This document shows positions 1 through 54,379 of a stretch of DNA of 54,379 nucleotides, one piece after another (within the stretch, counting starts at the first letter, position 1; each line of letters begins with the position of its first letter). The position numbers and the translations under genes were made by a program. Location of the stretch: assembly GCA_017631255.1 (NCBI GenBank), contig JAGBTP010000027.1:1-54379 (forward strand), given 5' to 3'. The notes under the pieces were generated by a model, which saw only the letters and a list, made by a program, of their open reading frames with translations, ran no database searches and was not told the DNA's origin. This stretch comes from Alistipes sp. (GTDB lineage: Bacteria; Bacteroidota; Bacteroidia; Bacteroidales; Rikenellaceae).

Positions 1-53
1 CTAAATTGTTCTAAATTGCTATACTTCCCACCGCCACCAGGTTGTGGGCTTTA

Positions 54-85
54 GGTCGTTATACCCGTTTGTCGGCATAACGACC
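54..85 (+). terminator. Hairpin, possible terminator of a gene to the left
   Basis: A perfect 9-bp inverted repeat (GGTCGTTAT at 54-62, ATAACGACC at 77-85) encloses a 14-base loop. It is followed by a T-rich but interrupted stretch. It could end a gene lying left of the window; the lack of a clean T-run keeps confidence low. Confidence 0.35.
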
Positions 86-101
86 CGCTTCTATTTGTCT
101 T

Positions 102-117
102 TTGGCACATAGTTTGG
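102..117 (+). promoter_or_regulatory. Sigma-54-like -24/-12 promoter for the beta-helix lipoprotein
   Basis: TTGGCAC, five bases, then TTGG. The -24 GG (104-105) and the -12 element have the canonical spacing, and only the final C of the -12 TTGC is replaced by G. The predicted start site near 128 gives a leader of about 40 bases before the ATG at 171. No good TAnnTTTG box with a -33 element was seen here. Confidence 0.4.
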
Positions 118-170
118 GCTATAACAGCAAATTAAAAAACTCATACAATTTATTATTAACATTTCACACT

Positions 171-3100
171 ATGAAAAAATTTTTAGCTTTGGCGGCATTG
201 GTGCTTGGATTAGCATCTTGCCAGAACGAGCCTGAGGGTTTGAACATTGTGACCGGTGGCGAGGTTGACACCGTTGTTACAGTTGCTATCCCAGAGACAG
301 AGACTCGTACAACACCTGTTGCAGGTACAAGCAGTGAAGTTAGCGCATTTAGCAACTTAATTGCCCTTGATGCTTACACAGCTCGTTACATCTTTGAGAT
401 TTACTACGATGGTACGATGGTAGAGCGTCAGGTTAAGTATGTAGACGCAGAGTCTACATCATTCCGCGTTCGTCTTATTCCTAATCGCGACTATCAGTTC
501 GTTGTTTGGACTGATATTGTTGTTAAAGAAGGTACAGTGGATGGCGTTGTTTCTAACGACCTTCACTATGTTATCGGTGAGACTTTGCGCGACATCACAT
601 TGAGCAATAACCCAGCCACATGGGTAGCTATGGACGAGAGCCGTGATGCATTTACTGCAACTTACCCTGCAATTGACTTCAATGGCGCACAGTCTATCAA
701 CATCAATCTTTACCGTCCTTTCGCAAAGTTGCGCGTTGTAACTACTGACTACGATGATATTCAGAAACTGAATAACACACAGCCAACATATGCAAAGGTA
801 GAGTACAAAACTCCTCACTACACATCATTCAATGCATTTGATGGCACACCTGGTGATGCTGAGATGGGTGTAACCCACAATTATGAGATTGCAGAGTACA
901 CCAGTGAGAATGATGATGCTCGCACTATCTTCTCTGACTACTTCTTTGCGGTAGACGGCGATATCGTAAACTTTATCCTTACAGCATACGACCAGCGTGG
1001 TGCAGAGGATGATTATAAGATTAAGTCTACAACATTTAACACTCCTATCAGCGTAAGACCTAACTACCTTACCACACTCACTGGTAATGTTCTTACCGAT
1101 GGCAGCGATATTGGTGTAACTGTTAAGCCAGGTATCAATGGCGGTGATGAGGATGCATATAACCACCCAGTTGTAACTTCTGGCAAAGAGCTTCTCAATG
1201 CTATTGCTGCTGGTGGTGAGTACATCATCGGTAACGACATCACTGTTAACCCAGGTGCTTTTACACAGGCAGCTACCCGTGCCGTCGAGGACACAATTGT
1301 TCTCAACCTTAACGGCTATACTATCACAGTAAATACCAATATCGATATCAATGATAAATCTTTGATTATCGCTGGTGAGGGTTCTATTGATACTGATGAT
1401 GTAGGTACCATCGATGGTGGTGATATCGTTGTAACTGGTAGTGCAGAGGTTGACTCGAATGTTGCTGAAGTTAAGACAGGCCTTGAGGCACTTGAGTATA
1501 TCTGCGAAAACGGTGGCGAGTTTAACTTCACTGATAACATAACAGCTACTGATATTGTTTATGTTAAGACTGCTAATCCTGTTGTCATTAATGGTGCTGG
1601 TCACAAACTTATATCATCAGCAACTCGCGCTATTCGTATCGACGAGGGCACTGCATCAAATTCGAATGTAACTATCAATAATTTGAACATTGAAGTTACA
1701 ACTCAGCGCATAGGTACTAATGATGTTCGTGGCGTTAGCGTAGATCCAAACCTTGCAAATGTTAACCTTACTCTTAACAACTGTTCTGTAACCTTTACTC
1801 ATAAAACAGCTAATGACTGGGCATATGCAGTTAATGTATCAGGCAACGGTACTGGACACAATGTAACTGTTAATGGTGGTACATACGAGGGTGCAAATGT
1901 TGTTAATGCACACGGTGCAAAGAATACTATCGTTGTAAAGAATGCTACACTTAACTGTTTGTATCCAAATAACGACCAGTACTATGGTGCTTGTATTTGG
2001 GTACTGCAGAAGCAGGAATCTTCTGTATATGCTGAGGGCAATACATTCAATGGTAACAATGCTATCGCATTCAACCTTGGTACTGGTACCGAGCTTGTAG
2101 AGAACAACAATACTGATAACACCAAATATGTTGCAGCAAAGGTAGGTAATGCATACTACTACAACATCGCAGAGGCTATCGCTGCTGCTGAGGATGTTGC
2201 AACAGTTAAGGTTTTGCAGAGCCACGCTTGTAACAAGCCTGCAACAGTTGCTGCTGGCAAGACCATTACTCTCGACCTTAACGGCAAGACTATTACAGGT
2301 ACAGATAGCGCTACAGGTAGCTATGCTATTATCACTAACAAGGGTAACCTTACTATCACTGGTGAGGGTAAAATGACTCTTAAGGCTGAGAACAATCGTG
2401 AGTGGAATGCATACTCATCTGTAATCTCTAACACAGTTGGTGGTAAGCTTGTTGTTGAGAATGGTACTATCGAGCACCTTGGTGGCACTGATATGGCTTA
2501 TGGTGTAGATAACCTTACAAATGGCAAGGGTACATATGCTGAGACTGTAATCAATGGTGGTACTATTAAGTCTACATATCGTGCAGTTCGTATGTTCCTC
2601 AATGGTATTGAGGCTCAGAATCTCCTTACTGTAAATGGTGGTACTATCGAGGGTGCTAACAAGTCTATCTGGATGCAGGATCCAAGCAAGAACGCTAACA
2701 CTGGTACGCTTGTAGTTACAGCTGGTGCAAAACTTATGGGCGATGCTTACTTGTCTGTTACTGCTGGCTCTACTGAGTGGCCTGTTGAGGTTTCTATCGC
2801 TGATGCAGCATTTGAGGATGATTATACTGTTCTTGGTAATGACAATATTCCTGCTGGTTATGCTGTAGAGTTGATTAATGGTGTTTGGGTTGTTAACGCT
2901 TACACTGAGGTTTCTACAGCTGATCAGCTCATCGAGGCTTTGGAGGCTAATAAGAGTGTAAAGTTCATGAATGATATCAAGATTGATCCAGCAAATATGA
3001 GCAATGCTTACGGTAAGACTGGTATCAATGTAAAGTATGGCCAGACTATCGACGGTGCAGGCTACACCCTTAACATCAAGGGTGCTGGTGGTACTTGGGA

Positions 3101-3497
3101 TTCTGGTATCAACACAACTGGTGGTCTTATCAAGAATCTTACAGTAACTGGTTCATTCCGTGGTATCTTTATCAACCATACCAGCGATTACAGCGAGAAG
3201 GTAGTTCTTGAGAATGTAACACTCGGTGGTAATGGTATGGTTTACACCATCTCTTGCGATCAGGGTTTGTACCAGACTATTGAGGCAACTAACTGTACTT
3301 TCAACGGTTGGACATCATTCGCTAAGGATGCAGGAGAGGCTAAGTTTATTAATTGCTCATTCGGTGAGGGTTCTGGTTACAAGTACTGCCGTCCTTACTC
3401 TAACACAGAGTTTGTGAACTGTACTTTCTGCCCAGGCTATGCAGTTGATACAACACAAGCTGAAGTTACCTTCACTGATTGTACTTGGCAGGAGTAA
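171..3497 (+). CDS. Secreted lipoprotein, DUF6562-like N-terminus plus long parallel beta-helix
   Basis: This 1108-aa protein has a lipoprotein signal peptide ending in LASC (Cys17), so it should be lipidated and exported. Residues of about 25-300 look like the Bacteroidales DUF6562 domain: a TRT-containing start, a beta-rich core, and the FAKLRVVTTD-type segment known from that group. From about residue 340 to the end there are repeated short strands with N-G-G-T and L-N-G-Y turns (for example VNGGTIEGAN and LNLNGYTI), as in right-handed parallel beta-helix proteins. The repeats are degenerate and no pectate-lyase catalytic site was identified, so an adhesive or glycan-binding surface role is more likely than an enzyme. 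The ATG at 171 was chosen because the signal peptide starts there; upstream codons in frame add a non-signal extension. Codons are richer in third-position T than in the neighbouring fimbrial genes. Confidence 0.8.
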   Translation: MKKFLALAALVLGLASCQNEPEGLNIVTGGEVDTVVTVAIPETETRTTPVAGTSSEVSAFSNLIALDAYTARYIFEIYYDGTMVERQVKYVDAESTSFRVRLIPNRDYQFVVWTDIVVKEGTVDGVVSNDLHYVIGETLRDITLSNNPATWVAMDESRDAFTATYPAIDFNGAQSININLYRPFAKLRVVTTDYDDIQKLNNTQPTYAKVEYKTPHYTSFNAFDGTPGDAEMGVTHNYEIAEYTSENDDARTIFSDYFFAVDGDIVNFILTAYDQRGAEDDYKIKSTTFNTPISVRPNYLTTLTGNVLTDGSDIGVTVKPGINGGDEDAYNHPVVTSGKELLNAIAAGGEYIIGNDITVNPGAFTQAATRAVEDTIVLNLNGYTITVNTNIDINDKSLIIAGEGSIDTDDVGTIDGGDIVVTGSAEVDSNVAEVKTGLEALEYICENGGEFNFTDNITATDIVYVKTANPVVINGAGHKLISSATRAIRIDEGTASNSNVTINNLNIEVTTQRIGTNDVRGVSVDPNLANVNLTLNNCSVTFTHKTANDWAYAVNVSGNGTGHNVTVNGGTYEGANVVNAHGAKNTIVVKNATLNCLYPNNDQYYGACIWVLQKQESSVYAEGNTFNGNNAIAFNLGTGTELVENNNTDNTKYVAAKVGNAYYYNIAEAIAAAEDVATVKVLQSHACNKPATVAAGKTITLDLNGKTITGTDSATGSYAIITNKGNLTITGEGKMTLKAENNREWNAYSSVISNTVGGKLVVENGTIEHLGGTDMAYGVDNLTNGKGTYAETVINGGTIKSTYRAVRMFLNGIEAQNLLTVNGGTIEGANKSIWMQDPSKNANTGTLVVTAGAKLMGDAYLSVTAGSTEWPVEVSIADAAFEDDYTVLGNDNIPAGYAVELINGVWVVNAYTEVSTADQLIEALEANKSVKFMNDIKIDPANMSNAYGKTGINVKYGQTIDGAGYTLNIKGAGGTWDSGINTTGGLIKNLTVTGSFRGIFINHTSDYSEKVVLENVTLGGNGMVYTISCDQGLYQTIEATNCTFNGWTSFAKDAGEAKFINCSFGEGSGYKYCRPYSNTEFVNCTFCPGYAVDTTQAEVTFTDCTWQE

Positions 3498-3565
3498 TCT
3501 AACCAATCACAAAAACGCAACACGATTTTTTTATTGCTTTCACGATTTGTTAATAAGTGTTGCTT

Positions 3566-3598
3566 GGAGCGCCTCGAAAGGGGCGCTCCTTCTTTTTT
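3566..3598 (+). terminator. Rho-independent terminator of the beta-helix gene
   Basis: An 8-bp GC-rich stem (GGAGCGCC at 3566-3573, GGCGCTCC at 3582-3589) with a short loop is followed by TTCTTTTTT. It lies 68 bases after the stop codon. Confidence 0.85.
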
Positions 3599-3630
3599 CG
3601 CTCCCTCCCGTTCACGCATTGTCCCCACCC

Positions 3631-3745
3631 TCGCGGGTAGCCACGACACTCAGCCCCCTTACATTCGCGGGTAGCCACGACACTCAGCCCCTTGTTTCGC
3701 GGGGTGCCTCCACCACACGCCCCCTACTCTCGCGGGTAACCATCC
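3631..3745. repeat. Decaying ~33-bp direct repeats
   Basis: A 27-bp sequence starting TCGCGGGTAGCCACGACACT occurs perfectly at 3631-3657 and 3665-3691 (34-bp period). Two weaker copies that keep the TCGCGGG core begin near 3697 and 3730. The block fills most of the 338-base gap between the plus-strand terminator and the minus-strand terminator of the fimbrial operon. No gene is seen in this gap. Confidence 0.7.
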
Positions 3746-3786
3746 CCGTTCACGGGTTGTTGCGACACCTATAAACACACAGCCAT

Positions 3787-3817
3787 AAAAAAAAGGCTGC
3801 ACGCGATGCGTACAGCC
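3787..3817 (-). terminator. Terminator of the fimbrial operon
   Basis: On the minus strand GGCTGTACGC and GCGTGCAGCC form a 10-bp stem (one G-U) around a 3-base loop, followed by eight T residues. It starts 19 bases past the stop of the last fimbrial gene. Confidence 0.85.
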
Positions 3818-3835
3818 AGCATATATTTTTTTGGA

Positions 3836-6800
3836 CTACTTGCGGAGCAGGATAGGCTCTGAGTCGAGGACGGTGCTCTCGTAGAGGTGTTCGAGGCTAT
3901 CGTAGTGTGCGCGGTAGGCAACGCCGTCGCGGATATACTCAAGCACCAGAGGATCTTCATCCCAAGTGAAGGAGTACTCCTTACGCAGTGTAATGGCAAA
4001 TTTACCGTCGGCAGCGATATTCATAGAGCCGAGGCGAACACCGCTCTTCTCGATAGCGAAGCTCACGAAGCCACCCATAGGAACAGGGTGCTGCGCACCG
4101 TCGTAGTACGCTATCTCGCCAGAGATAGGCGTGTTATGCACCTTGAAACCCTTGTCGAAAAACTCACATACGGCCTTCTCAGAGCTAATGGTGATATCGC
4201 CGTACGAGGTGATGCAATTAGTCACAAAAGGCAGTGTCTTGCGCTCGTTGGTCTGCGTTGCACCCGTAGCATCAGCGAACTTGACACTCTCTCCATTACC
4301 CGCAGCGCGCTCAGCCTCGCGTGAGGCATCGACGGTATAGATATAGCGTCCCTCGATGGTTGGGTGAGGTCTCAGCTTTGCAGCAAGCACCTCGCTGAGG
4401 CGGCTATAATCAATGTCGAGCATAGGTGCGTCGATATATACCTCGAAGCTCGTGCCAAAGGGGTCGGCAGAGTTGTTATCTGAGCCCATAAAGCTCGTAA
4501 CCTCGAACGAGATGTCGACCTTCTGCTTAGGGAGATAGCTCCACTCGAGGTGGTCAACACCATCAGGTTCGGTGAGCATACCTGCCGCAGTATTCCAAGT
4601 GCCGACAGGCGCCCCGCCATTGATTGCCACCTGTGCCGCAAAGCGGAAGGGGCGGTAGGTTGAGAGCTCGAAGATGAAGGAGCGGTAGGTGTTGCCGTTG
4701 TAGTTATTCGTATTGCCTGGCATAGCAGAGCGGTAAATCGGGTCGTTCGAGGCGATACGAATCATATCGTTGCTATGCGAAGTATTGGTCTTAAAGAGCA
4801 GCTGGTAGCGGCCCACATTGGAGCCCGTCTTATTGACATTGGCAGGCTGGAACATCATCATACGACCATTCTCTGCCTGCTTCCAATAGCTATCGTCTAC
4901 ATCGTAGATATTGCAGTCGAAAGCCCAGTTTGCGGGAAGACCAAACATTGCGAGGTCGTCACCACTGAGAGCATCGAGCGTGCGTGAGTAGATGAAGAAC
5001 TCATCGCCCACCTCAGCATTGATAGCACGAGGTGAATTCTCGCCATTCGACACATCCTCGAGGAGGACATTAAACTCCACTGGCGCGTTAACCTTGCGAG
5101 GCACAAGGCGGTAGTAGATATACTCATCCGTTACACCGCTTGCGCTATAAATGTTGAGGTCATCGACCCTGATAGCATTCTGGTGCGTAGCGTAGCTAAA
5201 CTCCTTAATGGCCGTCTGAAAGAACTCAGCCTCGAGGACAACCTCGTCGGAACCACCCTGCTCGTGCGTGAGGACATTATGGAAGTAGATACGCTGAACG
5301 CCTGGCTCTGTGACGGTATAAACATACTTATAGCCGTAGCCATTATCTGCGCCATACCAACCCTCGTCGCCCTTGCGCACCACGGGAAGCACACGACCCG
5401 TAGTTGCGGTACGCGCATCGAGGCTATTTACCGACACATATACATTGAACGGGAAGAGCGGGAAGTTGTCGGGCACATTGAACTTAAGTGTCGCAAGCTC
5501 GCCGATGTCGCCACCATAAATCTGCGTAGCAGCCCACACAGGCGTAAACTTCTGCGTCTTGATAAGCACCACATTGATAGTGCGCTGCAAGCGGCCCTTC
5601 TTAACCACAAGAGTACCCTCGAGCATCGCGTTGTCGCCCAACTCAAGGAGCTGCAATGTGAGCTTACCAACGCCACCATTACCATTAACCTCGAAGGTGT
5701 GGTTTATGTTGTGCGCCGCAACGGTATTGCCCTCAAGCCAAGTGACCTGAGCAGCATCGGCAGCAGTGAGCGCTGTGTCGCTGATGATGGTATAGCTCAA
5801 CTCGAGGCTTCCACCCTCACGACTCTCATCCAAAACCACACTTGTATCGCTTACGGCGAGGGTGATGCCATCGAACGACACCTCGTCAACCCAGTCCGCA
5901 ACGGCAATCCAGATGTTGTTCGTTGCAGGGGCTGAGAGCGCCTCCTCGAAGGTATCAGTGCCGTAGGTGAGAGCGCCTACAATGTTGAGTTTGTAGTGGT
6001 GGTTGCGGCGAATCATAAGCTGCTCGCCATACTCGTCGATAAGCGCAACACGGTAATATTTGTCCTTGCTCTGGCCAGCATTTCTACCCTTAATAATCAC
6101 ACTCACAGGGTCCTGCAATCTATTCTCGTGCTCGAAGATATACTCATCGGTGCGGTTGTAGACATCGCTAATCTCTGTCATCTTTGAGCGGTTGGCGGGC
6201 AGCGTAACAAAGTCGTCACCTGGCCATACGAACTCAGTGCCGTCGGTAGGAAAGCGCTTCTCTGGGTGATAGGGTGCTGTGGTGCCGTAGGCGTAGACAT
6301 TCGTAGCCACAAAGCCGTGGATATCGATATAGCCATTATCCTCAGGCGCGACAATCGAGATACGGGCCTGATTACGGATGAGCTTCACACCCTCGCCATT
6401 ATTAAGGTCGGCAAGCTGATCCTGAAAGCCTGCGTCGTTGTGGAATATCACCCTACTCCAATAGATAATCATACCCGACGCGCCGACCATATTATCCTGA
6501 ATCTCATCCTCTGTGCGGTTTACGAACATCGCAGCGTCGTAGAGGTTAGGGTTCTGGTTAGCAACGAAGTGCACAATGCGCGTCTCCTCAGGAATCACAG
6601 CCTTGTAAGTACCCGAAAGCGATGGGGTCTCGACCGTAGCGTTGAGCGTAGCCTCGGTGTGAGTAATGTATAGGCCATAGTCGTTGAAGCAAAAGAGCGT
6701 AAGGTTCTGCACATCAATACCATCGGGGTCGACACCTCGCACCACGACCTCGGTCATAAGGGGCGTGTTGGCCGTAAACTCAACCTCGACATATCCCTCT

Positions 6801-6904
6801 GGTACGCGACTTCCCGCAACTGGAACCTCAGCGATATCGCTATGGCATCCGGTGGTGAACATCGCCACAATGGCGGCAGTTATATATGCTATTCTCATTC
6901 TCAT
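3836..6904 (-). CDS. Large fimbrial accessory or tip lipoprotein (DUF4906-like)
   Basis: This 1022-aa protein is the last and largest product of the fimbrial operon. It has a signal peptide with lipobox TTGC (Cys20). The N-terminal 350 residues resemble fimbrillin accessory proteins: exported beta-rich sequence, 'LTLFCFNDYGLY', and a hydrophobic segment ending in a WVDEVSFDG-type strand. The rest is long and beta-rich, as in the DUF4906-containing proteins found in Bacteroidales fimbrial loci. By analogy with Mfa5 or FimE it would sit at or near the tip. Two ATGs lie close together (6904 and 6898); either gives a working signal peptide. It follows the 759-aa gene by 50 bases. Placing it in the fimbrial pathway rests mainly on context; the domain name is a recognition by eye. 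Confidence 0.7.
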   Translation of the reverse strand: MRMRIAYITAAIVAMFTTGCHSDIAEVPVAGSRVPEGYVEVEFTANTPLMTEVVVRGVDPDGIDVQNLTLFCFNDYGLYITHTEATLNATVETPSLSGTYKAVIPEETRIVHFVANQNPNLYDAAMFVNRTEDEIQDNMVGASGMIIYWSRVIFHNDAGFQDQLADLNNGEGVKLIRNQARISIVAPEDNGYIDIHGFVATNVYAYGTTAPYHPEKRFPTDGTEFVWPGDDFVTLPANRSKMTEISDVYNRTDEYIFEHENRLQDPVSVIIKGRNAGQSKDKYYRVALIDEYGEQLMIRRNHHYKLNIVGALTYGTDTFEEALSAPATNNIWIAVADWVDEVSFDGITLAVSDTSVVLDESREGGSLELSYTIISDTALTAADAAQVTWLEGNTVAAHNINHTFEVNGNGGVGKLTLQLLELGDNAMLEGTLVVKKGRLQRTINVVLIKTQKFTPVWAATQIYGGDIGELATLKFNVPDNFPLFPFNVYVSVNSLDARTATTGRVLPVVRKGDEGWYGADNGYGYKYVYTVTEPGVQRIYFHNVLTHEQGGSDEVVLEAEFFQTAIKEFSYATHQNAIRVDDLNIYSASGVTDEYIYYRLVPRKVNAPVEFNVLLEDVSNGENSPRAINAEVGDEFFIYSRTLDALSGDDLAMFGLPANWAFDCNIYDVDDSYWKQAENGRMMMFQPANVNKTGSNVGRYQLLFKTNTSHSNDMIRIASNDPIYRSAMPGNTNNYNGNTYRSFIFELSTYRPFRFAAQVAINGGAPVGTWNTAAGMLTEPDGVDHLEWSYLPKQKVDISFEVTSFMGSDNNSADPFGTSFEVYIDAPMLDIDYSRLSEVLAAKLRPHPTIEGRYIYTVDASREAERAAGNGESVKFADATGATQTNERKTLPFVTNCITSYGDITISSEKAVCEFFDKGFKVHNTPISGEIAYYDGAQHPVPMGGFVSFAIEKSGVRLGSMNIAADGKFAITLRKEYSFTWDEDPLVLEYIRDGVAYRAHYDSLEHLYESTVLDSEPILLRK

Positions 6905-6954
6905 AATATTTTCAAATATAAGCAGTTATCTTCCAAAGCACTTATCGCTCAAGG

Positions 6955-9234
6955 CTAATAGGCATCGCGTATGCAGCGAATAGCCCAGCTATCCTCGTCG
7001 GCACGACTCTCCGAATTATTGCCGTCGTTACCCTTGTTAAACACAGGACCCGAGGCCGAATAGTAGTAGTCGGCATTGAGCAGGTAGTCGATAGCATCGG
7101 CACTCTCATTCTTCGTACCCTGCAAGTCCATAATGATGCGCAGCTCCGAGGCCGTAGGTAGGCGCCAATCGTCGTACACGGTGCCATTATCTGCCACCTC
7201 GACATAGTATGCGCAGTGGTCGCGCGACACCGCAAGACGCTTAGTCTGGTTATTAGCAGATGAAAGCGAACCTGAGTTGACGAAACCAAGACGCGAGGCA
7301 ATCATAAACGATGGCGACACGAGGTTGGCGTTATCATCACCTGGGTCGGTGTAGGCAAAGTCGACATACTCGCTGGTAATCTTACGGGGTACGCCGAGAT
7401 GGTAGTCACCCGATGTTGCCGTAATGCGGACATGATACATACGCGCATTACTTGGGTCCTCGGCATTTGAGGTGCGATACGACACATTCGAGCCGCCGTA
7501 CGAGCTTGCATAGTAGTAATAGTCGACATTCGAGCGACCACGGTACGACTCTGTTCTATGGTCACCGGGGTAGGTCTCCACCACCACCTTCGAGCGCCAG
7601 AAGCCCGATGAGTTGGCGCTATATTTGTACGACCAATTTCCCGTTGCATTGTTCCACGAGCCTAAAGCTACGCTCGAATAGGCAGAACCCTGATTATAGA
7701 TGGTCGTAGGAGCATTGTTACCACTCTTGAAGTCATCACGATAGGAGTAGTGGCCAAGCACATTGACGATATATACCAGCGGATACTGCTCAACATACAC
7801 CGTTTCGGTCTGTCCCGTCTGGTTAACCACCTTAAGGGTGAAGTAGCGGATTGTGTTGTTTGTAGGCACATCGCTACGCACCGTGATGTTACCCGCAATA
7901 GCTCCCGCCTCGGTAGTGCCAGCGATGTGGTATGTCGAGGCGTTGATATTCTGACGAATACCGAACTTATCGATATAGTAGCTCTCCTCAACCGTGATAG
8001 TCACAGGCGATGACGACGAAAAGAGCAACGAGGTAGAGTCCTGGTCGGTATTGTAAATCTTGAGCTCGTCGAGGTTAACCTTAAGGTACTGAGGACCCAC
8101 CTCACCACCTACATCGATGGTGCGCTCACTCCAAGGATATACGCCATACCTGAGGTCCTTAATCTCAACAGGCTCCGAGAAGTCCTCGGCACCTGGCGCG
8201 TGTACATTTGCCGTAACCTCGTAGTAGTGGTTGCGCTCGAAGATAAACTCCTTGCTCAGCGGCACCTGATAGTAGTTGTTGATATGTGGCGCCACGATTC
8301 TCGCACCATTCTCCTCCGAGTTGTAGAAAGCAGGGATGTCGACAAGGAGGTTCGTAGCGTGGTTAAAGCTGTCGTTGGTCTCCCACTTGTGGCTATACAC
8401 ATAGAGTGTAACCTCCACAGAGGTGATGTTGCCCTCAGCATCCTTGTTCCACTTGAAGTAACTCGACATCGACTCGCGTGTCGTCACCAAAGCATCGAGG
8501 GTACGCACCACACCATCATTTACTACGCGCGTCTCGTATGGGAGGTTGCGCAGGTAGTAGCCCGGAGTAGAGCCCTCAATCGAATCAGAGAAGGTAATAC
8601 TCTCAGTAGCGACAAACTTAACCACCACCTTGGCAGCAGCACGACGCAGCTTAACACCCATTTCCACCGTATTAGTGATAGGCTTCTCGGCAATGGTGAT
8701 AGCCGCAGCCGAAAGTGGCTCACCCTCTCCCATATAGGCAATGCCATCCATCAAGAAGTACGAAGGTGTACCCTGAAGACCTGTGGCTGTGAGGTGAAGG
8801 TTCGGGTCCTCCTGCTTGAGATCGCAAAGAGCCTCAACACTTCCGATGTTGGCATATATCGCAGCGCTATGCGTGCTATTTGCCACTACATAAACCCAAT
8901 ACTTCGCTCCCACCTCAATATCATCAACATCGACACCAAGGCGCACCGCACCCTCAGAAGAGGCTACCGTGGCACGCTCGTGATAGAAGAGGGTCTTTGC
9001 GTCGTCCTCCTCAGCGTCGTTGAAAATCATAATGTCGAGGTGCGCTACGGCGCTCTCCTTAGTGCTATCGGCAATATCCTCAGCACGCGTGTCGATACCC
9101 AGCGTGCCACCCGACACATTGAGCACGATAGCCCTATCGTCCTGCACACCAAGGCTCACACCCTCGTCGCTGTGGCACGCAACGAGCAACAAGAGGCAGA
9201 GCATCGAGGCTATATATTTCATATTTCGTTTCAT
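6955..9234 (-). CDS. Fimbrial accessory lipoprotein with lectin-like C-terminal domain
   Basis: This 759-aa protein has a lipobox LVAC (Cys20). The first half is fimbrillin-like: a TRAEDIADST start, 'LDIMIFNDAE', an 'RRAAAKVVVKF' strand typical of FimC/FimE-type accessory subunits, and a conserved 'FIFERNHYYEVT' strand. The last 130 residues differ. They contain SRLGF..., a DDWRLPTASELRII segment and a closing SWAIRCIRD, the signature of FISUMP/DUF1566 domains, which have a C-type-lectin-like fold. This points to a tip adhesin that binds a glycan or protein. The gene starts 11 bases after the stop of the 533-aa gene upstream, so the two are co-transcribed. The combination of domains is seen directly; the adhesin role is inferred. 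Confidence 0.7.
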   Translation of the reverse strand: MKRNMKYIASMLCLLLLVACHSDEGVSLGVQDDRAIVLNVSGGTLGIDTRAEDIADSTKESAVAHLDIMIFNDAEEDDAKTLFYHERATVASSEGAVRLGVDVDDIEVGAKYWVYVVANSTHSAAIYANIGSVEALCDLKQEDPNLHLTATGLQGTPSYFLMDGIAYMGEGEPLSAAAITIAEKPITNTVEMGVKLRRAAAKVVVKFVATESITFSDSIEGSTPGYYLRNLPYETRVVNDGVVRTLDALVTTRESMSSYFKWNKDAEGNITSVEVTLYVYSHKWETNDSFNHATNLLVDIPAFYNSEENGARIVAPHINNYYQVPLSKEFIFERNHYYEVTANVHAPGAEDFSEPVEIKDLRYGVYPWSERTIDVGGEVGPQYLKVNLDELKIYNTDQDSTSLLFSSSSPVTITVEESYYIDKFGIRQNINASTYHIAGTTEAGAIAGNITVRSDVPTNNTIRYFTLKVVNQTGQTETVYVEQYPLVYIVNVLGHYSYRDDFKSGNNAPTTIYNQGSAYSSVALGSWNNATGNWSYKYSANSSGFWRSKVVVETYPGDHRTESYRGRSNVDYYYYASSYGGSNVSYRTSNAEDPSNARMYHVRITATSGDYHLGVPRKITSEYVDFAYTDPGDDNANLVSPSFMIASRLGFVNSGSLSSANNQTKRLAVSRDHCAYYVEVADNGTVYDDWRLPTASELRIIMDLQGTKNESADAIDYLLNADYYYSASGPVFNKGNDGNNSESRADEDSWAIRCIRDAY

Positions 9235-9245
9235 ATCACTATTAA

Positions 9246-10847
9246 TTAGTTAGCAAACTGACGGATGTCGATAATACGAGGCTCCGTGCCGCTATTAGGC
9301 CATATAATGTGGTCGTCCTCGCCGTTGATGAGCAGGTAGCGCGAGCCAGCGCCCATCCAATCCTGCGAGTAGGTGATGCCAAAGCGCGCAACACCCGTAT
9401 AGTCCGCCGTAGTTGGTATCACCAAGATGTTGTACCAGCCGTGCATAGCAACGAGCTTCGAGCCATCCCTAAGCGATGGGTCGGCAACCGAGGTCTCGGT
9501 GGTGTAGACCAACTCGCGTGTCATAGCATCGATCTCCTTGTACACCCTAATCTCGCAACGATCCGATGCAGTGCGCAGCGTAGGCAACCAGGTCTGGCCG
9601 ATAGGGCCAAGCATCTGGAACCAGCACGAGAAGGCTCCCTTCTCCGCTACGATATTGCCAGCCTCGTTAGGCGCAGTGTAGTACATCTGAGGCTCATCTG
9701 GGAAAATATCGTTCGACGAGTCGCCATCGCGTGTCGCCGAGTCGGGAAGTACAGGGTTGTGGTAGTTCGGGTAGTCGAAGTAGTGCACCCACTCCCAATT
9801 ATCGCTGCGCTCCCAATCTGCCACCTCGTAGTTGAGCACCAAGCCACCCGTATTTACCTGCGTGATGCGGAAGCGGTAGATGGTGTTACGCACGATGTTC
9901 GACACCTCACCCGTAGGGCGACCTGCCGTATGTGCTCTAAACTGCAACGCATCGGGGAAGCTATGCAATGCCGAGTTGTAGCTTACATTTACCGATATCT
10001 TCGACTCAAAGTCGGTAAACAAAGAGTTGTCGTACTCAGGCAAGTAGATGATAAACTTACGCCCCGCCTCAACCTCGGTGAGTGCGTGAGCATCGGTATG
10101 CAACGAGCGGTAGCTGCGGAAAACAGCGTCACGATCGAGCGCCGTAGTGTTCTCTGTACTATCCCATCCCGCTGGAAGGACATAGCCCTGACGATTGTGG
10201 TAGTTAATCGAGGCGCTCTCTATAAGGCATCCCGACAGAGCCTCGTCAACAATAACCTCAACCTTAGCCACAGCGCGAAGCAATGAGATGACGCCAAGCT
10301 GCTGCACCCTATCGTTCACAAGGTCAGTAATGTCGACCTGCTTAACGCCCCACATAGGTATAGCGCCAGTGGTCATATCCAGGTCGTCATACTCGTACAT
10401 AATGGCAGCATTATCGCCCGCATCGGCATTGGCGTAGACCATAAATTTATACTCTGGCTTCGAGCCCGCCTCAAGCTCTGCCACATCGTTGAGCAGCGCA
10501 ACGGGCACCTTACCACTAAACTGGTAGCGGCTACCCTCCTCGTTTATAGGCCAATATACCAAGCTCTCCACATCGCCGATATGGCGGTTGTCGGTGGTAA
10601 ATATCGCAACACTAAGGCTTTCGGGCAGGATTCTATTCTCGAAGCTTGTGCCCAACTCATCCGTCGGCACAACATCGCCCCACGAGGCACGCGTAGCACT
10701 CGGAGCGTCGATGGCAAGCACGAAATTCACGCTGTGCGGCTCGTCGAACGAGGGGCAGCTGCCACTCTCGAAGATCGAGTTGCACGCAACGAGCGTAAAG
10801 GCGCACAAGGCCATACACAATATCTTAATTCTATCTCTCATAGCCAT
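9246..10847 (-). CDS. Fimbrial minor subunit lipoprotein (FimC/Mfa3-like)
   Basis: This 533-aa lipoprotein (lipobox LVAC, Cys22) has 'SATRASWGD' just after the signal, 'LSVAIFTTDNRHIG', 'SLLRAVAKVEVIVDEAL' and 'IVRNTIYRFRITQV'. These are the usual landmarks of Bacteroidales fimbrillin-family accessory subunits. It lies 15 bases after the anchor gene and 11 bases before the next subunit. The product is expected on the cell surface as a minor shaft or tip component. Starts at 10847 and 10841 are equally possible. A C-terminal segment after about residue 370 has no recognisable motif. Confidence 0.7.
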   Translation of the reverse strand: MAMRDRIKILCMALCAFTLVACNSIFESGSCPSFDEPHSVNFVLAIDAPSATRASWGDVVPTDELGTSFENRILPESLSVAIFTTDNRHIGDVESLVYWPINEEGSRYQFSGKVPVALLNDVAELEAGSKPEYKFMVYANADAGDNAAIMYEYDDLDMTTGAIPMWGVKQVDITDLVNDRVQQLGVISLLRAVAKVEVIVDEALSGCLIESASINYHNRQGYVLPAGWDSTENTTALDRDAVFRSYRSLHTDAHALTEVEAGRKFIIYLPEYDNSLFTDFESKISVNVSYNSALHSFPDALQFRAHTAGRPTGEVSNIVRNTIYRFRITQVNTGGLVLNYEVADWERSDNWEWVHYFDYPNYHNPVLPDSATRDGDSSNDIFPDEPQMYYTAPNEAGNIVAEKGAFSCWFQMLGPIGQTWLPTLRTASDRCEIRVYKEIDAMTRELVYTTETSVADPSLRDGSKLVAMHGWYNILVIPTTADYTGVARFGITYSQDWMGAGSRYLLINGEDDHIIWPNSGTEPRIIDIRQFAN

Positions 10848-10862
10848 TTAGATTCGAGGTTA

Positions 10863-11906
10863 TTAGAGAATATCGTTGTTAAGCACCACCCTCCACGAAT
10901 TGACGATAATGCTTGCCGAAAGCCAATCGCCATCCTCATCGAGGAAAAAGGTCATATTATACTCGTCCTGACGGTCGAGGTACTCCTGGTTGGTCATATC
11001 CTTGTTGTAGTTACCCTTGACAAGCAGCGCATAGTCCGCAACAGGGATGGCCATCACAACCTTATCCTCCTCGATATTGCGGATGGTGAGGATTGGGCTA
11101 CGGCCGTCAATCATACGATTAGTGGTGAACTCAGCAACTACGACAGACACCGCATCTGAGCGCGTTACGCCATTAGTGCCATAGTCGGGGGCAACATCTG
11201 CCGAACCCGAGGTGATGCTCCAAGGCTGGTACTCAACGCCGCCGTTGGCAAGCACCGCATTATCCCAATCGAGGAGCGAGTTATCGTCCGTAATGGCGAA
11301 GCTAAACTTATCCGCTACGAGCGTGTCGGACATCTGCTGCAACACGATGCGCACCACATTGGTATCCTTAACGAGCGACATAGTCTCGGTAAAGGTGCCT
11401 GGCTCCGAGGTATAATCGAGCACCATAGCGCCGTGGTAGAGGGGCAACAAGTCGCTCTCAACGGTGGCAACACCTGCCTTTGAGACGGTGCGCATAGCCA
11501 CCTGAAGCTCCTCCTTGCGTGTTGTGCCCACCTCGACATTTGCCAAGAGGTCGAATGACTCCTCGTTCATAAGTCCTGCCCACGCAACGAGCTCATACTT
11601 ACCACTCTCAAGCTCGAGAGGCATTGCGAAATTGTCGGCCGCAAGCTTGGCCTTATCGCTCTCAACAGCATACTCGACGAGCGTGTCGTTCTGGTCGAAC
11701 ACGAAGAGTGCAACGGAGTTAACCTCGTTGGCAAAGGCGTCGGCATACTTCATATTATAGTCATACTTAAACTCGATGTTGTAGTATGTACCGCAATCGC
11801 CCTCACCATTAAAGATGAAGCCCTCGTTACACGAGCTGGTCGACATCGCTGCAAAAAGTGTTGCCAGCATAAAGCTCCACTTACAAAACTTAGTCTGGGT
11901 CATCAT
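10863..11906 (-). CDS. FimB/Mfa2-family fimbrial anchor subunit
   Basis: This 347-aa lipoprotein (lipobox STSSC, Cys26) has the size and layout of the FimB/Mfa2 family, which anchors the fimbrial shaft in the outer membrane and limits its length. Visible landmarks are 'VNSVALFVFDQNDTLV', 'LESGKYELVAWAGL', 'TNVVRIVLQQM' and a C-terminal strand ending in WRVVLNNDIL. It follows the major fimbrillin gene, the order seen in the mfa1-mfa2 and fimA-fimB loci, but with a 279-base gap that holds a terminator. That would lower its expression relative to the shaft subunit. Confidence 0.8.
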   Translation of the reverse strand: MMTQTKFCKWSFMLATLFAAMSTSSCNEGFIFNGEGDCGTYYNIEFKYDYNMKYADAFANEVNSVALFVFDQNDTLVEYAVESDKAKLAADNFAMPLELESGKYELVAWAGLMNEESFDLLANVEVGTTRKEELQVAMRTVSKAGVATVESDLLPLYHGAMVLDYTSEPGTFTETMSLVKDTNVVRIVLQQMSDTLVADKFSFAITDDNSLLDWDNAVLANGGVEYQPWSITSGSADVAPDYGTNGVTRSDAVSVVVAEFTTNRMIDGRSPILTIRNIEEDKVVMAIPVADYALLVKGNYNKDMTNQEYLDRQDEYNMTFFLDEDGDWLSASIIVNSWRVVLNNDIL

Positions 11907-12103
11907 TGTTCCTATTTTTTATGTTTTACTTATTCTCTTTAGTCTTAGGGTGCTACCCTGCTATATATCTTTTCACCCGTACGGGGGTATATTCGTCATT
12001 GGTGGGAGAGACCTGCGCTATGCTCCGCTCTCCGATGTGGCACCTCTCTCTGCACCGATGCCCAAGTGCGCTTTCCAAAAGCTGCTAATGTTATACTTCG
12101 ACT

Positions 12104-12146
12104 TAAAAAAAATTGGGGTCGCAACGAGTCGTGCGCTACGACCCCA
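12104..12146 (-). terminator. Terminator between major fimbrillin and anchor genes
   Basis: On the minus strand an 8-bp stem TGGGGTCG/CGACCCCA with a 17-base loop is followed by eight Ts. It lies 40 bases past the stop of the major fimbrillin gene. Partial read-through would give excess shaft subunit over anchor and tip subunits. The next 170 bases up to the anchor gene hold no clear promoter. Confidence 0.75.
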
Positions 12147-12185
12147 GAGGTTTACTTAGTTGTTTTTCTTTGCTTTACGCGTTGC

Positions 12186-13706
12186 TTACTCGAGGGTTAC
12201 ATCGTATGATACCACTCTCCAAGAGAGAACCTCGATCTCTGCTGAGATGTATGTCTCCTTGTCGGTAGGCTTCACAGGTACAACCTGAAGCGATGGGTCG
12301 TAAACAGGAGTACCCCAACCCTTAACACCGTTGATTGCCACCTTGTAGCTGTGGTTACGGATGATGCCGTACTCGCCCACGGTGCCGGTAGTACCGAGGT
12401 GCTTGACATCAGCGTAGTAGTATGTCATACCACTCTTCCACACCTTAGCAGGCTCAACAGAAGCAAGAACTGCGTTTGCGTCAACTGGAGTGTAGTTGGT
12501 ACCGTCGAACGAGAACCAGTTAGTTGCGTCTACGCCATCAGCGAGCTGGAACACCACCTCATAGCTCTCAGCGCCCGCAGCACCAGCCACGCACTTAATC
12601 TGTGAATCGTCGATAGAGGTATATGTGCTCGCACCGTCGAAGTGCATAAGCTTAGTCTTGAGGGTAGGAGCTACCGCAACCAAGAGAGCCTCCTCACCAA
12701 CATAGTTAGTACCGTACCACTGAGCGATCTCCAACGCATTGCCGTCAACATCCTGCAACTGAGCCGCCACAACATAAGTAGCACGCGCACCCACCTGCTC
12801 ACCGAGGTACTCAACAGTAGCATCGCTATTGGTAAGGTCGTTGTACGCAACATTGTTGTCAACAGCCGCCGCTACACTCTTAGATGCCCAGTATGAACGG
12901 AAGTAAGGAGCGTCGTTCCATACGAAACCGAGGGCTGCATCAGTCCAAGTTGGGTCGATGCTCTTCACATAGTATGACTCGCTCTGGTTGCCGATAACAT
13001 CCCAACCCATAACCTTAGCATACACAGCGCTATCGCCAAGCTTAACACCTGTATCGAACGCAGTAGCACCAGCAGCCACATTGAGCTTTGCGGTTGTGCG
13101 CTCAACATATACCTTCACAGGGTTAGCCAAAGCCTTGTCGGCAGTAGTCTGGAAGTTGTCGATAGTGAGCTCAGTAGCATCAACCTGAACACCCGCAGCG
13201 TTAGCATATACCGAGTTAGTCATAATGAAGTTAGCACCCGATGTATGGCCTACGGTTGTGAGGTTGTTCTTGAGGTCGTTGAGCGAGCAGCTCGCAGTGC
13301 CCTGATAGTTAACCACAGCAACAACCTTTGCTGGGAACTGACCCTTATACTTCTCGATAACGAGTACAGGGTCGGTCATAGACTCGATGTTAGGCGCCTG
13401 AGTTGAGCCATTGTCCTGCACCTGAACATAGAAGTAGTTGCCATTGGCGTTTACATTGAAGGCATTGCCCGCAGCGTCGAAGAAGTAGAATGTAGCGCTC
13501 TCGACAAACTGCTCAGCAGCTGTGCCATCCTCGTACTGGCCACCCTCAACGCGTGTCACATCGTCAGCCGACTTGAGGTCAATAGCCAAATAGCCCTTAT
13601 CTGCACCTACACCAGCCTGAGGGTCATTCTGAGGCGCCTCAGTCTTCTCTGAGCAAGCTACGCAGCCCATAGCTGCAAGAGCCAAAAAGAAATACTTAGT
13701 CTTCAT
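12186..13706 (-). CDS. Major fimbrillin (Mfa1/FimA-type shaft subunit)
   Basis: This 506-aa lipoprotein has lipobox CVAC (Cys18) and a mature start rich in D and E. 'VESATFYFFDAAGNAF', 'VEKYKGQFPAKVVAVVNY' and 'VYVERTTAKLNVAAG' match the N-terminal fimbrillin domain. The C-terminus has 'YGIIRNHSYKVAINGVKGWGTPV' (in parts) and 'ISAEIEVLSWRVVSYDV', the Mfa1-type C-terminal domain whose last strand is used for polymerisation. Known family members are lipidated, cut after an Arg by a surface protease, then assembled by strand exchange. Arg52 in the DVTRVEG segment is a possible cut site here (inference). The gene follows the DUF3868 protein by 53 bases and is followed by its own terminator, fitting high expression. 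Confidence 0.88.
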   Translation of the reverse strand: MKTKYFFLALAAMGCVACSEKTEAPQNDPQAGVGADKGYLAIDLKSADDVTRVEGGQYEDGTAAEQFVESATFYFFDAAGNAFNVNANGNYFYVQVQDNGSTQAPNIESMTDPVLVIEKYKGQFPAKVVAVVNYQGTASCSLNDLKNNLTTVGHTSGANFIMTNSVYANAAGVQVDATELTIDNFQTTADKALANPVKVYVERTTAKLNVAAGATAFDTGVKLGDSAVYAKVMGWDVIGNQSESYYVKSIDPTWTDAALGFVWNDAPYFRSYWASKSVAAAVDNNVAYNDLTNSDATVEYLGEQVGARATYVVAAQLQDVDGNALEIAQWYGTNYVGEEALLVAVAPTLKTKLMHFDGASTYTSIDDSQIKCVAGAAGAESYEVVFQLADGVDATNWFSFDGTNYTPVDANAVLASVEPAKVWKSGMTYYYADVKHLGTTGTVGEYGIIRNHSYKVAINGVKGWGTPVYDPSLQVVPVKPTDKETYISAEIEVLSWRVVSYDVTLE

Positions 13707-13759
13707 AAAGTTTTTAGTTTTACAATTAATAGTCGTTCTATTTTTAGGTTTTAAGTTTG

Positions 13760-15196
13760 TTATCTCTTTGCGCGTGTCACCTTCCAGTGGTTGCTCACCG
13801 CCTCGTAGACTGCGGCAGCCTCATCGACACCCTGCTTGATAGCCTCCTCGAGGTGAGGCAATGCCTCGGAGTAGTTCTCCTGGAGCACCTCGATGCAACC
13901 ACGCGAGAAGTGTACCTCAGGCATATCGCCCGCCTTATCGAGGTAGCGCATTGCACGCTTGTAGTCACCCTTATCCATTGCTGAGTTAGCGGCATTGAAG
14001 TTGGCCACTGCATCGTTTGGATACATACGCACCGCAATCTCCCATAGCTCGTCAAGCTCCGTGCTTCCCACCTCGTAGGTCTCGGCAAGGATGTAGAACT
14101 CCTCGAGCGAGAGCTTCTGTGGCGCTGTGTTCATAATCTCCTCAATCTCCCGAGGGTTGCTATACTGACGCACCTCGTACTGCACTACATAGTCCGAGTG
14201 ACGGAGCGATGGATAGCAGTAGTCGTAGAGGAACTGGTAATCCTCAGGGTACTCACTCTTGATGCGCCACTCCTTGATGTCGGCATCCTCGTCCTTGCGG
14301 ATAATAGAGAGGATAGCGCTCTTATTACGGATATTGTGCGATGCCACGACGAAGCGCTCAAGACCCGCCCAATCCTCTGGCTCATAAGATGTTGTAATGA
14401 AGTCCTCGTCGAAGTTATAGAGCTGCTCGACATACTCCTTCAACGCCTCGGTACGGCCCTTAGCCAAGCGCGTGTTGTTCAAGTATGAACTCTCAGGCGA
14501 AGCGTAGCCCTTGATAGAGATAGCCGTAATTGTAGCATCGCTATCACCCTTGATTGAGTCGATGGTGCTGGTAATCTTACTCAGCTCAGCGATGTTGTTG
14601 CGGTAGTCGGGACGGATGTCCATCTTGCTAACGGGGAAGTCAACAAAGGCGCTGCCGCTGAGCTCGCGCACCTTGCTCTTCTCTGCCTGAGGGCGGAGGT
14701 AGAGCAGTATAGGACGGTATGGCTCGAGAGGAAAGCGGTCAACAAGGATTGCACCCTCACGACCAAGCTCTATATTATTACAGCCGCAGTCCGAGCGCTC
14801 GAAGACAAGCTGACAGCCATCCATCCAACTCTCGAATGGCACCATCGCGTGGTAGGCCACCACATCGGGCACCTCGTTGCTGCGAAACACGATATCCTCG
14901 CCATCGGTGAGGACCTTATCCTCGTTACGCAGGTAGTAAAAGTGGCGGTTACGGCCATTGACGCCGATAGACCTGAGCGCCACAGACATCGTATCGCGCA
15001 CGATGTGAGGCGTAAACATCACACTCTGCACACCCTTGACCTTGAGCTCGGCAAAGTTGAGATCCATATCCACCACCACATAGTCGCCACTGCGCTCCAT
15101 AGTGTAGCTCTCAACGGTCACACCCTCAAGGCTCTGCGCCTCGGCTACCGACACACCGGTCAGCATCGCCGCAAGTATTGTTAGAAATCGTTTCAT
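13760..15196 (-). CDS. DUF3868/OmpA-like protein with C-terminal TPRs, fimbrial operon
   Basis: This 478-aa secreted protein has a signal peptide ending near SVAEAQ. The N-terminal 170 residues are beta-rich with paired cysteines (CGCN), like DUF3868. The middle has an OmpA-like peptidoglycan-binding pattern: GYASPESSYLNNTRLAKGR then ALKEYV. The last 100 residues hold TPR-like helices (NFNAANSAMDKGDYKRAMRYLDKA and a second unit). DUF3575-DUF3868 pairs commonly precede fimbrillin genes in Bacteroidales and are thought to support fimbrial biogenesis or anchor it to the wall. It starts 12 bases after the DUF3575 gene stop, so they are co-translated or closely coupled. Confidence 0.8.
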   Translation of the reverse strand: MKRFLTILAAMLTGVSVAEAQSLEGVTVESYTMERSGDYVVVDMDLNFAELKVKGVQSVMFTPHIVRDTMSVALRSIGVNGRNRHFYYLRNEDKVLTDGEDIVFRSNEVPDVVAYHAMVPFESWMDGCQLVFERSDCGCNNIELGREGAILVDRFPLEPYRPILLYLRPQAEKSKVRELSGSAFVDFPVSKMDIRPDYRNNIAELSKITSTIDSIKGDSDATITAISIKGYASPESSYLNNTRLAKGRTEALKEYVEQLYNFDEDFITTSYEPEDWAGLERFVVASHNIRNKSAILSIIRKDEDADIKEWRIKSEYPEDYQFLYDYCYPSLRHSDYVVQYEVRQYSNPREIEEIMNTAPQKLSLEEFYILAETYEVGSTELDELWEIAVRMYPNDAVANFNAANSAMDKGDYKRAMRYLDKAGDMPEVHFSRGCIEVLQENYSEALPHLEEAIKQGVDEAAAVYEAVSNHWKVTRAKR

Positions 15197-15208
15197 CGGT
15201 CGTAGTTC

Positions 15209-15790
15209 TTAAAATAGATATACCAAATTTACCGCCGCCTTCGTAAGGCCTACATAGTGGTGGTCACCCGAGCCAACCTTACGGCCACAACCCGTACACT
15301 GATAGCGGTCGTAGTTCAGGTAGGTGTAACCTACGCCCACCTCGAGCTCCAGATTCCAGTGCTTGCCAAGGATAAAGGCATAACCGTAGGCCACACCTGC
15401 TCCGATGCCATAACCCTGGTAGCGCTCCTCGGATAGCTTCGAGAAGTCGGTGCCCAGAAAGCTGATATTATTCTTTATGCCACCCACATTGTATATGCTT
15501 CCAATGGCGTGGAAGCCGATAAAGTGACGCGAAAAGCGGTCACAGAACCAATACCTCGCCTCTGGCTGGGCAAGGATATGGCGCCACTTAGCATTCTCGT
15601 TGATATCCCAGGCGTTGAGGTTACCAGAGATGTCGAGCGTCCACTTTGGAGCCAAGCCCACCTCCACGCCGAGGTTAACGGTCGCAGTAGCATCGTAGAG
15701 CAGGTTGGTCTTGATGGCGACATCCTGAGCCTTGACACCCATCGTGCAGAGTATGCCAAAGAGCAAAGGGATGAAGTTTCTAAGTTTCAT
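15209..15790 (-). CDS. DUF3575 outer-membrane beta-barrel protein, first gene of fimbrial operon
   Basis: This 193-aa protein has a signal peptide ending at KAQ. It has the DUF3575 signature: 'DVAIKTNLLYDATATVNLGVEVGL', 'WTLDISGNLNAWDIN', 'WRHILAQPEARYWFC' (each in short parts), a glycine-rich barrel and a C-terminal aromatic (YLF) typical of outer-membrane proteins. The start at 15790 leaves a standard signal peptide; an ATG at 15796 adds two residues. It is the promoter-proximal gene of the fimbrial operon, with a leader of about 200 bases. Confidence 0.82.
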   Translation of the reverse strand: MKLRNFIPLLFGILCTMGVKAQDVAIKTNLLYDATATVNLGVEVGLAPKWTLDISGNLNAWDINENAKWRHILAQPEARYWFCDRFSRHFIGFHAIGSIYNVGGIKNNISFLGTDFSKLSEERYQGYGIGAGVAYGYAFILGKHWNLELEVGVGYTYLNYDRYQCTGCGRKVGSGDHHYVGLTKAAVNLVYLF

Positions 15791-15841
15791 AACCATTATT
15801 AGTTTAGTATTTATTTAAGCCTATTTGTAGTAACACACCTA

Positions 15842-15871
15842 TAATTCTCATTCGTCTAATTCTCATTCGTC
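15842..15871. repeat. Tandem 15-bp duplication in fimbrial leader
   Basis: TAATTCTCATTCGTC occurs twice with no spacer, at 15842-15856 and 15857-15871, inside the predicted 5' leader of the fimbrial transcript. Confidence 0.85.
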
Positions 15872-15999
15872 GGGCACCACCCCGCTCCTTATCATCTCGG
15901 TTGACCACATCTCAAAACATCAACCAAGTTCAATCTTTTACCCAAACATTAGCACTTTTATTCGCCTTAAGTATGAGTTTTTTATTCATCTATCGACTG

Positions 16000-16030
16000 C
16001 AAACATAGAGTAAAAAAATCATTTTTGCAA
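16000..16030 (-). promoter_or_regulatory. Fimbrial operon promoter (Bacteroidales -33/-7)
   Basis: On the minus strand TATGTTTG (16007-16000) fits the TAnnTTTG -7 consensus. A TTG (16030-16028) lies exactly 20 bases upstream, the normal -33 spacing. Transcription would start near 15993. Confidence 0.6.
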
Positions 16031-16491
16031 TAGGCGTATGCAACTTTGTTGTTATATATTCTTTTTTTAGATACATTACTTTTTTAGCCAAATCCTCACC
16101 AAACAATCCCAAACGGGGGACTAAAATAATCATATTAATTATATCTATTTTTATGATTTTTATCGCTCATAACACCATTTTCATCAATAAACACCCAACA
16201 GTGCCCATATAGGCAGCTAAGGGCGAAACAAGGAAAGAATATATTATTTTAGTGGTTTTATTTATTGATTTAATGGTTAAATGTCAAATTTTCCCCACGA
16301 AAACCTCATAAATAAAAAATCAATATTTTTCAATTAAACAGCTCTCAAATTGCCGCAAACAGAAAAAAATCCCGCTGCGCGTTATCAACGCATTAATGGA
16401 ATATATCAATAAATGTGGGGGTATGGGCCATATAAAGCAAAATAATTATGCGAATTATATCGCCTTAAAATACATATTTTTGAACTTGTAT

Positions 16492-16528
16492 AAAAAAAAG
16501 AGCTGCCCGCCACTTTCGGCAGACAGCT
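16492..16528 (-). terminator. Terminator of the plug-domain gene
   Basis: On the minus strand AGCTGTCTGCC and GGCGGGCAGCT form an 11-bp stem (two G-U pairs) with a 6-base loop, followed by eight Ts. It lies 40 bases after the stop of the gene ending at 16569. Confidence 0.85.
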
Positions 16529-16568
16529 TCTTACTATAACAGATTGGGCGATTGAACGCCCTACTCAA

Positions 16569-17246
16569 CTATCTCTTTCGCTCGAGCGCCTCCTTGCCCG
16601 TATAAGTCGTCACGAGCACAACGCCATTTACGCCCCTAAAGCCGTACATATTCGAGCTCTTGAGCACCTCAACCGACTTAACATCGTAGATACTGATATA
16701 CTCCAGGCGTGACTCCATACCGTCGCAGAGGATAAGCACCTCCGACGAGCTACCGATGCTATTCTGCGTGCGTAGGCAGAGCTCTCCATTTATATATCTA
16801 AGGCTTGGGCAACACATAAGTATCGCCTCAAGGAGACTCGAGGTACCCATCGTGCGCAGCCTATCGCCCGAAATTCCCGATGTGAAGTCCGTGGTCTCAC
16901 GACGCTTGACATATCCAAAGCCATAGTTCTCAAGCTCCTCCGACGAGTTAACGCTATATGTCTCACCCAGCTCTGTTAGCACGATGCTCATACTTTTGCG
17001 CCCCTCAACAGCTATTAAGATGGTATCCCTGCGACATATAATATATAGCGCATCGTCGGCCTTGACATCTGTAAGGCCGAAGCGACCCTTGCCGTCGGAG
17101 CGCGTAACCTTGTCGCTATCTACGACCTTGATGGTGGCCCTCACGCCCGTACCGTTAATTCGGGTAATCTTACCGTTGAAGGGCTCCTGCGCCGTAGCGA
17201 CGAGGGTGATAAATATTGCAACGAGTGATAGAAACGCGTATCGCAT
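16569..17246 (-). CDS. Secreted TonB-receptor plug-domain protein without barrel
   Basis: This 225-aa protein has a signal peptide ending at ATAQ. Residues of about 22-85 form a CarboxypepD_reg/CnaB-like domain ('RITRINGTGVRATIKVVDSD', 'KGRFGLTDV'). The remainder matches a SusC-type TonB plug: 'LLEAILMCCPSLRY', 'VLILCDGMES', 'DVKSVEVLKSSNMYGFRGVNGVVLVTT'. A normal SusC continues for another 700 residues as a 22-strand barrel, but here the frame ends with KR-rich residues and a terminator follows. So it is either a free-standing plug or a receptor that lost its barrel long ago. No SusD gene is adjacent. Its transcript is separate from the fimbrial operon downstream. Confidence 0.72.
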   Translation of the reverse strand: MRYAFLSLVAIFITLVATAQEPFNGKITRINGTGVRATIKVVDSDKVTRSDGKGRFGLTDVKADDALYIICRRDTILIAVEGRKSMSIVLTELGETYSVNSSEELENYGFGYVKRRETTDFTSGISGDRLRTMGTSSLLEAILMCCPSLRYINGELCLRTQNSIGSSSEVLILCDGMESRLEYISIYDVKSVEVLKSSNMYGFRGVNGVVLVTTYTGKEALERKR

Positions 17247-17345
17247 AGTATCTTATGTTTAATGAAATAATATGTCGTAAAGATAAGTAAAATTTTTGTA
17301 ATTGAAATAAAGTTACGAAAATCGAAATTTCTTAAAAATATTTAT

Positions 17346-17353
17346 TATCTTTG
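17346..17353 (+). promoter_or_regulatory. -7 box for pfp
   Basis: TATCTTTG fits the TAnnTTTG consensus, 43 bases before the ATG at 17397. The -33 region is AT-rich without a clear TTTG. Confidence 0.5.
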
Positions 17354-17396
17354 TGGAGCGAATTATCAAAACATTAATAACTAAATATTTCACACT

Positions 17397-18629
17397 ATGA
17401 AAGAGGCTATTGCAATTCTCACAGGTGGCGGTCCTGCGCCAGGTATGAACACCGTTGTTGGCTCTGTTGCCAAGACCTTCCTTGCTAAGGGTTATCGCGT
17501 TATCGGCCTTCACTACGGCTACTCGGGTCTTTTCAACCCTAACCCACGCTACGAGGACCTCGATATGTTCCGCGTAGACTACATCTTCAACCAGGGTGGT
17601 TCGTACCTCACTATGAGCCGCTTCAAGCCATCGGAGGAGGACTTCGAAAAGAACTTCAACCTCGACTTCTTCAAGGCTAACAACATCAAGCTCCTCGTTA
17701 CCGTTGGTGGCGACGACACAGCCTCTACGGCTAACCGCATCGCTAAGTTCCTCGAGGCAAAGCAGTATCCTATCGCAAACATCCATGTGCCTAAGACCAT
17801 CGACAACGACCTCCCATTGCCAGCAGGTATGCCTACCTTCGGTTACCAGTCGGCTAAGAACGCAGGTTCGGTTATCGGTCGTGCGGTGTACAACGACGCC
17901 CGCACATCGGCTAACTGGTTCGTGGTAGCAGCTATGGGTCGCTCAGCAGGTCACCTTGCGTTCGGTATCGCATCGGCTTGCCACTACCCTATGATCATCA
18001 TCCCTGAGATGTTCAACAAGACCAAGATTACCATCGACAAGATTATCAACCTCATCATCTCGGCTATCGTTAAGCGTAAGATTATGAATATGGACTATGG
18101 CGTAGCGATGGTATCGGAGGGTGTATTCCACGCACTCGACAAGGAGGAGATTCTCAAGTCAGGCATCCAGTTCTCATACGACGACCACGGCCACCCAGAG
18201 CTCGGTAAGGTCTCAAAGGCTGAGATGTTCAACACCCTCCTTGAGAAGCGTTGCAAGGCTCTCAACATCAAGGTTAAGTCACGCCCTGTGGAGATTGGCT
18301 ACGAGGTACGCTGCCAGACTCCTTGCGCCTTCGATCTTGTTTACTGCTCGCAGCTCGGTATGGGTGTCTACAAACTCTTCTCTGAGGGTAAGACCGGCTG
18401 TATGGTTTACATCAGCCAGGAGGGTTATGTATCGCCTCTCTACCTCAGAGATTTGCAGGATCCTGATACAGGCAAGATTCCACCACGCTTGGTTGACATC
18501 AACGCCGACAAGATTCACCAGGTTATCGACAACCTTATGCACTACATCACTCCTGCGGACTACGAGGCTGCTAAGGCATACCTTGAGAACCCTGAGGAGT
18601 ACGATTTCCGTAAGATTCTCAACTGGTAA
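17397..18629 (+). CDS. pfp: Pyrophosphate-dependent 6-phosphofructokinase
   Basis: This 410-aa protein catalyses phosphorylation of fructose 6-phosphate in glycolysis, using pyrophosphate and reversibly. The N-terminus has the glycine loop (LTGGGPAPGMN, residues 9-19). GGDDT (104-108) carries the Asp that in this family replaces the ATP-enzyme's Gly and blocks ATP. PKTIDND (132-138) carries the Lys characteristic of PPi enzymes and the catalytic Asp. MGR and a later KMRPVEIGYEVR-like sugar-phosphate segment are also present. The length suits the 400-aa PPi-PFK group found in Bacteroidales. It is a single-gene transcript with its own promoter box and terminator. Confidence in PPi rather than ATP use is high from the two residues. 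Confidence 0.92.
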   Translation: MKEAIAILTGGGPAPGMNTVVGSVAKTFLAKGYRVIGLHYGYSGLFNPNPRYEDLDMFRVDYIFNQGGSYLTMSRFKPSEEDFEKNFNLDFFKANNIKLLVTVGGDDTASTANRIAKFLEAKQYPIANIHVPKTIDNDLPLPAGMPTFGYQSAKNAGSVIGRAVYNDARTSANWFVVAAMGRSAGHLAFGIASACHYPMIIIPEMFNKTKITIDKIINLIISAIVKRKIMNMDYGVAMVSEGVFHALDKEEILKSGIQFSYDDHGHPELGKVSKAEMFNTLLEKRCKALNIKVKSRPVEIGYEVRCQTPCAFDLVYCSQLGMGVYKLFSEGKTGCMVYISQEGYVSPLYLRDLQDPDTGKIPPRLVDINADKIHQVIDNLMHYITPADYEAAKAYLENPEEYDFRKILNW

Positions 18630-18658
18630 TCGCCCTCGATCTACGAAGGTTATACCAC

Positions 18659-18690
18659 AGAGCTGCTCGTCCGACGGGCAGCTCTTTTTT
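18659..18690 (+). terminator. Terminator of pfp
   Basis: GAGCTGCTCG and CGGGCAGCTC form a 10-bp stem (one G-U) with a short loop and are followed by six Ts, 30 bases after the pfp stop. Confidence 0.88.
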
Positions 18691-18794
18691 ATTAGGGCGC
18701 ATTTTGTTAGGGCGCAGTATATCCAACTATCTCGACATAAGCTCGCCCCTAAGACCTAAAAAGAGTAACACGGCGCGTAATAATCGGGGAATTA

Positions 18795-18826
18795 TTTGGC
18801 AGATTAATTTTTATTTCGTATCTTTG
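18795..18826 (+). promoter_or_regulatory. Promoter of the GrpE-like/Hsp70 cassette
   Basis: TTTG at 18795-18798 and TATCTTTG at 18819-18826 are separated by 20 bases, a consensus Bacteroidales promoter. The leader to the ATG at 18913 is about 80 bases. A direct repeat TTAGGGCGCA (15-bp period) lies just downstream of the pfp terminator. Confidence 0.7.
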
Positions 18827-18912
18827 TATGACTCTGTATATCTACGGGATTCAGAGTCGTTCCCCACATACGAGAGACAGCTTGTAAGCCAAACCTAAAG
18901 CATCAAGCGACT

Positions 18913-19791
18913 ATGAAAACAAACTTAATTGAACAGATTATGGGAATCTTCACTAACAATGGTGGCGCCGATCAGGCATTGGAGACTATCAGGGCTGAGA
19001 TTGAGACTAAGGATAGAGAGATCGACGACCTTAAGCAGAAGTTGGCTTTGCGCGACGAACAGATTGCACAGCTAATGGCTACGAACCCTACGGCGGCAGA
19101 GACACCCGCAGAGGCACCTCAGGCAGCTACCGAGGAGCAGGGCGAGGCTAAGGCAGAGACACCAAAGTGCGAGGTTACATTCCCCGATTATGCACCTTCG
19201 TTCGAGGCGCTGATGGTGCTTCTCAACGAGCTCAAGGCACAGAACGAGACTCTCAAGGAGAAGCTGGGATACTGCGAGGCTAACGACGAGAGGTTGCGAG
19301 ACATCGTTAAGGAGCTACACAAGGAGATGGCCAGCAACAAGATTGATGTTAGCAAGCTCACCAAGCCATACCTCTCAGCTATGATGGACCTCCACTACCG
19401 CTTCTACGGCACCTTTGCACACTTCGATGCGCTGGACAACAGCGAGCAGGACTTTGCCAAGTTATACGGCGACCTTATGCGCGAGTTCAAGAACGCCATC
19501 ACCGCAATCAGCGACCGCATATACAACGACTTCGGCTACGAGTACTACGAGCCTCAGGTGGGTGACGAGTTCAATCCTAAGGAGCAGCAGGCGATGTCGG
19601 TTGTCGAGACCGAGGATGAGAGTCTTGCTCGTCGCATCGCACAGGTGATGTATGGCGGCTATCGTGACGAGGAGAGTGGTAAGATAATCCGTCAGGCGCG
19701 CATCGCGTGCTACCGCTATGTGACTCCCGTAGAGGCTACGCCAGCACCAGAGGCCGAGGCTGAGGCTGAGGCGGCAGCGATAGAGGAGTAG
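18913..19791 (+). CDS. GrpE-like nucleotide-exchange factor of a non-canonical Hsp70
   Basis: This 292-aa protein has an N-terminal coiled coil (about 20-57), an Ala/Glu/Pro linker (58-88), a long helix (95-142), a helical-bundle region and then a stretch, residues 217-268, that follows the GrpE beta-wing. The landmarks are GDEFNPKEQQAMSVVETED, a short gap, VMYGGYRDEESGKIIRQARI; in E. coli GrpE the same order is LDPNVHQAIAMVES...QKGYTLNGRTIRAAMV. The tail is an Ala/Glu repeat. It is longer than ordinary GrpE (about 200 aa) and lacks a neighbouring dnaJ. The next gene encodes an Hsp70, so nucleotide exchange on that partner is the likely role. The match is by eye but spans 50 residues. The ATG is placed 80 bases downstream of a good promoter. 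Confidence 0.72.
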   Translation: MKTNLIEQIMGIFTNNGGADQALETIRAEIETKDREIDDLKQKLALRDEQIAQLMATNPTAAETPAEAPQAATEEQGEAKAETPKCEVTFPDYAPSFEALMVLLNELKAQNETLKEKLGYCEANDERLRDIVKELHKEMASNKIDVSKLTKPYLSAMMDLHYRFYGTFAHFDALDNSEQDFAKLYGDLMREFKNAITAISDRIYNDFGYEYYEPQVGDEFNPKEQQAMSVVETEDESLARRIAQVMYGGYRDEESGKIIRQARIACYRYVTPVEATPAPEAEAEAEAAAIEE

Positions 19792-19832
19792 CGCTACGAT
19801 ACGCGCGAGATAGTAAGGCGTGAAGTGCGGCG

Positions 19833-19955
19833 GCGACGCAAAAGAACAAGACGGCGCAAAAGAACAAGACGGCGCAAAAGGACAAGACGACGCAAAAGAA
19901 CAAGACGGCGCAAAAGGACAAGACGGCGCAAAAAGGACAAGACGGCGCAAAAAGT
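19833..19955. repeat. 18-bp minisatellite between GrpE-like and Hsp70 genes
   Basis: About 6.7 tandem copies of ACGGCGCAAAAGAACAAG, varying at two positions (GGC/GAC, GAA/GGA). The sixth unit carries one extra A (19 bp). The block starts 41 bases after the GrpE-like stop codon and ends 110 bases before the Hsp70 start. One plus frame would encode DGAKEQ repeats, another RRRKRT repeats; neither has a convincing start, so it is treated as non-coding. Confidence 0.9.
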
Positions 19956-20065
19956 GATGCACGACACGACACAAGTGCGACGACGCGAAGAGATAAAGTG
20001 CTCACGAGGTAAATGAGTGGCGCAAAGAGTAACAGAGATAATTACAAAAATAAAAATATAAGACT

Positions 20066-21655
20066 ATGGCAAACGATAAGAGTAGAGCCGTGTACGGCAT
20101 TGACTTGGGCACAACATACAGCTGTATCGCCCAGGTGAACAAGTTTGACGAGGCAGTGGTGCTTCGTAACTTCGAGGGCGATGCAACAACTCCTTCAGTT
20201 GTTTACTTCGAGTCGGAGTCTAATATGATCGTAGGTAAGGAGGCTAAGAGTATGCTCCCTGTTGAGCCTGAAAAGACCGTATCGTTCATCAAGCGCGAGA
20301 TCGGTAACGACGATGCTTTCGACAAGAGCAAGAACACCACCCCATACCACTGCGACCCTGTGGAGATTTCGGCGCTCATCCTCAAGAAGCTCGTAAAGGA
20401 TGCTAACGACCTTGGCGACAACCCAGAGCCTATCAAGGATGTGGTTATCACCTGCCCTGCATACTTCGGCAACAAGGAGCGCTTGCAGACAAAGCAGGCA
20501 GGCGAGAGTGCAGGCCTCAATGTCCTCGGTATCATCAACGAGCCTACCGCAGCGGCTATCTCATACGGTCTAAAGGTTTCGGAGCGTCGTACCATCCTCG
20601 TATATGACCTCGGTGGCGGTACCTTCGATGTAACCATCATCGTGGTTAACGGCGGTGCTATCAAGGTTATCGCTACGGGCGGTGACCACCACCTTGGCGG
20701 TGTGGATTGGGATACTGAGCTTGCTAAGTATGTGCTCAACACCTTCAACTCACAGAACGGTACATCGTACGACTTCGAGTCGTTGTCGGCAAATGCTAAG
20801 TACGACCTCTTGGTTAACGCTGAGAACTGGAAGAAGAACCTCACAGCACGCCAGACAGCTAAGATTAACTTCTCGTACGAGGGTAAGTCGGTTAACTTCG
20901 ACCTTCCACGCGAGACCTTCTTCGCTATCACCAACGACAAGCTCGAGGAGACCATCGACGAGACTCGCAAGATTATCGACATCGCTAAGCAGAAGGGCTA
21001 CAACACCATCGACGAGATTATCCTCGTGGGCGGTAGCAGCCGTATGCCACAGGTTAAGGAGCGCGTAGAGGCAGAGTTCGGCCTTCCAACACGCCTCACC
21101 GACCCTGATGAGTGCGTTGCCAAGGGTGCCGCTATCTATGCGATGAACGAGGCCTATGCTCAGGCTATCGAGACTTGGCAGAATGGCGGTGGTGACCGTC
21201 CAGCACCAATCGACGGCGATCGTACACGCGTTGTAAATGTAACAAGTAAGACCTATGGTTTGGGTATCGTGGACAACAAGGTCGAGAATATGATCTTTGC
21301 AAACACCTCGCTCCCAACATCATACTCAAGCACCTTCGTCACCATTCGTGACAACCAGAGTGCCGTTATCCTACCTATTTACGAGAGCGATTTTACCGAT
21401 GCGGACAACGAGCGCGTGGTAGAGGATAAGTTCTGTCGCCTGGCTACCGAGGAGATTTCGGAGCTCAAGATTACAGGCAACCACCCTAAGGGCACTGAGA
21501 TTTCGGTAACCTTCAGCATCGACAACGAGGGTATCCTCAGCGTCAACGCTAGTCGTGACACCGATGTTATCGACTTTACGCTTAAGATTGCGGGCGTTAA
21601 GAACGAGGAGGAGCTTCAGGCATCGAAGGACTTTATCGGCAGGGCAAATGTATAG
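20066..21655 (+). CDS. Hsp70-family chaperone lacking the C-terminal lid
   Basis: This 529-aa protein is an Hsp70 by its nucleotide-binding motifs: phosphate-1 IDLGTTYS (12-19), NEPTAAA (158-164), phosphate-2 DLGGGTFD (181-188) and adenosine VGGSSRMP (321-328). A beta-type substrate domain follows (about 390-508) with LPTSYSSTF and NEGILSVNASR. It then stops about 20 residues later, where DnaK has a further 120-residue helical lid. The interdomain linker, normally a DVLLLDV-type hydrophobic stretch, reads RTRVVNVTS. It is therefore not the housekeeping DnaK but a paralogue with an active-looking ATPase and an open substrate site. It lies between a GrpE-like gene and a membrane-protein gene on the same strand, suggesting a dedicated three-part system. 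Confidence 0.9.
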   Translation: MANDKSRAVYGIDLGTTYSCIAQVNKFDEAVVLRNFEGDATTPSVVYFESESNMIVGKEAKSMLPVEPEKTVSFIKREIGNDDAFDKSKNTTPYHCDPVEISALILKKLVKDANDLGDNPEPIKDVVITCPAYFGNKERLQTKQAGESAGLNVLGIINEPTAAAISYGLKVSERRTILVYDLGGGTFDVTIIVVNGGAIKVIATGGDHHLGGVDWDTELAKYVLNTFNSQNGTSYDFESLSANAKYDLLVNAENWKKNLTARQTAKINFSYEGKSVNFDLPRETFFAITNDKLEETIDETRKIIDIAKQKGYNTIDEIILVGGSSRMPQVKERVEAEFGLPTRLTDPDECVAKGAAIYAMNEAYAQAIETWQNGGGDRPAPIDGDRTRVVNVTSKTYGLGIVDNKVENMIFANTSLPTSYSSTFVTIRDNQSAVILPIYESDFTDADNERVVEDKFCRLATEEISELKITGNHPKGTEISVTFSIDNEGILSVNASRDTDVIDFTLKIAGVKNEEELQASKDFIGRANV

Positions 21656-21687
21656 TCTCACCCGTAAGTTGTAACAGCTTCATAAAT

Positions 21688-21720
21688 GGGGTTGTGTCAT
21701 TCGTGGCACAACCTCATTTT
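21688..21720 (+). terminator. Weak terminator or attenuator after the Hsp70 gene
   Basis: GGGGTTGTG and CACAACCTC form a 9-bp stem (one G-U), loop TCATTCGTGG, followed by only ATTTTA. It ends 25 bases before the next ATG. The short T-run suggests partial termination, so the downstream gene can be co-transcribed at a lower level. Confidence 0.5.
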
Positions 21721-21745
21721 ACCCTTTATACTGAAAGATATATCG

Positions 21746-23887
21746 ATGGACAAAACACTACTAAACCAAAAGATCTCCGATTGGAAAAAGGCGTGTGAAT
21801 TCTTCTCCCAGCGCGATGTACAGCAGAAGCTATCGAACGAGGAGAGGGACGCCGTACTGTTTCTGATGGAGTATTGGAAGCGATACGAATTCGACAAGGC
21901 GGCCTGCGACGAGCGAATTAGCTTGCTCAAGCGTTGCGATAAGCTACACTCTGCCGACCTGAAGATCATCGAGATGAGCAAGAGCCTCAGAGGCGCTGCG
22001 GCGATGTTCTACACTCAGGACGCCATCACCTTCAACGAGTTCCGTATAGCTATGGGCCACAAGCCCACAACCACCCCCACAACGCAGCAGAATACCACTC
22101 CGCACCACGATGAGGCTATGATGCTCATCAATGTCGAGAAGTGGATCAAGGCATACCAATTCCTCAAGCGTGAGGATATCATCGCTCTGCTCGACACATC
22201 GGAGTTTTCGGCGATAGAGATTCTCGGTGATATGTGGCGACGCCCTAAGTACTCGCCCGATATGAAGAGCGAGGCGGAGGAGTTGACCAAGGTGCTCGTG
22301 GCATCGCATAAGCTACACTCGGCAAATCGTGAGATTATCGAGCATAGCAAGAATGTCGTTGCCGTAGCGCGTAAGATTTACGAGAACGAGAAGGCCTTTA
22401 GCAGCTTCAAGACGGCAATTACCAAGTACATCAAGGAGCATAAGCCACCGCAGCGCGAGACACCTACGCACACCCCAACACCTCGTAAGACACCAACACC
22501 TCGTAACAACAACGAGCCGCTCATCATCGGCGATGTAGTATGGGGCAATGGCGACAAGCAGGGTAATCCTAAGGGTAGCTTTGGCAAGGTTCTCTACACC
22601 AACACCTACTACATCCAGCCTCGCATTATCGTGACGAGCAACTACCACGGTAGTGAGGAGATAGAGGTCATCCTGCGCTACTCCGACGGTAATAGCGACA
22701 CCTATACCTCCGATGTCGACTTCCACGGCAAGGGCGACTACACCCTCTCTGGCTGGGGCAGCGAGAGCGGTATGGCATACAGTCAGTACACCTACATCGA
22801 CTACACCTTCCGCTGCAAGGGCAAGACCATCTGGTCAGGTAGGCTGAACATCAAGCGTGACCCAAACCAACCGACATCGCCTACTATCTCTGCGGTGCAG
22901 TTCGCAGCGGTGGACAAGGAGAGCAACATCATCGTCGACTACGGCAGAGCACTACCTACTGGTATTCAGTACCTTAAGCCAAGAATCACCATCTCTAACG
23001 ATTTCTATGGCAAGATTAAGTTGGAGCTTTTGTTCGAGTATTCTTACAAGCAGTCGGAGAGCTTCACTACCGAGGTAAATGTCACAGGTAACGGCACATA
23101 TACCCTTCCTGGCTGGGGCAACGAGAACGGTACGGCATACGCCAATCCTCAGACCGTGAAGGTTAGCTTCCTCCACGAGGGACGACGCCTCCGCACCGAG
23201 ACCGTACATATCGGTGGCGGCGATACGAGGGCACCTCGTCGTGATACGCCTCGCTACGATAACCCTCGCCGCACATCTACAAGCAGCGAGTCGGGCTGGC
23301 AGCGCTTCAACGACAAGATTGAGAGCATTGGCGAATGGCTCGAGGATAATACCGATACCGTGAGCGCGATAATCACGGGTATCATCTGCCTTATCTGGGT
23401 GCTTGCAATCATTGTTTCGTGGGTGCAGGAGGGCTTCTGGGTAGCACTCCTTACGGGCGTCATCGGAGCCTTCATTGGCGGTATCGCCATCTGGGCAGCA
23501 AGTATAGTCACCGCCATTGCGGTATGGGTGCTCCGCTTCGTATTCCTCAATGCCTGGACATTCCTTATCGCCCTGGCAATAGTTATCGGCACCACGGTAC
23601 TTCCAGCTGCCGTTGCAATCCTTGATAGCGGCTATGACTATGACTACTACAATCAGGTTGTAGAGCAGGAGTTTATCGAGCCAGAAACAACAACCTATGT
23701 CTGCACCGCAAACTCGCTTAACATCCGTTCTTCAGCAAACAACAACGCCCCTCTCCTCGGCTCGTTGAAGAAGAACGATAGAATCGAGGTTATTGATACG
23801 GAGAACGGCTTTGCACACTTTATATACCTTGGCAACGACGCATATGTTAGTCTTAACTATGTGGTAAAACTTACAGACAAGTACTAA
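21746..23887 (+). CDS. Membrane protein with duplicated helical and beta modules and SH3b-like C-terminus
   Basis: Not a recognised family. The 713-aa protein is modular. Two copies of a helical unit (about 10-104 and 128-230) share a KLHSA...IIE.SK core (67-78 and 189-201). A Thr/Pro-rich linker (232-255) follows. Two beta-rich units (about 285-370 and 405-490) share PRI..., a GNG/GKG-Y-TL turn and GWG(S/N)E.G.AY (336-345 and 456-465). An Arg-rich linker leads to hydrophobic helices at about 541-559, 564-595 and 600-626, and the last 65 residues (LNIRSSANNNAPLLGSL...) look like a bacterial SH3b domain. No J-domain HPD motif is present. The start at 21746 was chosen because the in-frame codons upstream lie in the hairpin. 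It probably recruits the neighbouring Hsp70 to the membrane (inference). Confidence 0.75.
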   Translation: MDKTLLNQKISDWKKACEFFSQRDVQQKLSNEERDAVLFLMEYWKRYEFDKAACDERISLLKRCDKLHSADLKIIEMSKSLRGAAAMFYTQDAITFNEFRIAMGHKPTTTPTTQQNTTPHHDEAMMLINVEKWIKAYQFLKREDIIALLDTSEFSAIEILGDMWRRPKYSPDMKSEAEELTKVLVASHKLHSANREIIEHSKNVVAVARKIYENEKAFSSFKTAITKYIKEHKPPQRETPTHTPTPRKTPTPRNNNEPLIIGDVVWGNGDKQGNPKGSFGKVLYTNTYYIQPRIIVTSNYHGSEEIEVILRYSDGNSDTYTSDVDFHGKGDYTLSGWGSESGMAYSQYTYIDYTFRCKGKTIWSGRLNIKRDPNQPTSPTISAVQFAAVDKESNIIVDYGRALPTGIQYLKPRITISNDFYGKIKLELLFEYSYKQSESFTTEVNVTGNGTYTLPGWGNENGTAYANPQTVKVSFLHEGRRLRTETVHIGGGDTRAPRRDTPRYDNPRRTSTSSESGWQRFNDKIESIGEWLEDNTDTVSAIITGIICLIWVLAIIVSWVQEGFWVALLTGVIGAFIGGIAIWAASIVTAIAVWVLRFVFLNAWTFLIALAIVIGTTVLPAAVAILDSGYDYDYYNQVVEQEFIEPETTTYVCTANSLNIRSSANNNAPLLGSLKKNDRIEVIDTENGFAHFIYLGNDAYVSLNYVVKLTDKY

Positions 23888-23906
23888 GCAACGCCCAATT
23901 CTAAAG

Positions 23907-23938
23907 AAATAGGCTATCCTACTTGGATAGCCTATTTT
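23907..23938. terminator. Shared bidirectional terminator, Hsp70 cassette and clpB
   Basis: AAATAGGCTATCC and GGATAGCCTATTT form a 13-bp perfect stem with a 5-base loop, T-rich on both strands. It lies 20 bases after one stop codon and 24 bases after the other. Confidence 0.88.
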
Positions 23939-23960
23939 ATTGTGTACAAACACTTTGACT

Positions 23961-26552
23961 TTAGTTCGCAAACGAGAGCTGCGTGCCGTCGCTATCGACC
24001 GTAATAGCACGAGACCTGTCGACCTCGCCCGCAAGGATTAGCTTCGAAAGCCTGTTTACCACCTCACGCTGAATGGTGCGCTTGATAGGTCGTGCACCGT
24101 AGAGCGGGTCGAAGCCAACATCGGCAATATGGCTGCGTGCAGCAGAGGTGTAGACAAACTCTATACCATTGGTGCGGAGCATACGCGCCACCTCGCGCAG
24201 CTGAATATCGACGATATGCTCAATCTGCTTATGGCTGAGCGGCTCGAACATCACAATCTCGTCAATGCGGTTGAGGAACTCTGGCTTGAGGTGGCTCTTC
24301 AACAGCTCAATGACATCGCTCTTCGTGCGCTCGAGAGTGTCGGCATCAACGGCATCGCCTGCCGTGGCAAGGCGCTCCGAGATGATGTTTGAGCCCATAT
24401 TCGAGGTCATAATTACAATGGTATTCCTAAAGTCGACGGTACGACCCTTGTTGTCGGTAAGCCTGCCATCATCAAGCAGTTGCAGGAGAATATTAAAAAC
24501 ATCGGGATGCGCCTTCTCTATCTCATCGAGCAGCACCACGCTATACGGCTTACGGCGCACCGCCTCTGTAAGCTGACCGCCCTCATCGTAGCCCACATAT
24601 CCAGGAGGCGCACCCACGAGGCGCGATACGGAGTGTCGCTCCTGATACTCCGACATATCTATGCGCGTGAGCATCTGGTCGTCATTGAAGAGGAACTCGG
24701 CAAGGGCCTTAGCAAGCTCCGTCTTACCCACACCCGTGCTGCCAAGGAAGATGAACGAGCCGATGGGTCTGTGCATATCCGAGAGGCCCGCACGCGAGCG
24801 GCGCACAGCATCCGAGATAGCCTCGATAGCCTCATCCTGACCCACCACGCGCTTATGTAATTCAGCCTCCATATTTAGCAATTTTGTGCGCTCCGACTCG
24901 AGCATACGCTTTACGGGAATACCCGTCCAGCGCGACACCACCTCGGCAATGTCATCTGCCGACACCTCCTCCTTAATCATCGCAGTATCAGCCGTTAAGC
25001 GCAACTCATCTTCGAGCGTTGCAACGCGCCTCTCAAGCTCCACGATAGTGCCATAGCGCAGCTCCGCTACCCTACCGTAGTCACCCACACGCTCCGCCTG
25101 CTGAGCCTCAATCTTGGCGCGTTCGATGCCATCCTTGGCACTCTGCAACTCCTGCAACCTATCGCGCTCCGACTGCCACTTTGCCCTCAGCGCCGCACAC
25201 TCAGCCTTCTGCTCCTCAATCTCGCCATCAAGTCGCTCGATGCGCTCCCTATCACCTTCACGGCGTATCGCCTCACGCTCAATCTCAAGCTGGCGGATGC
25301 GGCGGTCGAGCTGGTCAATCTCCTCGGGCACCGAGTTCATCTCAAGGCGCAAGCGCGATGCCGCCTCGTCGACAAGGTCGATAGCCTTATCAGGGAGGAA
25401 GCGCTCCGTTATATAGCGGTGCGAGAGCTCAACAGACGCCACGATAGCCTCGTCCTTGATACGCACACGGTGGTGACCCTCGTAACGCTCCTTGAGGCCA
25501 CGCATAATGGAGATGGCATCCTCCATCGAGGGCTCGTCCACGAGTACCTTCTGGAAGCGGCGCTCAAGGGCCTTATCCTTCTCAAAATACTTCTGGTACT
25601 CGTCGAGCGTCGTAGCACCAATAGTGCGCAGCTCACCACGCGCAAGGGCAGGCTTGAGGATATTGGCGGCATCCATCGCACCGTCACTCTTACCCGCACC
25701 CACAAGCGTGTGAATCTCATCGATGAAGAGCAACACCTCGCCCTCGGCAGAGACAACCTCCTTAACCACAGCCTTGAGGCGCTCCTCGAACTCACCCTTA
25801 TACTTAGCACCCGCAATGAGTGCACCCATATCGAGCGAGTAGACGATCTTATTCTTCAGGTTCTCAGGCACATCGCCGTCGACAATACGCTGCGCGATGC
25901 CCTCAGCAATGGCAGTCTTACCAACGCCCGCCTCACCCACGAGGATAGGGTTATTCTTGGTGCGGCGCGAAAGAATCTGCAACACGCGTCGAATCTCCTC
26001 ATCTCGACCAATAACGGGGTCAAGACGCCCCGTACGCGCACCCTCGTTGAGGTTGATGGCGTACTTGCCAAGTGCGTCGAACTCCATAGTTTCGGTCTGC
26101 GAACCGATGGTGGCACCCTTGCGAAACTCCTTGATTGCAGCAATGAGGTCGTCGTAAGTGACGCTGTTGCGCTTAAGGATATCGAGCACCACACCTCGCT
26201 CCTTAGCCATAGCCGCCACGATATGCTCCACCGAGGCATATCTATCGGAGAACAAGGCGCTTATATCCACCGCGCGCTGTATGAGCGAGGAGCTCTCACG
26301 CGAGAAGAAGATATTGTCGTCGACACCCTCCACCCTCGGAAGGCGCTCCATAGCCTCGCTCAGCTCACGACGCATGGTTACGATATTTGCACCCACGCGA
26401 CTAAGGAGATAGCTCGCCAACGAGTCGTCGTCGGCGATGGCAGCCGCCAAGATGTGCTGAGGCTCGAGAGCCTGCTGTCGGCGGCTCTTTGCCAAGGTCA
26501 TTGCACCCTGCAACAACTCTTGTGCTTTGATTGTTAGTGTGTTGATATTCAT
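23961..26552 (-). CDS. clpB: ClpB disaggregase
   Basis: This 863-aa AAA+ hexameric unfoldase pulls polypeptides out of aggregates together with DnaK. The N-terminal Clp_N repeats (about 1-145) are present. The first AAA domain has Walker A GEAGVGKT (206-213) and [15 protein letters not shown] coiled-coil middle domain follows (about 395-530, rich in [11 protein letters not shown] and Arg/Glu heptads), then the second AAA domain with [31 protein letters not shown] and TSNMGS. The presence of the middle domain and absence of a ClpP loop distinguish ClpB from ClpA/C. The length is normal. It converges with the GrpE-like/Hsp70 cassette, which is suggestive but also compatible with chance, since ClpB normally serves the housekeeping DnaK. 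Confidence 0.96.
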
Positions 26553-26833
26553 AGTCGTATGATTTGTCGTTTGTGCTAAGAGCCTAACAATTTTGTTGCC
26601 AGAAGTAAAAAGAAGAAATTATGTCATATTAGGATGACAAAATGACGCTACTTGTCACGCCTCAATGCCAGCTATCTGCCACTTAGTCACGCCGTTATCA
26701 CTTTTATGTCAGAGCTATGTCATCTCACATAAAAACTGCAATTCTTAGGATTTGGTCCAAAAACATCCAAATCATAACATATTGATACACTGCGAATTAC
26801 CCCCCCCCATTGCAAAAATAGTTTATATAAAAC
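26553..26833. promoter_or_regulatory. Divergent clpB/ompA intergenic region with TGTCA motifs and C9 tract
   Basis: No gene is seen. Upstream of clpB lies TGTCAT-N6-ATGACA (26622-26639), with further TGAC/TGTCA copies at 26643, 26652, 26706 and 26717. A run of nine C residues occupies 26800-26808. The clpB -7 box was not identified with confidence. Confidence 0.55.
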
Positions 26834-26864
26834 TTGTTTTATATCTGATTTTTTCTTACATTTG
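26834..26864 (+). promoter_or_regulatory. Promoter of the OmpA/VWA operon
   Basis: TTG at 26834-26836 and TACATTTG at 26857-26864, spaced by 20 bases. The leader to the ATG at 27000 is about 130 bases and contains a 9-bp inverted repeat (TGAAAAAGT 26921-26929, ACTTTTTCA 26953-26961). Confidence 0.65.
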
Positions 26865-26999
26865 TACTAATGTAACATAAGCGCATCGAGGCTTCTGTCT
26901 CGCGTAGCGCACAACGCATCTGAAAAAGTCCTTATCATCCCCCTGTTTGCGCACTTTTTCATTAGTTGGGTTTTTACTTGAATAAAAGAAGATTACGGC

Positions 27000-28271
27000 A
27001 TGAGAGTCAGATTAGTGCTGCTGGCACTATTTTTATTGTTTGCAGTTGATACCTATGCGTCGGGGCCCGATTCGCTCGCTCTGTCGCGCTGGAAGGTGGG
27101 CCTATCTACGGGCTACCACGGCAATATGATGCGCTTCCCAGGACTATCAACAGATAACTACTACAAACGCGGACTTGGCAGTTCGGGCGTCATTATGTTG
27201 TCGGCAGAGTACGACTTTACGAAGGTCGTCAGCGTGAGACCCGAATTTGGCTTCTTGGATAGAGGAGGCTCGCTATATTATAGAAATATCGATGAGGTGG
27301 AGAGTGGCGTCTACCGATTGAAGGCCACATACTTCGATATTCGCGTGCCGCTCGTATTCAACATACCGTTACAGAATACCAAGCTAAGGCCATACGCCTA
27401 CATCTCGCCTATCGTTGGCTTTGTGGCTGGGGGCTGGATTAAGACCGACGAGTACCTCGTCACGGGCGAGATGAGTCCGACGATGCTCAACCTCTCTACT
27501 GGCAACATCGCCGCAGTCTACTTTGCGGCAGCCGTGGGTGCGGGCGTGAAGTACCCGATTAACATCTTGGGTAACGAGTGCCACCTCAGCCTCGAGGCAA
27601 GCTACGAGTATGGCTTTACCAATACCTACTCGAAGAAGGAGCGCGAGAATGCTTCGGTGAGCGTAAATGTTATGCAAGGCCTTACGGCAGGCCCTCGCAA
27701 GAATTCGGGCTTCGAGTTTAAGGTGGGCATACAGGTACCGCTGACAATCTTCTGCAAGCGCACACCAAAGAGCGAGGAGGTCGTCGTCGAGAAGGTCGTA
27801 GAGAAAGTTGTCGTCGAGAAGGTTGTGGAGTATCTCCCTGCCGTCGAGAAGGAGAGTGCCGACACCAAGCCTTGTTACACGCTACGAGAGATTCAGGCTA
27901 TGGTCAACGAGGGTAAGGAGGTGCACGGCAAGACCATCTGCGCCGTAGAGGATATCAACTTCGCTACGGGCGAGAGCACCATCACCGAGGACTCAATCGT
28001 CTACCTCAAGCAGGTGGCCAACATCCTCATCGAGACGGGTCTCTTCGTCGAGGTGCGTGGTCACACCGACAATGTGGGACGCGACGAGGCCAACCTTCAG
28101 CTCTCGAAGGAGCGAGCCAAGGCCGTAGCTGACTACCTTGTACACCGTGGCGTGCCTAAGGATAAGATTGTGTACAAATATTTCGGCGAGTCACGACCAT
28201 TAGCATCAAACGAGACGACCGAGGGTCGCAAGCTCAACAGACGAGTAGAATTTCACCTTGTAAACAAATAG
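27000..28271 (+). CDS. OmpA-family outer-membrane protein
   Basis: This 423-aa protein has a signal peptide (cut near residue 20, TYA/SG). Residues 28-252 form an outer-membrane beta-barrel of the porin/PorT-like type, with alternating aromatic strands and 'RPYAYISPIVGFVAGG'. A spacer of VVEK repeats (260-278) leads to a C-terminal OmpA peptidoglycan-binding domain (about 315-423): DINFATGES, VRGHTDNVGRDEANLQLSKERAKAV and NRRVEF. It likely ties the outer membrane to the wall. It is followed after 4 bases by the VWA lipoprotein, so the two form an operon. Confidence 0.88.
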   Translation: MRVRLVLLALFLLFAVDTYASGPDSLALSRWKVGLSTGYHGNMMRFPGLSTDNYYKRGLGSSGVIMLSAEYDFTKVVSVRPEFGFLDRGGSLYYRNIDEVESGVYRLKATYFDIRVPLVFNIPLQNTKLRPYAYISPIVGFVAGGWIKTDEYLVTGEMSPTMLNLSTGNIAAVYFAAAVGAGVKYPINILGNECHLSLEASYEYGFTNTYSKKERENASVSVNVMQGLTAGPRKNSGFEFKVGIQVPLTIFCKRTPKSEEVVVEKVVEKVVVEKVVEYLPAVEKESADTKPCYTLREIQAMVNEGKEVHGKTICAVEDINFATGESTITEDSIVYLKQVANILIETGLFVEVRGHTDNVGRDEANLQLSKERAKAVADYLVHRGVPKDKIVYKYFGESRPLASNETTEGRKLNRRVEFHLVNK

Positions 28272-28275
28272 ACAA

Positions 28276-29445
28276 ATGACAGCAAAGTATCGTAGCACAA
28301 TAGGCCTACTCCTACTATCACTCGTAGCATTGGCCAATGTATCGTGCCTCAACGAGGGCGATAAGACCATTGTGCTGGTTAATCAGTCATCATCGGACAA
28401 CGGCGGTGACACAAACACCGAGGATACAATCCCCGCAAATCCCTACATTGTCGACCCCAATACCGACATACCGAATATTCAGTATGCCACCGAGGAGGAG
28501 AATGGCGAGCACTACCTTATCTTATATATGACGGGCATCCAGAAGCCTAATGGTCAGGGTTGGTTGCGCCTCATAGGTACTTCAGGTGGCAAGCAGCAGA
28601 ACATCTGGTCGTCAATCGACAACACACCTAAGGCACTCACCGTCTACAACACCATCGACGGTCAGGACCAGAGCAGATTGATGAAGAATGACCTCGTATT
28701 CCTTATCGACAACTCGTCGAGTATGGCCGAAGAGGCTAATGTCATTGCACGCGATGTGTTGGCCTGGGCCCAGAAGCTAAGCTCGCAGCTCGATATGCGC
28801 TTTGGCTGCGTGGGCTACGACGGCACCATACGCGGTGCTATCGACCTCACCTCGTACGACATTCTGTCGACATACCTCGACCGCAATACGGGTACGGATA
28901 TCACCGTAGGCTTTTCGGGTAGCAACAGCGCTGAGCTTGAGAGCAAGGCGGCAAATTACAGCTTCTACTCCGACATCGAGTGCTCAATGGCGGCGCTGCA
29001 CTTTGCCAACGACAACTTCTCGTTCCGTGAGGATGCTAACCGCATATATGTCAACTTCACCGACGAGTCGAACTTCAATTACAACAACACGCACTACTCG
29101 GTAGAGTACCTTGCGTCGCAGGAGAATTGGAGCACCTCGCAGGGCACGATACATACCGTATTCTCGAACAACGGCATTTTCGACGAGGGCGAGGAGCCTT
29201 GGTTGATGTCGAAGTACACAGGTGGCACGGTCCTCTTTGCCAACAACGCCTTCTCGGACATCTCGCTCGACACACTTCCTGTAACCTACGCGATGCAGAA
29301 CTCCTATGTCATCCGCATCGCTGGCGTTGGCGAGTTCCTCGATGGCGAGGAGCACCACCTCAAGCTCACCATCAAGACCCCTGAAAACGATGTGCGCGCC
29401 GAAAAGATGTTCAACATCGTCGTAGGTGACCACCTCGAGGAGTAG
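28276..29445 (+). CDS. VWA-domain lipoprotein
   Basis: This 389-aa protein has a lipobox NVSC (Cys24). After a Ser/Asn/Thr-rich spacer there is a small beta domain and then a von Willebrand A domain starting at about residue 138: DLVFLIDNSSSM contains the MIDAS motif DxSxS (145-149), with a later T-x-x-D-like 'RGAIDLTSYD' and 'IYVNFTDES'. MIDAS domains bind a metal and mediate protein or matrix contacts. It lies 4 bases downstream of the OmpA-like gene, so the two may act together at the cell surface. The ligand cannot be deduced. Confidence 0.82.
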   Translation: MTAKYRSTIGLLLLSLVALANVSCLNEGDKTIVLVNQSSSDNGGDTNTEDTIPANPYIVDPNTDIPNIQYATEEENGEHYLILYMTGIQKPNGQGWLRLIGTSGGKQQNIWSSIDNTPKALTVYNTIDGQDQSRLMKNDLVFLIDNSSSMAEEANVIARDVLAWAQKLSSQLDMRFGCVGYDGTIRGAIDLTSYDILSTYLDRNTGTDITVGFSGSNSAELESKAANYSFYSDIECSMAALHFANDNFSFREDANRIYVNFTDESNFNYNNTHYSVEYLASQENWSTSQGTIHTVFSNNGIFDEGEEPWLMSKYTGGTVLFANNAFSDISLDTLPVTYAMQNSYVIRIAGVGEFLDGEEHHLKLTIKTPENDVRAEKMFNIVVGDHLEE

Positions 29446-29475
29446 GTCTACCCTCATAACGCGACATAACGACAT

Positions 29476-29516
29476 ATCCCCAGAGCTAAAATATTTCGGC
29501 TTTGGGGATTTTTTTA
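29476..29516 (+). terminator. Terminator of the OmpA/VWA operon
   Basis: ATCCCCAGAGC and GCTTTGGGGAT form an 11-bp stem (one G-U) followed by seven Ts. Confidence 0.85.
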
Positions 29517-29550
29517 TTGTCACGAAATGTAATATTCTCATTTTTTATCG

Positions 29551-29558
29551 TATCTTTG
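29551..29558 (+). promoter_or_regulatory. -7 box for the S46 peptidase gene
   Basis: TATCTTTG, 38 bases before the ATG at 29597. No good -33 TTTG is seen 20 bases upstream. Confidence 0.45.
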
Positions 29559-29596
29559 CCCAAAAGGATAAAACTAAACTACAAAACTGAATAACT

Positions 29597-31678
29597 ATGA
29601 AAAGACTATTAACACTTGTGGCTATGGTGGCTATCAGCTTTAGCGCCGTAGCGGATGAGGGTATGTGGCTACTGCCCTACATCAAGAAGATGAACAGCAA
29701 GGATATGAAGCAGCACGGCTGCAAGCTCAAGGCCGAGGATATCTACTCAGCCGAGAAGTCATCGCTCAAGGATGCCATCGTGGTATTCGGCGGCGGCTGC
29801 ACTGGCGAGATTGTGTCGCCTAACGGCTTGCTCTTCACCAACCACCACTGTGGCTACGACGCCATTCAGAAGCTCTCATCCGTAGAGCACGACTACCTTG
29901 CTGACGGTTTCTGGGCTATGAACAACGCCGAGTAGCTCCCAGCAGAGGGTCTTTCGGTGCGTTTCGTGCGCCATATTTTCGATGTTACTGCCGACATCGT
30001 GGGCAACATTCCATCGACCGCATCGGAGCAGGAGTTCATCGCCATCTCGAGCGCAAACAAGCAGGCTCTTATCGCCAAGCTCGAGGGCGAGCACCCAAAT
30101 ATGCAGGTTATCATCCCTGGCTTCTTCGGTAACAACCAGTTCTTTGCATTTATTTACGAGGTATATACCGACATTCGTCTCGTGGGCACACCTCCATCAT
30201 CTATCGGTAAATTCGGTGGCGACACCGACAACTGGATGTGGCCTCGTCACACGGGCGACTTCTCTATCTTCCGTGTATATGCTGGCAAGGATAACCGCCC
30301 TGCGGCATACTCTGAGGAGAATGTACCCTACAAGGCTGAGAAGTGGCTCAACATCTCGCTCGACGGCATCGAGGAGGGTGACTTTGGTATGATTATGGGC
30401 TTCCCAGGCTCTACCGAGCGCTACAAGACATCGTACGAGATTGACTATATGCTCGAGGTGGATAACCCACAGCGCATCTACATCCGTGGTGAGCGTCAAG
30501 CTATCCTTCGTGAGTTTATGGATGCCGACCAGGCTATCCGTATCCAGTACGACGCTAAGTATGCGCGTTCGGCAAACTACTGGAAGAACTCTATCGGTAT
30601 GTCACGCGGTATCGAGAAGCTCGATGTACGCTCAAAGAAGGCAGCTCAGGAGCAGACATTCCAGGCGTGGGCAGAGAAGAACACTCTTCCAGAGGAGCGC
30701 TATGTCGATGCCCTTGCCCTTATCGAGCAGTCGCAGAGCGAGGCACGCGCTGAGAACGCCACCTTGCAGTACCTCTCTGAGGCATTTATGCAGTCAGTCG
30801 AGCTTACACAGACAATGCTTGGCGTGCGCGATATCGAGCAGTTCTACAAGGACTACAACGCCGATGTTGACCGTGCTGTGGCTAAGCGTATGTTCACTAT
30901 CTACCGCGAGAACAACGACCGCCTGCCATCTATTTACGCGAAGATTGACGCAGAGTTTGGCGGCAACAGCGACGCATATGTAGATTGGCTATACGACAAC
31001 TCGCAGCTCACCTCACTCGAGAAGTTCAACGCCATTAAGGATATGGACAAAGAGGCTCGTGAGGCAGCGTTTAACAACGACCCATTATACGAGCTAACCA
31101 ACTCAATTATTGAGCTTTACCGCGAGCTTGCACCAGCAGTTATGGCTGCCAACGAGAAGTTCTCAGAGGGTCATCGCCGCTACATCGCAGGTCTTATGAA
31201 GATGCAGCCAGAGAAGGCGTGGGCGTCGGATGCTAACTTCACTATCCGCCTCACCTACGGTAATGTATTGCCATATAGCCCTGCTGACGGCATCGTCTAC
31301 CAGCACTACACCACCATCGAGGGCGTTATGGCTAAGGAGGACCCATCGAACCCTGTTGAGTTCACCGTACCTGAGCGCCTCAAGGAGCTCTATCGCGCTA
31401 AGGACTATGGCCGCTATGCCGACAAGAATGGCGACTTGCCCGTTGCATTCCTCGTGAACTGCGACATCACCGGCGGTAACTCAGGTTCGCCTGTTATGAA
31501 CGACAAGGGTGAGCTCATCGGCCTTGCGTTCGACGGCAACTGGGAGGCAATGTCTGGCGATGTGGCCTTCGAGCCAGAGCTTCAGCGCACCATCGCTGTC
31601 GACATCCGCTATGTACTCTTCGTGGTTGAGAAGTACGCAGGTGCTGGCTGGCTCCTCAACGAGCTTACCATCAAGTAA
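29597..31678 (+). pseudogene. S46 dipeptidyl peptidase (DPP7-like) interrupted by in-frame TAG
   Basis: Apart from one TAG at 29933-29935 the frame is open for 694 codons, the normal S46 length. The first part has the signal peptide and the catalytic-His block TNHHCGYD (81-88). After the stop the same frame continues with LPAEGLSVRF, exactly where intact family members read E-E-L-P, so a single GAG-to-TAG change explains the break. The catalytic Ser block GGNSGSPV and the following FDGNWE are intact; Gly rather than Arg at that place is the DPP7 rather than the DPP11 (Asp/Glu-specific) pattern. Such enzymes release dipeptides in the periplasm for peptide use. With the stop, the 112-aa product would lack the Ser and an internal start at 29957 would lack the His and the signal. 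It may be a true loss, an assembly error or stop read-through. Confidence 0.85.
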
Positions 31679-31703
31679 CATTTGGCCGCTACGACATAAC
31701 CTT

Positions 31704-31747
31704 AGGATGCTACTGCCCTGCGTGGGTGGTGGCATCCTCTTTTTATA
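31704..31747 (+). terminator. Terminator of the S46 gene
   Basis: AGGATGCTACTGCCC pairs with GGGTGGTGGCATCCT (15 bp, some G-U) around a short loop, followed by CTTTTTATA. Confidence 0.82.
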
Positions 31748-31758
31748 GCGCAAGAGGA

Positions 31759-31808
31759 GTAAATATCGTATGGGATGCGTAAATCTCACGCGATAGGAGT
31801 AAATCTCG
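31759..31808 (+). promoter_or_regulatory. Three 20-bp-spaced direct repeats upstream of queA
   Basis: GTAAATATCG at 31759, GTAAATCTCA at 31779 and GTAAATCTCG at 31799 have an exact 20-bp period. The third copy overlaps the expected -33 region of the queA promoter. Confidence 0.6.
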
Positions 31809-31819
31809 TTTCTTTTTCG

Positions 31820-31827
31820 TACCTTTG
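31820..31827 (+). promoter_or_regulatory. -7 box for queA (nearly leaderless)
   Basis: TACCTTTG fits TAnnTTTG and ends 7 bases before the ATG at 31835. The transcript would begin at or beside the start codon. Confidence 0.5.
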
Positions 31828-31834
31828 CCCCACT

Positions 31835-33049
31835 ATGGAGAGACATATTGACATTAACGACTACTGCTACGAGCTGCCCGACGAGCGCATCGCCAAGTTC
31901 CCACTCGAGGAGCGCACATCGTCGAAGCTCCTCGTCTACGATAACGGCAACATCATCGAGAATCACTTTCGCTCGGTGGCAAGCTATCTACCTGAGGGTG
32001 CGATGCTCGTATTTAATAATACGCGCGTAGTGCGTGCACGCATTGTGATGCACAAGGCCTCGGGTGCACGCATCGAAGTATTCTGCCTCGAGCCACATAA
32101 CCCTGCCGACTACGAGCGTGCCTTTGCACAGAGAGAGGTGAGCGAGTGGAGCTGCATCGTGGGTAACCTCAAGAAGTGGAAGGAGGGCGAGATATTCATC
32201 GACTTCGAGCTTGGTGGCCAGAGCCATAGGCTTAGTGCTGAGATTGTTGAGCGTGGCACACGCGAGCATATCGTGCGCTTCCGCTGGTCGGCAGCGTGCA
32301 GCTTTGGCGAGCTTCTCGAGACCCTCGGTCGTATTCCAATCCCGCCATACCTTAACCGTGAGAGTGAGGAGATTGACAACACGCGCTACCAGACCGTATA
32401 TGCCCGCTTCGAGGGCTCAGTGGCAGCACCTACGGCAGGCCTTCACTTCACGCCTGAGCTTATCACTGAGATGCGCGATACGGGTTTCTCTTTCGAGGAG
32501 GTGACGCTCCACGTGGGCGCTGGCACATTCCTTCCCGTCAAGGATGACGATGCGGCGCAGCACCCTATGCACACCGAACACTTCTCTGTTACGCGCCAGA
32601 CGCTCGAGAATCTACGCGCGAAGATGGGTCTTATCACCGCCGTTGGTACCACCTCGGTGCGCACACTCGAGTCACTTGCAGCCCTTGCGTGGCGCATACG
32701 CACCGCTGGCACGCCCGACTGCGATCGCACGATAGGTCAGTGGGAGCTATACGATATTCCTGCCGATTTCCGTGGCGAAGATGTGGTGACGACACTCATC
32801 GACTATATGGAGCGCAACGGCCTCGACAGACTTAAGTCGTCGACGCAGATTATGATTACGCCGCTGGGTTATCACTTCCGCATCGTGAGCTACATAATTA
32901 CCAACTTCCACCAACCTAAGTCGACGCTGCTGCTCCTCGTAGGCGCATATGTGGGCGCTGCGTGGCGTGATATCTACGATTATGCCCTTGCGCACGACTT
33001 CCGTTTCCTGAGCTATGGCGACTCGTCGCTACTTAAGGTTGCGAGGTAG
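31835..33049 (+). CDS. queA: S-adenosylmethionine:tRNA ribosyltransferase-isomerase
   Basis: This 404-aa enzyme transfers and isomerises the ribosyl group of SAM onto 7-aminomethyl-7-deazaguanine in tRNA, making epoxyqueuosine. Recognisable blocks are YELPDERIAKFPLEERTSSKLL, 'FNNTRVVRARI', the PTAGLHFT motif, 'FEEVTLHVGAGTF', and 'YHFRIVSYIITNFHQPKSTLLLLVGA' (in short parts). The length is slightly over the usual 340-360. The ATG at 31835 was chosen because the sequence upstream in frame is not conserved-looking and the -7 box lies just before it. It is a single gene with a terminator downstream. Confidence 0.93.
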   Translation: MERHIDINDYCYELPDERIAKFPLEERTSSKLLVYDNGNIIENHFRSVASYLPEGAMLVFNNTRVVRARIVMHKASGARIEVFCLEPHNPADYERAFAQREVSEWSCIVGNLKKWKEGEIFIDFELGGQSHRLSAEIVERGTREHIVRFRWSAACSFGELLETLGRIPIPPYLNRESEEIDNTRYQTVYARFEGSVAAPTAGLHFTPELITEMRDTGFSFEEVTLHVGAGTFLPVKDDDAAQHPMHTEHFSVTRQTLENLRAKMGLITAVGTTSVRTLESLAALAWRIRTAGTPDCDRTIGQWELYDIPADFRGEDVVTTLIDYMERNGLDRLKSSTQIMITPLGYHFRIVSYIITNFHQPKSTLLLLVGAYVGAAWRDIYDYALAHDFRFLSYGDSSLLKVAR

Positions 33050-33124
33050 AAAGCAAGTTCAAGATTGGACTATTTCGGAACAGTGCATTTAGGCCCTGTA
33101 AACGGGGTTTTCGATTAAGTAGTT

Positions 33125-33164
33125 AAAAAGTATCAACAAAAGGCGATTGTTGATACTTTTTTTT
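33125..33164 (+). terminator. Terminator of queA
   Basis: AAAAAGTATCAACAA and TTGTTGATACTTTTT form a 15-bp stem with a 7-base loop and a T-run on the plus strand. Confidence 0.88.
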
Positions 33165-33177
33165 ATGTAATAATTCG

Positions 33178-33185
33178 TATATTTG
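33178..33185 (+). promoter_or_regulatory. -7 box for the nitronate monooxygenase-like gene
   Basis: TATATTTG, 37 bases before the ATG at 33223 and just after the queA terminator. Confidence 0.45.
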
Positions 33186-33222
33186 CGAACTTTTTTATAC
33201 AACATATATACGATTACTAACT

Positions 33223-34305
33223 ATGAAATCACTTAAGATTGGAGACCTTATCGCCAAAGTTCCCATTATTCAGGGCGGTATGGGTGTCGGCATCTCGCTT
33301 TCGGGCCTTGCATCGGCCGTCGCGAACGAGGGTGGTGTCGGCGTAATATCAGCAGCAGGCCTTGGCCTCATATATCACGACCCAAAGAAGAGCGTAGCAG
33401 AGGCTGCCATCGAGGGTCTCAAGCAGGAGATTCGTAAGGCGCGCGCCAAGACCGAGGGTATCATCGGCGTAAACATTATGGTGGCGATGACCAACTTTGC
33501 GGATATGGTGTCTACCGCTATCAAGGAGGGTGCCGACATTATCTTCTCAGGTGCGGGTCTTCCGCTCAACCTCCCATCGTTCCTCACCGAGGGTGCTAAG
33601 ACCAAGTTGGCACCTATCGTATCGTCGGCACGCGCCGCAAAGCTTCTCTGCGAGAAGTGGTGGAACGAGTATAACTATGCCCCAGATGCCATCGTCGTGG
33701 AGGGACCTAAGGCCGGTGGCCACCTCGGCTACAAGGCTGACCAGATCAACGACGAGCAGTACAGCCTCGAGACCATCCTTCCACAGGTGGTTGAGACCGT
33801 ACGCAAATGGGCTGACGAGCACAACTGTGAGATTCCTGTTATCGCGGCAGGTGGCATCTACACAGGTGAGGATATCTACAACATTATGGAGCTTGGTGCT
33901 TCGGGCGTGCAGATGGGAACACGCTTCGTGACCACCGAGGAGTGCGATGCCAACATCGGCTTCAAGCAGGCATACATCGACGCCAAGGAGGAGGATATCG
34001 AGATTATCCAGAGCCCTGTGGGTATGCCTGGTCGTGCGGTACATAGTTCGTTCCTTGCCAGCGTGAAAGAGGGTCTTAAGAAGCCTAAGCAGTGCGCCTT
34101 CAACTGCATCCGCACCTGCGATGTGGTTAACAGCCCCTACTGCATTATGCTCGCTCTGTTCAACGCCTTCAAGGGTCAGCTCGACAAGGGCTACGCCTTC
34201 GCTGGTGCTAATGCTTGGCGTGCTGAGAAGATCGAGAGCGTCAAGAATGTGGTGAACAAACTCGTGGAGGAGTTCCGTACTGTTAAGGCTAAGGTACTTA
34301 AGTAG
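33223..34305 (+). CDS. FMN-dependent nitronate monooxygenase-family protein
   Basis: This 360-aa TIM-barrel flavoprotein belongs to the NPD/FabK group. Markers are PIIQGGMGVGIS near the N-terminus (FMN phosphate), 'GADIIFSGAGLPLNLP', the EGPKAGGHLG block carrying the family's catalytic His, 'IPVIAAGGIYTGEDI' and 'GASGVQMGTRFVTTEECDA'. Members oxidise alkyl nitronates or act as enoyl-ACP reductases. The cysteine-containing C-terminal part (CAFNCIRTCDV) is typical of the Bacteroidales and Clostridia subgroup with unproven substrate. It has its own promoter box and terminator, and the neighbouring genes give no further clue. Confidence 0.82.
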   Translation: MKSLKIGDLIAKVPIIQGGMGVGISLSGLASAVANEGGVGVISAAGLGLIYHDPKKSVAEAAIEGLKQEIRKARAKTEGIIGVNIMVAMTNFADMVSTAIKEGADIIFSGAGLPLNLPSFLTEGAKTKLAPIVSSARAAKLLCEKWWNEYNYAPDAIVVEGPKAGGHLGYKADQINDEQYSLETILPQVVETVRKWADEHNCEIPVIAAGGIYTGEDIYNIMELGASGVQMGTRFVTTEECDANIGFKQAYIDAKEEDIEIIQSPVGMPGRAVHSSFLASVKEGLKKPKQCAFNCIRTCDVVNSPYCIMLALFNAFKGQLDKGYAFAGANAWRAEKIESVKNVVNKLVEEFRTVKAKVLK

Positions 34306-34328
34306 TGCAACTCACTATGCGATAAAGC

Positions 34329-34357
34329 AATGGCTACCCAGTTGGGTAGCCATTTTT
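34329..34357. terminator. Terminator after the nitronate monooxygenase-like gene
   Basis: AATGGCTACCC and GGGTAGCCATT form an 11-bp stem with a 4-base loop, followed by TTTTTG. It may also serve panB from the other side. Confidence 0.85.
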
Positions 34358-34417
34358 GTTTATGCAACATAAGCCTCTATTAAGCCTCAGATCAAGAGCC
34401 TATTTTTAGACTTTTAA

Positions 34418-35242
34418 TTAGTACTGCTCCTTCTCGTTAGGGAAATCACGACTCTTAACATCGTCGACATAGTGACCCACAGCCTCAGAGATGACGGTAC
34501 CGAGGTCGGCATAGCGACGGAGAAAGCGGGGAGAGAAGGCCTGTGTGATGCCGAGCATATCGTGAGCTACGAGCACCTGACCATCGGTAGCGCCACCAGC
34601 GCCAATACCGATAGTTGGGATGTGAAGCTCCTCAGACACGCGCTGACCCAGCTGCGCTGGAATTTTCTCGAGTACGAGAGCGAAGCATCCAGCATCCTCC
34701 AAGAGGTGAGCATCGCGAATGAGCTTATCGGCCTCAGCCTCGCTCTTAGCGCGCACATTGTAGGTACCGAACTTATGAATCGACTGTGGCATAAGGCCAA
34801 GGTGACCCATAACGGGGATACCTGCCGAAAGGATGCGCTGCACCGACTCGATGACCTCCTCGCCACCCTCGAGCTTAACGGCATCTGCCTCGGTCTCCTT
34901 CATAATACGAACAGCAGAGTCGAGGGCGAGCTTCGAGTTACCTTGGTATGTACCGAATGGCAGGTCAACGACCACCAAGGCACGCTCCACGGCGCGCACA
35001 ACCGACTTAGCGTGGTATATCATCATATCGAGAGTTATGGGGAGTGTAGTCTCAAAACCGGCCATAACATTTGCTGCCGAGTCTCCTACGAGGATCACAT
35101 CGATACCCGCCTGATCGACAATCTTAGCCATAGAGTAGTCATACGAGGTGAGCATAGCGATCTTCTCGCCACGCTGCTTCATCTCGGTAAGTCGCAGTGT
35201 TGTCACCGCTCTAAGTGTGCTTTCAACTGACATAGTCTGCAA
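34418..35242 (-). CDS. panB: 3-methyl-2-oxobutanoate hydroxymethyltransferase
   Basis: This 274-aa enzyme makes ketopantoate from alpha-ketoisovalerate and methylene-THF, the first step of pantothenate synthesis. Typical blocks are '[26 protein letters not shown]' (in short parts; the VGDS Asp binds Mg), '[14 protein letters not shown]'-like, 'KLEGGEEV', '[13 protein letters not shown]', 'EKIPAQL' with the catalytic Glu, and '[14 protein letters not shown]'. The length is standard. It appears to be a lone gene; panC is not in the window. A -7 box lies 17 bases upstream, giving a very short leader. Confidence 0.95.
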
Positions 35243-35258
35243 ATATTGATTATTTGGG

Positions 35259-35266
35259 CAAAGGTA
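35259..35266 (-). promoter_or_regulatory. -7 box for panB
   Basis: CAAAGGTA on the plus strand is TACCTTTG on the minus strand, 17 bases before the panB ATG. Confidence 0.5.
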
Positions 35267-35335
35267 TATAAAAAGTTATACAATTCCTATTTTTGTCAAA
35301 AATATAGCTCCACATTGCTCGCGCATCACTTCCGC

Positions 35336-36622
35336 CTAACGCCTGCGGCGGATGACCAGCGCCAAGCATAGTAGTGCCAACAGCACGAAGATGGAGAATA
35401 CCGAGCGGAAGCCCATCTCTGGGGTCTCGAGATACTTCGAGAAGGGGTACATCTCGTTAACAAGACAGGCGGCATCCCATATCGCCGAAAACATCGTCAA
35501 GCTCGAGATGAAGAAGAGCAAGTTGTTCATTCGTGAGTCTACCCTCTTCTCACGCAACATATTCTGCCTCTCGATGCGCTCGTAGATGCGGCTCTTTTCG
35601 GGTGCTATCTCCAGCGCCTCTTGTATCTGCGTATTGACCATTCGTGGCAGGAAGTTGTACGATATATCGGGGAAGTAGTGCTTGCCCTCGAACATATCAT
35701 ACATCTCGCTCATCATCGACTTACGCATCGCAAAGCAGTTCTTGAGCGATGAGTCGTAGTTGTTATTGAGGTCGAAGAGGTAGACCTTGACAAAGATGCC
35801 GTAGAGGTATATCATACCGAAGTAGTTGTCCACCCAATTCCTGATTGTACCCTCAGAGAGTCGCTGTCCCATCATCGTGAAGGTGTCGAATAGGGCCAGA
35901 GCCTTCCAGTCGTTGAACACCGATATGCGGTTGGTCTTGACAATCTTTTCGAGATACTCCTCGCTCGGTGCTTCGGGGGCCGACATATCGTGGTTGTCGA
36001 TGCGCGTGAGTGTACCGAACTCGTAGATAAGCATATCGCTGTCCATCGACTTGGTTTTTTCGTCGTCGAGTGCCACCACCTGAAAGAGCTTAAACTTATT
36101 ACCATAGAGCAACATAGCATCGTAGGCGCCCTTCATCTGCGCATCTCGACCACTAAGCTGCACCGAGTCACATAGGCGCATTATCGGCTTGATGGCCACC
36201 TCGATGAATGGTTTGAGTGTACCGTTGGCGTAGTCCACACCCGTAAAATTACGCAGCTTGGACATCACCAGCGTTATGTCGTTATGTGACTGGCTCGACA
36301 TCGAAACCATAATGCTATACAACACCACATTGAAGGGGCAGATATACAACTCCAAGCGGTCAACTGTGAACTTATGCGTACGCTGACAAAGGGTTAGCTC
36401 CACCTCTTTATTTATCGTCATCTCGTATCGCTCGATGCCCTCGATGCCTCTATCACGGTCACCGAAGCACATATCGTAGAACTTTGGATAGTAGTAACGA
36501 TGACCCAAGGCGCGCTCCTCAGGAGTCTTAACCTTATAACGCCAAGCGGCATCGACAGTCGTAGGCGTGAGGCATCTGCCGGCGCTCGAGAAGTTACCAC
36601 ATAATATACCGGTGTATTGCAT
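35336..36622 (-). CDS. Protein with CorA-like layout: two C-terminal membrane helices
   Basis: Family not recognised. The 428-aa protein has a beta-rich N-terminal half with DxD and aromatic clusters and a helical middle (about 235-360, including 'YIYGIFVKVYLF'-like and long charged helices). Two membrane helices sit at the very end, at about 366-385 and 406-424, followed by RRRR. That order, soluble N-terminus, long helix, two closing helices, is that of CorA-type channels, though the GMN motif of CorA is absent. No signal peptide. It lies divergent from a large STAND NTPase, with 167 bases between the two start codons, each with its own promoter box. A membrane-acting effector controlled by the NTPase is a reasonable guess. 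Confidence 0.55.
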   Translation of the reverse strand: MQYTGILCGNFSSAGRCLTPTTVDAAWRYKVKTPEERALGHRYYYPKFYDMCFGDRDRGIEGIERYEMTINKEVELTLCQRTHKFTVDRLELYICPFNVVLYSIMVSMSSQSHNDITLVMSKLRNFTGVDYANGTLKPFIEVAIKPIMRLCDSVQLSGRDAQMKGAYDAMLLYGNKFKLFQVVALDDEKTKSMDSDMLIYEFGTLTRIDNHDMSAPEAPSEEYLEKIVKTNRISVFNDWKALALFDTFTMMGQRLSEGTIRNWVDNYFGMIYLYGIFVKVYLFDLNNNYDSSLKNCFAMRKSMMSEMYDMFEGKHYFPDISYNFLPRMVNTQIQEALEIAPEKSRIYERIERQNMLREKRVDSRMNNLLFFISSLTMFSAIWDAACLVNEMYPFSKYLETPEMGFRSVFSIFVLLALLCLALVIRRRR

Positions 36623-36654
36623 AGCGTATTGCGTGTGTTAGGTTTCTTATTATA

Positions 36655-36662
36655 CAAAGGTA
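36655..36662 (-). promoter_or_regulatory. -7 box for the CorA-like gene
   Basis: CAAAGGTA on the plus strand reads TACCTTTG on the minus strand, 33 bases upstream of the ATG at 36622. Confidence 0.5.
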
Positions 36663-36691
36663 TATAATTTCTACTATTTTAGCTAATCTGG

Positions 36692-36722
36692 TTGGTTATT
36701 TTCAAAAAAAATAGTAACTTCG
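36692..36722 (+). promoter_or_regulatory. Promoter of the STAND NTPase gene
   Basis: TTG at 36692-36694 and TAACTTCG at 36715-36722 (one mismatch to TAnnTTTG), with 20 bases between them. It overlaps the upstream region of the divergent CorA-like gene, so the two could be co-regulated. Confidence 0.45.
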
Positions 36723-36789
36723 TCTACCTCTATCGGCCACCTATGGCGTGGCTGAGAGGCACATTCACAGAGTACCAACCCACACAGCT

Positions 36790-39700
36790 ATGAAGAACTA
36801 CACCCACCTACGCAGCTACGACAGTACATATATCAGCGACCTCAACGCCCTCGTTGAGCGCTCCATTGCGGATCTGCCATTTAGTATCGCCCATCCGCTC
36901 GATATGCTCTACCGAGAGTTGGAGAGCGAGAACTACGACAAGGCCAAGGACCACGCCCTCGACCTTATCGAGGTTGCGGTGCAGTGGCTCTCTATGTTTA
37001 TGTTCGTGCGCCTCAACAACAACAACAACCTACCACCTCGGAGTTTAGAGCGTTTGCAACGCGTCGTTAAGAAGATTGACGACAAGCGCGCACTATCGCT
37101 GGGCGACTGGCTAAGCGAGATATTCATCCCCATAGCCCAGAGCGCCAAGGAGGCGATGCCCGAAGATGAGCTAACGATGTCCATACATAACAACCTCTTC
37201 AAAGGCAAGAGCTGCACACTATTAGGCAGCAAGAGCGAGCCGAGTGTGGTAAATACGCGTAACGCCTACAAGGGTCACGGCACGATACTCTCGCTCGAGC
37301 TCTACCGAGGTGTTGTCTACACCCTTGAGCCGCACATCCACGCCCTGCTGCGTGCCACAGCGCCACTATGCGCTGGCGACTACATCTCTGTGGGCAAGGA
37401 GGAGCGAGAGTACTACACCCTCTCGCATAAGGGCTCGACGCCCAATGCCAAGAGCTACATCGCTGCCGACGATGAGGATGCAGTGCCTGCAAATGTCGGA
37501 CACTACTACGCCACTATCGACACTACCGAGGGTCGCACCAAGTATGACCTTCATCCGCTTATCTACTGCTCCGAGGAGGGCTATGTATATATCTTCCAGA
37601 CACTTGGCGAGGACAACATCGCCTACATCTCCTCGAACATCCACGCCGAACGCACCACGCACGACATCTACAACGACGACTTCGACCGCCTGCTGCAAAA
37701 TATCGACAAGTCGTTCGACATCTCGCGCGAGAAGAATTGGGACGAGATACAGCGCGCTATGGCCGACGAGTCGAAGCGCTACCTTGCACGCGTATATAGC
37801 GAGAAGAAGTACAACCGTGAGCTCTTTATCGACCATCGCCACCTAAGCACTATGCTGGGTGAGTTCTACGCCAGCGAGCTACCACTATTGCCACTACTCG
37901 GTGAGGCGGGTCAGGGTAAAACCAACCAGCTATGCTATTGGACCGAGGAGCATCTGGCCAACAGCGACGGCGTTATGATATTTAGCAGCAGCGACTTCTC
38001 GGTTATGAGCATCGAGGAGCGTCTGCGCTCGATATTTGGCTATGGCCCACGCCGTGATATAGCGAAGATTGTGAATATGATGCACGAGAGGGCTGTCGAG
38101 CGAGGATCGGTGATATACCTGCTCTTCGACGCCATCAACGAGTGCCTCTCCTACGCCAACGAGGATAGCGAGGCGGGACCACTGGCACTCTATAACGCCA
38201 TACATAGGCTCTTCATAGCACCACGATATAGCAACATAAAGATTGTCTTTACCTGCCGCAGCTACACCTGGAAGTCGCTCTTCAGCCCCATCGTCGAGCG
38301 CGACAAGGAGCTGCTCTACATCGGCGAGGACGACAGTGCCACCACGGTGCGAGGCTTCAACCGCGAGGAGCTCGAGGTGGCATACAAGGTCTACCAAGAG
38401 CTCTACCAGATGGGCACGCCCTTCGAGGAGCTTAGCCTCGTGGCACAGGTGAGACTCAAGGACCCGCTGATCCTGAAGATAGCATCGGTTAACTTCCTGA
38501 GCAAGAGCCTGCCAAGCGATACGGATAGCTACGCCTCTATCGCACTATTTAAGCGTTTGTTTAGCGATATGGAGCGCTCTTACGCAGGTCGCAAGCAGGG
38601 GCAGATACTTCGTGAAATTGGTAACTACATCCTCGACAGCTACCTCAGCGGCAAGGCCATAGATAGCATCCCAGAGGATATGCTCCACCACGCCTACAAC
38701 GACAGCACATCGCCGCTACACACCCTTGCGCACCTCATATACAAGGTTGACGGCACGACGATAGCCTACGGCGAGCTCATCAACCGCCCCGAACGCCCTA
38801 TTCTTAGGCTTGTGGACATCGTGGGCAGAAGCTCTAAGTCGTTGCAGTTTATATATGAGCGTCTCCTCGAGTACATCCTTGCCGAGGTGCTATACGCCAG
38901 GGGCCGCCACGGTCGTGAGGCATACAAGGCGATACCTGCCGAGGTCTACATCGACGCCATACGCCGCAGTGCGACAAATGTAGTATTTATGGGTGCGCTG
39001 CGCAACACCCTCATCCTCGACCTCCAGCACACGCACGACTACTCGACGCTGCTCACCCTTATTCGTGACCACAGCGACAACTACGAGGCGGCGGCGCTGG
39101 TAAGCGATGTCTGCAACACCCTCATTCGTGAAAACTACGAGAGCGAAATATTCACCCTCATAGGCCATATGCTCGACGCCAACATCGAGGATGGCGAGAG
39201 CGTGACCACCGAGCTAAATGCCCTGATTAAGAAGATTGACAACGGCGAGGCGAGCAGCGAGATAATCGCCAAGCATCGCGAGCTACACAGTCAACTTGAG
39301 CCTATCATACGCCTCAGGCAGATGGCTCTGGTCAACACCTTCAACGGTCTCCTACTATCGGAGTATTTCAACGAGTCGCTCTACACGCAACAGCCGTTAC
39401 AGCTCGTCTGGAGGCTTATGTGCGACCCGATAAAGGAGATTGGTAACGACGCCTGCCTCTACGCCTACTACCTTAAGAATCACAAACATACACTCGAATA
39501 TACGCCACTGCGCAGAAACATCACCGAGTACCTTGTTAGCCAAATGTACGACGACATCAAGTCACGCCGACTGCTCACCAACGCCCTTGTGGGCAGACAC
39601 CGCAAGCGTATGGTCATCTTCCTTGAATCGGCGGTGCGCATCACCACGCTGCTCATCATCGACTCGCTCCTTGAGGGTAGCACTGAGGGTCGTGCACGCG

Positions 39701-40971
39701 TGGCACAGATGCTCGAGCAGATACGCGACATTATGTGCTACATTAGTGGTCGCTGGACACTCATACGCCTCACGATACCATTCCTGCAGCTCATTATGCG
39801 CACGCAGATTACCTTCCAGAAGGTATATGTCAACAACGCAATCGAGTACCAATGCTTCTGGGACGACAGCGTTATCAAGCCCAGGAGCGAAGATGACACC
39901 TGGGACCGCGCAGCACTACGCGAGGCCACTAAATTCCTCGGTTATAGCGTCGCTCCTGCGGAGGAGCGCGCCAAGCTCGACGAGGCGTTCAAGGCCTTCC
40001 ACTCAAAAATTAAGTCGTGCTACGCCATAGGTGATAGCTTTAGCTACTTCGTCATCGAGCGTATGCTCATCGTTATGGGTACAAGTAATTGGGAGAGCGT
40101 ACGCGAGCTCTACCACGACCATCTCTTCCCCATCTGCCACCGCAGCGAGTGGTGCGACTACTCGCAGATGTCGCTGCTCTACAACCTCTTCCACACGGGC
40201 CTCAACCAGCCTCTCAAGCGCGATATCCTCGACCTCTATGCTCGTGAGGCGGAGGATTGGACGGTGCGCTGCCGTGGTGAGTTCAAGGCACGCAACAGCC
40301 ACAACGCCAACCCACGAGGCCTTTACAAGCGTAATGTGCTCGACTGGTATGGCGCGCTATACTGCACACACTCAGGCGACAACACACCTCTTGAGGGTGA
40401 CGAGCGCTGCGTGCCACTCTTCTACAAGCTCATCGACCAAGCCATTGCCGAGCGCGATAAGGAGCTGCTCTTCCACCTCCTTGAGAACATCGCCGAACTT
40501 GTCACCGATTGGGGTTTCATAAAGACCGCCTTGGCACTGCTCCATCACACGCTCTCACGCATCGAGACGCAGGAGATGATCGACGAGATAGATAGCATCA
40601 AGGTTGCACGCGACGGCATCTACACCAACGACATCGTCTCGGTGGTGGGCAGCATCCTAAGCACAGCGAAGAACTACCACCCTACCGAGGTCGACATCTT
40701 CCTTAAGCGCGACATCGCAGGCCTTAGCTTCCCCGCAATATCGCAGTATCGTGAGGAGATACTCAGCTACAATCCCAGCGGCGAGAGCCTATCGGACCTG
40801 CTGACCCATAAGTTTGGTAAGTTTGTGGTCTGGTCGCTCATCCACGAGCCTGAGGTCAACGCCTTCGCAGCGCGTGCCGTGGAGGGTGCGGTGGATGCCA
40901 AGAGTTGCTTCGAGTGGTACGATAAAACCGTGAGATTGGCATTTAGGTCGCTATTCGGGCTAAATGTATAA
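36790..40971 (+). CDS. STAND-type P-loop NTPase with N-terminal HEPN-like region
   Basis: This 1393-aa protein has three parts. Residues 1-330 contain a helical segment with RNAYKGHG (157-164), an R-N-x(4)-H arrangement like HEPN domains, and then a small beta domain ending YCSEEGYVYIFQ...AYISS. Residues of about 355-650 form the ATPase: Walker A GEAGQGKT (371-378), LLFDAINEC with the Walker B Asp at 447, and a 'KIVFTCRSYTW' sensor-like strand. Residues 700-1393 are entirely helical, like the repeat sensor of STAND proteins. This plan (effector, switch, sensor) is known from bacterial anti-phage STAND proteins. The ATG at 36790 was chosen over an in-frame GTG at 36748 because the extra residues look non-coding and sit close to the transcription start. 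No terminator follows before the next promoter. Confidence 0.7.
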   Translation: MKNYTHLRSYDSTYISDLNALVERSIADLPFSIAHPLDMLYRELESENYDKAKDHALDLIEVAVQWLSMFMFVRLNNNNNLPPRSLERLQRVVKKIDDKRALSLGDWLSEIFIPIAQSAKEAMPEDELTMSIHNNLFKGKSCTLLGSKSEPSVVNTRNAYKGHGTILSLELYRGVVYTLEPHIHALLRATAPLCAGDYISVGKEEREYYTLSHKGSTPNAKSYIAADDEDAVPANVGHYYATIDTTEGRTKYDLHPLIYCSEEGYVYIFQTLGEDNIAYISSNIHAERTTHDIYNDDFDRLLQNIDKSFDISREKNWDEIQRAMADESKRYLARVYSEKKYNRELFIDHRHLSTMLGEFYASELPLLPLLGEAGQGKTNQLCYWTEEHLANSDGVMIFSSSDFSVMSIEERLRSIFGYGPRRDIAKIVNMMHERAVERGSVIYLLFDAINECLSYANEDSEAGPLALYNAIHRLFIAPRYSNIKIVFTCRSYTWKSLFSPIVERDKELLYIGEDDSATTVRGFNREELEVAYKVYQELYQMGTPFEELSLVAQVRLKDPLILKIASVNFLSKSLPSDTDSYASIALFKRLFSDMERSYAGRKQGQILREIGNYILDSYLSGKAIDSIPEDMLHHAYNDSTSPLHTLAHLIYKVDGTTIAYGELINRPERPILRLVDIVGRSSKSLQFIYERLLEYILAEVLYARGRHGREAYKAIPAEVYIDAIRRSATNVVFMGALRNTLILDLQHTHDYSTLLTLIRDHSDNYEAAALVSDVCNTLIRENYESEIFTLIGHMLDANIEDGESVTTELNALIKKIDNGEASSEIIAKHRELHSQLEPIIRLRQMALVNTFNGLLLSEYFNESLYTQQPLQLVWRLMCDPIKEIGNDACLYAYYLKNHKHTLEYTPLRRNITEYLVSQMYDDIKSRRLLTNALVGRHRKRMVIFLESAVRITTLLIIDSLLEGSTEGRARVAQMLEQIRDIMCYISGRWTLIRLTIPFLQLIMRTQITFQKVYVNNAIEYQCFWDDSVIKPRSEDDTWDRAALREATKFLGYSVAPAEERAKLDEAFKAFHSKIKSCYAIGDSFSYFVIERMLIVMGTSNWESVRELYHDHLFPICHRSEWCDYSQMSLLYNLFHTGLNQPLKRDILDLYAREAEDWTVRCRGEFKARNSHNANPRGLYKRNVLDWYGALYCTHSGDNTPLEGDERCVPLFYKLIDQAIAERDKELLFHLLENIAELVTDWGFIKTALALLHHTLSRIETQEMIDEIDSIKVARDGIYTNDIVSVVGSILSTAKNYHPTEVDIFLKRDIAGLSFPAISQYREEILSYNPSGESLSDLLTHKFGKFVVWSLIHEPEVNAFAARAVEGAVDAKSCFEWYDKTVRLAFRSLFGLNV

Positions 40972-41001
40972 CGCGCGCAACAGAAGGAAATAGCTCGACG
41001 A

Positions 41002-41033
41002 TTTGAATAAGTTATATATTTGTTGTACTTTTG
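41002..41033 (+). promoter_or_regulatory. Promoter of the GDPD/GH2 operon
   Basis: TTTG at 41002-41005 and TACTTTTG at 41026-41033, 20 bases apart; ATG follows at 41057. Confidence 0.65.
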
Positions 41034-41056
41034 TAAAGCAACTTATATATAAAACT

Positions 41057-41911
41057 ATGATAAAAACAGGCTTAAAAATTATTATTTGTATATTGGTCCT
41101 CGGTGCGCTATGGTTTGCCATATCGTGCAACCACGCCAGGGCCACAGTTGGTACTGATAGGATGAAAGAGGATATTGTTATCACTGCGCACCGTGGCGGT
41201 GCTGGCTACGGCGCAGAGAATAGTTTGTCGTGCATACACCGCTCGCTCGAGGCGGGTGTGAAATCCATCGAGATTGATGTTCAGCTATCGAAGGATGGCC
41301 ATATCATTGTCTGCCACGACAATAAGGTTGACCGCACGACCAACGGCAAGGGCAAGGTATCGGATATGACGCTTGCCCAGTTGCGCGCACTGCGTATCGT
41401 AACCGAGTCTGGCGAGACTCTCAACGAGCCGCTGCCACTACTTAGCGAGGTGCTTGAGGCCATAGACGGCAAGGCGCACCTGCTGCTCGAGATTAAGCGT
41501 TACAAGGATACAGCCAGCGAGCTCCAAAATGCCGTTGTTGCGGAGCTTGAGCGATATAACGCTGCGGCGTGGACCACGGTGCAGTCGTTTAGCGATGTGA
41601 CGCTTAGCGAGATACACGCCCTCGACCCCGCACTGCATCTCGAGAAGCTCGCATTCTGCAAGGTGCTCGGTCTGCCACTACTCTTCGACGGCGGCTTCCG
41701 CATATATAGCCCTGAGCGCTACGCCCACATCGAGTCGATAAACTTCTTCTACGGCGGCATCTCACAGCGTTTTGTCGAGAAGCTCCATAGCCAGGGCAAG
41801 CGTGTGCGCGTGTGGACCCTCAACAGCCCCGATAAGCGCCCCAACCTCAGCGTCGATGGCATCATCACTGACTATCCTGACCTGATGATGGAACACTACG
41901 GCACCAAGTAA
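41057..41911 (+). CDS. Glycerophosphodiester phosphodiesterase, lipoprotein
   Basis: This 284-aa GDPD-family enzyme hydrolyses glycerophosphodiesters to glycerol 3-phosphate and an alcohol. The active-site blocks are clear: AHRGG (His), AENSLSCIHRSLEAGVKSIEIDVQLSKDG (metal-binding Glu and Asp), VCHDN (His), 'LLLEIKRY', and a C-terminal VWTLNSPD...GIITDYPD. A signal peptide ending FAISC (Cys24) suggests it is a lipoprotein facing the periplasm or the outside. The start at 41057 follows the promoter; the in-frame codons above it overlap the -7 box. It is 27 bases upstream of a GH2 gene and probably co-transcribed with it. Confidence 0.9.
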   Translation: MIKTGLKIIICILVLGALWFAISCNHARATVGTDRMKEDIVITAHRGGAGYGAENSLSCIHRSLEAGVKSIEIDVQLSKDGHIIVCHDNKVDRTTNGKGKVSDMTLAQLRALRIVTESGETLNEPLPLLSEVLEAIDGKAHLLLEIKRYKDTASELQNAVVAELERYNAAAWTTVQSFSDVTLSEIHALDPALHLEKLAFCKVLGLPLLFDGGFRIYSPERYAHIESINFFYGGISQRFVEKLHSQGKRVRVWTLNSPDKRPNLSVDGIITDYPDLMMEHYGTK

Positions 41912-41938
41912 CTGATTATCAACAAATAAACATACACT

Positions 41939-44437
41939 ATGAGACGACTACTTATATCACTACTCTGCCTGCTGAGCCTTGCAACGACACTCAGCGCACA
42001 GGTACGCACCGAGCGACTCTTGGAAAAGGGTTGGCGCTTCTCGCGCGAGGATAGCCCCACATTCGTTGAGCCCAACTACGACGACAGCGCGTGGCAGCAA
42101 GTGGTGATACCACACGACTGGGCAATTTATGGACCGTTTAGCATCAACAACGATAGGCAGAATGTCGCCATCACACAGGATGGTCAGAAGGAGGCGATGG
42201 AGCACGCTGGCCGTACCGGAGGTCTGCCATTCGTAGGCGTAGGCTGGTATCGCCTTAGCCTCGAGGTACCTGAGTATAAGGCGGGTAAGCGCGTGACGCT
42301 CATCTTTGATGGTGCTATGAGCAACGCCCACCTCTATGTAAATGGGAGCTTCGTAGGTAATTGGCCATATGGCTACAACGCCTTCCACTTCGACATCACG
42401 CCATACCTATGCGAGGGCAAGGAGAACACCATCGCCGTACGCCTTGAGAACGAGCCCGAGTCATCGCGTTGGTACCCAGGCGCAGGTCTCTACCGCAATG
42501 TACACCTTGTGGTTACGGAGGATACCTACATACCCGTATGGGGCACGCAGATAACAACACCTCGCGTGACTGATAGTCATGCTGAAGTGGTGGTGCGCAC
42601 CAAGTTCGAGCTTGGCGAGGGTGCTAAGTCTGAACATTGCCTCCTTGTAACCGAGATTTTGGACCCTGCTGGCAAGGTTGTAGCACAGGGCCAGGCTAAG
42701 GAGTGCATCTACGAGGGTGGCGTTATGGAGCAGAGTCTCGATGTCGTGGCGCCAGAGCTTTGGAGCATCGAGGAGCCACACCTCTACACCGCCAAGTCGC
42801 AGCTATACTACGACGGCGAGCTTAAGGATGAGAAACTTACCGTATTTGGCATCCGCACCATCGAGATCATCCCCGACGAGGGCTTCTTCCTTAACGGCAA
42901 GATGGTTAAGTTCCAGGGCGTGTGCAACCACCACGACCTCGGTCCACTGGGCGCTGCTGTTAGCGATGCCGCCATCCGCCGCCAGATACGCATACTCAAG
43001 GATATGGGCTGCAACGCCATCCGCACATCGCACAATATGCCAGCACCGGAGCTTGTCACCGCCTGCGATCAGATGGGTATGATGCTTATGCTCGAGTCGT
43101 TCGACGAGTGGCGCACACCAAAGCTCGCAAACGGCTACCATAAGTATTTCGACGAGTGGGCAGAGCGCGACCTTGTTAACCTAATCCACCACTTCCGCAA
43201 CAATCCGAGCGTGGTGATGTGGTGCATCGGCAACGAGGTGCCCGATCAGGGCGATAAGATTTGGGGCTCGAAGCTCTCGCGTATGTTGCAGGACATCTGC
43301 CACCGTGAGGACCCTACACGCCCCGTAACGCAGGGTATGGATCAGCCACAGAATGTGGTCTACAACAATATGGCGGCGATGATGGATGTTGCGGGCTTCA
43401 ACTACCGTGCATACCACTACGGCGTCAACTACTGCTACCTACCTCAGCAGATTGTCCTCGGCTCGGAGACAGCCTCTACGGTGAGCAGCCGTGGCGTATA
43501 TAAGTTCCCCGTTGAGCGCCGCTCGATGGCTAAGTACGACGACCACCAGGCATCATCATACGATGTTGAACACTGCGGATGGTCGAACCTACCTGAGGAT
43601 GATTGGCTCTGGCACGATGAGTGGTCGTGGGCTATTGGTGAGTTCGTGTGGACGGGCTTCGACTACCTCGGTGAGCCTACGCCATACTATACCGACTGGC
43701 CAAGCCACTCGTCACTCTTCGGCATCATCGACCTTGCGGGTCTCCCTAAGGATAGATACTACCTCTACCGCAGCCATTGGAACAAGGAGGCTGAGACGCT
43801 TCACATCCTCCCACATTGGAGCTGGCACGGTATGGATGGCCAGAACATACCTATCTTCGTCTACACCAACTACCCCTCTGCCGAGCTCTTCATCAACGGC
43901 GTGAGTCAGGGCGTGCGCACCAAGGATATGAGCGTAACGCTGGAGAATAGCGCTACGCAGGAGGCCGAGGCGAGCCTTATGCGTCAGAAGCGCTACCGCC
44001 TAATGTGGATGGATACGAAGTATGAACCTGGCACAGTGAAGGTTGTGGCATACAACGAGGCGGGCGAGGCCGTTGCCGAGCGCGAGATGCACACCGCGGG
44101 CAAGCCACATCACATTGAGCTAAGCGTCGACCGCAGCATCATCACTGCTGATGGTCGCGATATGGCCTTTGTCACCGTGAGCGTTGTCGATGCTAATGGC
44201 AACCTCTGCCCCGATGCCGACCACCTCATCGAGTACAGCGTCGAGGGTGAGGGCTTCTATCGCGCAGGTGCGAGCGGCGACCCCGTATCACTCGAGCTCT
44301 TCCACGAGCCAAAGATGAAGCTCTTTAAGGGTATGATGACCGCTATCGTTCAGAGCAACGGCACAGCGGGCAAGATAACCCTTAAGGCCAAGGCCAAGGG
44401 CGTGCGTAGCGCAAAGATTGAGATTGTAGCTAAGTAG
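41939..44437 (+). CDS. Glycoside hydrolase family 2 (beta-galactosidase-like)
   Basis: This 832-aa exported enzyme (signal peptide to about LSAQ) has the GH2 domain order. The sugar-binding jelly roll is at about 25-190 (DSAWQQVVIPHDWAIYGPF, 'LYVNGSFVGNWPYGYNAF'), then the Ig-like domain, and a TIM barrel from about 300. The acid/base Glu is in CIGNEV (Glu433). A second Glu in GEFVWTGFDYLGEPTPYY (Glu568) is the probable nucleophile. Extra Ig-like or DUF4982-type domains close the protein, as in many Bacteroidales GH2 enzymes that act on host or dietary glycans. The linkage and sugar cannot be read from sequence. No SusC/SusD pair is next to it, so it is not part of a usual polysaccharide locus. 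Confidence 0.9.
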   Translation: MRRLLISLLCLLSLATTLSAQVRTERLLEKGWRFSREDSPTFVEPNYDDSAWQQVVIPHDWAIYGPFSINNDRQNVAITQDGQKEAMEHAGRTGGLPFVGVGWYRLSLEVPEYKAGKRVTLIFDGAMSNAHLYVNGSFVGNWPYGYNAFHFDITPYLCEGKENTIAVRLENEPESSRWYPGAGLYRNVHLVVTEDTYIPVWGTQITTPRVTDSHAEVVVRTKFELGEGAKSEHCLLVTEILDPAGKVVAQGQAKECIYEGGVMEQSLDVVAPELWSIEEPHLYTAKSQLYYDGELKDEKLTVFGIRTIEIIPDEGFFLNGKMVKFQGVCNHHDLGPLGAAVSDAAIRRQIRILKDMGCNAIRTSHNMPAPELVTACDQMGMMLMLESFDEWRTPKLANGYHKYFDEWAERDLVNLIHHFRNNPSVVMWCIGNEVPDQGDKIWGSKLSRMLQDICHREDPTRPVTQGMDQPQNVVYNNMAAMMDVAGFNYRAYHYGVNYCYLPQQIVLGSETASTVSSRGVYKFPVERRSMAKYDDHQASSYDVEHCGWSNLPEDDWLWHDEWSWAIGEFVWTGFDYLGEPTPYYTDWPSHSSLFGIIDLAGLPKDRYYLYRSHWNKEAETLHILPHWSWHGMDGQNIPIFVYTNYPSAELFINGVSQGVRTKDMSVTLENSATQEAEASLMRQKRYRLMWMDTKYEPGTVKVVAYNEAGEAVAEREMHTAGKPHHIELSVDRSIITADGRDMAFVTVSVVDANGNLCPDADHLIEYSVEGEGFYRAGASGDPVSLELFHEPKMKLFKGMMTAIVQSNGTAGKITLKAKAKGVRSAKIEIVAK

Positions 44438-44455
44438 CTCTCAACCGCATAGACA

Positions 44456-44499
44456 AAAATTAGGGTGTGTCCACAGTGTCGTGAACACACCCTAATTTT
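44456..44499. terminator. Shared terminator, GH2 gene and RND operon
   Basis: AAAATTAGGGTGTGT and ACACACCCTAATTTT form a 15-bp perfect stem with a 14-base loop. The ends are T-rich on both strands, and it sits between two converging genes. Confidence 0.88.
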
Positions 44500-44524
44500 A
44501 TCGTTTTAGAATCGACGCGAGTGG

Positions 44525-45958
44525 CTACTTCTTCGCAGCACGACGCTTCTTACTCGCCTTGCGCTTAGCCTCGTCGTCGTAGATAGTACCCACCTCGCTA
44601 TCCCTGCCGCCACCGAGTGCCGAATAGAGGGCGATGCGACTCTCAGCCATATCATTAAGGTCTGCGATGGCTGAAATCATACCCGCAAGGAGGTTCTGCT
44701 GCGCTGTGAGCACCTCGAGGTATGTCGTCGAGCCATAGGTCATAAGCTGCTGCGTAGCATCGGCCGCAGTGCGTAGTGCCTCCACCTGCTGAGTTCGCAA
44801 CTGGCACTTCGAGCGCGCCGACTCAATCTGCGAGAGCGCGGCATTCACCTCATTACCAGCATCCAATAGGCTTTGCTGAAAGGCGATGAGAGCCTCCTCG
44901 TACTGCGCCTCAGCGATGCGCACCTGAGCGCGTAGCTTGCCAGCATTGAAGATAGGTGCGGTGAGCGATGCCGCTGCCGATAGTATCACAGCACCAGGGT
45001 TAACTACCACACTACCAGCATTATTCGTCCAGCCCAAGACACCGCTGAGCGTGAGCGATGGGTAGAGCTGCGATCGCGCTGCGGCAGCATTGTAGTGGCT
45101 CTGCATCAGGCGATATTCCGCCATACGCACATCGGGGCGATTCGCCAGCAGACTAACGGGCACACCAGCGCTGAGGCTCTCGCACTCCTCAAATGCGAAC
45201 TCATCACGCTCGATAGCGTGAGGCACATCGCCCAGAAGGGCGCATAGGCTGCTCTCCACAGTGCGGATACCGTGCTCAATATCTGCCATCGTTGCACGAG
45301 CATCGTATGCCGCAGCCTCGAGCTGTGCCACGCCCGTAATGTTGCCCATACCAGCCTCCATCATAGCGCGCATAGTTACGGTACTTGCCTCGAGCGACTC
45401 TGCCACAAGGCGCGTAGCCTCGAGCTGCTCATCGAGCATAACGAGTTTGTAGTAATATGTTGCAATCGTTGCAATTAGCTGCACGCGCACCGCCTGCTTA
45501 TACTCCTGCGACTCAGCATATACAGCCTTAGCCCTGCGCTTGGCGTTGGTGATGCCACCGAAGATATCCACCTGCCACGAGGCAGCGAGCGGCACGCCGT
45601 ATGTCCAGCCGAGGTTATTACCCGCAAAGTTCGAGATGCCCACCTCGGGTGCGAGGTTGAACGAAGGCAGGTAGGCCAGCCTTGCCGACTTAAGAGCCTC
45701 CTCAGCCTCCTTAATGCGCCACTCGGCAGCACGCAAGTCGCTATTATGCTCCAAGCCCTGAGCTATGAGGCTCTGCAACTTAGCATCAGCAAAGTACTCC
45801 TCCCAGCTCATATCTGCCACCGACGCCTCGGTCGTAGCATAGGCCTTGCCATAGAGGCCGTCTGTCACAACCTCAGGACGCTCGTATGGCTTATATATGC
45901 CGCAGGCAGTCATCACCACCATTGCGGCCAGAATCATATATCTCTTCATAGCTTTCAT
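44525..45958 (-). CDS. RND efflux outer-membrane factor (TolC/NodT family)
   Basis: This 477-aa lipoprotein (lipobox MTAC, Cys19) is the outer-membrane channel of a tripartite efflux pump. The two internally repeated OEP units are visible: 'LEHNSDLRAAEWRIKEAEEAL...LPSFNLAPEVG' and 'RPDVRMAEYRLMQSHYNAAAARSQLYPSLTLSGVLG' (in short parts). A Lys/Arg-rich tail (KASKKRRAAKK) is unusual and may be a cytoplasm-independent charge patch. It is the third gene of the operon, 11 bases after the RND transporter. An alternative start lies three codons downstream. Confidence 0.92.
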   Translation of the reverse strand: MKAMKRYMILAAMVVMTACGIYKPYERPEVVTDGLYGKAYATTEASVADMSWEEYFADAKLQSLIAQGLEHNSDLRAAEWRIKEAEEALKSARLAYLPSFNLAPEVGISNFAGNNLGWTYGVPLAASWQVDIFGGITNAKRRAKAVYAESQEYKQAVRVQLIATIATYYYKLVMLDEQLEATRLVAESLEASTVTMRAMMEAGMGNITGVAQLEAAAYDARATMADIEHGIRTVESSLCALLGDVPHAIERDEFAFEECESLSAGVPVSLLANRPDVRMAEYRLMQSHYNAAAARSQLYPSLTLSGVLGWTNNAGSVVVNPGAVILSAAASLTAPIFNAGKLRAQVRIAEAQYEEALIAFQQSLLDAGNEVNAALSQIESARSKCQLRTQQVEALRTAADATQQLMTYGSTTYLEVLTAQQNLLAGMISAIADLNDMAESRIALYSALGGGRDSEVGTIYDDEAKRKASKKRRAAKK

Positions 45959-45969
45959 ACTCTTAAGGT

Positions 45970-48900
45970 TTACTCCTCCTTGCCCACGATACTCTCCAAC
46001 TCCTCCATCTCGCTGCGTGTCTGCTCATCAATCTCCGCCTTAGGCTCGAGAGGGCTCACCCTCTCCTGCAACCACTGGAACGCAACGAAGAGACCTGGCA
46101 CAAGGAAGAGCAGCGCGATAGTACCGATAAGCATACCACCCACGACACCCGAACCTAACGAGGCGTTACCATTAGCACCCACACCCGTAGAGAACATAAG
46201 TGGCAACATACCGAATATCATCATCAGCACCGTCATAAGGATAGGTCTTAGACGAGCACCCGCCGCTGCGAGGGCCGCCTGCTTGAGGCTCATACCGGCG
46301 TGTCGACGCTCCGTAGCGTACTCCGTAAGCAGGATAGCGGTCTTGGACAAGAGGCCGATAATCATAATCATACCCGTCTGCAAGTAGATGTTATTCTCCA
46401 GACCCATAAGACGCGCAAAGAGCATACATCCCATAAGACCCGCAGGCACCGAGAGCAATACGGCAAATGGTATGAGGTAGCTCTCGTAGAGCGACGCCAA
46501 GAGCAGGTAGATGAGCAAGAAGCAGATGCCATATACCGCCACCGAGTTACCCGATGTACTCTCCTCCTCACGCGTGAGGTCGCTAAACTCGTAGCTATAA
46601 CCACGAGGCAACACCTCGGCAGCCGTCTCCTTGATAGCACGAATAGCATCGCCCGAAGAGTAACCTTCGGCAGCGTCGCCACTAACGGCAATCGAGCTAA
46701 ACATATTGAAGCGGTTGAGCGTCTCAGGACCATACACCTTCGTAAGCGTAACAAATTGGCTCACAGGGGCCATCTCGCCCGCCACGCGTACATATATATT
46801 ATCGAGCGACTCGACATCCATTCTATCCTCTGGGCTCGACTGCATCATCACACGATATACCTTCGAGAAGCGGTTTATGTCCGAAACATACTGACCACCG
46901 AAGTAGCCACCCAGCGTCGCAAGCACATCCTTGGGCGACACTCCCGCACGCTTACACTTCGCCGCATCGACATCGACCATATACTGCGGATAGTTCACAT
47001 TGTAGGTGGTGTATGCCATACGCACCTCAGGGCGCTGGTTGAGCTTAGCGATGAAGTTCATCGCCACCTTGTAGAACTCGTCGATGGTGCCGCCGCTGCT
47101 ATCCTGAAGGTGTAGCGAGAAGCCGCTCGCCGTACCGTAGCCCGAAATCATCGGAGGCACAATGGCGATGACCTGCGCATCCTTGATATCGGCGCACATA
47201 GCCATAATCTTCTGGCTTAGGAAGTTAACGCTATCCTCATCCTCGGGACGCTCCTCCCAATTCTTTAGGCGCACGATCATCGTACCGTACGATGCACCCT
47301 GACCCGAAATAATACCATAGCCCGAAATCTTACAGTAGGAGTCTATCTGCTCTATGGTCGCCACACGGTCGCTAATCTGCTCCATAATCTCGTCGGTATG
47401 CTCGAGTGTCGAGCCTGGTGACATCGTAACATTGACCATAATAGTACCCTGGTCCTCCGAAGGCACGAGACCCGTCTTCGTAGTAGCAAAGAGGTAGATG
47501 AGCGCTGCCACCGAGAGTGCCAGCACGCCCCACATCGCCACCTTACGCTTAACGAAGAAATTGACGCCTCGCTGGTAGCGCTTGACCATAGCATCGAAGG
47601 CACTATTGTAGGCATCGGCCAGTCGCTTACCGAGGCTCTGTTTTGCCTCGTGCTCGTCGCTATGAGGCTTGAGCATCAGGGCGCAGAGCGCTGGCGAGAG
47701 TGTGAGGGCGTTGATGCCCGAAATACCCACGGCAATGGCCATAGTGATACCAAACTGCGTGTAGAAGATGCCCGATGTTCCGCCCATCATCGAGACGGGG
47801 ATGAACACCGCCATAAAGACAAGCGTCGAGGTTACGATAGCCGTAGATATGCCTTGCATAGCGTCAACCGTAGCGTCGTAGGCCTTGCGATAACCCGCCT
47901 CGAACTTCGCCTGCACAGCCTCAACAACGATAACAGCATCGTCGACAACGGTACCGATAGCAAGCACCAATGCAAAGAGTGTCAGCATATTAATCGAGAA
48001 ACCCATAAGCGCAAGCGCCGCAAAGGTACCAACCAACGACACGATAATCGAGATAAGCGGGATGAGTGACGAGCGCACGCTCTGCAAGAAGATAAACACG
48101 ACTAAGATTACGAGAATAATAGCCTCAACCAAGGTTTTGACAACCTCGTGAATCGAGGCAAAGAGGAACTCGTTACTATCCATAATACTCGTAAACTCCA
48201 CATCGCGTGGCGCCTTAGCTCGCTCCTCAGCGATGAGCGCATCGATACTCTTGAGCACCTGCGTAGCATTTGAGCCTGGCGTCTGGTAGAGCATCGCCAC
48301 CACACCATCGTGACCATTGACCTCCGAGGTGAATGAGTAGCTCTCGTTGCCAAACTCCACCTCTGCAACATCCTTCAATCGCAACACCTCACCCGTAGGC
48401 AACGACTTAACAACAAGGTCGTCGAACTCCTCAGGCGTGCTCTTACGACCGCGATAGCGCATCGTATATTGGAATGTACTTCCCGAATTTTCGCCGATAT
48501 TACCCGTCGATGACTCTATATTCTGCTCAGCCAGCACCGCCGAAATATCCGCTGGCACAAGGCCATACTGCGCCATCACATCGGGCTTGAGCCACACGCG
48601 CATCGAGTACTTCGAGCCAAGCGTCTGACACTCACCTACACCGTTGATACGCAGCAACTTGGGCTGAATATTATTTACAAAGTAGTTCGACAAGAATGTC
48701 TCGTCGTAGGTACCATTTGGTGAGTGAATACCCAGAGCCTTGATAATCGAGGTCTGCTTCTTGGCCGTCACCACACCCATACGCGTAACCTCGGCGGGTA
48801 GCACCGATGTAGCGCGCGCCACACGGTTCTGCACATTGACCGACGCCATATCAGGATCGGTTCCCTGAGCAAAGTAGATCGAGATTGTCACATTACCTGT

Positions 48901-49155
48901 ATTCGACGCCGTAGAGGTCATATATGTCATATTCTCCACGCCGTTAATCTGCTCCTCAAGAGGCGCAATCACCGACTTCTGAATAGTCTCTGCCGAGGCT
49001 CCTGGGTACGAAGTAGTCACATTAATCGTCGGCGGCGCAATGGTGGGAAACTGCTCGATAGGCAGCGACATAAGACCCACAATACCCGCCAACATTATCG
49101 TTATCGATATCACCGTCGATAGTACCGGACGGTCGATAAAGCGTTTTAGATCCAT
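45970..49155 (-). CDS. RND efflux transporter (HAE1/AcrB family)
   Basis: This 1061-aa inner-membrane trimeric pump exports drugs or other hydrophobic compounds using the proton gradient. The N-terminus FIDRPVLSTVISI is the first membrane helix. FPTIAPPTINVTTSYPGASAETIQ and 'ENMTYMTSTAS' match the pore domain. GTVVDDAVIVVEA in the fourth helix holds the two proton-relay Asp residues, and the second half repeats the helix set with 'TEYATERRHAGMS'. The length is standard. It lies 28 bases after the membrane-fusion gene and 11 bases before the outer-membrane factor. The substrate is unknown and no regulator gene is adjacent. Confidence 0.95.
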   Translation of the reverse strand: MDLKRFIDRPVLSTVISITIMLAGIVGLMSLPIEQFPTIAPPTINVTTSYPGASAETIQKSVIAPLEEQINGVENMTYMTSTASNTGNVTISIYFAQGTDPDMASVNVQNRVARATSVLPAEVTRMGVVTAKKQTSIIKALGIHSPNGTYDETFLSNYFVNNIQPKLLRINGVGECQTLGSKYSMRVWLKPDVMAQYGLVPADISAVLAEQNIESSTGNIGENSGSTFQYTMRYRGRKSTPEEFDDLVVKSLPTGEVLRLKDVAEVEFGNESYSFTSEVNGHDGVVAMLYQTPGSNATQVLKSIDALIAEERAKAPRDVEFTSIMDSNEFLFASIHEVVKTLVEAIILVILVVFIFLQSVRSSLIPLISIIVSLVGTFAALALMGFSINMLTLFALVLAIGTVVDDAVIVVEAVQAKFEAGYRKAYDATVDAMQGISTAIVTSTLVFMAVFIPVSMMGGTSGIFYTQFGITMAIAVGISGINALTLSPALCALMLKPHSDEHEAKQSLGKRLADAYNSAFDAMVKRYQRGVNFFVKRKVAMWGVLALSVAALIYLFATTKTGLVPSEDQGTIMVNVTMSPGSTLEHTDEIMEQISDRVATIEQIDSYCKISGYGIISGQGASYGTMIVRLKNWEERPEDEDSVNFLSQKIMAMCADIKDAQVIAIVPPMISGYGTASGFSLHLQDSSGGTIDEFYKVAMNFIAKLNQRPEVRMAYTTYNVNYPQYMVDVDAAKCKRAGVSPKDVLATLGGYFGGQYVSDINRFSKVYRVMMQSSPEDRMDVESLDNIYVRVAGEMAPVSQFVTLTKVYGPETLNRFNMFSSIAVSGDAAEGYSSGDAIRAIKETAAEVLPRGYSYEFSDLTREEESTSGNSVAVYGICFLLIYLLLASLYESYLIPFAVLLSVPAGLMGCMLFARLMGLENNIYLQTGMIMIIGLLSKTAILLTEYATERRHAGMSLKQAALAAAGARLRPILMTVLMMIFGMLPLMFSTGVGANGNASLGSGVVGGMLIGTIALLFLVPGLFVAFQWLQERVSPLEPKAEIDEQTRSEMEELESIVGKEE

Positions 49156-49183
49156 AGCTTACAATTATCTCGTTATCACTATA

Positions 49184-50377
49184 TTACTCCTCTGACACAG
49201 GGTTATTCTCCGCCTCTGTTGCTATTGCATCCTCTGCTGCTATGTCTGCCACCTCTGCCTGAGCACAATCAGCAGACGCCTGCATCTTAAGGCTCACCGG
49301 CATATTTTCGCGCAACATAGCCACGCCCTCTGTGATGATTACCTCGCCAGCCTCGAGGCCCGCACGCACGATATAGTTCTTGCCGTCGTACTTCGACACC
49401 TCGATAATCTTCGACACCGCCTTGCCATCAACACTCTGGTAGACATAGGTCTTATCCTGCACCTCGTATGTCGCACTGCAAGGTATCACAATCGTGTTCT
49501 TCTCCATATAGCGCAACACGACATTTCCCGTGCTGCCGCTCAGGAGTATGCGACCAGGATTTGGGAACACAGCGCGCAACGACACCGATCCCGTCTCACG
49601 ATCCACGACTCCACTTATGGTCTCGATGGCACCCTTATGCTCGTATGTCGAGCCATCGCTGAGTACCAACTCAGGCTCTGGGAGCGACTTTAGCGCCTCG
49701 GACATAGAGCCAAATTGGCGTGTTAGTTTGAGTAGCTCGCGCTCATTAATCGAGAAGTAGACATACATCTCCGAGTTATCCGACACGGTGGTAAGTGGCT
49801 GCGCCATAGATGGACCTACGAGAGCACCCACACGGTATGGTATCGTTCCCACAACACCTGCCGACGGAGCCTTTACCTCAGTATAACTAAGGCTGTTAGC
49901 CGCATTTACTCTCTGTGCCTCTGCCTGAGCATACGCCGCCTTGGCGCTCTGCAACTGGTTCTTCGACACACTGAGTTCGTACTCCGATATCACGCTGCGC
50001 GCATATAGCTCCTGCTTGCTCTTGTATGTCAACTCAGCAGTCTCGACAGCAGCCTTCGCCGCCTCGACATTTGCCTCAGCAGTGGTCAGTGCCGCCTTGT
50101 ATGGCACCTGATCGATGACGAAGAGTACCTCGCCCTTCTTTACGCTCTCACCCTCAAGTACGCACACCGACGATATGGTACCACTCACCTGAGGCATAAT
50201 GTTGATATCCTGACGACCGCGTATCGAGGCCGAAAATTTGCTTGTCACCTCAGTGTCGGCCGTAGCGATTGTCATCGCCTCATACTCCGCAACCTGCTCA
50301 ACCACAGGCTGCTGGCCACATCCTAACGCCATAGCTGACAACACTACGGCAACTGCGCAATAGTTCAATCTCTTCAT
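49184..50377 (-). CDS. RND efflux membrane-fusion protein
   Basis: This 397-aa lipoprotein (lipobox ALGC, Cys20) is the periplasmic adaptor that links the RND pump to its outer-membrane channel. It has the standard lipoyl half-motifs (SGTISSVCVLEGESVKKGEVLFVID and 'VKAPSAGVVGTIPYRVGALV', in short parts), a coiled-coil hairpin rich in Ala/Glu between them, and a beta-barrel domain. The tail is acidic. It is the first gene of the three-gene operon. Confidence 0.93.
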   Translation of the reverse strand: MKRLNYCAVAVVLSAMALGCGQQPVVEQVAEYEAMTIATADTEVTSKFSASIRGRQDINIMPQVSGTISSVCVLEGESVKKGEVLFVIDQVPYKAALTTAEANVEAAKAAVETAELTYKSKQELYARSVISEYELSVSKNQLQSAKAAYAQAEAQRVNAANSLSYTEVKAPSAGVVGTIPYRVGALVGPSMAQPLTTVSDNSEMYVYFSINERELLKLTRQFGSMSEALKSLPEPELVLSDGSTYEHKGAIETISGVVDRETGSVSLRAVFPNPGRILLSGSTGNVVLRYMEKNTIVIPCSATYEVQDKTYVYQSVDGKAVSKIIEVSKYDGKNYIVRAGLEAGEVIITEGVAMLRENMPVSLKMQASADCAQAEVADIAAEDAIATEAENNPVSEE

Positions 50378-50431
50378 AAATTGTTGTATTGTAAAATTAT
50401 TTTTCTCCCATTATTGGCAATAAAATTCTGT

Positions 50432-50460
50432 CAAAGTTAAATATTTTTTTTGAATATCAA
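50432..50460 (-). promoter_or_regulatory. Promoter of the RND efflux operon
   Basis: TAACTTTG on the minus strand (50439-50432) with TTG at 50460-50458, 18 bases apart. The leader is about 50 bases. Confidence 0.5.
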
Positions 50461-50620
50461 TGATTCTTCGGCAGTTATTTCGTTATAATGCGATGTTTTT
50501 TGATCGCAGAGCACAAAAAAGATTCTCACAAAAGAAGAGAGCCAACATATAACAACATCTCACAGCCAAGTTATTCTCAACCAATTTGTTGTCAGAGTAG
50601 TGCAGTAGTGGCGCTGATAT

Positions 50621-50670
50621 AAAAAAATCCCCGGATGGATAGTACTTGGCGTACATTCCATTCGGGGTTT
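50621..50670 (-). terminator. Terminator lying downstream of the guaA-type end codons
   Basis: On the minus strand CCCCGAATGGA and TCCATCCGGGG form an 11-bp stem (one G-U) with a 17-base loop, followed by ATTTTTTT. It lies about 50 bases past the stop at 50715-50713, just where a guaA terminator would be. Confidence 0.75.
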
Positions 50671-50712
50671 TAATTGAAGCGTCGCTAATGCGCTGCTATC
50701 ACAACGATTTCG

Positions 50713-50730
50713 CTACTCCCACTCAATTCT
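50713..50730 (-). other. Putative att site: duplicated 3' end of guaA
   Basis: On the minus strand the sequence reads AGA ATT GAG TGG GAG TAG, that is R-I-E-W-E-stop. GMP synthase proteins commonly end in IEWE. No guaA coding sequence precedes it in the window; instead AT-rich element DNA does. So this looks like the short identity block left at one end of an element integrated in guaA. Confidence 0.55.
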
Positions 50731-50776
50731 ATAAATATCTTGATTATCAATAAAATACAAAGATATTTTCTTTATA

Positions 50777-50798
50777 GGGTACAATTCTGGGGTACAAT
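50777..50798. repeat. Direct repeat pair near the att site
   Basis: GGGTACAAT occurs at 50777-50785 and 50790-50798 (13-bp period), about 50 bases inside the putative att site. Such short direct repeats are common recombinase arm-binding sites; that role is inferred. Confidence 0.45.
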
Positions 50799-50929
50799 AC
50801 AATAATTGATGTAACTATTGATAATCAGCTATATACCTTATATATATTATAAGAAAATATTATCTAATTTTTAGTTTTTTAGGTCTTACATTCATTAGTC
50901 TTTCGACACAACCTAATCTTTTATAGAAA

Positions 50930-50978
50930 GTTTCACGACCAATAAAAGTGAAACATTAGGAAATTTTGCTTAACTTTG
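50930..50978 (+). promoter_or_regulatory. Promoter with palindromic operator, restriction-enzyme gene
   Basis: TAACTTTG at 50971-50978 is a consensus -7 box. A palindrome GTTTCAC-N11-GTGAAAC (50930-50936 and 50948-50954) covers the expected -33 position. A bound repressor would block transcription. The leader to the ATG at 51006 is about 20 bases. Confidence 0.5.
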
Positions 50979-51005
50979 GTAAAATGTTTCTTAATATCAC
51001 TTAAT

Positions 51006-51893
51006 ATGCCAGTACAAAATAACATGCCGAACTTGACAACAATACAAGATGCGGTAATCGAAATTAAACGATTGATTGAGGATGCTATTAGAAATGGTGG
51101 TATCGATAAAAATGGTAATGTATTAGACGGTTGTGACGCTAAAAATAATTTAATACGAACGCAAGGTCCAATATGCTTAATACATGATGCCGTTAAATCT
51201 GAATTTGTAAGGTTTGGGGTTAATCCCGCTAATATATGTCCTCCTATTACTCAACATCAAGGAGAGATGAAAGTTTTTGGAGCAGTAAAAGCAAAGGACC
51301 AAGACATTTGCATTTGTCCTAATAATGTTGTGCCTACACCTCAAACATTGACTTGTGATGGTATTTTAAGAGGGAAAAGGGACCCTTATGGCCTTAGTTA
51401 TACGGAACGAGTGTTATCGGTTAATGTAAGAAGTCAATTAAGCAGTGTATCTAAAAATTTTGATACTCTATATGAAAGAACATTTGCGGAACCACTTAAC
51501 TTACATTTAAGATGCCCGAATATGGTATTGGGAGAGGTGTATATGATACCCGTATATGAATATGATGATGCAGCAGCTCAACAAAACAGAGTAGCATTCA
51601 AAAATAATAGGAATGTTAAAAGCCACATCGCAAAATACATATCATCATTCAGTGCTGTTAATGACAGACAGTTGATTGCAGGAACGGAATATAAGTATGA
51701 ACGAGTATGTTTATTGGTCGTTGATTTTAGACCTGAAACACCTCGCATATACAATACCGATGAAGAGTTAATAGCAGATGGCTTATTGGCTGCCAACTCT
51801 GGAGTTAGTATAAATAGCCTAAATTACCCAACATTTGTACAAACATTATTGGATATTTACGCCCAAAGATTTGGAGAGGATAGGTTTATCTGA
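51006..51893 (+). CDS. Putative Type II restriction endonuclease
   Basis: This 295-aa protein is AT-rich and soluble with no signal. It converges on a DNA methyltransferase, with the last 37 bases overlapping it. The NVRSQLSSVSKNFDTLYERTFAE segment recalls several annotated restriction enzymes, but no PD-(D/E)xK site could be fixed with confidence, so the call rests on position. The start at 51006 was chosen because the upstream in-frame TTG lies inside the -7 box. It has its own promoter with a palindromic operator, which fits a need to delay the nuclease until the methylase has acted. Confidence 0.55.
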   Translation: MPVQNNMPNLTTIQDAVIEIKRLIEDAIRNGGIDKNGNVLDGCDAKNNLIRTQGPICLIHDAVKSEFVRFGVNPANICPPITQHQGEMKVFGAVKAKDQDICICPNNVVPTPQTLTCDGILRGKRDPYGLSYTERVLSVNVRSQLSSVSKNFDTLYERTFAEPLNLHLRCPNMVLGEVYMIPVYEYDDAAAQQNRVAFKNNRNVKSHIAKYISSFSAVNDRQLIAGTEYKYERVCLLVVDFRPETPRIYNTDEELIADGLLAANSGVSINSLNYPTFVQTLLDIYAQRFGEDRFI

Positions 51894-53728
51894 TAAAGGT
51901 TAAGCAAATACCTGTCTATGTCATCTCTGTCTATCAGGCTTCTGAGGGCAGAGATGTTTTCTTTTGTCAATGCTGGAATTGAAAATCTCTCAATGAAATT
52001 TTTTTGATAACATGGATAACCACCGTCAATAGAAACACTAGTTCTAGAAACATAGAAATGCATTAATCCTGAGTTAAGTATTTTTATAAGTACATCTACA
52101 TTAGCTACATCCGTAATCTCATTTTGAACGGATGTAAACAAATTCATGCTAGAAGCATTAGTGTCTTTGTAAAAGATACCATACCCATTTGTAAACATAC
52201 TATCATGGTCACTATCAAAGATGAATCTGGGGTATTGGCTAAATGTTGGAGTATATATTTTGACTCCATGTTTATTGAGTCCCTGTGTGCGACCGTAAGC
52301 ATAGAATGGTTTGTAGTTAGACTTACCCTTTCCTCGTGTTGCTAAAATATCCTTAACTGACTGGAGATAGTTGTAGCATTCAGGATACTGCTCAATCATG
52401 GTATTTTCCTCAACTATTGAAGCAACATTATTTAATGTTGTATATGGAAATATAATCCTACGCTGATTTGCGTTAAGGTCTTTAACGCATTTCATTTTGG
52501 AAATCTTAACAAGAGGTCTAGTTATTCTTTTCTCTATCTTGAAATTAGACTTGTACTTATTGTTGCAATAATAGTATGTATCATCTTCTTTATATGGGTC
52601 TATAAAGAACACCTCATCTTTAAGTGTAGCGATGCCGACAGCTATATTAAACAATGTCCCTAACTGCTCCCCACTACACTCTAATCTACGAATGACTTCT
52701 CTCTCGTTATCGCATAATAACCTCCATTTTTTTGTATCTAAGTCGTCGTAGTTATTGCGTGTAAATCTTGCAGTCCTCAAGAATTGCTCAACACTTTCAT
52801 CCCCTGAAATTCTTGCGTATTGAATATACCTATTAGCTTCATTCGTAAGGAATGTTATCGCTGTATAAGTTTGGACATCAAAAACCTTAGTAGCATTGAA
52901 ATCAACAATTTTTGATATAGCTTTTGTCGTTTGAAAATATGCACGCAAACTCTCTCCCGCAAGAGAAGTGAAATAGTTGTTTGGGGTAATATAACCGAGT
53001 ATTCCATTGGGGGCTAATATCATCTTGCCAATTTCGAAGAAGGCAAAATACAAATTATATGTTCCAAAGCTAGTTGTGCTATATTTCCCATCTAACAACA
53101 TGCGAGTATTATCCTCCATATCTTGAAATTTTACATATGGAGGATTGCCGATGACTGCATCGTACTTTTTATCCCATTTTCTAGTTAAGCTATTATCTAT
53201 AACTATATGTATTTCGTTTTCTTTAATGATTTCACCTTTTGATAAACCATAAAGAAGAATTAGTAATTTACATCTTTTTACATTGTTGTCCAACAAATCT
53301 ACTCCATATATGTTTTCCGATACTATGGATGATATAGTTTTATTGTATTTCTTTTCAAAATACTTAATTGCCCCTAATATAAATGCACCGCATCCACAAC
53401 TTATGTCGATAACTGTTGCATCAACTTTGGGTGATATATTATCAATGATATAATCTACGATATGGTGCGGCGTAAAGAATGCCCCATTGGTTTGTCTATC
53501 CTCTTTGGGGATAAGCAACTCCATACACACGGCTAATTCCTCCAAAGACTTGTATCCTAAGGAATAAACATCATCTAACAAACTTTGGGTAGCGTGGAAT
53601 GAACTTAAATAGTCTTTGATATACGGATGGATAGTCTTATCTATTCCATTAGCATCAAGATAATGGAATATAAGAGCTTTCTCAATTTCCTCTACGGGAT
53701 ACTTATCTATAATATCATTTAAGACCAT
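51857..53728 (-). CDS. N6-adenine DNA methyltransferase
   Basis: This 623-aa protein has the order of gamma-class N6-adenine methyltransferases: an N-terminal helical region, NGAFFTPHHI (81-90, motif X), DISCGCGAF (108-116, motif I, SAM binding) and NPPY (195-198, motif IV, catalysis), followed by a long C-terminal region like the TaqI/Eco57I target-recognition domain. It methylates adenine within a specific site, protecting host DNA from the partner enzyme. Codons are AT-rich, unlike the chromosome to the left. No endonuclease domain is seen in it, so it is not a single-chain Type IIG enzyme. It has a -7 box of its own. Confidence 0.88.
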   Translation of the reverse strand: MVLNDIIDKYPVEEIEKALIFHYLDANGIDKTIHPYIKDYLSSFHATQSLLDDVYSLGYKSLEELAVCMELLIPKEDRQTNGAFFTPHHIVDYIIDNISPKVDATVIDISCGCGAFILGAIKYFEKKYNKTISSIVSENIYGVDLLDNNVKRCKLLILLYGLSKGEIIKENEIHIVIDNSLTRKWDKKYDAVIGNPPYVKFQDMEDNTRMLLDGKYSTTSFGTYNLYFAFFEIGKMILAPNGILGYITPNNYFTSLAGESLRAYFQTTKAISKIVDFNATKVFDVQTYTAITFLTNEANRYIQYARISGDESVEQFLRTARFTRNNYDDLDTKKWRLLCDNEREVIRRLECSGEQLGTLFNIAVGIATLKDEVFFIDPYKEDDTYYYCNNKYKSNFKIEKRITRPLVKISKMKCVKDLNANQRRIIFPYTTLNNVASIVEENTMIEQYPECYNYLQSVKDILATRGKGKSNYKPFYAYGRTQGLNKHGVKIYTPTFSQYPRFIFDSDHDSMFTNGYGIFYKDTNASSMNLFTSVQNEITDVANVDVLIKILNSGLMHFYVSRTSVSIDGGYPCYQKNFIERFSIPALTKENISALRSLIDRDDIDRYLLNLYQINLSSPNLWA

Positions 53729-53747
53729 AACATTGTATATCTACCTG

Positions 53748-53755
53748 CAAAGATA
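53748..53755 (-). promoter_or_regulatory. -7 box for the DNA methyltransferase gene
   Basis: CAAAGATA on the plus strand reads TATCTTTG on the minus strand, 20 bases before the ATG at 53728. Confidence 0.5.
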
Positions 53756-53775
53756 GTGATTTTTTCGATTCGTGA

Positions 53776-54363
53776 TTAAAACTCCAAAACATTATACACC
53801 TCTTCTAACTCCTCTGCTCGTAGTCCTAAGTATCTACGGGTAATCATTGGTGATGCGTGGTTGAAAATTTCTGAAAGTTTGATAAGTGCCATTTCAGATT
53901 GCTCACCAGCAGATTCCACCACTTTACGACCGAATGTTTTGCGGAAGCTATGGCTGCTCAGGTGCTCCACTTTAACGCCATACTTAGCTTTTATGGTCTT
54001 GAGGTGGCGGTTTATCATTTGGGTTGAAATTACCTCACCACGATTATTAAGGAAACAATGCTCGGTCATATCCTCAACCTTCAGAGCATTGTAGCAATCC
54101 AGAATATGTTTCTGGAAACCTTCATTGATTTTAACCTCTCTCCGTTTGCCAGTCTTTTTCTCAATGAGTGAAAATTTAGACCCACTTAATAGTTGATTCC
54201 ATATAAGGGTCTTAAGGTCTGAAATTCTTAGACCAAAGAAACAACCACATCCAATCAGTAGTGATAAGCGGTATTTCTTATCTTTATACAATCTACGCAC
54301 AAGGTTTAACATCGTATTCCACTCGATGTAATCTGCTGTTGTATTTGAATATTTAATGCTCAT
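53776..54363 (-). CDS. Short tyrosine recombinase (catalytic domain only)
   Basis: This 195-aa protein holds a full tyrosine-recombinase active site: Arg46 (GLRISDL), Lys69/70, His138 and Arg141 (HSFRKTF), His169 (FNHAS) and Tyr178 (RRYLG). The N-terminal arm- and core-binding domains of ordinary integrases (about 180 residues) are missing. An ATG exists at 54363, 16 bases from the window end, so it could be a genuine short protein, a group seen in Bacteroidales beside restriction-modification genes, or a truncated integrase. It may move the element or invert a neighbouring segment. The window ends before the upstream region can be read. Confidence 0.8.
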   Translation of the reverse strand: MSIKYSNTTADYIEWNTMLNLVRRLYKDKKYRLSLLIGCGCFFGLRISDLKTLIWNQLLSGSKFSLIEKKTGKRREVKINEGFQKHILDCYNALKVEDMTEHCFLNNRGEVISTQMINRHLKTIKAKYGVKVEHLSSHSFRKTFGRKVVESAGEQSEMALIKLSEIFNHASPMITRRYLGLRAEELEEVYNVLEF

Positions 54364-54379
54364 TTTATCAAATTTTAAG

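Follow-up and report, generated by a model that had tools for sequence, protein, structure and literature searches.

Hsp70 chaperones are generally held to need a J-protein with an HPD motif, and the question raised by this locus is what could trigger an Hsp70 whose gene stands between those of a GrpE-like protein and a membrane protein, with no J-protein beside it. In the window, by which we mean the whole stretch of 54,379 nucleotides of Alistipes sp. DNA that was analysed, a GrpE-family gene is followed by the genes for a lidless Hsp70 and an SH3b membrane protein (Table 1), as an earlier note had read from the letters. All three proteins gave the expected profile matches, and the claimed absence of a J-protein from the cassette was upheld, no J-domain match being found in any of the three by profile search. 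The genome encodes one DnaJ, with HPD, elsewhere, adjoining a canonical grpE (C67); because the assembly is 86% complete, further J-proteins may be missing from it.

Table 1. Features of the cassette and their coordinates in the window.
Feature	Position	Strand	Basis
Candidate Bacteroidota-type promoter match, TTTG-N20-TATCTTTG	18795..18826	+	pattern match
Divergent GrpE-family protein, 292 aa	18913..19791	+	Pfam GrpE, PDB profile search; N-terminal coiled coil
Lidless Hsp70, 529 aa	20066..21655	+	PF00012 match
16-bp hairpin, weak terminator-like, in the hsp70/third-gene gap	21684..21719	+	fold -22.0 kcal/mol
SH3b membrane protein, 713 aa	21746..23887	+	SH3_3 match, module duplication, hydropathy
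N-module 1 (aa 1-104), predicted cytosolic	21746..22057	+	hhalign to module 2
N-module 2 (aa 127-231), predicted cytosolic	22124..22438	+	hhalign to module 1
Two beta-rich modules (aa 258-490)	22517..23215	+	beta nature read from sequence
Membrane-spanning region (aa 535-630), about 3 spans	23348..23635	+	hydropathy
SH3b domain (aa 657-706), predicted periplasmic	23714..23863	+	SH3_3 match
Terminator-like hairpin, between third gene and convergent clpB	23906..23938	.	fold -21.4 kcal/mol

The cassette is real and rare, and it is a new variant of an Hsp70/GrpE theme. Contigs from one genome per species were scanned for relatives of the N-terminus of the third protein; at 13/13 of the loci found, including that of a Butyricimonas MAG whose Hsp70 is only 65% identical, the same GrpE-like and Hsp70 genes lie upstream in the same order, the co-occurrence on which the earlier note had staked its proposal (in L113 the Hsp70 was masked in the scan by a longer antisense ORF and was confirmed by hand). 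When the N-modules were searched in Bacteroidota, the only match was in their own genome (1/395). The convergent clpB next to the third gene, to which the note had attached some interest, faces the cassette in only 2/14 cases (the window and L107), with the contig end too near to tell in some others, and its position is probably due to chance. An Rfam search of positions 18500-24100 gave no match.

The Hsp70 retains its ATPase core and has lost the residues by which DnaK contacts a J-domain. Its PF00012 match (348.9 bits) covers an NBD and SBD-beta with the ATPase residues and breaks off at position 501 of the 599-position profile, which leaves the protein without a lid. By E. coli DnaK numbering, taken from the alignment to PDB 2kho, the equivalents of D8, K70, E171 and T199 are intact in 14/14 cassette Hsp70s, and in all 14 the J-domain contact residues are replaced: R167 by G or A, Q378 by Y or F, D393 by N, and D477 by S or A (G155, Y358, N391 and S484 in the window). 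P419 is retained, and L391 is changed to V or I only. The canonical DnaKs in the same alignment keep R167, Q378, D393 and D477 in 6/6, and among 56 canonical-like loci R167 is present in 56, D393 in 53 (3 not called), D477 in 54 (S in 1, and 1 not called) and Q378 in 51 (another residue in 2, and 3 not called). The VLLL linker motif is likewise lost in 14/14, with T[RT][VI][VI] in its place; the window Hsp70, which reads TRVVN where DnaK has VLLLD, has neither the alpha-helical lid nor the linker of a full-length DnaK. Because the four J-docking residues are replaced, an HPD J-protein is unlikely to be the trigger, and the loss of these HPD-reading residues supports the view that no ordinary J-protein is involved.

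The earlier note had allowed that the first gene might belong to an unrelated coiled-coil family. Its product matched Pfam GrpE with 27.6 bits against a cut-off of 25.8, the match was seen at E<=1e-3 in 13/14 cassette members, the window included, and a 9-row profile ranked solved GrpE structures first against the PDB (4ani, E 1.2e-5; 1dkg, 1.6e-4); on profile comparison the protein belongs to the GrpE family of nucleotide exchange factors. All three genes are under purifying selection (dN/dS 0.01-0.13 in four close pairs), and no positive selection was seen in the four pairs with dN/dS computable for all genes, while two wider pairs had saturated dS in two of their three genes. That a dedicated GrpE is maintained by purifying selection suggests a functioning nucleotide cycle. 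None of the 14 cassette Hsp70s has the six-residue GrpE-signature loop, and a review takes the loss of this signature in HscA and HscC as a sign of no GrpE binding (PMC8215388). With the loop missing, the GrpE-like protein could be something other than a classical exchange factor for its Hsp70; the loop is also absent from three distant Hsp70s adjoining clear GrpE genes (L103, L121 and L124).

The third protein has a pair of helical N-modules and a pair of beta modules, then several membrane spans and an SH3b domain (SH3_3, 29.4 bits against a cut-off of 27). The two N-modules align with each other by hhalign at 99.7% with 30% identity, which bears out the duplication claimed earlier, and conservation within the protein is highest there, with 61.5% mean identity over 66 pairs versus 43-51% elsewhere; among the three cassette proteins it is highest in the Hsp70, at 85.7% over 66 pairs (L118 is not included in these means). 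The beta-rich modules gave no match in Pfam and resemble the corresponding region of a Ser/Thr kinase-SH3b protein from the same genus. Hydropathy of the window protein showed a distinct peak and a broad region in the membrane part; of 13 third proteins plotted, 4 had three separate peaks, 1 had a single peak, 1 had four and 7 had merged peaks. The number of spans is therefore uncertain, and with it the side on which the SH3b domain lies; the domain is probably periplasmic. We scanned 14 rows for further domains, namely 13 third proteins and a second, shorter copy of the third gene in L115, which has no membrane part and was kept in the alignments as an extra row. Besides SH3_3 and SH3b_T, some contain FKBP (6), a redoxin/thioredoxin-like domain (1, in one of the FKBP-bearing relatives) or TonB_C (1, in another relative), and these stand after SH3b wherever they were inspected singly. 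L117 was omitted from the whole-protein SH3b alignments because its contig ends inside the gene.

The third protein has no Pfam DnaJ match and no J-domain with HPD. Compared with J-domain alignments, its N-modules reached at most 1.2% by hhalign, and their scores against a J-domain HMM were no better than those of shuffled sequence; the motif KLHS[AS]N, considered as a worn HPD, found no support in either comparison. In several distant clusters, the gene after hsp70 encodes an HPD-less J-like domain with TPRs, recognized by Pfam in L104 and L124 (28.2 and 35.2 bits, cut-off 27.8) and by eye in L121, whose protein has no Pfam DnaJ match at E<=1e-3 and belongs to a set matching J-domains at 98.5%. 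The third protein of L006 is also J-like (E 1.7e-5 with a profile made for this analysis, hhalign 90.7%), and that of L103 was dropped as a J-like candidate (hhalign 8.8%, HMM E 0.06). By eye, the C-termini of the third proteins of L104, L124 and L121 are hydrophobic.

The statement in the earlier note that no such system is known holds only in part. The closest described kin is the "second theme" of the GAP1-N2 GTPase systems. Kaur et al. 2020 (PMC7159879) report it chiefly from actinobacteria and firmicutes: Hsp70 and GrpE are linked there to a GAP1-N2 GTPase and, as the third protein, to an FNIII protein with a DnaJ or TPR fusion. The two share the linked Hsp70, GrpE and multi-domain third protein, a parallel kinase/PP2C/vWA theme, and an SH3 beyond the membrane spans, which in those systems belongs to some of the GTPases, whereas the third protein of the cassette has no J, TPR or FNIII match. 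HscC with DjlB and DjlC, as the review depicts them (PMC8215388), is similar in its divergent Hsp70 with a shortened NBD lobe I, its membrane-anchored partners and its missing GrpE signature. However, its partners DjlB and DjlC are J-proteins, and HscC is considered independent of GrpE, whereas the cassette has a GrpE and no detected J-domain, and on these two points does not fit the HscC system. With canonical DnaK/DnaJ/GrpE it shares the ATPase core and GrpE homology but not the lid, a J-protein at the locus, the J-docking residues or the GrpE-signature loop. L124, on a Rhodococcus plasmid (NZ_CP070617), and L121, in the Bacteroidota genome G706, resemble it in having a lidless Hsp70, a GrpE and a probably membrane-anchored third protein, and in having lost the D477 equivalent and the GrpE-signature loop; unlike the cassette, their third protein is the HPD-less J-like protein with TPRs, and the Rhodococcus Hsp70 retains the R167, Q378 and D393 equivalents.

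We tentatively favour, with rather less than even confidence, an insulated (orthogonal) Hsp70 module in which the N-modules stand in for a J-protein. On the cytosolic side, the helical N-modules would bind the Hsp70 and act as its recruiter and trigger at the inner membrane; that the membrane protein is the trigger is our inference. The GrpE-like protein would reset the ADP state. In the periplasm, SH3b (joined in relatives by FKBP, thioredoxin-like or TonB_C domains) would sense or modify the cell wall or proteins of the envelope. In this way a cytosolic switch driven by ATP would be coupled to the state of the envelope. It is possible, if doubtful, that this goes as far as a trans-envelope, DnaK-insulated device passed between gut Bacteroidales, in which a non-J membrane trigger and a lidless Hsp70 without the HPD-reading arginine carry a periplasmic signal (peptidoglycan or protein folding) across the inner membrane.

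Other explanations bear on the same evidence. The N-modules may be J-domains that diverged past sequence recognition and lost HPD, making the third protein a degenerate J-protein; the HPD-less J-like third proteins of the distant lidless-Hsp70 clusters (L104, L124, L006, L121) favour this, but the hhalign and shuffled-sequence comparisons speak against it, and we consider it rather improbable. It is unlikely, if less so, that the Hsp70 works without any J-type trigger, as a slow ATP switch or holdase, the membrane protein being a mere anchor or client: the loss of the lid, and of the R167/D393 switch and VLLL motif in 14/14, would fit, whereas the dedicated GrpE under purifying selection would not, nor would the N-modules, which are better conserved than any other part of the third protein. 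We regard it as very improbable that the resident DnaJ serves the Hsp70 and that the third gene does something unrelated at the envelope; a canonical DnaJ with HPD does occur in this incomplete assembly, but all four contact residues are replaced in 14/14 (P419 and L391 aside) and the gene order is fixed.

Similarly unlikely to the triggerless Hsp70 is a conflict or envelope-stress (e.g. anti-phage) system, as proposed for GAP1-N2 neighbourhoods. The distribution of the cassette is patchy and apparently horizontal, and another protein of the genus (L065) joins this beta-TM-SH3b half to a Ser/Thr kinase, its gene lying next to vWA, PP2C and kinase-like ones; Kaur et al. describe an Hsp70/GrpE theme as well as a kinase/PP2C/vWA theme (PMC7159879). 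On the other hand, PADLOC had no match for the Hsp70 or SH3b protein and only weak ones for the coiled-coil part of the GrpE-like protein, and none of the seven window neighbours scanned had a GAP1, GTPase or toxin match over the cut-off (for ClpB, among the best 25 of 48 families). Ten flanking proteins sampled from four relatives were mostly of housekeeping types, the sole GTPase being RsgA. Positive selection was not seen, and of 132 pattern matches in viral contigs, 0 encode a relative, which gives no sign of phage origin.

Similarity within families equals that between families for the cassette Hsp70, not so for DnaK, which points to horizontal transfer; judged by these distances alone, the cassette was probably passed between gut Bacteroidales. 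Resolution in the Hsp70 tree is poor, and a single clade of the Rikenellaceae cassettes was not rejected (p-AU 0.295).

As for expression, the promoter proposed ahead of the first gene coincides with a candidate Bacteroidota-type pattern match. Of 13 cassettes examined (L118 is outside this sample), 7 have the complete pattern no more than 250 bp ahead of the first gene, 3 have the -7 half alone and 3 have neither; sigma-70-like matches are at chance level (5 versus 4.3). The hairpin between hsp70 and the third gene was not flagged by a terminator scan; its arms, GGTTGTG...CACAACC, recur in the same gap of 8/14 cassettes, with a variant in L116, and are absent from the rest of the fetched DNA. 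Because this hairpin is terminator-like, a tight operon is not certain.

In the cassette, the four mapped J-docking residues are gone, the ATPase core and GrpE are kept, and the same type of membrane protein stands beside every copy found. The periplasm is a compartment without ATP, and the cassette gives a hint of a cytosol-to-periplasm link powered by ATP. With three soluble pieces, it allows a direct test of whether an Hsp70 can be triggered without a J-domain.

The three genes of the cassette are a real unit and are found as such. When the duplicated helical modules at the N-terminus of the third protein (N-modules) were used to scan a collection of one genome per species, 84 pattern matches were obtained, 13 of which encode relatives; there are at least 13, since the scan requires exact peptide patterns. 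In 13 of 13 the GrpE-like gene and then the Hsp70 gene lie upstream of the third gene in identical order (the Hsp70 of locus L113 was read separately for this count, and the third gene of L117 is cut by the contig end), so that the co-occurrence in fixed order that the earlier note had proposed to look for is borne out. With the window, the cassettes total 14; six loci are genomes that also bear a second handle (L106 is G245, L107 G140, L109 G479, L111 G383, L115 G173 and L116 G198). The sample names of 11 of the 13 relatives are ruminant hindgut sites, and one of the remaining two comes from a Butyricimonas MAG, whose Hsp70 is 65% identical and whose third protein has just one N-module. In L115 (also L061), hsp70 and the full copy of the third gene are separated by an additional 599-aa copy, which has a single N-module and extra beta modules but lacks the membrane part and SH3b.

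The cassette is also rare. Of 151 genomes of the genus, four, among them that of the window, have a close Hsp70 (at least 82% identity), and it is these four that have the full-length SH3b protein; SH3b-type matches occur in 14 of the 151, the other 10 being partial matches in proteins of other lengths. Close Hsp70s were found in at least 3 of 295 order genomes, own included, with the first five or three candidates per genome scored, the GrpE-like protein in 3 of 150 family genomes, one of which (G021) has a distant GrpE-Hsp70 pair, and the N-modules in 1 of 395 phylum genomes, the own genome only. The neighbours vary: phosphofructokinase is upstream in the window, L106, L107 and L115, and clpB, oriented towards the three genes in the window, lies beside the cassette in the window and L107 only, which speaks against a meaning of this adjacency.

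Genes of the cassette and its upstream neighbour
Feature	Position	Strand	Remark
Phosphofructokinase	17397-18629		upstream of the three cassette genes
GrpE-family protein, 292 aa	18913-19791	plus	first cassette gene
Hsp70, 529 aa	20066-21655	plus	second cassette gene
Membrane protein, 713 aa	21746-23887	plus	third cassette gene; SH3b domain C-terminal

The source genome is 1.82 Mb and 86% complete, the window being its contig 30. The first gene belongs firmly to the GrpE family, as had been supposed: its product is above the Pfam cut-off, 13 of 14 cassette members match GrpE, and GrpE structures rank first in a PDB profile search. The Hsp70 of the window indeed ends before the lid. A canonical grpE-dnaJ pair is also present in the genome, and its canonical dnaK is apparently split over two contig ends by an assembly gap (G000:C38:1-1026 and G000:C31:2-460). 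An 18-bp tandem repeat (window 19837-19952; 6.4 copies, 92% match) occupies much of the gap between the GrpE and Hsp70 genes, which is 274 bp in the window versus 17-64 bp in the 12 other cassettes measured.

In the passages cited here, R167 of DnaK is described as a partner of the HPD aspartate, the linker residue D393 and D481 (PMC7289447), Q378 as also touched by the HPD aspartate, P419 by the HPD proline and D477 by a J-domain lysine (PMC8215388), and L391 by the HPD histidine, and DnaJ D35N as rescuing DnaK R167A (PMC13012618). With the numbering verified on the alignment to E. coli DnaK 2kho, all 14 cassette Hsp70s have R167 replaced by G/A, Q378 by Y/F, D393 by N and D477 by S/A, and the linker VLLL by T[RT][VI][VI]. 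P419 is retained, and all 14 also have D8, K70, E171 and T199. None of the residues listed here is changed in the six canonical DnaKs aligned alongside, and among 56 canonical-like loci R167 was found in all 56, D477 in 54, D393 in 53 and Q378 in 51; the other loci have a different residue or one uncalled by the pattern. In our reading, the cassette Hsp70 would still be able to work as an ATPase, yet be shielded from the DnaJ of the cell and perhaps also from its canonical GrpE. The six-residue GrpE-signature loop (DnaK 290-295) is absent in 14 of 14 cassettes and in the Hsp70s of five distant clusters (L006, L103, L104, L121 and L124), and lobe I of the NBD is shortened in the displayed set of four cassettes and the five distant Hsp70s, as is described for HscC in the part of the source cited (PMC8215388). 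None of the five distant Hsp70s has D477; L103, L104 and L124 retain R167 as well as D393, L006 has neither, and L121 has lost R167 and not D393.

Judged by its sequence, the third protein is not a J-protein: hhalign gave at most 1.2% for the N-modules against canonical and HPD-less J-domains, and their J-domain HMM scores resemble those of shuffles. In the distant clusters, an HPD-less J-like protein is encoded after the lidless hsp70 in L104 and L124 by Pfam, in L006 by a profile built in this analysis, and in L121 (Bacteroidota genome G706) by eye and within the J-domain-matching set, with no Pfam DnaJ match at E<=1e-3. The third proteins of L104, L121 and L124 have TPRs and a C-terminal hydrophobic stretch (the latter by eye); a GrpE gene is present in L006, L103, L121 and L124, and none was seen in L104, whose contig starts shortly before hsp70. 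The N-modules would be either J-domains diverged past recognition or an unrelated domain in the J-protein's slot. The gene order of L124 (Rhodococcus pseudokoreensis plasmid NZ_CP070617) is Hsp70, HPD-less J-TPR protein, GrpE and then an FtsK/SpoIIIE-type gene. Another locus, L063 (G168:C33), holds five Hsp70-like ORFs in about 16.5 kb, adjoining two M48 peptidases and several proteins for which Pfam gave nothing above its cut-off.

The module duplication noticed earlier holds, the two copies of a helical module of about 100 residues matching each other at 99.7% in hhalign; beyond them follow two beta-rich modules, several membrane spans by hydropathy, and SH3b. A domain scan of 14 rows gave SH3_3 in 13, FKBP in six (observed in five loci, the sixth, L114, assigned by elimination), a thioredoxin-like AhpC/TSA domain in one (L112, also with FKBP) and TonB_C in one (L108), and where viewed individually the last three types sit behind SH3b. 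In Gram-negative bacteria, TonB_C and many FKBP and thioredoxin-like domains function in the periplasm. Because of these periplasm-type C-terminal domains and the single span of L118, which is preceded by a run of arginines, the topology points to the N-terminus inside and SH3b outside. Hydropathy of 13 proteins showed three separate peaks in four, one in L118 and four in L115; the peaks are merged in the other seven, the window's included, and the plot does not fix the number of spans. The beta-TM-SH3b half is homologous to the same half of a same-genus protein with an N-terminal Ser/Thr kinase, so one envelope-facing half would be coupled to two outputs, kinase or Hsp70. At L065, the one locus scanned, the kinase-SH3b gene adjoins vWA, PP2C and a second kinase-like gene (Pfam), and five further loci (L066-L070) have ORFs of similar length and match to this type.

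A 16-bp hairpin lies in the gap between hsp70 and the third gene; the mechanical start of the third ORF (21686) reads through it, the conserved start MDK being at 21746. Eight of the 14 cassettes have its GGTTGTG/CACAACC arms in this gap and L116 has a G-U variant of them; among 161 sequences (951 kb, with redundancy) the arms were found nowhere else. L106 and L108 have another strong hairpin, the gap of L107 and L115 is longer and folds differently, and that of L118 measures 4 bp. Because the loop varies in length, an RNA hairpin or weak terminator fits better than a DNA operator, and the hairpin may hold the amount of membrane protein below that of the chaperone. Rfam gave no match for the hairpin.

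In five genomes with both proteins read, DnaK is 96-97% identical within and 76-78% between families, while the cassette Hsp70 is 82-88% identical both within and between. Over all Rikenellaceae and Bacteroidaceae cassettes, mean Hsp70 identity is 84.1% in Rikenellaceae (10 pairs), 84.1% between families (40 pairs) and 88.7% in Bacteroidaceae (28 pairs). Since the Hsp70 differs as much within as between families while DnaK does not, such distances would not easily be obtained by vertical descent alone and suggest horizontal transfer. The Hsp70 tree is poorly resolved and does not prove transfer (one Rikenellaceae clade, p-AU 0.295); no cassette relative was found in viral contigs, and the 10 proteins sampled from the flanks of four Bacteroidaceae loci were mostly of housekeeping types, with no mobility gene among them. 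Purifying selection acts on each of the three genes, with a dN/dS of 0.01-0.13 in four close pairs (dS >1 in some). In the close pair L109/L114, dS is 0.34 for SH3b, 0.68 for Hsp70 and 1.43 for the GrpE-like gene, and this inequality suggests recombination inside the cassette.

GAP1-N2 GTPase neighbourhoods, for the most part from actinobacteria and firmicutes, have been described in which Hsp70 and GrpE occur together with an FNIII protein that carries a DnaJ or TPR fusion; a kinase/PP2C/vWA theme is reported there as well (Kaur et al. 2020, PMC7159879, in the sections cited). By design, the cassette looks like a Bacteroidales relative of the Hsp70/GrpE theme, although it lacks those of its defining features that were checked: no such GTPase is among the cassette neighbours scanned, and the third protein has no FNIII, DnaJ or TPR match. 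The nearest studied membrane Hsp70, HscC-DjlB/C, is unlike the cassette in that, in the part of the source cited, it uses J-proteins and GrpE is thought unused (PMC8215388). We found no description of the GrpE/Hsp70/SH3b-membrane-protein set in the open-access literature (subscription papers and preprints being outside this scope), so that the claim of no described system stands for the set itself and yields, for its design, to the similar theme of Kaur et al. What triggers the cassette Hsp70 we infer. The cassette holds more interest than the earlier note gave it, since J-protein loss has left its mark on the Hsp70 itself.
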